Assembly: GCA_964035545.1 (NCBI GenBank)
Contig: OZ037766.1
Location: 7,045,722-7,109,721 of the forward strand
Reading direction: 5' to 3'
Source: Bugula neritina
Lineage: Eukaryota > Bryozoa > Gymnolaemata > Cheilostomatida > Bugulidae
Length of the DNA: 64,000 bases
Every line of letters begins with the position of its first letter. The stretch's first letter is position 1. The position numbers and the translations under genes were made by a program. Positions 1 to 64,000 of the stretch are shown in pieces. The notes beneath the pieces were generated by a model, which saw only the letters and a program-made list of their open reading frames with translations, was not told the origin of the DNA and searched no databases.

Positions 1-405
1 TAAGGTTAATCAATTTTGTTATTTTAAATAAACTTTTGATTGTTTAGCATATAATATTTTACATATTAATAAACATCAGATCTCCCTGTTCACTGCCTGC
101 TACAGTTTAATCGCAATGCTATTATATAATGGTAGCCCTATCAAATGGTTATAGCTTGAACTTGTGTGTAAACTCTGGAAATATGAGGTTCATTGAGGGA
201 AAAATCCTAATTATAGAGTGCTCTTTGTATTCACTTGTTTTAGCTCTAGTGTAGCAATGTAAGAGGTAAGTGTATGCAAAAGTATTTGCTTATTTTTATT
301 TTTTGTAACAATGTTATCCAGGTATGTTTAGTTGTTGCATGTTACTGAGTTCATCACATTGCAGTGACACAAACCTAAGGTTAAATATCCGTAGTAGATA
401 TCATA
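1..405. other. No gene seen; left flank
   Basis: AT-rich sequence with no convincing exon, RNA gene or element boundary. It ends at the TA dinucleotide (404-405) that flanks the transposon starting at 406. Confidence 0.5.
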
Positions 406-1686
406 GGGGTAAGGGGGGGGGGAATTTTGCATTTGTTGCTCTCCTTCGTCTGTTTTTCAAGTTACTAGTTCAATAATCTCTAGTCTTAATGCTGCATCTG
501 TTGTCTATTACAAGTATCAGTTTGTTGTTTCTATCTCTCTCACAACTTTCAGAATAATCAAATTTTCATGACGAAAAAATTGGCCCATTGTACCCCGGTA
601 CAGGGGTACAATGGGCCACTGGGTGGGACACAACAAATATATTGAAATTTTGCGTATTTTGTTACATCTGATCTTTATTTATTTAATGTTACAAATAAAT
701 AAAGATACTCTTTCAGTTCTACGGCAAAATTCATGTTTTAGCTGTACAGTTTGTGCCACTACGGATATTAGAGGAAGGCAAAATAAAACGCACGTCACTT
801 GGTTCTGCAGTGCCATTATCATTACTGTTTAGAACTAAAAATATTCTGTTTCTTTTACTTCAGAGGAACGTTTACTAAAAAATAACTTTAGTAACATGTA
901 CTACAAAATTCCGAGTGGACTTTTTTCTATGAACTGTAGTTAAGGTGCATGCATGGCTAAGGTACTAGAGTACGGAAGGGAGAGGGGGGAGCAAATGAGC
1001 AAATCACAATTTATTTCAGTCAAATACATGTATATTCCTTCAATGGTGTAATATATAATGATTATCATGACTATCTACTAGTAGCAACAGCAGAGTGTTT
1101 TGTATTATGTATAAAATGGCAAAGCTTTAACCTCACCAGATGTATATATTAGAGGAGCTTCAACTTGTAATTTTGTAGTCTTACCATGATGTCTTTGATA
1201 TTTTACAAAAAGGTCAGAAATAGCTATATCTATAGATTTTAGTAACATTTCAACCAACTTTTTGGGCAGACAAACCAATAACAGTGATCAGGGTGCAATA
1301 ATCAGGTGGCCCATTGTACCCCGTGTGGCCAAATTGAAAATAAATGTGCCTCAAGGAAAATTTATTTCAGTGTTTACCGTTATACTAGTTAAGCAATGTA
1401 GAGACAAGCAATGGCAACAATATTAGTAAAATATAGGGTTCTTGCCTTTGAGTATAAAAAGTTATAAAGCTTTAATGACATCCTAAAAAATTTACAAAAA
1501 GTAGGTAAAAACAGTTTTTTACTCGCCTTTTCAACACGTATGTTCCGCAAGTGTTGAAACTACAAAGGCTGAATAATTATGTCAATATCTTTTTATGAAA
1601 AAAAATCATAACTTTAAGTCAATAAGTTCTCTCACAATTTGGCTGGCTTTTTGTACCCCTATGACCGTTGTGCCCCCCCTTACCCC
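406..1686. mobile_element. TA-flanked non-autonomous DNA transposon
   Basis: Both ends start with the same G-rich terminal inverted repeat: GGGGTAAGG followed by a run of G at 406, and its reverse complement CCCCCCCTTACCCC ending at 1686. TA dinucleotides flank it at 404-405 and 1687-1688, as expected for a Tc1/mariner/pogo-type target duplication. The interior has no transposase. It carries a 16-bp inverted pair around TGGCCCATTGTACCCC (581-596 and 603-618) and a further direct copy near 1307-1322, probably subterminal repeats. The 73-aa frame at 611-832 has no recognisable domain and I do not regard it as a gene. The length (1281 bp) and lack of coding sequence fit a MITE-like derivative. 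The superfamily assignment is inference from the TA duplication. Confidence 0.6.
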
Positions 1687-1688
1687 TA

Positions 1689-4159
1689 TTATGTAAAGTT
1701 TTTTCTTGCACTAGACTTGCTTGGAGACTGCACTTCACCTGGGCTGGGGTTTGTGCCCGTTCCGCCACTGGTTTTGATTACTAACTCAATTTCAAAGTTA
1801 GCTTGACTCAGCTGTATAGCTAGCTACTGTTAACTATTATAGCTATTTATAATTATTTATAGCAAGCAAGTAAATGAAAATTAGTAGTCAGTATCTTACT
1901 CAGAACACAACCACAAGGTTCCACGGTTGTTTGGTTGGTTATATAAGGAAGGTTAGTCTGTTATATAATAAAAATAAAGAAGAAATACAACTCGTGAGCC
2001 GCTCAGAGCGTTTTAATTTAAATTTTTACAACAGTGATAAAAATAATTAGTCACTAATTATTCCAGAAAGAAAAATACAAAATCTATAAAAATATTCAAT
2101 CTGAAGAAGTGATAATACTAAATACTTGAGACTATCTCCCATGCAAGTTTAAGAAAGTAACTATATAGCTGGTATATATTCCTTAAGATAAAATATAGTC
2201 TTTGCAAACTTTAACTGAGCATAGTAGATTGTCACCATATGCACAGCTTGCACTCAAGGTATTGTCTACCTGCATGATTGGTATTAGTACATGTGTTCAA
2301 AGTTGTTGAGTGCTTCAGAACTTCTGTCTCAGTGTACAATGCAAATGAGTTAATGCCACACCAGATTTGTCACAAGAGGTCATTGTTGATCTGCACAGAG
2401 TAAGCTCTTCCAGTTAGTTGATTATTAACTTTAACATCTCACCATTTCTTTCTCGCTGCAGTGCCAGTCTCATACCAGAAGTAGTTGGCCCCCTTACAGC
2501 ACTGTCAAATCTTTGCTATTATAATTATTATATTTTTGTTGCAGTCTGACACCATTTCTCAGCCAGCATTGTTATTAACTTTTGAAAAGATCTGTGATAG
2601 GACCGATCTGATTGGTTGTTCCAATGAGCTGCTAATTAGGACCGGCTGCCAGGTTGTCTTTGGTAGTGTTTCTGTAATAACATTAATAAAGTTTGTCTTT
2701 ATCTATATGTGCAGTACTGTAGAAGGGCAATCCCACTGTTTTGGTAAAAATCAATATTAATGTTGGTGAATCAATCAATCTATTAAATATTGCACTATGA
2801 ATAGTTAGCAAATAATGCAACAGTGGCTATAAAGAAAGATTATTATATCATATATTTTATGTAACAGCAAAACAACATGATGAACAATATAAGAAATACA
2901 ACAGTTCTTGAAATTAGATGGCAATACTTACAATAAATGCGGAGGTCGAGTAACAAACTGACATAATACTTCCATACTGCTTTATTTTATCAACAACAAT
3001 CAAGTTATTACTATAACATAATAGCTTGTAAAAATGATGCAAACAAGATAGAGATTTAGACATTGCCCATTTCACCATCACTTAACGGAAAACTATATGC
3101 ATATATGTATATAGTTTTGAAATATTATTGAAATTCTGTATGTTACATCTATCTAATTTAAAAGTATATAGTTATAGTATATATATACCTATAACCTTAA
3201 AAAATATTCATTCAAAAAATATTGTTTTCACCTGATCTGTTTATAAATACATGCATGTAAAGCAATATCATAGCTATAGCCATAGTTTTTAGTAACATAT
3301 TCACTTTCCTGCATTACCGTATGTATTAAGTTTTTCTCAACAATCATCATCCTGCAATTTAATATATCTATATAGAAATATATGAATATTATTTTAACAA
3401 TTTAGCTAATTCTAGAAGAGCTTCAAAAGCTCTTATTTCCAAATAAAACAAAATTAACCAAAGATTTCTTTTGCAAATATCAATAATTTTTGAAACCTGC
3501 ATGTGAAACAAACTAAACTTCACTTTTATGCTTTTCAGTTTAGAAAAAAATATTCATGATAACAATCATTCTAGTAACTAGTAATTTACTAGCTTTACTA
3601 GTTAGGAATTTATGAGTTATGCGACATTAGTCAAACAATGAGAAAGACATCATGTCATGACTCTGTGTAGTTTAATTTGCTCTGCCTCAGAATACGGATG
3701 CTTCTATAGTCACCATTTTTTCATATTGTCAGGTGGTATACAAATTAAAGCTATAAAAACCTTTGTGTACTCGAAAGTAGATTTAAGCATTTTTGGGCTG
3801 AAAAATTAACTTTAATGATGACAATAATAAGTTATGATTATAATAATGATTATTATGTATAAGGAACGAAGTTGGTTGAATAGATTATAAAGCCTACTGC
3901 ACCTAGCATGAAATATACTGCGATAAGTTGAGATTTTTCAAAAATTTCAAATGTTGTTGGTTGCACTAAGAAAAACATATAAAAAGTATGTTTAGTAAAA
4001 AATCTTCTGTGGTCTTTTGGAAGTGAATATTCCAACTATAATAAAATATGACTCAGTTAATCATGCAATACTATAGGTTGACCATATTGAAGCTAATTGT
4101 AAAACATATTTAGATGATGTTTTAAATTGGTAAAGATAAAAGATGAAGACTAGGAAGAA
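1689..4159. other. No gene seen
   Basis: AT-rich non-coding sequence of about 2.5 kb. A weak polypyrimidine tract plus CAG near 2440-2461 looks acceptor-like, but the following frame (2485-2760) matches nothing I recognise and has no donor that would make an exon. No tRNA-like promoter boxes or terminal repeats were seen. Confidence 0.45.
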
Positions 4160-4445
4160 AAGATTATCATTGAAAGTGCATACAGAGTTAATAAGAAAGC
4201 ACTTATTGAGATGAAGACAAGAGATGAAAGTAAAATGGAAGAGCTCTAATAAATATCCAACTTAATTGACTCGTGAATGGGAGATCAATTATATCTGAGT
4301 CAGTAAATTGGAAAAAAACCGCTAAAGAAGAAACAGCAGAGACATGCAGAAAAATGTGTTGATGAAGCTTTGACTTAAATAAGTCAACTCAAAAAGAAGA
4401 TACTGAAGATAGAATATCAAGATGACAATATTTGAGAGATAGAAG

Positions 4446-4667
4446 ATGAGCCGGTTAAGAGAGAAGAGCTCAAGAAAGAAGAAAGTGATAAGATATATGC
4501 AAAGCGAGGAGCTAATAAAGCTGGAAAGATTCATGCAGCATTTGGAAAAAATTTTAAACATAGAGAAAGGTGAATTGGTGAAAGTGAAAGATAAGACAAA
4601 AGATAAAATATTACCAACAACACCAGAGAGTACCAAGGAGGTTGTTGGTAAAAAACCTATTGAGTGA
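4446..4667 (+). pseudogene. Array unit 1 coiled-coil frame
   Basis: A 73-aa open frame, Lys/Glu-rich with heptad-like Leu/Ile spacing around residues 24-48 (core LERFMQHLEKILNIEKGELV). No homology is recognised. It is the longest of the five versions and shares the ending ESTKEVVGK with unit 3. It could be an exon of an expressed repeat family, because a GT dinucleotide follows GTTGTTG near 4650. I cannot show splicing, so it is called a repeat-derived fragment. Confidence 0.4.
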
Positions 4668-5642
4668 GATAAGAGAAAGGAATATTGAAACGACATTTTT
4701 GTCAATGAAAGTGGAGTAAAATTAGAAGATAAACCAGCAGAGAATAAGGAGAAATTCCGACTGCAGCTACTTTACAAAAATGTTAGATACTTGCATAATG
4801 CCATGCCTAATTGTTTAGCATCAAGAAATATTAAGAATTATTTTTTCCTTGCCCTATGCTAACAGACTAAATCCCTCTTTTTTGTGTCTCAAAACAAATA
4901 TTTTTAGTGAAATTTATAAAATCGTTTTTTGATTTTGTACCTTAGTTTCTGATGAAGTATATTATAACAAGTTTTCAGTTCAATCTTATTTTCCTGCTTA
5001 GCATACATGACTATATAATCAAACTAATATGAGTACTGCTCATTCATATAAAAGAAGTGTGTATTGTAATTGTGACATGCAATTTTTACTTATTATATGC
5101 AATTATTATTATGCAAGTTATACTAGTATATAAAATGTCTAAAAATATGCAAGTTCTATTTGCTTAGATGAATATATGTGCATGTAAATATTTATTATGT
5201 TGTATGAAAGAGTTACACTGTCTTCTTAAGTGAGAGATAATCTGTCCATCAGCTGTGCCATGAAATAAATATGAGGAGCAGATTAATTTTTTTATGATGC
5301 AAATGTCCTATAAAGATTACATTAAGTAAATCTTAAGTGTGTAACAAAACAGAAAGAAAATATTATAATTGAAAGTGCTAGCAAAGTTAATAAAAGAGTA
5401 CTTATCGAGATGAAGCCAAGAGATGAAAATAAAATGAAAGAGCTCTAATAAATATTCAACTTAATTGACCCGTGAATGGGAGATCAATTATATATCCAAG
5501 TTGGATAATTTGAGAAAACCTGCTAAAGAAAAAACACGAGAGACAAAAAGATGTGTTGATGAAGTTTTGACTCCAACAAGTCAATTCCAAAAGAAAAGAC
5601 TGAAGATAGAATATCAAGAGGACAGTATTTGAGAGATAAAAG

Positions 5643-5846
5643 ATGAGCCAGTTGAGAACAAAGAGTGCAAGAAAAGAGAAAGTGATGAAATTTATGCAAA
5701 GGGAGGAGCTAGTAAAGCTGGAAAGATTCATGCAGCATTTGGAAAAAGTTTTAAACATAGAAAAAGGTGAATTGGTGAATGTGGAATATGAGAAAAAAGA
5801 TAAAGTATCGTACAACAACACTAGAGAGTATAAAGGAAACTGTTGA
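5643..5846 (+). pseudogene. Array unit 2 coiled-coil frame
   Basis: A 67-aa copy of the same core (EELVKLERFMQHLEKVLN). The frame shifts after about residue 52 relative to units 1 and 3 (SYNNTREYK in place of a TTLESTKE-type ending), evidence of decay. The downstream 3' segment (about 5890-6060) is Asn/Glu-rich and is shared with 9370-9560 and 12800-12930. Confidence 0.4.
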
Positions 5847-6120
5847 AAAATATAACTCTTTGGATAAGAAAAGGAAAAAAAGGGAATAGAATGACATTCT
5901 TGTCAATGAAAATAGAGCAAAATTAGAAGATGGACCTGCAGAGAATAGAGAGACATTCCCACTGGAAAATGATAACACAGCTTTGGAAGGAGTCAGTAAA
6001 GAATCACAGAACAAGCAATATAGGTTACATAATTCTAACAGACTAGATGAAGACAACAATATATAATTTTATATAATAATGGTGTCTTGTTTCATAAAAT
6101 ATTAAATACTTATATAATAA

Positions 6121-6338
6121 CTCATCCAAGTTTATTATAGTCACCATCCCTGTGAGAAACCCAAGACGGAAAGGGTTTTTTTTTGTTAAAACAGGCTAAG
6201 GACTAATTTAAATAGGTACAGGAGCAATTATGACTGGATGCTCTTCCTAATATCACCAATGGCCTTTGTTTGGGTTTGAACCCATGACCTTGTGTCTACT
6301 AGGCAAACGCTTTAAACCCTAGACCACAGCTTCTCCCT
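6121..6338 (-). mobile_element. tRNA-derived SINE, minus strand
   Basis: Read on the minus strand it begins GGGAGAAGCTGTGGTCTAGG (A-box-like) and has a B-box-like GGTTCAAACCC about 45 bp later. A conserved core follows (AGGAAGAGCATCCAGTCATA and GTCCTTAGCCTG), then an end near AAACTTG...ATGAG. The same head, core and tail recur at 9620, 16763, 21917 and 62789, which defines a family. This copy and the one at 9620 share flanks and so derive from one insertion plus segmental duplication. Confidence 0.75.
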
Positions 6339-6976
6339 TGCAATAATGCCATGCTTAATTGTTTGGCATCAAAAAATATTAAATATTAAAAAGTATATTA
6401 GTTATTCAGTTTTTGATAAAGCATATACATATTTTTGTGTAAACGTATGTATGCATCATTGTGTGCAACATTATTACATGCAGTTTTTACTTAATATATT
6501 TATTATACAAAATTATCATTACATGAAAACTATACTCCTATATATATATACATTTTGTATTTGCTTAGATGAAAACATGCATGATGTTGTATGAAAGAGT
6601 TACACTCTCTTCTCAAGTGAAAGATGATCTGTCCATCAGCTGCGCTATAAACTAGATATGATGACCAGATTAATTATTGTGTGATCTTTTAAAGATCATA
6701 TTAAGTAAATCGTAAGAGTTGATAAGAAAGTACTTATTGAGATGAAGCCAAGAGATGAAAGTAAAATGGAAGAGCTCTAATAAATATTCAACTTAATTGA
6801 CCCGTGAATGGGAGATCAATTGTATCTGAGTCAATGAATTTGAAAAACCATGCTGAAAAAGAAACAGCAGAAACATGCAGAAAGATGTGTTGATGAAGCT
6901 TTGACTTAAACAAGTCAATTCCAAAAGAAAAGACTGAAGATAGAATATCAAAACGACAATATTTGAGAGATAGAAG

Positions 6977-7198
6977 ATGAACCAGTTAAGAGAGAAAAGC
7001 GCAAGAAAGGAGAAAGTGATAAGATTTATGCAATGGGAGGAGCTAATAAAACTGGAAAAATTCATGCAGCATTTGGAAAAAGTTTTAAACATAGAGAAAG
7101 GTGAATTGGTGAAAGTGGAAGATAAGAAAAAAGACAAAATATCACCAACTACACTAGAGAGTACCAAGGAGGTTGTTGGTAAAGAACTTATTGAGTGA
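6977..7198 (+). pseudogene. Array unit 3 coiled-coil frame
   Basis: A 73-aa copy with core EELIKLEKFMQHLEKVLN and ending ESTKEVVGKELIE. It is collinear with unit 1 without indels, so the frame has been conserved between two units about 2.5 kb apart. Function is unknown. Confidence 0.4.
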
Positions 7199-8026
7199 GA
7201 TAAAAGAAAGGACTATCAAATGACAGCTAGCCTTTGTCAATGGAAATAAAGTAGAAATTAAGATCTCACCCAGTTAGATGCTACACGTCCCAGTTTGACA
7301 CTAGGCTAAATTTCCTATTTAGACACTTCCTATATGAATGCTTTCCAGTTGAACAATATTTATTTATTTTGGTACGATATCTATTTTGTGTGCAACTTAT
7401 TATAGTCTGATCGGGACAACACTAATCCACAACTTGATATCCTTGTTTCTAACCAAACTTACTCAAACATTAAAAAAGCTACCAGTACCAATCTAGACCT
7501 GCAGAGTTACAGACTGTTTAACAGCTATTGGCTATTAGCATATTAGCTATTTAGCAATCAATACAACATTTATATAGGTATATGTACTGTAAGTGTATTG
7601 TTACTATGCATAATGGCACCAAAATAAAAACAGCATCTAACTTTGAAAATTTTAAGTGGGAAGCATCTATCTGGGATGAAACCAAATTCAGAAGACATGG
7701 AGGCAAAGAACGGAGAGAAATTCCAACTGGAAGGGGATAACACATCTTTGGAAGCAGTCAGTGAAATATTGCAAGACAAGCAAGATGTTACATAATGCTT
7801 AACAGATGAAAGTAAAATGGAAGTGCTCTAATAAATATCTAACTTAATTGACCCGTGAATGGGAGATCAATTATATCTGAGTCAGTAAATTGGAAAAAAT
7901 CTGCTAAAGAAAAAACACAAAAGACAGAAAAATGTGGTGATAAAGTTTTGACTTGAATAAGTCAATTCAAAAAGAAAAAACTGAAAATAGAATATCAAGA
8001 GAACAGTATTTGAGAGATAGAAGATG

Positions 8027-8266
8027 AGTCAGTTAAGAAAGAAAAGGTGAAGAAGGAAGAAAGTGATAAGATATATGCAAAGAGAGGAGCTAATAAAGCT
8101 GAAAAAATACATGCAGCATTTGGAAAAGGTTTTAAACATAGAGAAAGGTGAATTGGTGAAAGTGGAGAATGAGAAAAAAGATAAAGTAACAACACTAGAG
8201 AGTACCAAGGAAACTGTTGCGTCACCACTAACTATAGATGAGTTGTACTGGTGTTGGTGTTCGTAA
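8027..8266 (+). pseudogene. Array unit 4 coiled-coil frame, broken
   Basis: The upstream part (SQLRKK...) is interrupted by an in-frame stop before residue 12. The core EELIKLKKYMQHLEKVLN is then open to about 8266. A short in-frame deletion removes codons before TTLESTKE relative to unit 3. The segment at 7610-7800 just upstream carries a reverse-order piece of a unit 3' region, so the array has rearranged here. Confidence 0.4.
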
Positions 8267-8269
8267 CTT

Positions 8270-9339
8270 TATTTTGACGTATTGCAACTGCCGTAAGAAA
8301 CTATAAAAGTAGGTTAACATATGCAATTATAATAGGTTTTTAAAATAAAACCAACAAAAATAAAAACCAACAATTATTTATGACTTGCAAAGTATTCAAA
8401 CATACATACATATTTTGAATTAATCACCTCTTGCCTTCTTTTAGTGGCTAGCTAGGGTGAGTTTGACTCTAGGAAATGACATTGTAGGTCTACTGAAAAT
8501 ATTAAAGTTTATAATAAAAATGACATTAAATGATAACTGCCATAGACAAAGTTAAGTTATTTTATCAGTTAAGACAAGTAATGATGCATGTATTACATAA
8601 ACAAAGATTAAACTTGTATTCAAAGTTGACTTGAATTAGTAGTTGCAGTAAAATACTGTTATGAATAAAAGTAAAACTTTAAGCTACATATTATGGCTTT
8701 ATCCTGTGACAATCTGATCAATAACTGGAGAGCCTGTCTTGAGAATTTGTAATTTTAAGAGAAATCTATTATAAAGTAAACACATAGCCAGAAAATGTAT
8801 CATGCACTGACCGCACTGGAATTCTAAAAATTGTCAAACTTATAAACATGTTTAATAAACCAAATAGTTATTCTTATAGTTGAAATAGATAAAAATACTT
8901 AAGGAAAGCTTCAAATTATTATAAATACTAAAAGACAAAACTAACCTGTGCCTCTTCAAGTTAATTCCAATTCAAATTCATTTATATTTGGTTAATTATA
9001 TCATTAAAATTGATTGTTATTTATGCAATGGAACTTGCATTGCTAGCCGCTACTATTCTCCAAACTGTAGGGTCAACGTCTGCACTGAAACATCCGGGCT
9101 GCCAAGACGTAAAGCCACAGCCAATGGGCGAGGGCATGCTGTTATCTAATTAGTGAATTGACAGCTGTTGATCTAATTAGTGAATTGACAGCTGTTGCAA
9201 TCAAGTGATGTGATGATCTATTTGATTGGAACGTTACGCTAAACGCAACGCTGAATGCTTAATAAACTGTTAGATATTCATTACGTTATGCTGCTTTTAC
9301 AACTTTAAATAATTATGCTATGTGATAACTTTACAGAAA
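8270..9339. other. No gene; a 27-bp direct duplication
   Basis: AT-rich, non-coding. The only structure noted is a perfect 27-bp tandem duplication at 9144-9170 and 9171-9197, beginning ATCTAATTAGTG and ending ACAGCTGTTG. Confidence 0.5.
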
Positions 9340-9570
9340 CTGTTGAAAAATATAACTCTTTGGATAAGAAAAGGAAAAAGAGGGAATAGAATGACATTCT
9401 TGTCAATGAAGATAGAGCAAAATTAGAAGATGAACCTGCAGAAAATAGAGGGACATTCCGACTGGAAAAGGATAATACAGCTTTGGAAGGAGTCAGTGAA
9501 GTACCACAAAACAAGCAGTATATGTTACATAATTCTAACAGACTAGATGAAGACAACAATATATAATTTT
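9340..9570 (+). repeat. Partial array unit (3' segment only)
   Basis: Near-identical to about 5840-6065 of unit 2, but without the coiled-coil core. It marks the left edge of the second copy of the duplicated block, which continues through a SINE to the transposon insertion at 9950. Confidence 0.65.
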
Positions 9571-9619
9571 ATATAATAATGGTGACTTGGTTCATAAATA
9601 TTAAATACTTATATAAAAA

Positions 9620-9836
9620 CTCATGCAAGTTTATACTCACCATCCCTGTGAGAAACCCAAGACGAAAAGAGTTTTTTTGTTAAAACAGGCTAAGGACTAA
9701 TTTAAATAGGTACAGGAGCAATTATGACTGGATGCTCTTCGATCCTAACATCACCAATAGCCTTTGTTTGGGTTTGAACCCATGACTTTGTGTGTACTAG
9801 GCAAACGCTTTAAACCCTAGACCACAACTTCTCCCT
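9620..9836 (-). mobile_element. tRNA-derived SINE, duplicated copy
   Basis: Near-identical to the SINE at 6121-6338, including flanking DNA on both sides. It was copied by the block duplication rather than by a second retrotransposition. Small differences, such as a shorter T-run near 9670, separate the two copies. Confidence 0.75.
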
Positions 9837-9951
9837 TGCAATAATGCCATGCTTAATTGTTTGCGGCATCAAAAAATATAAAATATTAAAAAGTATATTA
9901 GTTATTTAGTTTTTGATAAAGCATATATATATTTTTGTGTAAACGTATGTA

Positions 9952-12002
9952 GGGGAAGACGGGGTAAGTTGGGTCAAGGGGCAAGTTGGGTCAGGCCATT
10001 TTCTCGAAATCTGCAATGCTAGGAAACTAAATAGTTAGGTCAAGAAATAAAGGCCAAACTAAAATAACTTCCTGTTATTACAACAACACTATCAGAAAAG
10101 AGGTGAGTGAAATATTAGCGAATATCAATATTTTTGCCTCATTTGACATTTTGTTCACCAAAACAGTAAACCAAAATTGTGTCATTAAGCATGAGGATAG
10201 AGTGCTGATGTTTTGCATCATGGATGCTTAAGTAGTTAGCTTATATTTGGTAAATTATAAAACTTTCTAAATTAATTTGTTCATGCAAAAATTACATGCT
10301 TTACAAAATTGCTGCCAATGGGGCAAGTTAGGCCAAAATTTTGAGGCTAATTGGGTCAGTGGCCCAACTTGTCCCAATTCACTAAACATAGTGTTAATGT
10401 AAATTTATTGTTGCAGATCATGATACTGGATAATCACTGTTCACATATATCCTTAGAGTCTGTAACTCTTGCTAAAGAATCAGGTGTTGTTCTACTCACC
10501 TTGCCACCACATACTTCACACCGATTACAGTCTCTGGTTAGAACTGTTTTCGGTCCAATGGATAACTTAATGATAACCTATCCGAACAGGAGCATAAAAG
10601 TGCAAAACATTGGCACCCTAACAGAGCGAGCATTTGGACAAAACATGACTGTTGCTAATATAACATCGGGCTGTCGCTCATCTGGCATATTCTCATCAAA
10701 CGCATGCATATTTACCGACGCCGACTATGTTCCAACCCATGCTACGGACAGACCTCAAACAGTGATCAATGAGCAAGATATTCTGATTCAACTTAGCCAA
10801 GTTTATCTTAACTAACTTTATTCCAGATTCCAATTCACAATCCAACAACTTCTGGTTTATTGGCAGGGGTTACTTCTCAGGATACTTCTACTTCACTGGT
10901 GGTGGCTATCTCTAAGCAGCCTGTTACCCCTCAAGATATTATTCCCTTACCCAAAACTGCTCCACGCAAAGATGGAGCACCCGGAAGAAAGCAGGTAAAG
11001 ACCACTATACTGACAGACACACCAGAGAAAGAAAGAATCGAACAAGAATGAGCAGACAAGTTGAATAAAGGAAAGAAACGACTTAAGCGTAGGCCTACAC
11101 AGAAAGGGCCAGAATCTTGCAGTGAAGAAGATGAGCAGAACCATATAGTTTTGCTAGAGACAGACAGCGATTCACCATCCGAGGCGGAAGCAGAAAAACA
11201 GAATGTGGCAGATGTAGAAGAAGTGGCGTTTGTAGTGGTAAAATACAAAGGAAACCGTTCAACCATAGGTTTTGTTGGAATGGTGGTTGGCAAGGATGAA
11301 GGAGATTGGAGAGTGGACTTTTACAAAAAGACTCTACAGGGCACATTCTCTAAACCATCACAGCCAGACATATCTGCAGTAGAATCTGAGCAAATTGTTA
11401 GAGTGCTGGGGGCACCTGTCTCAACTGGAACAACTGTTCGAATTCTAGGCTGTGTTAGTTTAGGCAAAAAACTAGATGGCATGGGCTTTGAGTCGAGTTA
11501 GTTTTCTTGATGTCTTTATTAAATAAAAATAATAGCCCCAAGCAGATTTGGTTTACTTCTTTTTTGCCCATTCTCAGAGTCTGAACTCAAATAATCTCAC
11601 TAACTTAGATGATGACTGGGGGCCTATGTTATAAACTTTGTATGTTTTTCTCTAACTAATATGCTGTTAATCATTACTTAGACTTAATGAGAATTAATAA
11701 ATTAAATTTATTTCACTAATATGTTAGATGCCATAGTAATGAAATAGCGACCCAACTTGCCCCATTTGTTTTTGGTGGTGACCCAACTTACCCCTCAAGC
11801 GGGGTAAGCTGGGTCAGAAGAAAGGTTTTACGGTATTATCTGTAGCTGACTATAAATTGTTGGTGTTGCCTCAAAATAAAGTTGGGCTATTGCAGATAAC
11901 ATGTTAATCTCTCTTTATAACAAACAGTTTGAAATTTACGTGCTTAGATCGGCCACAATATTAAAAAAACCAATTTTTGACCCAACTTGCCCCGCCTTCC
12001 CC
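9952..12002 (+). mobile_element. pogo/Tigger-like DNA transposon, defective
   Basis: The terminal inverted repeats are GGGGAAGACGGGGTAAGTTG at 9952 and, read inward from 12002, GGGGAAGGCGGGGCAAGTTG. TA is duplicated at 9950-9951 and 12003-12004. Removing the element restores the sequence seen uninterrupted at 6441-6460 in the sister unit, which is therefore a natural empty site. Subterminal copies of a GGGTCA/GGCCCAACTTG-type motif occur near 9975, 10320-10375 and 11750-11820. The interior holds a broken transposase related to Tigger proteins. Length is 2051 bp. Confidence 0.85.
10417..11501 (+). pseudogene. Tigger-type DDE transposase remnant
   Basis: The frame from about 10417 starts inside the DDE domain with ILDNHCSHISLE, the second catalytic Asp context, then LLTLPPHTSHRLQSL. 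In the pogo/Tigger family the next residue is the third catalytic Asp (LQPLD); here it is Val. About 60 aa that normally follow FGP are missing, and the frame ends near 10815. The C-terminal part continues in another frame from 10860. It has an in-frame TGA at 11049-11051 and then an acidic/Ser-rich stretch followed by a domain like the C-termini of Tigger-derived proteins (FVVVKYKG...FVGMVVG), ending at 11501. The DNA-binding N-terminal half is absent. The copy is therefore dead: truncation, lost catalytic residue, frameshift and stop. Confidence 0.75.
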
Positions 12003-12552
12003 TATGCATCATTGTGTGCAACATTATTACATGCAGTTTTTACTTATTATACTTATTATACTTATATTATACATGATTATCATTACATGAAAACTATACT
12101 CCTATATATATATATATATATATATACATTTTGTATTTGCTTAGATGAAAACATGCATGGTGTTGTATGAAGAAGTTACGCTCTCTTCTCAAGTGAAAGA
12201 TGATCTGTCCATCAGCTGTGCTATAAACTAAATATGATGACCAGATCAATTATTGTGTGATCTTTTAAAGATCATATTAGGTAAATCGTAAGAGTTGATA
12301 AGAAAGTACTTATTGAGATGAAGCCAAGAGATGAAAGTAAAATGGAAGAGCTCTAATAAATATCCAACTTAATTGACCCGTGAATGGGAGATCAATTATA
12401 TCTGAGTCAGTAAATAGGAAAAAACCCGCTAAAGAAGAAACAGCAGAGACATGCAGAAAAATGTGTTGATGAAGCTTTGACTTAAACAAGTCAATTCCAA
12501 AAGAAGATATTGAAGATGGAATATCAAGATAAAAATATTTGAGAGATAGAAG

Positions 12553-12735
12553 ATGAGCCAGTTGAGGGAGAAGAGCTCAAGAAAGAAGAAAGTGATAAGA
12601 TATATGCAAAGGGAGGAGCTAATAAAGCTGGAAAGATTCATGCAGCATTTGGAAAAAGTTTTAAACATAGAGAAAGGTGAATTGGTGAAAGTGGAAAATG
12701 AGAAAAAAGATAATGTATCGTACCAACAACATTAG
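12553..12735 (+). pseudogene. Array unit 5 coiled-coil frame
   Basis: A 60-aa copy with core EELIKLERFMQHLEKVLN. It ends in the shifted frame also seen in unit 2 (SYQQH). It belongs to the duplicated block that resumes at 12005 after the inserted pogo-like element. Confidence 0.4.
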
Positions 12736-12930
12736 AGAGTACCAAGAAAGCTGTTGAGAAATAAATCTTTGGATAAAAAAGAAAAAAAAAGAGAGAATCG
12801 AATGACAGCCTTGTCAATGAAAATAGAGCAGAATTAAAAGATGGACCTGCAGAGAATAGAAAGACATTCCCACTGGAAAGGGATAACACAGCTTTGGAAG
12901 GAGTCAGTGAAATATCACAAAACAAGCAAT

Positions 12931-13120
12931 AATATTTCTTAACACAAACACACATGGCAAATTATGCAAGTATTTATTTTTCTTAAACCAGCTCACCATT
13001 ATTATATACATTATTGTCCTCATCCAGTCTGTTAGAATTATGTATATAATAATGGTGAGCTAGTTTAAGAAAAATAAATACTTGCATAATTTGCCATGTG
13101 TGTTAGTGTTAAGAAATATT
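12931..13120. repeat. 81-bp-arm inverted repeat at array end
   Basis: 12931-13011 and 13040-13120 are reverse complements with about two mismatches, around a 28-bp loop. The loop is the inverted form of sequence found at the 3' end of other array units (CTAACAGACT...GATGA). The structure therefore looks like a fold-back inversion at the end of unit 5 rather than a transposon. Confidence 0.8.
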
Positions 13121-13244
13121 AAAAAGTATATTAGCTATTTATTTTTTAATAAAGCATAAAAGATTCTTTTTAATTCAATACTATTTTCATGCTTGTCATA
13201 CACCACTATACCATCAAACTTATAATACAAGAATATACCCGGTT

Positions 13245-13312
13245 TATATATAAGAGTCTTATATATAAGAGTCTTATATATAAGAGTCTTATATATAAGA
13301 GTCTTATATATA
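13245..13312. repeat. 15-bp tandem repeat, about four copies
   Basis: Unit ATATATAAGAGTCTT repeated, ending in a short AT run. Non-coding. Confidence 0.8.
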
Positions 13313-13399
13313 TATATTTGTGCATCATTGTGTGCGACATTAATACATGCCGCGTTTACTTAATTATTATACTCATTATGAATAATTATAATCATTATA

Positions 13400-15650
13400 T
13401 GTAAGTTATATGATAGTATATAAAATATTTATCCGTATTCTTGACTTCTAATTACTTACATATAAAAATTCATGCATTCCTGAATATTTATTAGGTTATA
13501 TTTAAGATTTATGCTTCAAGACCGATTATATAATTATAGGTGTGCTTAATAAACTGTTGAAATATTATGTATACAAAATCATGAACAGCATGTACTTTTC
13601 AACTTCCGTCCCGTTTAAGTAAATGTAAATTGCTGTAATTGCATATCGGCATTTTATTTGCTCTCAAAAGAAGCTAAAAGTTTGCATCAATTTCATAATT
13701 AACAAGAAGCTGCATTAATATCTGGCTTTTTATGTTGATTAAAAAGCAAATCAGTGATTACTTTATATTTCTTTAAAAAGTGTAAATTAAATAAGAAACA
13801 GACTTCTCATATTTTTCAAATTAAAAAAAGTAGCTCTTTTCTTAAACTTAGAAGGCTCAAGAAGATTGGAGAATAATTTTTGCTGAGAATTTTCCCCATG
13901 CAGTGCTATCCTCCCAACTCCTAGTGCAACCAACAATATAATTATTGTTAAGTGTATATAAGTATATTATACTTTAAATTCAATCCCTTAACTTATTTCA
14001 TGCTATTAAGCAGTGGTCTATGTATAATCCATTTAACTAAACAAGTGTTTAAAACAATAACCAATAGCATTAACCGCAAATTATTAATCATCAAAGTTCA
14101 TTATAATTTCAACTATATTTAACATTAAATCTTTGTCAGCCCAAAAAAATTTAAACTTACTTACGAATACACAAAGTCTATCTATACTTCAATTTTCATA
14201 ACCATGTAGTATAGATTTAAAAGGTGATGAAAATACACATATCATCTTCAATAAAGCAGTACTGAAATAGAAGCTGTTGGTCAGAGCCTCCATTTTGTTT
14301 GTGTTATCCTCAAAAACTGTTAATCATGGAAATAATTTGATTGTTGAGCAGAATGTGCAAAGTCGATATCAGGAATTGTTTACTGTCCCATTGTTGCTCA
14401 ACCTCTACACATATTTTGTATGTATATTTATTTAAAGTATATTAATTGTTGTAATTCTTAATGATTTTGTTTGGCTTTTACATAAAATATGGAATTAGGA
14501 AGTTAATTGTCATCTCTTGAGTTACAATCCTCAATAACTAACATATAGACAATTGTAAAATATAATTTTAAAACAATGATATTGAAATGGTTTACAGGAA
14601 TTGTTTAAACATAGTATACTGCATTTATATAGAACACTTTGAGTCTCTGTAAAATGCATAACAGAAATAAAATTGTTTGACTATTTGAAGTGTTGAAAAC
14701 AAGATAGATATAGCATTATTTTTGATTTATATATTTGCATACTTTAAAATTTTATTATATAAAGCATTACAGACCTAGGTTTCTCAACTCCTGCAACATT
14801 GCAACATATTATCATATTATTGATATACATATATTACACACATATATTACACTGCATAATATATCATAACATTATTTTATTACATGTATATTATATTATA
14901 TTTCAATTGAAAAAAGTTATATATTTTATAGATCTTTGAGGTTTTATATCATGTACAATCATGATTACTATAAATATACACAAAATAATAATATGCAGCT
15001 ATATACTTTATAATTTATTATGTACTATTACTAATTCAGTGCTATTTAATCTTCATGTTTTTATTAGTGTTTGTTTTCATATATATGACAGTTTTTAGCT
15101 ACTAATATAAGGTTATTGTATAACTATGACATCTTGTTCAATCTATTTGAGATCATGACAATACAGATCTGACATCTCAATTTGCTATAATTATTCATTT
15201 CAGGCTGAAATAGAACAAAAATATCAATTAAATGTTGAAATCGTAATATATTATTATAATAAGCTTTTCTGCTTAAAAACTCAAATTATAAAAATAAGGA
15301 ATACTTAACAAGCAATTTAATAAATGCACTTTATAAATGAATTTTCTAATCGAAATAGATGACACACTTTTGAACATATTATAGTGCTCCAAAAATTATT
15401 TTAATTTTACGCACACCGTGCAAATAAAAGTTCTTTTAGTTGCTTGCATGCACAAAATTGTCAAAACACAAATAGATGTGTTTGCCTAAAGCAGCAATTG
15501 CTAAAAATTGTTTGAATATAATTGAATAAAAAAGGGCACAAAGTTTATAGCAAATAAGCTAAGCAGTAATACCAAGCATATATTGAATAATGCAATCACA
15601 GCAGCAAAGTAAATGCAGGAGTACTTCTATTAACTTAGCGACACTCATAT
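13400..15650. other. No gene; 3' flank of astacin gene
   Basis: Very AT-rich sequence downstream of the minus-strand astacin gene that ends at 15651. No exon, RNA gene or element boundary was seen. It may contain the 3' UTR of that gene, but I could not single out a polyadenylation signal. Confidence 0.4.
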
Positions 15651-27188
<11,538 letters not shown>

Positions 27189-27282
27189 TGCAGCGAATGC
27201 TATAATATACATATATTACAGCTTGCGTATGGTTTATAAGCAAAACTTTAATAGAAATGGCTCCAAACATCACGCCGACACG

Positions 27283-27290
27283 CTTTTATA
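27283..27290 (-). promoter_or_regulatory. Candidate TATA box, astacin gene 1
   Basis: Minus-strand TATAAAAG about 95 nt upstream of the start codon at 27188. The paralogue has TATAAAAAG at nearly the same distance, which supports a shared core promoter. The transcription start is not known. Confidence 0.45.
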
Positions 27291-28720
27291 TTTAGCTTGA
27301 CACCGACTTGCTGAAAACTGATTGTCAACACATTTCCTATTGTATGCTACTGTATTTCTCCTTGGTATTTACATTAACCTCTACACTCCTAGTCACGTAT
27401 TTAAGATGCAGTAGCCATCCAACTTGTCACAACACCAAACTGTAAACTTTTAAACCTTGCTTATAAAACTAGCATCTTTTTGCCATAGAAATTACGCTGA
27501 TGGAGAAACTTGTTACAGTAGTTTGTAAGCTTTTTGCAACATAAGCTATTATGTGAAATAATAGGCCAAAAGTTAATTGAAGATAAAACACCAAATCTTG
27601 TACATATTCTAATATACCTGCAAACCTGTAAACCCATAATTGGTTAAAACATAATATTGTAATGCCATCATTGTTTATAATGCTTACAACATATCTAAAC
27701 ATACTATTTTGATGAACTATTTGTTGGTTAAAATTGTAGAAGTTATTCTGTTTCATATTAATTCAATGACATTGGATCTGTAGTCTTATGACAATAAGAT
27801 ATATCGCAATGCACATGTTTAAACAGCCTCATAGTTTTAAATTACATTTCTTTAGAATTCAATTCATTGTTTAATCATTGAATGTTATGACTTGAAGCAA
27901 CTTGTGTACATGTGATTTATTATATTATAGATTTCAGTCTGATATAAACAACTATATGTGCATACTCAATACAAGTAGGTATAGGAAAACTGCGTAACAT
28001 AATTGCCAAAGTATTATACTTCTGTAAAAATTTGTATCCAGAACAAAGATTGTAGCTTTTATGAAATAAAATTTAAATTTAAAGTAAGAAATTAAAGTTG
28101 CATTTATACCTTCACGATTTTCAGTCAACCTAAGCTGCTCTGAAATATTTTTACTCCCATACCAGAAGCTATAACGGAGCACCAAGTTGTTTAGTTAGAG
28201 ACAAACCCATTCTGGATTAATTGTTTCAGAGCTGGGTAAAGTAAAATAGCAATTATACCGATACATTTTAGCACATAGCAAGTAAGGTTTGAGATATGAA
28301 GACATTGCAACAATATTGTGATGTTAATTAAACTTTATATTTCATTTAAGTATGGTTTCTAAAAAAATATAATATACTTGTTTGTAGTATAAAAGAACTA
28401 TTGTGTTTTTATAAGCTAAATAAATATATGACCACATAAGCACCAAAAGTGGACCATGATATAAATTCACAAGTTGAGCACCTCTTATAGAAAATTCTAT
28501 ATATACAGTTACATAATATCAAAAAGAGTAGCAGTATTAGGAAAATATTGCATACATGTCGTGGCATGAAATAGAAATAACTCTAACAATTTCTTGTATC
28601 TAAGTTGTATAAATGCTACAAATCATGCCCAATGCAAAAACAGAGATGTGATATATAATATATATGCTACGATTGTTCTTAGATTATCAACGGGCAAATT
28701 ATAATGATTTCTTAAGTAAT
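27291..28720. other. Intergenic between the two astacin genes
   Basis: AT-rich. It should hold the upstream region of the 15651-27188 gene and the 3' UTR of the 28721-32876 gene. No other coding feature is supported; the open frames at 27469 and 27952 have no recognisable domain. Confidence 0.45.
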
Positions 28721-31700
28721 TTAGCAGCTGTCACATGTGAATGGGCACATGCTCCTCACTCTAAGGGAGATCATGCATTTGTTTTGATAGTCGGGGCACT
28801 TTGAATCCTTGTCAGCGCATCCAGCTTGTACAACTGGAGGTTGAGTTGTAGTTGAAGGTTTGATTGCAACCTAAAACCAAAACAATATGACATCATATCC
28901 TAGTAACAGTATATGCTATGGTTTCTATGTTTATATGGCATATAATATACTGCAATGCCATTTAATGGTTTTTAAATTAAGAGTTGTCTTCCTTTATGAT
29001 CCTACTAATGTAATGAACTACCATATTACTCTATATTTTCATATATACCATTCTTGACATTGATGCATTCACCACAAGTGGGTTGCAATATGATGTGACA
29101 TATAGCTCATTATCTTCTGACAGAAAGAGAGTACTCATATTGAGTAAATTATACTACTTTGGTCTATTACCAGCAGTGCATCTTAACTTAAATTCTTCGA
29201 ATTATAATTTCATAAAAAAAGGTTTATAAATACGTGTTGCAAAATAAGGTGAAAAATTACATATAAGCAACCCTTACATCACTAGCTGTGCATGTTCCAC
29301 AGGTCTTCATACAGTTCATACTCAAATAACTACTGTAGGCGGGCTCTTCACAATACCGCTCCCAGCTGGGACAATAGGTTGACATATCTTCACAGTCTAT
29401 AAAACAAAAAATATAAAAATGTCTTATGAAAATAGCAGTAGCATTGAAATAGGCTAAGTTAAGACACTGGCAAGTAATGAATAGAGTCAATGTTTAGGCC
29501 TACACAATTTAAGACCACAGGCCAAATTTTTATCATGCTTGTACCATGCCTTCTAACCAAATTATCATAATTGTATTCATATCATAACGGAATATCTGTG
29601 ATGAAACCAAATTTATGCTATATTGTAGTAGCACAGATGATACATAACACAGTGTTAGAAGCAGACCAAGTACCTGGTGCTGGGTTATTGCAAGTGTCAC
29701 AAGATTTCTGACAGTTGACACTCATGTAGGAGGGGTTTCTGGAGCATTCTCCGTTTTCTGCCCAGGTAGGGCAGTATTGGTTGTTGTCAGTACATCCGGT
29801 CACAGTTGGTGTTGTAGTGGCTACGGTTGTAGCTGTGAAATACAGGAATGCCTTACATAAGAGGCAACAACTCTTTTATGTAATGCTCTAATGCAATGTA
29901 ATGCTCTATCAAAACCCTGTTATTTTGTGTTACTCTATCTAAACTAATCAAGAATTGGCAACGTTGGGTAGTCATTAAGACAATGAAATATGATCAAACT
30001 ACATACTTTCCTAAATGAAAATTTTAAGATAGTTTATCCTTGAATAGCTAAGATTGAATTACAATAAAAACGGTTTTTTATATTATATATTATATAATGT
30101 ATACTAATCTTTTGGCAAAAGCTTTTTTGTAACTAATTTATCAATAAACAATTGGTTGATTAGATAGATAAAGGATAAGCACTTACTGGCACATGTTCCA
30201 CAACTGAATCTACAATTAGTAGACATGAAAGTTTGGTAACGAGAATCAGTACAGTAGCCAGTATCTGCCCATTGAGAACAGTACTGGTTAGAATCTTGGC
30301 AGTTCAGAGGAGCCCTGGTAGTTCTTGAAGTAGGTCGTGGGGTGGTAGCGACTGGTGCAACGGTAGCTGTAATAGATAAATATGGCATATGGGTATTGGA
30401 TACTTATATGGATATTAGTTTCAGTGTGATTACAGAGTATAAGTGATGTAGTGTGGTGGCAAATTCTTACCAACAGTTCCGTCGCATATTTTAATGGGAC
30501 TGGCTCGGTTTCCAGAGTCACACCAACATCTGCAGTCTGGTCCTTGGAATCCCTGAGGACAGGTTCTTGCTGCGCATCCATTGGCTAAAATAAAACAAAT
30601 GAAAAAAAATTATGAAAATGTATAAAAATTGTGTAATATTAATGATTTATTTTAAAAAAGCAGAATATTATAGCCTTATAAACTATGCTACATAAAAAAC
30701 TTCTTACCTGCAGGGCAGCCGTAGATGGTATTGGCAAGCTGAATGTCTTTGAAACTGAAACCATCTCGATTTCCCATAGCATTTTGAAATCTCGAGTCTC
30801 TTGCAAGGATTGTTGGCTGGCCATTAGCACTGAATGCCTGTAAAACAAAATATTGCTGGCTGATTATTTAAAGAGAAAGCATTTGTCTTCCCCACGCACC
30901 ATGTTGCAATGCACCAATAAATAAGACCATGCCATATCATCTTTTACCAAAGCTGAGGCTCCTTGCATCGTGTTTGGCCTTTAGAAAAGGCCAACAGCTA
31001 TATTGATGGCATCAAAAGCTGCGTTTGTTCAGATTTCTCAACAAATAAATACAGGCCACAAAGTTTTTTGCACATAAATATAATTTCAATTCAAATCCAA
31101 AAACCTAAGTCTATATTTAGAAACTTGGGTATACTACAAACAAGTTTTTTTAGCAAATTAAATGCCCAATAAGGTATGTAGCATTAAACTCACGTATTGG
31201 GAATAGTGCATGACACTGGTGTAATCATATGGCACACCATAGCTGCTGACTTGAGAAGCTGGGTACCTCATGAAGTTGTATGCCACTCCTTGCTGAATGT
31301 TTTGCGTATTAATATAAACAAACCCATCTCTGTCAGGTCTAGTCTGCTCATGCTGGAAGCCAATGGCGTGTCCAATTTCATGAATAACTATTCCTTTCTA
31401 CAACAAAAATGTAATACATTATAATATTTTTTCTATTGCTACACAACTTCAAAAATTTAAATAAATATTGTATATCCATTATAACAGGTTTGATTAAAAG
31501 TGGCCCAAATAAAAAGAGCAATGGAATTCTACTGCAAGATCTATTTATAGAAATAGTTAAAAACTGGTATTATAAGAAATTAGTTGCAGCCGCTATATAA
31601 GTAGATATATAAGTATATAGTACGGTAGTATGACATTTTTACTTACATATCTACACCCGGGAGCTAAGGTAACAGGCTGGACACCACCAATCATACCAAC

Positions 31701-32876
31701 ATATGATGAACAACCACCTCCATTTTGAAATCGGATTCTATTTCTGTCAGCGGATGATGCCGGAACAAATCTGAGACACGTGTATCGGTGGTAGTCGGCA
31801 ATGGCCGACATTATTACTTGCCTGTCACTTGAACCTGAAAAATTTACCAAATAATTAAATTTATGAGTTAAATTTATTTTATGAAAGATGCTATTAAAAA
31901 TGTATAAATGAGATTTCTGGCTGAACCCCAACCCCCCCCCCTCCTTTCTTAAACTAAAACATGTGAATTCTACTCACTAAACACATTATTCATGTCGTAT
32001 GGGACTCTTCGGTTTGTCCATCTAGCATTCGTGTTTGTAGTAGCTTTCCTCTTCTTCCTTCTTCCTTGTGTTGTAGTTTGATTTTCCATGGCATCCATTT
32101 CCTTTAAAAAGCAGGTTATTGATTTACAATGGCAATTTAATAGTTGATTTTACGAACAAATATCTAACAGTTTTATTTTTTTCTAAGAGCGGTATAAGAG
32201 TTACGTACCTTTCTCATTTCCATGTAAGTATCCATTTTGTACAGCATGTCCATCTCTACCATTACAGTATCTTCATCTTGCATTATTTCAAACATTTTAC
32301 CTGTAAAACACCAAAATTGAGTGATTTCTATATCCAAGCTGAAGTTTGCTTTGGTTCTTGTTGGAAAAAAATATTTGTATATGGATATTATACTGAATCT
32401 TTCTGCATCAGTTTGTGTTACAATAGCACTTTAATTCTTTTTTATTCATTCACATATATAGTAAAAAAAAACAAAATGCATATTGGCAGAAATTAATTTC
32501 AACACTAATAATTGTATACCACTGAAATAGCAGTACTGAAAGTACTACAGAAGAAGGCTATTTTAATGCCTTCATGAAAAACTTCATATTGAACCTCCTA
32601 ACCCTCCATGTCTAAAATTATTGACAAGAACAAACTACTTACTCATACTCTTATTGGATGCTGCTGCCATGATGGCGCCATCCATACTCATTTGTTTTCC
32701 TTTAATCATCATAGCCGTGGAGATAGCAACCATTGCCAGCTGCAGAAGTGTAATATAGTAAGTATAAACAATAATCAATCATCAATATCATTAAACTATA
32801 TTACACTGTATATTTTAAAAATAGCAAATTATATGCTTACCAAAGCTGCACTGGTTAAAAAGAATATACGAGCCAT
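28721..32876 (-). CDS. Astacin metalloprotease with four ShK domains
   Basis: Paralogue of the downstream neighbour, same strand. Exons: 32876-32841, 32739-32643, 32300-32209, 32101-31978, 31834-31647, 31397-31194, 30837-30708, 30584-30471, 30366-30187, 29832-29674, 29396-29278, 28870-28721; 530 aa. Exons 1, 5, 6 and 7 match the other gene exactly in length (36, 188, 204, 130 nt), and phases agree throughout. Signal peptide 1-22; the propeptide ends in a basic run RRKKRK before the mature start [10 protein letters not shown]. The zinc site [12 protein letters not shown] is at about 185, and the Met-turn is SVMHY. The Cys-rich segment [10 protein letters not shown] is in exon 8. ShK domains occupy exons 9-12, the last ending Cys-Asp-Ser-Cys-stop. 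All catalytic residues are intact, so it is likely an active secreted protease; substrate is unknown. The RRKKRK run suggests furin-type processing, which the paralogue lacks in that form (it has KTKRK). Confidence 0.93.
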
Positions 32877-32981
32877 ACTAAATGACTGAGCTGTGTCAAG
32901 CAAAAGTATATAAATCAAATATAGCTGATGCTTTCAGATGGCAGTGAAGTGTGTGAATGACTTTATTGGACCGCAGCAGAG

Positions 32982-32990
32982 CTTTTTATA
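32982..32990 (-). promoter_or_regulatory. Candidate TATA box, astacin gene 2
   Basis: Minus-strand TATAAAAAG about 106 nt upstream of the start at 32876, matching the arrangement in the paralogue. A second AT-rich TATA-like string lies about 35 nt before the ATG and cannot be excluded. Confidence 0.45.
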
Positions 32991-35558
32991 CTAAATGAAG
33001 GGGGCGATGATTCACGCTCCAGTAACTCGCAGCTCAATACGAGGTTTAAGTTGCACTGTAATGATATTTATTAACAGGAACAATGTGTGTACGCTAATGA
33101 CCTGTTGTATGAGAGCGCTGACATTCAATAGCGGGTGACTCACGCAGACAGAACCATATGCTCACAGGAAGTTTGCGCAAATTAAAGTTTGTTTACTGTT
33201 TGTAGTATTTTTGAATGATTAGGACTCAACAGAAATTATTGGTAAAATTTCTCAATGTTATTTCTTAGTGCAACTATTATGACATCATATTATATAACTG
33301 CTATATTTGAAGATGAAAAATACTGTCAGCGCGCATGGCTAGTAGTGATTTCAAACTATAATAACATGATCTTTGGTAAATATTTTTTTCAAAAATATTG
33401 ACATTTTATCTATAAATTTAGGCATCAGCAGTGACTTGAAAAAACCATGGGAAACTTGAATTTTTTCTCACCCATTCTCCGCTTTGTCCTGGCATGGGGT
33501 ACTTGAATATAGAACATAAATAAACCCAACCTAAAAATATTCTACTCCTCGAAACACACTGTTGATATTAAATTTGATTAAGAAAATCAGAAAATGTTCA
33601 AAGAAGATAAATTGCCAGTCAAGATAAATTGTATACACAGTTGACAACATTGGAACATAGTATTATGTGGCCTGTAACCACATGACAGGGGATAGGCATA
33701 ATTTTTCTTAAAAATGAGCTTCAAGTATGGAATGAAAAGCATATCTTTACCAAAACTTTTCACTTTATTTGAAGTCTCAGATGTAAATAAAACTGGGGGT
33801 GTAAACACTTGAAAATATTCATTTATGAGAAATTTGGCTGTAAGGTTAGCCAGTCTAGAATGAGTTAAATAAATTATTTGTTGACTTTTTTATGTATTAG
33901 CAACTATAACCTTTGTATAGCAAGAATATTGACAAACTTATATATTGAAATATAAGTTTTCTCTTTAAATATTTTGTTGCTTATAGACAAAAGAACATGT
34001 CAAATATAGCTGCCAAACCTTTTGCTAAATTTATTATATATTATGTTAGTGTCAGCAAAGAAAATTCAAATTGAGCTAAGCTTATCACATTTGTTTTTGT
34101 ACCTAGACCTGAAATGTAGAAAGAAGATCAGAGAAAATATATTTGGAATGTGATAAAAACTTTGAAGAAGGCAAAGTTATAACTACTACCACAACACAGA
34201 TGCAACTTATGCAAGTGTTTTTCTACTCCACAATTAACAGATATGCATCGTAAAAAATTCACAGAAGTCGCTATTTTTGACTTTACAACATTCAAAGAAA
34301 CTACTGAGCCTGTAAGTTTAAGTAAATAGACCATCTGATAAATTTATGCATACAGTAGTCTGTCTTCAATATTGTGATTCTTCAATGTTGTTATCAGTGC
34401 CTCATAAGGTATAGTTCAATTTTTCATCATTCTATCCTCTCTCATTGTATTGATTTCATAATACCAGAAAAAGCAACAAAACAGTGAAAATAGCCTAATA
34501 AATACAGATAGCTAACATACTATGATTTTTTTCAGTGAAAGCTTGTTGGATTTTAAGACTGTCATAAATATGCATTGGCAGTATAATAGAGATAGCATTG
34601 CCCATTAATAGATGATTAACTCTTTTGCACACTCATCATTCCAAAGTTTCAATTTGAAAGGACAGAGATTTGGAGTATCAAGTATGAAAGTAGAGCATCG
34701 TGACTGACTCATCGAATGAGTCATTGAAACAACATGTCCATAAAAGGGCATTGCACCAACAGTTTGCTAGGAAAGCCACAGTTATGCTATGGGTACTTTG
34801 TGCTCTGTGGTGATGAAGTTGAGATACAAAATGTGCTGACTTTGTTTAGAATTTAACCATCGTGGTGTGTTACAAATATACATAAAGAGAAGATAACCAA
34901 GATGGGTTAAATTTATTTGATATTGCTCTCCAACCAGGAGTTTGATTTGGGACACACAGATAATATAATAACATAATATAGTAAACATATATAATATTAA
35001 TATTTTGAACCAAAGCTACAATAACTGATATATTTTACACTGGACATTATGAACAGCTCTGCATGCATAATATTGCAGACTATATATTATGTAGTATGAA
35101 GTATCAAACCAAGTAATATTTGTAAGAGGTATGATGCATCTAAACCACAAAAATAACCTGTAAAATGATATTTAATTTACACGTGAATCTATTTAGTGAA
35201 TGATTTAAAAACTTGAGCTAATTTCCATTTAACTAACTTATTGCGAGTCCGCAGCAAAAAGCTTCTTACTATAAAACTATCCTCTATTTTGCACCATGAT
35301 TAGTTAGAGTATTATATCTAATATGAGAAACCACAACGTTCAGCAAGTAATAAGCAGCATAAAGTGACATAATATGTACATTAGTTTGGTACAATGCCCA
35401 TTCAAGTATATGAAAATAATGTAACACCAAGAGTTCTATACACAATACACTTGTTCTATAATATAATAAAATCTAGGAGACTAGAATATTGTCACAGAAG
35501 AGAATCTATCACAATGGTGAGGCAGCTGCTGTACAGCTTGGTACAGGCTGTAAACCGT
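32991..35558. other. No gene; between astacin and piwi genes
   Basis: Presumed distal promoter of the four-ShK astacin gene on the left, and the 3' UTR of the piwi gene on the right. No exon, RNA gene or mobile element was recognised. Confidence 0.4.
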
Positions 35559-38500
35559 CTAGAGATAGTAGAGTTTGTCTGCAAGATGTTCAGAAGGATC
35601 TCTTCTTATGTTCTCTCCGATCAGATACGCCAACTTGTGAGCATACTAAAATCAAAACCAGTTAAATAGTTGACAAAACATTCTAACTATTCAGTGTACT
35701 TAATTAAAACAATTGATCCCAAAATATCTTACCCTGTATTTCATCCACATTCAATTGAGTAAAAAAGATGCTTTGTTACTACATGAACCCATCTAATGCA
35801 TATATAGCAGTACTACAACTGAGGGGAATGTAAATAAACTGGCATAGATAGATTGGTGGAGATAGAAAGTAACCAGCTGACTGGAAAAACTGCATCATTC
35901 AAAAAGAGACGACTACTTAACTTTATCAGATAATGAGAGTAACATTTGTGAAAGACATGGAAAGGCTCATTCACAGAGTAACATGGCATACAATATGTAG
36001 GGCTTCACAACAATACTCCCATTAAAATAACATCAGCATACAATTGAGAAAGGAAATGATTCAAATTAATAAAACAAAGTATAATCTCTGCTATCATTGT
36101 AAACAAATATATTAATCTGAACAATTATCAGATCATTCACCGTCATACAATTACTGAGTAACCACTAATGACAGCATGTTTTGAAATTTGAGAATACAGT
36201 ATATGTGAAATAGCTGCTGTTTATTGCCAGTTAATCCACATACAAAATTAATTACTAAATAACAGAGTTCAAACACAAATCACACCATTACACAATATTT
36301 AAAGACATTTCAGAGTAAAATTCCAGTCACAACAGTCACAAAGTAGATGAGTTTCATATTGCAGCACTAACTTAGTTTTCACAATCTTCAGACAAATGTT
36401 CTTATAAGATTAGTTAATTGCAAGTCTGTGTAGTTACACAGTTTGCAGAGCACATAATTTTATATCTCCTTAACTCTCATAAAAGGAACTGAAAATAATT
36501 GCACCAACTTAGCCAATAGGTGTGCTTCAAATTACAGACCTATACCCATATCCTTTACTTTCCGAAATATCCTTAACTGAGTTAGTGTTTACAAATCATG
36601 CACATCTGTTAGTGATTTAAAGTCCAGATGATTTGGACATGAGAAGAACCTAAGATATCTGTTTGACATTTAACATTTACGTGTCATTCATCATAAAATG
36701 ATTGGGTTTCAACATATATATATAACTGTTTATATGCACAGCATATGCACCATGTGCCTACAGCCCACAATTTCTTGACCCCCCCAACTATTATTTATAT
36801 TTCATAACCTCATAAATATATACTGTATGACTCTCACTTGAATAATAAGATACTTCTATAACAACACTCAAATTGTAAAAATCAATGTAATTTCTGTTTA
36901 GAAAGGAAATAGCAACCAAGAGCCAATGTGATTGCACTAGGATAACATTATTTGTATTAAGAGTGCTTCTTCATGAAATTATACTTTATCATGACATAAG
37001 TCCTAAGAAGACACCAGCTAAAGTTAGCAACTATACATGAGTTGACTTGTAAATTATGATGAATCAACTACATTTGTTTTCACACAACTATACAAACACT
37101 GATTGGTATCCTGTAACTGTAACAACAAAAAGCTGCCACAGTTCTTGCGCAGCTACATGACTATATACGTAGATCCCAGCAGGTTGAAGTGTACCATATG
37201 TGTACATGCTATGCACTATGCTGATTACATGGATGGTTAACGGATACTACTCCCAGCAATTTTGAATGTTTGGGAGAATTCAATGTTTAAACTTGAACAT
37301 TATTAAACGCACACCAGTGTCCATACATATAGCACATTTACTGCAGTGCTTAAAAACTTTAATCTGCTTCAATAACCTCATAAAGGCTGAATCCAAGTTA
37401 CCACTATGAAGTCTGACAATACAAATACTTTACTAACAATTTCTAGAAGGATTCTATACCTGACAAGGAGCAGGTACTCTGACAGTGCCTGTCCAGTTGT
37501 AGTAGAGGTGACACATCTTGTAGGCCAACTGTTGTAGGTTGTCACTACGTAGCTGTGTGTTGTCATGTACCACAACATAGTGAGTAGGTGTTACCGTGCC
37601 TTGAGTTACGTGCTGAGACACCAGGTAGAAATCATACCTACACAGACGGCATTACACACAGTTGAGTTGATGTTACGAATGAAATTAAGTTGATAGCAAA
37701 ACATGACATACATTCTAGACATGAGAATATGAAAGCCACGAGGTTGCAGAAGGAACCCACTTACCACTTAGCCTTGGTGACAGTGTGATCTAACACAGTA
37801 CCAGGTGGGGGGTTATCCATAGCCTACAAGAACAAGAAAAGCTTTACACAACAGAAAAACATTTGTTTTGGAGCTTTTTATTTTCAGAACAGAAAACAAG
37901 CAGCAGTTGAAATCACAAACTACATTCTCTAGAATCTAGATAATAGAGTTCAGTGACTCCTGCTACAGAGAGAAACCAAATGACCTGCTTACCCTGGCTG
38001 AACCTCAACACTGACCTGTCTATTTATAGCGAAGAATCTGGTGTTGATTCTTTTCTGCACCACAACCACTATGAGGCCGGGTGGCTGTATCTTGTACTGT
38101 TCAAAGGAGGTGAAGCAAGATAACAGTTGGCTAACTTCGTGGTTGGCTACTGTCTCCAACATGGAGTCACCAACGCCATCTCTGAACACTATAATCTTGT
38201 CTGGGAGAATGTTGTTGATCTGCCAATAATAAACTGGAGTCAGAAAAAGGAGTGAGATGCAGTGATGGAGAAATACTAGCGTTCTAATGCAGCAAAAATA
38301 GGTTATGTGTTCAACCAAATTTATCAAAAAATTAAACAATTAAAACTTTTTATTACTGTACATAAGCTGAATATAGCACCACAAAAAAAACATAACAAAA
38401 AAGCATATGATAATTACATAAACATATTTAAAAATGGGCCGACTTTAAAGGCATATAATATACTTATTTTAAGGCCGTTGTTATAACCATTTTACCTAAA

Positions 38501-41500
38501 CAAAGAGAATTGGCTCTGGCCCACTATAACCTCAAACCGAGCCAGCTCGTAACTACCTGAAACTGTAGCTATAATCGAGTAGAAATACCTGGTAATATTT
38601 CGTCAGAGCTGCAAGAAAGCAATTCTTAAGTCCACTTATGAGCTCCTCCCCAGGTGCCTGTGTTGTGACTCGACTGTAGTATCTGGTGGCAGACTTGTTC
38701 AGAGAGGCAACAAGTCCGGCCACTGATCGACCTCTGCCCTTAGCGCTGTCGTGATACACATCTATGCCCACATACATAGTGTTGCTCTACAAATCAGAAT
38801 TATATTGATCTAATCATCCTTTAAAAAAATTCCTAAACACTATCATCCTACACATTTCTATAAATTGAATTTACTTTTTCAAATTTAATTTATAACAAAC
38901 GATGCCACTAATGAAAACTGTATTAGAGACGTATTAGATATAATTCTTAAGTCACATATTTTCACACAATATTTTTAGAAGAGGGGATTTTGGATCGACT
39001 CAAAGTATGCACAGTGTATGGCATGCACAGTATACGATATTTACAGTATACGATATGTACAGTGTATGACATGCACAGTATACGATATGTACAGTGTATG
39101 ACATGCACAGTGTACGATATTTACAGTGTATAATATTTACAGTGTGTGATATCTACCATATGTCACACACACACAGCATACCACACGGACAGCTAATATT
39201 CTATTAAGGTAACTCACCAATGGTATATGCAGCTGCCAAAGTTCTCCACCTAACTTAGCGTTGATCTGCAGACTTATCTTCTGCACAACAGATCTCAACT
39301 TCCTCTCATCACTAATAGTCTTGGATATGATCATCTGCGATGGACACGGACGCTCTGCGCACAAGAGCTTCTTGACCGCGTTGTACTTGTCTTCCCGTTT
39401 GGTGGGGAATATTACAACCACCAATTGGACCTAGAATTATATTTTAAGTGTGAACCACCAACACATACCAGGACAAAGTTAATGTCAACAGCTGGCAGCA
39501 GTTACATAGTCAATCAATACGTTTGGAGGCAAGCTTCAATGTGTTTTTCATAGTTTGAAAACATTTGTGTTGAATGAAACCTCAAGCATAAGTTCATGAA
39601 AACTGCAACCATCACAAGAGCACCCATTGCATAATGTGAAGGAATGCAAATGCAGTAATTAAGTGAGGTGCTGCACAGCATTCTGAATTCTGACGTCGGC
39701 TGCTGACACATGCAGTCATAGAGTAGAGCACTATGGTAAGTGATATAGTGTGTTGAGATTGGTTTATTACTAAGGCAACGTGAGTAATGCTAGGTGATGT
39801 TTATGTAATACAATGTTTTATGTAACACAATGAGTCACATCAGTATATAATATTTATATGCACTATTTCCTTTTCAGAAGTAGGTAAAGCACTGCAGATA
39901 TTTTTAAAGCTTGTGACGAAAATAACGATTTCCACAAAGCATGTTGGCACAACCTCAAATCAAAAGTTGGATATAAAATTCAGGGCTTGTGCTATAACAA
40001 CTTTCGGTAAATACAGCCTAGTAGAATCAAACTGGTAAATTTAGCCACTCTTTAGCCTGGGATATTGACTGAAGAGATAAAGGAGCAATAGGTGGCAAAA
40101 GCGCAGTCATTTCTTGAATATCTCAACTGTTTTATACTACAGGGCACTGGCAGCTGGGAGTATCTTAACCTCAGTGGGTCACACACATGTCAGCTGCTGC
40201 ACTAGACAGGGCCCCACTATTTGCCCTCAACAACCAAAGAAAACAATAGCAGAACTGTGATCATCACACTGTGACCTATGTTGGAATTTCTATTAAGGAT
40301 GAAACAAATGCTTTGGCAGATAATTTCAAGCCTGTAACCAAGTTGCTCAATGCAAATGAACTCCAGTCATATGATTGTATTAAACAAACTTACTGAGGTA
40401 ATGGCCATGTATGAGATACTGGGCACAAAGAGCTACTAGGTTAGTTTAGCTGCAAAGTCATTACAACTTGTAGTTTATATATCCCAGACATAATACATTA
40501 TATACATGACCATTCTAGCACTGAACACACCAACACAAGCACACAAATTTCTGCAGCACTGTTGTGTGAACTAAAATATGCCTGCAGGCATGGGTACCTG
40601 CTTGCTGATGGAGTTTTGCATGCAGGTAATGTAACTAAAGGTTTACCTGATTATTGACAGAATTTTGAATGCAGCTGATATAACTCTCAGTCCTATCATC
40701 AGGGAGTCGCACTTCCGTAGGCCTTTCAATTTCAATACCAAGCTGCTGTCCAACCTTTGCGTACTGTTTCAAGTAGTTCATGGCTTTATCCCCCTCTCTG
40801 TTAGGGTAAACTAACACCCAGTTTCTCAGATTAACCTAAAGGTACATAAAAAGGCTACTAATGAAACATGAAGCCATGCAGGTATGCAACTAACCAGCTT
40901 GCAATTCCTACTGAATGAAGTGTGTTGAGTAGCAAAGAAAGACCCAAGTAGAAAACCCCAGTGCAGGATACAACAAAATCGAGAAGCTTTTGTTTAAATG
41001 AATAGCTCCGAAAAATTGTAAAAAGCACGAACTGAACTTCAAATCAAAATTATATAAGAAAATATAGGCCAGTGAAACTTCTCAACATAGAAATAGCCTC
41101 ACAAGAAATAAATTGAGTCCCCAAATGTGTGTAAACAACCAACAACCCCGACTATATACATGATTATGTTGCAAGAACCACATACTACAAAGTGGATAAA
41201 CAAATAATTCTTACTGGGTTAACGACAGCATTATTTGTTGCGTCCCTCGTCCAGTCTGCCTTTGGACCTGCAGTGCAAGTATGGTTCTTTCCAAGAACTA
41301 TTTGTTGGGTGGGAAATACCCGTGCCTCAATCTACAACAAACGCACAGTTTATGTCATATAATATTCGGTAAAGTACAAAATACTCAACACCATGTAAAC
41401 AGGTGAGAAAACAGCTATGCAGTTTTTTTAAAGTTGTATGCAATCTAGCAAAGGGAAAATTGTTAAACTTCTAGCAATTTTATGCTTGGCTAATGACTAT

Positions 41501-44500
41501 TACTAACATTTCCTATGCACAAGTGCAAGGAAATTAGAATCCTGAAAACTAAAATTGTTCTAAGACTTAATTTTTTAAATATATAATGATTGTACGCAAT
41601 CAAAAAGATAAGGCATATTTATTTTGGCCATCACTTTTAGATATGGAGTCAGACAACAGTTCATTGTGGGCATAGTTTTGGCACCATTCCAGGCATGATT
41701 GTGCACTTTATTCGGACAGATGAGCAACTATGAGTCACAAGTGATGTTGAATCAACAAAATGTGCACCAGCTACAAGTGAATCATTCATATCCCAGCCTG
41801 CAGCTGAAAAAACCCTTGTAGTGATAAAAATAAGCCAATGAGGATAGAGATATCCAATCAGTGATTATAACCCACAACTGCTACATGTTAGCTGATGAAA
41901 TCATCAAGATGACTGTCAAAGATGTTCAGCACTTTTGTGCTAACAAAGAAAAAGATCCCTGTAGAGGTTGCAGTCAATTTGGGGGAATATGAGATGACAG
42001 CATTAGAGGTCATGGGTCAACTCAACAGGGATATAACATAAGTTAACTTTCCTACACACTGTCCTGGGAACTTTTTTATTGGGAACAGCTTACTTGCATA
42101 ATAAAATTAATCAAGAATAATATTAATGTAAAATGACAACCAAACTTGATAAATTCAATAAATTCATCATAGAGCAGATTGCCAGCATAGAATTAGCATG
42201 AATGTGTTTTACTAAGTAGCTGCAGTAACAATGGCTGTGATGTGAATAGTTCAACAATATTATGACCAAGTGATTTTACTACATCAAAAGACCATAGGAT
42301 ACTCATTATGTTATCTAAAACATTCCAATATTGTACCAGCTTGTGGACAAACAAATTACTAATTCAAATGAAAACAGTAGATGCCTGATTAATAAACAAT
42401 AATTATTCACTACTTGTCATCAATCTATTGTTAGCTGACAAAAAAACTTTTCAACTGTATGACCTAATAGCATGCATTATATCATATGTACTGAAGCATG
42501 CACCAACCCCTATACCCATGATTATTTAATATAAAACAATAGAAGAAAAATGTCCTTTTATATGTGCTGTAGAGAAAGCTGTAGAATCTACATAACTATT
42601 ATTGTTTTATTGATATAACACACACACACTACTCATCCTGGTGCGCTGATGAAGGAAGGGGGTAATTTTCTTCTAAATTTAGCTGCCAGTATTAATAAAA
42701 AGTAGGACTAACAAACATATTTTTTGCAGGTCTTTCTGCTGAAATAATCCTAGATGGCCATCAGACTAACCTAGAGCAAAATACAGGAGTGTGATTTTTC
42801 GGGTATATTAAAGTCAAAGAAATTTTTTTTTTCAAGTTCCAGTTATTACTTGGCTGCTAAAATCATAGCTGCTGGTAAAAGAAATACAGAAAAGTTGTTT
42901 CAACTAAATAAATATGCTATCGTGGAAGCTATGAAGTTTTCAAGTGTTTTCTTACTGAAATAAAAAGAATGTTTATGTACATTTATTAGAAACACCACAA
43001 GAGGTGTTATGCAATATAGCTTACGGAGCTAAACAATCTAGTAGTTTCTATTAATACTGACCTTGACTGTATCATCATCTAGCTCGAGTCCCCACATGCC
43101 CAGCTGGGCCATTGCATCTGGGTTACTCTTTACACGACTGATGAATTTACGCACGGAGAGTTGGCGGTTTTGAGGTGTTACTCTGGTGTGGGCTGCAATA
43201 TCCTGTTAACAGAAAAGTAGTGCACTGCACGCATATACAACACAAATAGTCAGTAACATGGGTTTGCAACATATTTTTTAAAAATATTATTTGCTTAGAA
43301 AAACCATTAGTCCATAAAAAGAAAACAAATTACTGGTATCTATTAATTTAGGTAAGGAATTTATCTTATCTTGATTTAATATTTGGGAAGAGGCTTTTGA
43401 AAATTAAATATTCAATATGCTTCTTATAAACATATACAATTAAAATTTAGGTTGAGTTCATTATGGTACAGCCTTTGCTGTATTTTCCCAGTACTGAGAG
43501 ACGGGCTGGAATCTTACCTTCATGACCCTGAAATTCTGCCTCATTTCATCTGTAAGGCCAGTCATATAGGACAACTCCGGTATCAAACAGAGGAGTTCCT
43601 CCCTCTTCTCCCCTGTCGCTCTATCACGACGCTTTGGTCTACTGATCAGCATGGGCTGCTGGTGCTCCTGGATGTGTAGTCCATACTGTTCGCTGATAAA
43701 TATTGGGTGATAGGTTTATGATATAATTAATATGAGAGTAAATGTGTTAAAGAGCTGCTAGCATCTACTCTAGAACATGTGCTAGAGTAGATGCAGCACA
43801 AGCAAAACTACCGAGTAATTTTCCCTCGCGCAAAAAGTCAATCACACTAGAGCTATTTACAACTGGCACAATGATGGTGAGAATGTGTTTACATTTTTGC
43901 AGTGCATAGATTTTGAGTGCAATGCAAAAAAGAAACTAGGAAAATAACTATCAAAAAAGAAATTGAATGTTTAAGCATAAGAAGTAAGGAAACCTTGTCC
44001 AAATTAATGAGTTTGTATTTAGTATTTTGTATTTAGTTAGCCATAGGACAAAATGAAAATGTTCCTTGAAACTGAGAAATTTAGCAGTAACACACTTTTA
44101 CATGCGCTGTGAAGTTTTCCCTCACCGATAATACTGGACGAAAGAACACGGGCCTTCTCGCCTCTCAAAGGAAGAACTGGGATGTTGGGTAAAGTCAATA
44201 TCATCAATTCTATAAGTTTTGTTGTTATATCTGGTGATGACGCTCTGGCCAATCAGAGCTTTTATGACATACTCTTGTTTCTGGTTGTTAGGGATACGAC
44301 CATTGTTGTATATCCCCACCCTATTAAATTAAAAGAATAAATAGTGAATATCTTGAAAAGTATGCAAAGAAAAAAGAAGATAACTACCAATTACGTATTA
44401 GAAATTGGTGTTCCATACATCAAGAAATCAGGGAAAAACTTAATTAGCTTGTTGTAGCCATTTCACCATCTTGTTACCACTTATTTCTGCAGGATATAAT

Positions 44501-47500
44501 ATATGTCATATTAAAAAATAATTAATAGCACAATCACATAATAACTTACATAACATCATAGGCAGTTTCTCGCCTCAGCACCTTGTGAGAAACATCACAC
44601 ATGAGGAGTAGCCCACCGTCGTACTCTGAGACTGTAGTCACGTAGCCAGGCCACACTTCTAACTTGTGCTGGGGAATATTTATGGCTGCGTCTTTGTCAT
44701 AGCTGGATGTCCTTCCTATCTGCACCATGTTGAGGATATTCATAATCCTAGGAAAGTACGAGAGCAAATGTTACGCACCCGTAGATAAACTGAGCTCTCA
44801 GTCTAGAGATAGTCAAGTATTCACATGTTTAAAGTAGCCTGTTAACACTAAAATGGGTGGTCAATTAGGCCAGCCAAGTTTACAGGAGCAGCCAACTGCT
44901 GGGAAGAATATAACAGACAATTATTAGAGCTATCAAAACTTCAGCAATCTAAAAGAGTACATTAGTCATGTAGCTTTCTGAAGCAACTTGGGCAAACAAT
45001 TTGCTTATTGCTAATTTTATAGAAGAAATGCGATACATATGGTATATAGGTATATCTTGATCCTACTTTATAATGAAAATTATAGCTCTATAGTCAGTTA
45101 ACACACCTCTTGAACAGCACATTGTACATTTGTATGCACTGCCTGTTGGTTATGGAGATAGTGTGAACCAGAGTGACCTTGACGGTGACCTGTTGCTGAG
45201 AGTAGGGGTTGGTGCTGAACAGAGTGGTCACCTAGCAACACATGACAATACAAAACATGCTAAACATCGATTCACGAAATCCTAAGAGTACATCACACAG
45301 GCTGCCACATTCCTTTGAGACCTAGGATTTCAAACTCCCTCTATAAATGTCCTAAGGTCTCAAATGGACATTTAAACAACTCTGCCAGGAGACTAGCATC
45401 AGTACTATATGTGAAACATGCCTGAGGCATGCTTTGCTAACAGGAAAATATATGTGGGATTTTAAACTTTTACTGAACTAAATAGTTGAGTCTTAATTAT
45501 TTAGCTTGATAAATTATTAATTTTCATGCAGCAGAGAGAAAATAAGGGTTATTTGAATGGTTGCAATACATTGAGACCACCTAGCTATGGAAAGGCAACT
45601 CCTGTCATTTTAATTAGTAAATTAAATCAAGACAATGATTGTAGCAGTAACAAGTATAAGTTATGGCAGTTTTTTAACATCAAAATAAAAAGCAAACTTT
45701 ACTAAATCTGATCTATACCTTGTTTTATAAAATAATTATCAAGACTGGAAGAAAAATGAAACAGTTCACTCCCTCAACACTTCAACACTATTTACGTGTA
45801 CATCCATCAAACTAATGAGCCTACTCAGTCATGATGTACAGACATTCTGTGAGCTTAAAAGAGGTCAACCTCTAGTAGTATGAAAGAAATTTGTTAACGA
45901 ACATTGAAAACATAATACTATTCTACTTATAATTTGCCAAAGACATATCACCATTATAAAGTAGCAGAAAATTCCTAAACATAAGCCTTCGCACATACAT
46001 TAGTAATCATATGAAATATATGTAGCAACAGGTTAACTTGTTGATCCAACCAAAACTACCTTACATGCAGCTGGCTACAACGTCTACTTGAGAAATGTGA
46101 ATTAGAATGAAACTCACCTTTGATGAGAGCTCGTGAGGCAGAAACAAAACATTCCCATCGAATACCCTGGCCGCACCAATCATATCCTCGTGTGTATACA
46201 GCAGCTTGTATCTCATACCAATAGAGTCCACATTCGGAGTGAAAGACACACTGTACTGGTACCAACACTTGGTCTTGGATTTCAGTCTGATGTAGTTGGC
46301 AGAAACAGGTATGCTAAAACCAGGGAAAAACAAATTCACAAAATATGAAACCAAAATGAGAATAGTAGATGCCAAAAATTCTTATGCTAAATAATAGAAG
46401 TAGATATGAGAAAACTTTGATACATGCTTAAAAAGTTCCTTTTTTTTACAATAGAAAATTATTAGGCCATTGCTGCTTGTATGAAGTAATGAAAATTAAA
46501 CTAAGCAGGTATGTACACACATTAGTATGATTATTTAGCTTATCCGATCTATTGATCTCAACCTATTCGAAATTTTACCTAACTCTTGTTGAGTTAAAAG
46601 TAAAAGGCAATTATATAATCAATTAGTCTTTATAGAACCAACTGCCTACGTACCATAAAACAAGACTTGCTCTAATCACTGAGAGCCCTGAAGAACTCAA
46701 TTAGAGGCAGAGTAATGTGCACAGCACATGCTGCTGATTGCGTGCAATCTGAGGGCCATGATTTCTACATTACACTGGAAAATGTTCAACACACCTGCTC
46801 ACATTTTCAAAAACCCATCATTACCCAAACAATTAGGCAATTGTATTATTAGAGTGAAAAGAAGGTGTAGCATATCTACAAAATTAGACGAAGGAAGCCA
46901 CTGAAAGGTGTTGGAAGCAAATTACAGAGCATGGAGGTGTACAACAGTTGCTGGAGCCTGTGTGTGGTTCTGCTGTCCTGCTGTATTATGACTGCGACTG
47001 CAGAAAGTTACACTAAAGAGACTGTAAATTGTGATTTTGAAGAGGTCAGTTGGTGCGGATATGTTCAGCCCAATGATGTCTCAGATTTGAAATGGACTTC
47101 AGCAACCGAAAGAAATGGCAACCGGTGAGTTGTTGACATACTTGACTATTAGTACTTAATATGAAAAGAAAAAATGATATAAATCAACTATTGTCGAAGT
47201 ATTTTAACAAAAGATGCTTTCAAAAAAAGAAGAAATAATGTAGACATGCTTGTAGTTTGAACATGAGTTGCATTTTACAAATTGTTGCTTTAGATTTGTG
47301 CAGGTGGAAATGCACAACACATCCATACTGGGTGAAAGAGGAAGATTGATATCTCCGGCAATTGAAATACCGGCCACCATTGATGTCGCCTGCCTCACGT
47401 TCAGATACAAATTTCACGGGATTGGACTGACTTTGCTGCATGTGGTGGCGAATGTGTACAGCACAGGGTATCAGAAGTAAGTAGACAGCCTGCTCTGGCA

Positions 47501-50500
47501 GTTTTAGAATGGAAAGTAACTCACAGGTTTACCATTTGAAATTTTACCTAAGCTAACAGTGCAGGTCGGCTGAAACTGCTGAAGGGGGTGTACTAGAAAA
47601 AAATTTAGCTTTGCAAATAGTTTTTAAAAAGCAAAAAAAATTCAATCAAAATAATTATTTTTATTTATTTCTACAAGGAAAAATCTGCACCCAGATCTAC
47701 GGAGCAGTCTATTTGTATACTTTCAGCTATTCACAGTGGTACAGGCGTGACCCGTCTCCCTCGGAGGACTGGCATCGGCAGCAGCTACAAATTCTGCTGC
47801 CGCAACAGTCAGTCTTGATGAGGCTGACTATTGATGTGACATCTACCCAGGACAGATCAGATGAAGAGTCGTATGGTCAAGTGGCAGTTGATGACCTAAC
47901 ATTTACTACTGGTGCTGCGTGTAGCCAAGAAAGAATACTAGACACAGAAGATGATGTTGTAACTACAGCTAAAAGTTCACCGACATCAACCACAACACCA
48001 ATACCAACTACTACAGCAATACCAACAACAACTACCACAGCAATACCAACTACTACAGCAATACCAACTCCTGAAGCTGGTCAGGCAGAAGCAGTTATCA
48101 AAGTGGAAACTTCCAGACCAAAAAACTCGCTAGCAATTTTGCTGAAAGAAAATAAATAACCAACACAACATGAATAAAACTAGCTAACTCTACATTGCAC
48201 GCTTGCAAGCATTTGTATAAAAGTTCAACGTATTTCTTGCTAAATCTACTAATAGTGATTTTCATTTCTAACTTAAATGGTTAGACATTTTAGATTTAAA
48301 TTAATTTATATCTCCTTCATAAACAGTTAATGATTCTTATCTGAGTAGATTCACAGTCATGTAAAACAAATAAATAGCATATTTGATAAAGAAGCTATTC
48401 AACAACTTTTTGATACGGCAAACTAGCATATAGCCTACATTGCTGCTTAGATCTGGAAGAGTGACTGCTATAGTTTGGTACAATTATTGAGTTCAATAAA
48501 TACTTTTCTCGCTAATGATTTTCTAACAGTACCCTTGTCTAGTATTATTGGGACTTTTCCTTGAAAGATAAATTTGTTGAGATATTCTTTTTAGTGACAG
48601 TTTCTTATTTTCCAAGTTTGTGCATATATTTGAATACAATGCATATGTTCATGATGGTAAGATGAGATAAACTTACGGTGTCCCAGTTACACCTTTAGGC
48701 TTGGATATACATTGAGTTTGCTGCTGAGCTTGCTGCCGGGTTTGCTGCTGTGTAGGTGTAGGTTGACTGAGCTGCTGAGGCTGAGATGTGTCAGCCACAG
48801 GAGGTTCATTGAGATTCAGGTGCTTCATTGCAGCTGTGGGAATACTCTGCTGTTGGACAAGAGGTGGTGATAGAGGCTTCACTTGTCTGATTGGTCTTGG
48901 AGGACTCGGCCTGCCAAGGATCACAATATATACAGTATCACATGGTATCACAATATATACAGTATTACATGGTATCACAACATATATACAATATTACATG
49001 GTATCACAACATATATAGTATCACATGGTATCACAATATATACAGTATCTCATGGTATCACAATATATACAGTATCACAAAGTATCACAACATATATAGT
49101 ATCACACCATGTCACAACATATTATGCAGTATTATACAGTAATACATGGTATCATAAGGCATCACAACATAATATTTAATATTATTTAGTGTCACAACAT
49201 ATAAAGCATTACACAGTAATATAAGGTATCACAACGTATATAAGATTACATAGTATCATGACATAAATCACATGTAAATCATACAGCATCACATTATATC
49301 ACAACATATACAGTATTACATGGTATCACAATACATGTAGCATTACATGGTATCACAACACATAGTGTATTATATGCTATCACAACATATACAATATCAT
49401 TTATCATATAGGCTACAATATCACAACATTTATATTACTACAAACATCTTAGTTACTTCAGGGCTTGTCTACCCATAGACAAAGCCAATAAAAGAAGTAG
49501 CCAATAAGGCTTCACCATATTTGCTAAAAACTATATATTTATCACTTGATACAATATATACAATTATGAATATACTTTTTTCATTCAACAGACCACACAA
49601 GAGCTTCTCACCAACTCTGGCATCACGGATAAATCTCAATAGTTCAAGCATATTATCAACTAAACTGAAATCTTTGTCCACTAAGAGCTACAACCATTAG
49701 AATACTTGTGAGTATTCAAGTCTACAATGAAATACATAACTAAAGGAGAAAACAAGAGCCAGAACTTACCCACACATCTCTAACAGAGCCGCACCTCTCC
49801 CCGATGGCTTAGCCCGAGTATTCTGTGAAGATGATGGGACTGTATATGATGAAGAGGGTTCACCGAAACCTGAATGTGGTGTTGGTGGAAGTGAGGTTAC
49901 GGGTAACTGCACTGAGGCGGGAGATTCAGAGGTATTTGGTATCATACTGAGAAGATACGAGCCTCTGCCACCCGACTTGGGCTTTGAACTGGCTGTAGGT
50001 GGCTAGAAAAGGACAGTAGTCAGCATTCTGAGTAAGTTGAGTTAACAACTGCTAATTGGCACACAGAGTATGGCAGAACTTGGTTATCACAGATTTTTAA
50101 GTTATGATTTTGCAATTACGAAAATTACAATTGAAAAAATTCGAGGCACTACCCATTTCACTAATAATGAATATAGAATTGGGCTTAACATTTAAAATTC
50201 TCGGTAATTAGTCATTACAAAACTCTGAATAGACCTAGTAAGTACTTGCTTTGCCCACTTGATTAGTTTTCTACTGGAACATGCACCATTATATGAATTA
50301 AGATAAACACAAATTTATGCTACGAAAGAAACAAAGAAAGATTAGACAACACATATATTTTGTTGTACAAACGCAACATGAATATGCCATATTCACCAAG
50401 TTTTGTTGGTGAAACATTGCTTTATAAAACAAATTTTGGAGTTGTCTAGAGGTTTGCTACAAGCAAGCTTTAACTTACACAGAGAGATATAATCAAAACG

Positions 50501-50693
50501 TATGGACATAGCTAAACAAAGTATAGAAATTATACGGAATATATATAATCCTGCTATTGTTAGTTTAGCAAACCTGTACAGTGGGTGCATTGTGATCACC
50601 AGAAGCTCCAGGAACTCCAGCGGCACCTGGTTTCCTTAGAGGCTCCTCGAGAGCTTTGAGAAGGGCAGAGCCTCTCCCTCCTCTTCCGGCCAT
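35559..50693 (-). CDS. PIWI protein, PIWIL2-like
   Basis: Germline/stem-cell Argonaute that binds piRNAs and cleaves target RNA. Exons: 50693-50574, 50002-49770, 48910-48677, 46313-46118, 45231-45107, 44747-44550, 44320-44126, 43692-43518, 43202-43062, 41331-41215, 40835-40647, 39430-39218, 38786-38589, 38219-38016, 37823-37765, 37637-37460, 35645-35559; 953 aa, typical length. The N-terminus has three GRG-[SA]-x-LL motifs (residues 6, 52, 108), likely arginine-methylation/Tudor-binding sites, and a Gln-rich stretch (about 165-190). The N domain starts at [12 protein letters not shown] (195). PAZ has [12 protein letters not shown] (about 405). PIWI carries Asp721 (VGID), Glu760 (GEEL), Asp792 (FRDG) and His885 (PTHY): a complete DEDH tetrad. 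It ends KLYYL, the conserved C-terminus that enters the active site. It resembles PIWIL2/Mili more than PIWIL1 ([21 protein letters not shown]). A MAM gene is nested antisense in intron 3. Confidence 0.95.
39004..39160. repeat. 16-bp minisatellite in piwi intron 12
   Basis: Diverged units alternating between ATGTACAGTGTATGAC and ATGCACAGTATACGAT. It lies about 60 bp downstream of the exon 12 donor (39218) on the minus strand. Confidence 0.85.
46931..48159 (+). CDS. Secreted MAM-domain protein, nested in piwi intron
   Basis: Three exons, 46931-47124, 47294-47476 and 47727-48159; 269 aa. Hydrophobic signal peptide in residues 1-25 ([15 protein letters not shown]). A single MAM domain runs from about 33 ([13 protein letters not shown]) to about 205 (QVAVDDLTF), including [12 protein letters not shown] Cys follows, then a Thr/Pro-rich tail with IPTTTA-type repeats, likely O-glycosylated. 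No transmembrane segment. The exon 3 acceptor was chosen at TATACTTTCAG|CTATTC because it keeps frame (phase 2), whereas the earlier TACAAG|GAAAAA would hit a stop. MAM domains mediate extracellular adhesion. The gene lies wholly inside intron 3 of the piwi gene on the opposite strand; AATAAA follows 13 nt after the stop. MAM modules are often linked to astacins (meprins), but this protein has no protease domain. Confidence 0.85.
48173..48178 (+). terminator. Polyadenylation signal of MAM gene
   Basis: AATAAA 13 nt past the stop codon at 48159, within the host piwi intron. Plausible by sequence and position only. Confidence 0.55.
48915..49430. repeat. 27-bp minisatellite beside piwi exon 3
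   Basis: Units containing ATGGTATCACAATATATACA, clean near 48930-49100 and progressively diverged to about 49430. The tract begins within about 15 bp of the exon 3 acceptor, so it replaces the usual branch-point region. Open frames here are repeat artefacts. Confidence 0.85.
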
Positions 50694-53070
50694 TACGTCT
50701 ATTGTTATCCAACTCTATATTAAATTTAAATAGTATATAAATTAAAATTATAACAAAATTAAAATTATAACAAAATAAATTTTAAAACATTAATATCAGT
50801 TAAAACTAAAATAGTTAATGTGGGAGTAAGACTTAGACTACACCTTGTTGATCTACTTATCTAGTGTTACTGTAAATGCTACTAAGTCTAATAGTAATAC
50901 TAAAAGTAATACTAGTAGTACTAACCAGACTGATATTAGACCTAAGAAGTAGCCTAACCTCGGCTGTTGTATAAGTATTGAGTAGTCTAGTCACTGTCAG
51001 TAGTGAGTAGTCATACTTACCATCACTGAGAGTAAGTACAGTATCAGTATGAGCATGGCTATCACTATCAGTATGAGTATCACTGTGAGATTGAGTATAG
51101 TATAAGTAGTCTAGCCCTGGGCTAAGCTGTTTGTAGTACCTTTGGCTATAGAGCGACACTGACTCAGTCCCAAGACTGTCATTGTGACACTCAAACTGAC
51201 ACTAATTGTCACTATGACATTGACTATGACAGTGCTGGTGTAGTCACAGCCCACAGGCGTCACTGTGGAACTGAGTCAGACACTCACTCTCAGTCTTAGA
51301 GTGTCACTCACTCACGGTCGCTGTCAGCGTGAATGTCAGTCACAGTGTCACTCACACTGTCGGCTTGTCAACTAAAATTTTCCATCACTATCAGTATCAC
51401 CATGACATTGACTATCAGTATCACTATGAGTATGAGTATAACTCTAAGTTTACGACTATCAGTATCACATTCAGTGTTCACTGTCGGTGTCGCTACGGCT
51501 ATGCTTAGTTTAGAAGTTGAATAGAAGTTCAAGTTAGAAAATGAAATTGAATATTATTATAATTATTACCACAATAATGATAATCATAAGTTAAATTATG
51601 ATGATAATTATGGTATTTATATTGAATTTGATTATCTTTGACTTTAAGTTTAAGTTTATCAGTTTATTTTTAACTTTAAGTTTATGAATCAAATTCAATT
51701 ATTATTATTTAATATCAATATGTCTTTAGCTTTGCAGCAACTAATAACAAAAAACTACTTTACACATTTAAATAGAGATATGATAGTGCTTAAATATTTA
51801 GTAGTTTAAACAAAAATAAAAATGAAAATATATTCTGATCCTAAATCTCTTTTTAATAAAACTACACGAGCAGTGGTAAGGCATGCGCATCCAAAATAAT
51901 AATCAACAATGACCTAAACGGAGTCATTTACCCATTACAAAAGCGTTACAATTCTTAGGGGGAATAACTCGGAAGTATAATGCTACGCGTTTTGACTTAA
52001 AGATATAGCCTGTCGGCCAAAGAAAAAATATTGAATTGCAAATATTTAAGGAATATAGTAATTATGTTTATTACTGATTTCAGGCTATAATAAGATTTTT
52101 GCTATAAAATGCGTAATTCACTTTCAAAATGTGCTCCACTGGCACATGGCACCAAAAGCAAAACTCTCAAAGTGAAACTGTTGTGTTTATGTGGAAATTT
52201 TGGTTTTCATAATTCTAAAACCTGCATACATGTATCACTAACAGTAATCGTCAAAAATTTATCTTCCTCATATTGTCTTACTTGAATTAAATGTATTTTT
52301 AGTCATACAAAGTAATAGAATTTCAATTAGAATTATTAATTATGAATTAAATTTCAATTTGACCTACCGGCTCCTACTGGCTACTAGTGCTAGTACTACT
52401 AGTACTAGTCCTAGAAGTAAAACTAGATGACTAGTAGTAGTATTAGTGGTAGTTGTAGTAGTGGTACTACTTTTACTGATACTTATACTTATAGTTATAC
52501 TTGTACTATAGTTAATGTTATACTTATAGTTATACTTATAGTTATACTTATACTTATAGTTAATGTTTATGTTATAGTATTAATAATAATTATTATTATA
52601 CTTTAAGTTTAACTTATAATTAATCTTATACTTATACTTATAGACTATCATTATACCTAATACTAATAGTTAATACTTATACTATAAGTTATAAGTTATA
52701 GTTATACTGTCATTATACTTAAATTTAAGCTTACAGTAAAGTTTAATATTAATACTAATACTAATAGTAATAAGTATAACAATACTTATAGTTATGCTAA
52801 TAATAATAATGTAAGAGTAAGACTAAGAGTTTTATTAATCGTGAAGTTGATAAATTTCGGTTTAGGGTGAGGGTAAAGGTTTAAGAATTTAAGAAAACAT
52901 AATTACTTTTTAATATTTTTTATCCAGTACACAGGCTTTTTCACAGGTCTTTACTGTTGCGCCTACTAATAATATATGTTACTGTGTCGCACTTGCATTT
53001 TGATTTTTAATAGAAAACTACCAACATTTATTTACAACTTACACTGCTGGTGCTCATCATAGGCTTAAGC
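50694..53070. promoter_or_regulatory. Divergent piwi-UMPS intergenic region
   Basis: Separates the start codons of the minus-strand piwi (50693) and plus-strand UMPS (53071) genes. It holds low-complexity tracts: CACTATCAGTAT-type hexamer-derived repeats at about 51000-51520, and TACTAGTACT / TTATACTTATAG-type repeats at about 52376-52830. Both promoters should be in or near this 2.4 kb, but I could not identify core elements. The frames at 50857 and 51333 are Ser/Thr/Ile-rich artefacts of the repeats. Confidence 0.5.
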
Positions 53071-56000
53071 ATGAGTGGGGATTCTGAATCGAAGAGAAGT
53101 GTTGGCCACCTTCAACAACCCAGTGAATTAATTCAGGATTTACATTCTATCAATGCCGTGAAGTTTGGTTCATTCAAGCTAAAGTCGGGAATTATGTCTC
53201 CATTCTATTTTGATCTTCGCGCCATGATTTCATACCCAAACACACTGGTTTGTATCACTATGGCCTATCTATTCATCTGCTCTAACTATTTCATTGACTG
53301 TACATCTACAGTTACAATTAATCCAAATTATTAATATTAATAATTGAATCATCTAGTGGTTGCTGGACTTCATGGTTCTGGTATTCATTAAAACAATGCA
53401 CTTGATTATATCTGTGATGATACATCTAGACAATGACCAATAAAGTATTTGGGAAGGTTTATTTTATATAAAGCTTTGCTGCCGCTCTTGAGACATTAGC
53501 TACTGTTCTTTTTATATATATTCAGTCAGCTCATAAAAACTCGTGCGATAGCTAATACTTGCCTTAGTAGAGTGTTTGTAAATGTTTAATGTAAAAAGAG
53601 AAGTTTCTTTTAGCGCATGTGGCTCATTTAACAGACGTGCAAGAACTGTCAACAAAATGTCATTTAATGGAATTCTTTCTTGAAAAATATCTGTTGCTGC
53701 ACCTGGCTGCATTTATATGGCTCATCTTGGTTGTACCTGTTACTAATGTTCAGATTTAGAGCTGTTGACAATGACTTAGTTAGATTTTTTAAAGGAATGT
53801 GGTTTCATGTGCTTAGATTGTTATACACTGTTTTGTTATATGCTATGAGCAAACTATTGTTTGCTTTCTTCCGTCTTCTGACAGTGGGAAATGGGAATCA
53901 ATGCTCTTGATCTAAAGAGTAAATGTTATGATATGAGAACATCATAATAGGAACAATGGAGCTGTTGGGTAAAGCTTTTTGTATTCTTTAAGTAGGCTTG
54001 CAAAATATTAGAGCTCTTCAAGTATAACATTCTATTTAGTTATTATAAGTAGGAAACAGGAAGTGCAATCTGTTGCTCTTCAAATGAGAAAATTGGGCTC
54101 CTTGTAATGTAAATTAGTGTTCCCCTTTGCCACAAGGACCTAAGCTTAGAATTGTAAACTGATATAAAATCACTTTTGTCATTTATCTCTGCCTTATAAA
54201 ATTGTTGAAAGCAAATATATTTTCCTATATGATCTGCAACAATGAAATAACAGAAGAAATGTTCTAGTTACATTGTCAACCTTATACTACTGCAAAGGTC
54301 ATAATACAGAATGGCTAAGTTTGTTTTTTAATGGTTTGTTGAATATATTCGTGAGGTTTAATTGTAAGTTAGTAATATTGATACATTTCTGTTGCAGCTC
54401 AAGGCCTCTGAGCATGTGTATGACATCCTTCGAAACCTGGAATATGAAAGTATATGTGGTGTGCCTTATACAGCATTACCAATAGCAAGTGTAAGTATAC
54501 AGCATTACCAATAGCAAGTGTAAGCATACGCAGTTTGCACTATACAGCATTGTTAATAGTAAATGTAAGTATGTATGCAGTGTACACTATACAGCATTTC
54601 CAATTGCAAGTGTAAATATATTGTATGATGTACACTACGGCATTGCCAATAGGTAGTGTAAGTATATGCAGTGCATCATATGCAACATATCAAGCATGGA
54701 GTTCATCATATTTTTTAAATTTCATTCCTCTAAAGTCTAATCCATATAATTAAGTTAATAGAGTTTATTATCACTCTTCTAGTAGCCAGGTAGTTGTGTA
54801 TTGGTCCAATAATATCAGTGTATGATGGTGTGTGACTAACCTTGCAGTGCATATCAACCATGCATCGTGTTCCGATGCTGCTCAAAAGGAAAGAAGCTAA
54901 AAGTTATGGTACAAAGAAGATGGTAGAAGGCGTGTTTGTAAATGGTGATCGCTGCGTAATCGTTGAGGATGTGGTGACCAGTGGTGGCAGTGTGCTGGAA
55001 ACAGCTGCAGTAAGTCTTTCAATATAATATCTTTTTAAATATCTAGTGTGTTGCAGGATGTTTGAAACACAGGCTATACGTGCCGCAAAGTGAGAAAACA
55101 AATGAAACTACACTGCTGTAGGTGGTTAATTGTCACAACTACAGGGTCATCAGTGAGTGAGTCATTGTCCCGAATTTATTTTCAAGACATGTATGCACAA
55201 AATGTATTATAAAACTAATATGCTTGGGCCTGCTACCCTGGAGCTTTATATAGGTGGTAGTCAAGATATATGCGAGTAATTGAATACTGCATAAAGGTAG
55301 CATGTCAAGGATTCTTTTACTATTATCATGTATATAATGACCATAGACACTATCTGTGTATCTCTATATTCTATAATACAATGAGATTTGATGGTATTTT
55401 TCTTCATTGTATGTGATGTTAGTTTAATGTCTCTACGATGCGTTATAGAGTGATGAGGTCCCGAAAAACTTTGAAATTTGTTGGCCAAAATGGCTGTTTA
55501 AGGGTTTGTTTATAGCTCTGTCATGTTCTAGCATATTTTTATTTCGACACCCATTTGAAATGTAAAAGAATACAAGAAAACTTATCCAAACAAAACTTAC
55601 AAATATTTAACCTCCACCTCTAGCTCTTGAGGCAAAAAATTCCATAGCCCTAAACAGGCATTGTCAGAAAGTATGATTATGTAAGTAAGAGATTGTTATT
55701 TTAGAAGTTCTAGTCAGTGCAGTCTGTCTATCAGATTTTACTGTGAAGTGTTGCTTTAGTGTCTGAAAAGTGAAGGCCTGGTGGTGACAGACGTCATAAC
55801 TATACTAGACAGAGGTCAAGGGGGTCAGAAGAATCTGGAGAACCAGGGTATTACTCTTCACAGGTGGGCGGAGTGTGTCACGGCTTATATTATTGCCTCC
55901 ACCTTCTGCATTAATGTGCATGTGGCATCTATGTTGGTGTATGAAATAACTGGTACATTATAGATCAGACTCAATGGGTTTGCAATTACTTCAAGATTTT

Positions 56001-59000
56001 TATACAACTTAGAAGCTGTTATTTATACAAAATAACAAAATACAAAATAAATGTTGCAAATTATCAAATTTTCTTGCCAACACTCAAATATTTATCAGTT
56101 TGAGTCTTTAAATATTGTTTTTCCATTTCTATCACGTCTAAATGCCTCTTTATATTGCAGCCTCATGTTATTCAATGATTTGTCAGTTTATCACAGTTAA
56201 TGGTATATTTTTGATAAATATGTCACGTAGGACTTTCCTAAATAGCTGTGCGGTTTGACTGTGTGGCTGGTTGTTTTGTCTTCAGTTTATCAAAGTTTGT
56301 TATCAATAGTTTGTTCTGTGGTTGGGATGCTCTAAAGTTATGTTAACCAGGTCACAGCTTTCAAACTTCAAAGGTTTTGTTTAAAATGTCATTATTATTT
56401 CTACACTCTTGCCTTATATAAATATTGTAGTGTATTGTCAATACAGTCCGTGATATCTGCTCTCCTGGAATCAGCCAAGATAACATCTGAGCAGGCAGAG
56501 ATCAGTCTTAACTTTATAGAAACCAATCAGCTGATAAGTAATTCTGTGATTGACCCCATCGAAGACATTGTTCTCCGGCTGCACGATATTGGCTCGTTCA
56601 GATTCGGCAGCTTCAAGTTATCCAATGGGATGATAACTCCCATATATATTGACTTGAGACTCGTCATCTCTCACCCCTCACTTATGGTAGTTTTTATGTT
56701 TATATTTCATGTTTATGTTATCAACTAGTCAAATAAACAGCCCAACTGTACAAAATAATGAACTTGACTGGCATTAATATGTTATTATATTTCCATTTTG
56801 TAGTTCAAAACACTTGTTTATGTGTAGAAACATTTCAAAGATTTGTCAGAGTAGGGATGAAATAGGCTACTATTTTGTTATATATTACATGCTATGCTTC
56901 AATGTATTACTATTCTCAACAGTCGGATATATGCAAGCAGATGTATAAGCTGGTAGAGGGTGTGGTCCAGTTTGATATACTCTGCGGGGTACCCTATGCC
57001 GCCCTTCACCTGGCTACGGTATGTTGAAGCTGTGTCATGGTTTAGTTGATATATTTCCTCTCTGCAATTTCGATTAGCTTCTATGTCCAAATTGTTTTAT
57101 TTATTCAATACTGTTGACGTTTCCGCAATATCTAGCTAGTTTATGCTCAAATCAATTTATCTAGCAAATTATATGGGTTTAAATTGCCTGCAATAGTTTC
57201 AAATACAACTTATTTTTAATTCGAATATATTATGCAGCTGCATATAACTATTATGTACACCAAATTTGGAAAAGGTTTTGGTAGATTCTGTGTAAAAGAT
57301 TACCCCAAACTAATAACTGTTTGCAGTCTCCTTTTTATTGTAATACTTGCATATTATATCTGTTATATTAGACTGCTGTTTTAGTGCATTGCTAATGACC
57401 ACGGGTTGAACAATGTTCTACTGAGAAAGGTGGTGAAGCAGTACGGCACTGGCAAGCTAATAGAAGGCGTCTACAAAGAAGGCCAGAAGTGTTTGGTGGT
57501 GGAAGATGTTATGGTTAGTGGACAGGGAATCTATGAGTCTTGTGAGGTGAGTCACGCCAGTCGTGCGACAAACTTATTTCCTGTAATTCTCAGATTACAC
57601 TGGAAAACCTGCTCCTTGTTTATATAAACATACCTGGTAGGTTTCATTTAGGCATTGGATTTGTTGAGATGAGCGTTTGTAATAGTTGTTTGTATTTGTC
57701 TTTTTTAAAGTCAAATGCCTAGAGTTACAGCAAAGTAAAGTACATCATTTAGCAATGCTGAACAACTTTTATGCAGTTCAATGATAAAACATGCTATTAC
57801 TCAAAATTTCCCCCCTTGCAAAAACTGTTGAGGATTTTTTTTAAAAGAGCATCAGAGTTTTATACAATGTCTTCCTATTGATTATTTATGCAACATGATT
57901 CTCAAAAAAGCTTTCCTATTTACTAATATGTTTTATTATATCAAAATAATTGTCATTTTTAGCCTTTGTGTTCTCTCTAAAAATAGAGACAATTTGAAAC
58001 AACTTTCTGAAACTAAAAACTGATGTAGCTGACATGACTAGATGCTATGTGAAAATCTCAGTCAGCTCGTGTAATATGAAAAGATAATTTCAAATAATTT
58101 ATGCTTTATCTGAGATCTGTATATAATTTATACTGTGCGCAATAATAATACTTTCTAGCACTAGTTAAGGTGTTTGTAACATTTGCCGTTTATTCCTCTA
58201 GAGCTTGAAGTCACAGGGGGTTGAGGCCACAGATGTTCTTTTAGTACTTGATAGAGAGCAGAATGGGGAGAGAAACTTGAAGAAGCAAGGCATCAGGCTG
58301 CACTGGTTAGATTTTCAGTTACTATATATATATATGTTACGCTGACACTATTCTGTTTATATCCGTTGGTGTCAAGGCCAAGCAATAGTTCTTCAGTCAG
58401 AGAAGATACAGTTTCAGATGGATCTTTTCCAAGTTTTGAAAATTGATTTTATTTTATTCCATATAATATAGTTTATTTTCTGATTGCAACATTAACATTT
58501 TTGGTTTTTATGTAAACTAACGCTTGTAAAGTTTTTTCCCCTCTTGTTGCTTGTATTTTATGCACTCTCCGTTATACTTTACCAATGTGATCGAATTAAC
58601 TTCCGTTGTTGATAGCTTAATTCGAGTGTCGGAGGCATTGGATATCCTGTTGAAGCATAAGCGTATTGACGCGGAGCTATCTAATGAAGTGATGCGTTTC
58701 CTGAAGGCAAACCCTGCAAACATTCCATTTAGCAAGGCAGAAGATCATCAACGAACTAGCCAAATTAACAAGGTGAACAACTTGCATCCAGATTGACTGG
58801 AATATTTGGTTCTCTATACTTTGAATAGTGCTTTTGCTGTGACTTAGTGATTGCTGTCATACAACTCCTTATGCTTTAGCTGCTGCCTTTCACTGAGAGA
58901 GCTGCCCTGTGCTCCAACCCAGTCTCCAAGAAGCTGTTTACTATAATGCATGAGAAGCACACCAACCTGTGCTTGTCTGCTGATGTTACCACTGTTGACA

Positions 59001-61968
59001 TGTTACTCAAGGTGAGTGTAATACCTGTTGATGTCACTTTACTGGAGATAGTTAGTGTGTTAGCTGTTGACAATTTTGAAATAGGCCATTACTGCTGTCG
59101 AATTACCAGATAACGATAATTGTTTCTTCTAACTAGAATCTCTCACACCCTTGAGCATCTTGTATAACATTCTGTTTATTCTGTCCACGTGTCATTTCGC
59201 AATAAAACTTCCCTTTGGTAAAAATCAAAGTATACTAAAATTCACTATGTTCTGAAAGAAAACCTAATAGTTGCGGGACATCAATTCACATGGCTGATTT
59301 CCACTCACATTTACCTGTAGTGGTATCTTATTGTTTTTCTCTCACATTTTTAACCAACACTTCTGGCAAAGTTGCAGCCGAATGTAAATACAATCAAATG
59401 TAGGATCTGGTTGCTGCAACTACTTTTTAGCGGAATGGTAAATACTTCTCCTTGTGATCAAGGACTGGATATATGTTAGAACATCTGTATAAGTCATAAT
59501 TAACTATAAAATTGAGGTTGCTTGTAGCCAAGTTGTTAACTGCTAAGTAATTGGTGCAGTGTTGTGGAAGTCTTCTGCCATATAACACTTTGTACTAATT
59601 ATTAGAGAGCTTGATATTTGCTGGAATTTGCTCAACATAATATATGTGCCCCAGTAATGTGCATTTTATAATGAAAGAGGACACAACTCCAAAGTATATG
59701 CATGGTGTGTGGTTTACTATATCCTGCAGTAGTTGGGAGGAGGTCCTCAGTTAGCAGACTCTTCATCTCAGTTTGTCCTTTACAGCTGGCAGATCAAGTT
59801 GGCCCACACATCTGTATGCTTAAGACTCATGTTGACATTTTGGAAGATTTTACGCCTGCGGCCGTCGCTCAGCTGGTTGAATTGTCGCAAAAACATAACT
59901 TTGTGATATTTGAAGACCGGTATGTAAACTTTCACATGTAGATTCTATCCGCTAACCAGTAAAGTGAATAAGATTTCTATGTGATGCAGTCACTAGTTTG
60001 AGGTCAAGTTTATAACAAAGTGAAGCTGTAGAATGTAAACTCTAGCATTTTGGAGATGTTCAGCTGTTACTCTTGTGTTCATTATTTTATTTAAGCTAGT
60101 TTCTAAAATTATTTATAGAATATCTCAAACTTGCAATAGAGAGACTTTCGGTGCATATGACTGCTAGCTGCATTTGCCCAGGCATTTTGATTCTGTTAAC
60201 CAATTTTGTCTGAAATGTGGATTTTTGTTGCTTTTCACAAAAGAATACATATTGCAAGTTTTTATTGAAACACATGTTTTTTAAACTCTTTTAATGCTAC
60301 ACTTGTGAGATTGAGATTTATTTTATAACATATACATCATGGTATGATTTGCAGTGCATAAAACATTATTTTAGTCTTAGTCAAAATTAGAAAATGGCTG
60401 AAGTTAGCTGCATATTTTATTCATCCAAACAGGAAGTTCAGTGACATCGGCTCGACAGTGAAGCAGCAATACGCAGGAGGGTTATACAAGATAGCTGACT
60501 GGTCTGAAGTAACTACTGCTCATTCTATTCCTGGACCTGGCATTGTGCAAGCACTGCAGGCTGTGAGTTTGTCTACTAATAGACTACTTCGTAGTAGAAT
60601 AAAAAAATGTATTTTCTACACCAATAAACATGTGAATGTACAGAGTTGGTCTTTGTACTACAGCCGTGTCATTGTGTCCTGTAGGTTGGCTCTCCGAAAG
60701 GTCGTGCTTGTGTCTTACTGGCTGAAATGAGCTCTAAAGGAAACCTTACCAATGCTAGCTACTCTGTTGGTAAGGTGTTTCCCAACACTCGCCTTTCTAT
60801 CTAATTATACTCTTTAAATATTTGTTTTTATTTTTTTTTAATATCACAAGAATGTGTCCTGTCAACTATCTTTTTGAAACATAATAATTGTATTGTTGCA
60901 CATTAATATGTGAAGCTTTCTCAGTTAGCTGGAGCTGCTATTTACTAGATGTACTATCAGCTGGTAGTCTTTGGAATTGTTGAATGAAAGCAAAAAAGTC
61001 ATCTTTCAGCTACAATGGTTGGCGAGTTTTAATGATATCTAGTTTTACAATTGCAGTGTGGAAGTTTGTAACTTGTTGGTTTTGATTGTAGCTACAGTGA
61101 ACATGGCAAGAGAGTACAGTGACTTTGTTATTGGATTTATCTCCCAGTCTAAACTGACCTCTGACCCCACTCTGCTGCACATGACTCCTGGTGAGACTTT
61201 CTACCCTCTAGTCTACGTGTTGAACTCCACTAGCTAAATACAACTTCATTTGTGTCTCTTGCATTTCATTGCCCATCGAAAAGTGTGTTGGTTAGCTATA
61301 GGTCTTGTAGTTTAAGACAGAAATAGGTAAATATATGTGTGTTTTGTGTGTGTATGTACCTACATATTATACAGATAGTACATGCTACCTGCATAGATAG
61401 TATATACTACCTGCATAGATAGTATATACTACCTGCATATATTTATATACTACCTGCATATGTTATGTGTATTTGTTTATTCATGTTTCAAGAATATGAT
61501 AGGGCATTCATTAGAAATAGCTGGAATATTTCTTGGTATATAGAAACTATAAAATTAGCTATATTTGGGCGTTTATTTCTGACATGGACATGTAGTGAAA
61601 CATGTTTAGTTTATTGAACTGATGTATCAAAATCTACTACTTTGAGCACATAATATGTGCAAAAGTTTGTCTAATTTGCCCATATTGCTGTTCAGGTAAT
61701 TCACAGGTACTGCAGTCAAACGCCTATCACAACACAGATGGTTTATACCTGCTGTATTGTAGGAGTGAAAAATACTGATAAAGGTGACAACTTGGGTCAG
61801 CAGTACGTCAATGCTGCCGATGCCGTGATGTTACGTGGTGCTGACATCATCATTGTTGGACGAGGAATAACTCAGGCAGCCGACCCAGTTGCTGCCGCTA
61901 TTGAGTATAAGAATCTAGGATACGAATCTTATGAGAATTTTAGAACTCAGCAGAAATCTGACGAGTGA
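53071..61968 (+). CDS. UMPS: UMP synthase with tandem OPRT domains
   Basis: Bifunctional last two steps of de novo pyrimidine synthesis: orotate + PRPP to OMP, then OMP to UMP. Exons: 53071-53247, 54398-54490, 54848-55009, 55760-55863, 56431-56686, 56923-57018, 57385-57546, 58202-58305, 58616-58772, 58880-59011, 59786-59919, 60433-60562, 60685-60769, 61092-61190, 61763-61968; 698 aa. OPRT1 about 18-180: Lys38 in KLKSG, loop KRKEAK (103-108), PRPP motif [10 protein letters not shown] (129-138). Linker helix 180-216. OPRT2 about 217-386: Ser243 replaces Lys38, the loop keeps LRKVVK, and the motif is [11 protein letters not shown] second linker runs to 437. Then the OMP decarboxylase domain: [22 protein letters not shown] (catalytic Asp/Lys/Asp) and a C-terminal IVGRGI phosphate site, all intact. 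Normal animal UMPS has one OPRT (about 480 aa). The start at 53071 is the first ATG before the OPRT domain. Confidence 0.95.
54467..54680 (+). repeat. 46-bp tandem repeat of exon 2 end and donor
   Basis: The last 24 coding bases of UMPS exon 2 (encoding YTALPIAS) plus its GTAAGT donor are repeated downstream about four more times with divergence. Donor-like GTAAG or GTAAA strings occur at 54491, 54520, 54565, 54612 and 54658. Using any later one would add 29, 74, 121 or 167 nt, none divisible by three, so only the first keeps frame. Confidence 0.85.
56431..58305 (+). other. Duplicated OPRT exon cassette (exons 5-8)
   Basis: Exons 5-8 repeat the pattern of exons 1-4: exons 3 and 7 are both 162 nt, exons 4 and 8 both 104 nt, exons 2 and 6 are 93 and 96 nt, and all internal introns are phase 0 at homologous positions. 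The cassette enters and leaves in the same phase (2) and totals 618 nt. It is therefore both a clear tandem duplication and an in-frame skippable unit. Confidence 0.9.
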
Positions 61969-62772
61969 AAACATCATGTGGGCCTAGATGGAGTGACTTG
62001 GTGTTGAGATACTCTCCCCCACTGCACTTCACTGCTTACCTTTTGTTTAGGTGCTACTTTTTTAAAATTCCAGTTACTGCGTATTCCAATTTCCACATGA
62101 TTATTCTACCAGTTCTTTTAATATTAATCGGAGTTTTTATGTTACACAGCTTCGCTTACATGCTATAGGTTTTCACAAAAATACACATATACGAACTTGA
62201 AAGCTATGCCTCACTATTTCATGAGTCATGTTATGCATATACAGGTATTCCAATTTACTTGAGACTCCTTCAAATAATTATATGATATAATATATAATAT
62301 AATATATAGCTAGTTGAACTCAATCTGTTTCAGAGTTTCTCTTTATCAGGACAGAGCAATATGTCCTCTTACAATGTCTCTACCAATATGTGTGTTAGGT
62401 ACAAGACATAGTGCTGAGGCAAATATACTTGCATAGAGAATAGCATTCGCATGTGTAGGTGTTTCGGTTTGTAAAGCAGTGTAAATCATTAATTTAACAG
62501 TAGCCGAGAATTTAATCCAACCTTTGGTTTCACTACGTTTTATTTACTAAAATTAAAACTTCCACTCAGTTTTGTGTCAACAGCCCTCTAGAACATAACC
62601 AATACAAACTATGAGCAATTTGTGAAGAGGGCAATGACGTAGGGATGGTAATTGAAATGTATCTTTCGGGATTGTCTCCTCAAATTGGAGTGTTGATTAC
62701 AGCTGTATAATATATAAAAATAATATTTTAATTTTCACCAAACCACATCAATTTTACAAAATAAAACAATTG
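61969..62772 (+). other. UMPS 3' flank
   Basis: Probable 3' UTR and downstream DNA of the UMPS gene. No further coding sequence is supported; the frame at 61965-62168 overlaps the stop region and has no domain. An AATAAA is present just before the SINE (about 62760). Confidence 0.45.
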
Positions 62773-62788
62773 TTGTAGTGTTCATCCA

Positions 62789-63039
62789 AGGGAGCAACCG
62801 TAGTCTAGGGGTTAGAGTGGTTGCTTAGTAAACACGAAGTCATGGGTTAATGCAAAGGCCATTTGTCGTATTGAGAAGAGCATCCAGTCACGGTTGCTTC
62901 CTGCTAAAAACATAATGGTCTTTTCTAATGGTCTAATTGCTGTGCCCCATCTGAATAAGTTCTTAGCCAATTTAACAAAAATTATCTTTCAATCAGGGGT
63001 TTCTTGCAGGGATGGCGACTCTAAACTTGCATGAGTTTT
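62789..63039 (+). mobile_element. tRNA-derived SINE with 16-bp target duplication
   Basis: Head GGAGCAACCGTAGTCTAGGG (A-box-like), B-box region CATGGGTTAATGC, core AAGAGCATCCAGTCACGGTT, and tail GGCGACTCTAAACTTGCATG. The 16-bp sequence TTGTAGTGTTCATCCA is duplicated exactly at 62773-62788 and 63040-63055, a target-site duplication from LINE-mediated retrotransposition. It is the clearest member of the family and sets its boundaries. An internal stretch around 62915-62945 is longer than in other copies. Confidence 0.9.
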
Positions 63040-63099
63040 TTGTAGTGTTCATCCACCAAAACACTTATATAGAAATACATAGTATTTTGTTGTTGTTAG

Positions 63100-63217
63100 A
63101 GCTTTGAGGTCTGAAGCCTGTGGTCCTATTATCATGCCTGTCAACAAGGTGGGCCTGAAGCGCATAAATAATTGCCGTCAAGTGTTCAAAAGAGTTGGAT
63201 ACTTTAACCCAACTCAG
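63100..63217 (+). CDS. Isolated exon-like segment, unknown
   Basis: A T-rich tract ending TTGTTGTTAG precedes 63100, and CAG|GTTTTT follows 63217, giving a 118-nt segment with good acceptor and usable donor. The frame from 63101 is open throughout (includes GPIIMPVNKVGLKRINN) and richer in G/C than its surroundings. No family recognised and no partner exon is visible in the remaining 0.8 kb. It could be an internal exon of a gene that extends beyond the window, or chance. Confidence 0.3.
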
Positions 63218-64000
63218 GTTTTTCAATCACATAATGATTTTATTATAGTTATCTGCAACTAGTTGAATGCATTTTGTAAAAACAGTATACTGATGAGATT
63301 ATAGCCTCAATCACTGTCAAAGAATTCATCTATTATTATTATATACATAGTATAAGATAAAAAATGTGAAAATTCTTATAAACTATTAATATACATTAGC
63401 CACTCATTGAACTGAGTGTTGGAGATGTCAGTTTGATTTTGAATGCTGTCAAAAGATTCATATATTTTAATCATTATAATATATGAGATAAAAAATATGT
63501 AGTGCAGAAATGCTCAAGTTACTAATATGTTAAACATTCTTTAGACAGAGTTTTCAAGATAACAATTTGATTTTTAATCTATATAATTGTATTTCAAGTC
63601 CTAAAAGCAATTATATACTGCATTATTTTTATTCTAAGAACAAATCAGGGAAACAGCTGTATTAAAAATACCAGGAATCATCTAATGACATACACATTAG
63701 CTTGATTCACTGCTGCTAATATAGATACTTCCACTGCTCCAGCTAATTAAACTACATCAGTTGTGTGCTAAGTATTTGTTAATAAAGCAGATTTATATGC
63801 TAACAAGTGCTATGTATAGCACTGCTTATAGCAGACTCTAATCTTATATCAATACACTGTACTAAAGGTTCTTTCATTTTAGTATTTACTTGCCTTGAGA
63901 AGTCTACTTCATGTCATTATTTTTTATCCTCCCTCCATATAAAATGTCTGAGTGTTTCTGTATGCATCGTCTCTTATCTTGCTGATTATTATCTTATTTT
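63218..64000. other. No gene seen; right flank
   Basis: AT-rich sequence with no supported exon or element. A repeated phrase around TGATTTTGAATGCTGTCAAA / TAGCCTCAATCACTGTCAAA (63300-63460) hints at an old short duplication only. Confidence 0.4.

Follow-up and report, generated by a model that had tools for sequence, protein, structure and literature searches.

Animal UMP synthase (UMPS) is built in the order OPRT-ODC, with one OPRT and one OMP decarboxylase (ODC) domain per chain. The same two enzymes are fused in reverse order, likewise with one OPRT, in the Leishmania UMP synthase (3qw4) and in fusions of the PRK05500 type. Outside this family, hexokinase I and the JAK kinases are tandem enzymes with one inactive half; we know of no OPRT example of this kind. 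OPRT of the PyrE type is homodimeric in E. coli/Salmonella and Mycobacterium tuberculosis, and its flexible loop is described as closing over the adjacent subunit's active site (PMC10087573). For M. tuberculosis, Arg94 of the neighbour (human R97) is reported to touch pyrophosphate, and Lys95 (human K98) is described together with the site's own residues (PMC5430920).

The gene considered here lies in a 64,000-nt stretch of DNA from the bryozoan Bugula neritina (the window) and encodes two OPRT domains, OPRT1 and OPRT2, ahead of a single ODC. Its product resembles the UMPS of animals and plants, the human enzyme among them, in domain order, linker helix and intact ODC motif, but differs from human UMPS in its second OPRT and in the altered PRPP/orotate-site residues of that domain. 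The two-OPRT arrangement and the domain order likewise set it apart from the Leishmania and PRK05500-type fusions. With the PyrE homodimers it shares its OPRT fold, and its R97 and K101 (human numbering, used for OPRT sites throughout the text) match residues reported to act in the neighbouring subunit; in contrast to those homodimers, it would hold both protomers in one chain, apparently with only one complete site. The internal duplication, with a catalytic and a proposed non-catalytic domain, recalls hexokinase I and the JAK kinases, whose folds are unrelated.

Gene structure and domain content of the locus

Fifteen exons at 53071-61968 on the plus strand (Table 1), spliced from the DNA, yield 2097 nt encoding 698 aa and a stop; all 14 introns run GT..AG, with compatible phases. 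An earlier note on this DNA had given the same coordinates, protein length and 14 in-phase junctions, all of which the rebuilt model reproduces. Exon 5 is one open frame leading from the OPRT1 linker helix into the OPRT2 N-terminus, and it shares with exon 9 both its entry in phase 2 and the presence of a linker helix, in agreement with the note's claim that each OPRT is followed by a helix of its own. Omission of exons 5-8 would keep the frame and yield a canonical 492-aa OPRT1-ODC UMPS with a canonical LHS-linker junction. Just inside intron 2 (window 54460-54660), several degenerate tandem copies of the end of exon 2 and its splice donor can be recognized by eye.

Table 1. Exons of the tandem UMPS gene, in window coordinates; residue numbers are those of the 698-aa protein, with arrows marking changes in human numbering
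Exon	Position	Strand	Residues	Content
1	53071..53247	+	1-59	ATG start, N-terminus, OPRT1
2	54398..54490	+	60-90	OPRT1
3	54848..55009	+	91-144	OPRT1; flexible loop R104, K108, Y110, G111; PRPP motif EDVVTSGGS
4	55760..55863	+	145-179	End of OPRT1; splits a codon with exon 5, whose entry phase is 2
5	56431..56686	+	179-264	Fusion exon; OPRT1 linker helix and OPRT2 N-terminus; K29->S (S243)
6	56923..57018	+	265-296	OPRT2; P80->H (H293)
7	57385..57546	+	297-350	OPRT2; flexible loop retained (R310, K314, Y316, G317); altered PRPP motif EDVMVSGQG (V340, G344)
8	58202..58305	+	351-385	End of OPRT2; ends inside a codon, as exon 4
9	58616..58772	+	385-437	OPRT2 linker helix and linker to ODC; start phase as exon 5
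10	58880..59011	+		ODC
11	59786..59919	+		ODC; LKTHVD, FEDR
12	60433..60562	+		ODC; KFSDIGS
13	60685..60769	+		ODC
14	61092..61190	+		ODC
15	61763..61968	+		ODC C-terminus, TGA stop

Pfam matches in the 698-aa protein comprise two stretches of PF00156 and one of PF00215, the latter at 199.8 bits. When the protein was cut into three pieces, NCBIfam TIGR00336 (pyrE; cut-off 106.8 bits) scored 138.4 bits on residues 1-214 and 114.9 bits on residues 215-433, and TIGR01740 (pyrF; cut-off 92.3 bits) scored 185.4 bits on residues 434-698. The D-x-K...D motif of ODC is present at aa 523; we take human ODC D312 to lie in this motif, and likewise assume the roles of its other residues. D312N is an active-site mutant of the human ODC (PMC9978035). 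The PF00215 and TIGR01740 scores and the retained motif bear out the single intact OMP decarboxylase domain that had been read from the sequence.

Among proteins, the best match is a UMPS of B. neritina (P0001), with 98% identity over the aligned part. The species is itself a group of sibling types, and the locus is the UMPS gene of B. neritina or of a close sibling. Its predicted product is a variant of the bifunctional enzyme rather than an ordinary member, since its chain carries two OPRTs ahead of ODC rather than the usual single one. When the genome was searched with the two families and the best candidates scored, all three places matching the ODC family lay in the tandem gene, as did three of the four matching pyrE, the fourth being on contig C243. 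Within the reach of these searches, the existence of a further, ordinary UMPS gene was rejected, and because the ODC matches fall only in the tandem locus, it is probably the sole UMPS of the genome.

Contig C243 (2,721 bp) starts with CCCCAA telomere-like repeats and bears, at 832-1221 on the minus strand, a phosphoribosyltransferase-like frame with three in-frame TAA and one TAG; with the repeat and the TAA/TAG reading taken to be ciliate telomere and code, the contig resembles a ciliate minichromosome that entered the bryozoan assembly as a contaminant. Elsewhere in the window are a Piwi-domain exon (37989-38339, minus strand; PF02171, 57.2 bits), an astacin metalloprotease exon (31593-31973, minus strand; PF01400, 54.8 bits) and a DDE_1 transposase-like fragment (10351-10815, plus strand) at 21.9 bits against a Pfam cut-off of 22.

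Other tandem sequences and the age of the duplication

The OPRT-OPRT-ODC order recurs in other records. P0001, on a 114,863-nt B. neritina contig, is a partial model that starts inside OPRT1, continues through OPRT2 and ODC and omits some stretches included in the window model; P0005, on a 26,055-nt contig of the same species, covers part of OPRT2 and ODC only. Both contigs presumably come from an earlier B. neritina draft genome. Complete tandems are found in Watersipora subatra (P0002, 691 aa) and in P0006 (709 aa, on a 2,866-nt contig), each with two stretches of NF010382, two matches to TIGR00336 and one to TIGR01740. Because 2,866 nt coding for 709 aa is too short for introns of this kind, P0006 reads as a spliced transcript, which suggests that both OPRTs are joined in one message. 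The earlier note had proposed a new architecture and a look for it in the UMPS of related species; P0001, P0002 and P0006 extend it beyond one genome, W. subatra supplying the relative. We regard the OPRT-OPRT-ODC architecture as virtually certain to be real, and a tandem enzyme is encoded in at least two bryozoan genera (Bugula and Watersipora).

The survey covered 194 proteins, 193 from protein searches plus the window, the main search having given the best 120 of 2,736 matches; among the matches listed, two PRPP motifs precede the first ODC motif only in the window, P0001, P0002 and P0006. A set of 191 proteins, compiled before a further search with the P0006 OPRT2 region, was reduced to 185 single-OPRT homologues by removal of P0001-P0006 (the tandems, the B. 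neritina fragment and two whole-enzyme repeats), and among the matches listed a second OPRT match occurs in none of these 185. The search with the P0006 OPRT2 region returned P0006, P0001 and two proteins named UMP synthase (472 and 488 aa). The whole-enzyme repeats, P0003 (Caranx) and P0004 (Eleusine), are over-long UMPS records that also contain two OPRTs, but unlike the tandem they repeat the entire enzyme as OPRT-ODC-OPRT-ODC strings and probably result from adjacent genes having been fused by annotation. Among the listed titles and abstract beginnings of an open-access library, none describes a UMPS with tandem OPRTs; the phrase 'two OPRT' in the text of PMC9978035 refers to two mutants. 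As far as this literature extends, the tandem appears to be a previously undescribed variant of a known enzyme.

OPRT1 and OPRT2 of the window are 38.7% identical, their exons pair off with the same phases (93/96, 162/162 and 104/104 nt), and blastn of one genomic half against the other gave a best E of only 0.075. On these grounds the duplication is judged to be old, neither recent nor an assembly copy, and we infer an exon-level tandem duplication with breakpoints in the former exons 1 and 5. Phylogenetic analysis of 33 OPRT domains, with a bootstrap flagged as not settled, unites all three OPRT2 sequences on a long stem (100/99) and pairs the OPRT1 of Bugula with that of Watersipora (100/99); OPRT1 of P0006 sits on a long branch whose placement is uncertain. 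A single duplication before the three lineages split would explain this tree, with the long branches as a caveat. The ODC-domain tree sets P0006 apart from Bugula and Watersipora (2% of the 200 bootstrap trees group all three), and a constraint uniting the three tandem ODCs was not rejected (p-AU 0.313). Bugula and Watersipora are identical at 116/160 positions of OPRT1, 140/168 (83%) of OPRT2 and 177/250 of ODC, OPRT2 being more conserved than OPRT1 (Fisher p=0.023); the corresponding identities to P0006 are 77/160, 98/168 and 131/250 (OPRT2 vs OPRT1, p=0.076).

Substrate-site and loop residues of the two OPRT domains

OPRT1 of the window agrees with the human enzyme at 10/10 body and 5/5 loop residues, and Bugula and Watersipora OPRT1 are both complete at all 15 sites. 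OPRT2 carries K29S, P80H, T127V and S131G in all three distinct tandem sequences (window, P0002 and P0006). Among the matches listed, the 185 homologues retain K29 in 182 cases, P80 in 182 and S131 in every case, and have T (172), S (9) or V (3) at position 127; counting losses among K29, T/S127 and S131, 178 of them have none, seven have one and none has two. In the M. tuberculosis OPRT, Thr124, Thr125 and Ser128 (human 127, 128 and 131) are described as binding the PRPP 5'-phosphate, with ribose bound by the residues at human 123/124 and pyrophosphate by the one at 41 (PMC5430920), and E. coli K26 (human K29) is reported to contact OMP, orotate and PRPP (PMC10087573), with residue equivalence among the three species taken from alignments. 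OPRT2 has the OPRT fold but lacks K29, T127 and S131 jointly (S, V and G in 3/3). The earlier description of two full OPRT domains holds for length and fold; it fails for the conserved site residues of OPRT2, and the equivalence of the two domains that it implied is not supported, OPRT2 being altered at this site in all three tandem sequences.

By itself, K29S is weak evidence for an inactive OPRT2, because Ser occupies this position in the OPRTs aligned from M. tuberculosis and B. anthracis and the Lys is described as missing in some Gram-positives (PMC10087573); acetylation of E. coli K26 is reported to lower kcat only 6-19 fold (PMC10087573). OPRT2 also keeps S128 and G129, and some residual activity is possible since R41, E123, D124 and R155 are retained. 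All in all, OPRT2 is probably not a normal OPRT.

The flexible loop of OPRT2 is intact at R97, K101, Y103 and G104 in all three tandem sequences, as R97, K101 and G104 are in 185/185 homologues among the matches listed; OPRT2 of Bugula and Watersipora also keeps K98. In P0006 the two loops have diverged: OPRT1 has R97H and G104E, with its ten body residues intact and further body changes Y37F and V74D, and OPRT2 has lost K98 and kept R97. This pattern, seen in one sequence only, is as expected if the sole working site were formed by the OPRT1 body and the OPRT2 loop.

Interpretation of the OPRT pair

The OPRT exons were duplicated long ago, in tandem and in frame, yielding OPRT1-OPRT2-ODC; OPRT2 would then have become a pseudoenzyme that keeps fold and loop while the residues holding PRPP and orotate have changed. 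OPRT1 and OPRT2 would pair inside one chain in the manner of an OPRT dimer, a pairing proposed because OPRT is commonly dimeric, with the loop closing over the partner's active site. The only working site, on OPRT1, would receive the loop of OPRT2 (R97', K101'), and OPRT2 would in addition cover the surface used by human UMPS to polymerise via OPRT-OPRT contacts, giving a permanently assembled one-site OPRT that passes OMP to ODC. Of the parts, the intramolecular pairing is slightly favoured, and loop donation is put forward tentatively, a little short of an even chance; the reading as a whole, a pseudoenzyme OPRT2 that pairs with and lends its loop to OPRT1, stands just short of even and is the best explanation available. 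A conversion of a symmetric homodimer into a one-sided pair, with the site on OPRT1, only loop and interface on OPRT2 and, from the reciprocal decay in P0006, mutual dependence of the domains, is plausible but the most tentative of these claims. The AlphaFold model, with a pTM of 0.54, does not fix the OPRT1-OPRT2 geometry.

The main competitor, which we consider unlikely but worth weighing, casts OPRT2 as a structural or regulatory cap that sits on the OPRT dimer face and, lending no loop, either blocks the polymerisation that switches animal UMPS off or tunes it by sensing PRPP or OMP. Human UMPS is reported to be inactive as a polymer built via OPRT contacts, and its dimerisation-deficient OPRT mutant S87T/Q90E to retain OPRT activity, seemingly unregulated in cells, its authors calling human OPRT active as a monomer (PMC9978035); such activity means that loop donation may be needless in animals, and the conservation of OPRT2 despite its changed site would also suit a cap. 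The positions of S87 and Q90 vary freely among the 185 homologues (among the matches listed) and are uninformative here, and a cap leaves unexplained why the OPRT2 loop is intact in 3/3 while that of P0006 OPRT1 decays. It seems improbable that OPRT2 remains catalytic, on another substrate or with different kinetics, so that each chain has two active OPRT sites: the fold, R41, E123/D124 and R155 are kept, TIGR00336 scores above its cut-off, the Lys at 29 is Ser in the two aligned bacterial enzymes noted above and is described as absent from some others (PMC10087573), and Val occurs at 127 in 3/185 homologues (among the matches listed), but the loop for the PRPP 5'-phosphate contains both T127V and S131G, the latter at a position that is Ser in 185/185 others (among the matches listed), and they come together with K29S and P80H in 3/3.

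A comparably low probability is given to the two OPRT cassettes being splice alternatives, with exons 5-8 mostly skipped to give the 492-aa enzyme and the tandem a minor isoform. The shared entry phase of exons 5 and 9 and the in-frame skip with its canonical junction would permit this; against it, P0006 appears to be a spliced transcript with both OPRTs, and P0002 includes both; P0002 is an NCBI/UniRef record, whereas it is the Ensembl annotation of the Watersipora genome that is described as resting chiefly on aligned transcripts (PMC12902671). The artefact readings, whether an assembly error, read-through in the gene model or an extra copy in decay, were rejected and are given hardly any credence. 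The probably merged models of Caranx and Eleusine and the truncated, gapped P0001 are precedents for such error, and the earlier note had allowed that exons 5-8 might be an assembly duplication, but the tandem stands on the separate B. neritina contig of P0001 (with OPRT2-ODC on that of P0005), in Watersipora and in P0006, the OPRT2 domains of the two genera are 83% identical, and the two copies have unrelated introns.

UMPS is a core enzyme, and among the matches listed only four of 194 proteins (the window, P0001, P0002 and P0006) place two OPRTs before ODC. If the pseudoenzyme reading with reciprocal decay is true, neither OPRT of P0006 would function alone. Tandems of this kind, conserved and with OPRT2 altered, form a natural experiment: they bear on whether the OPRT loop acts in trans within UMPS and on the control of UMPS polymerisation. 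More speculatively, the tandem might serve as a molecular marker for bryozoans, should it be found across the phylum.
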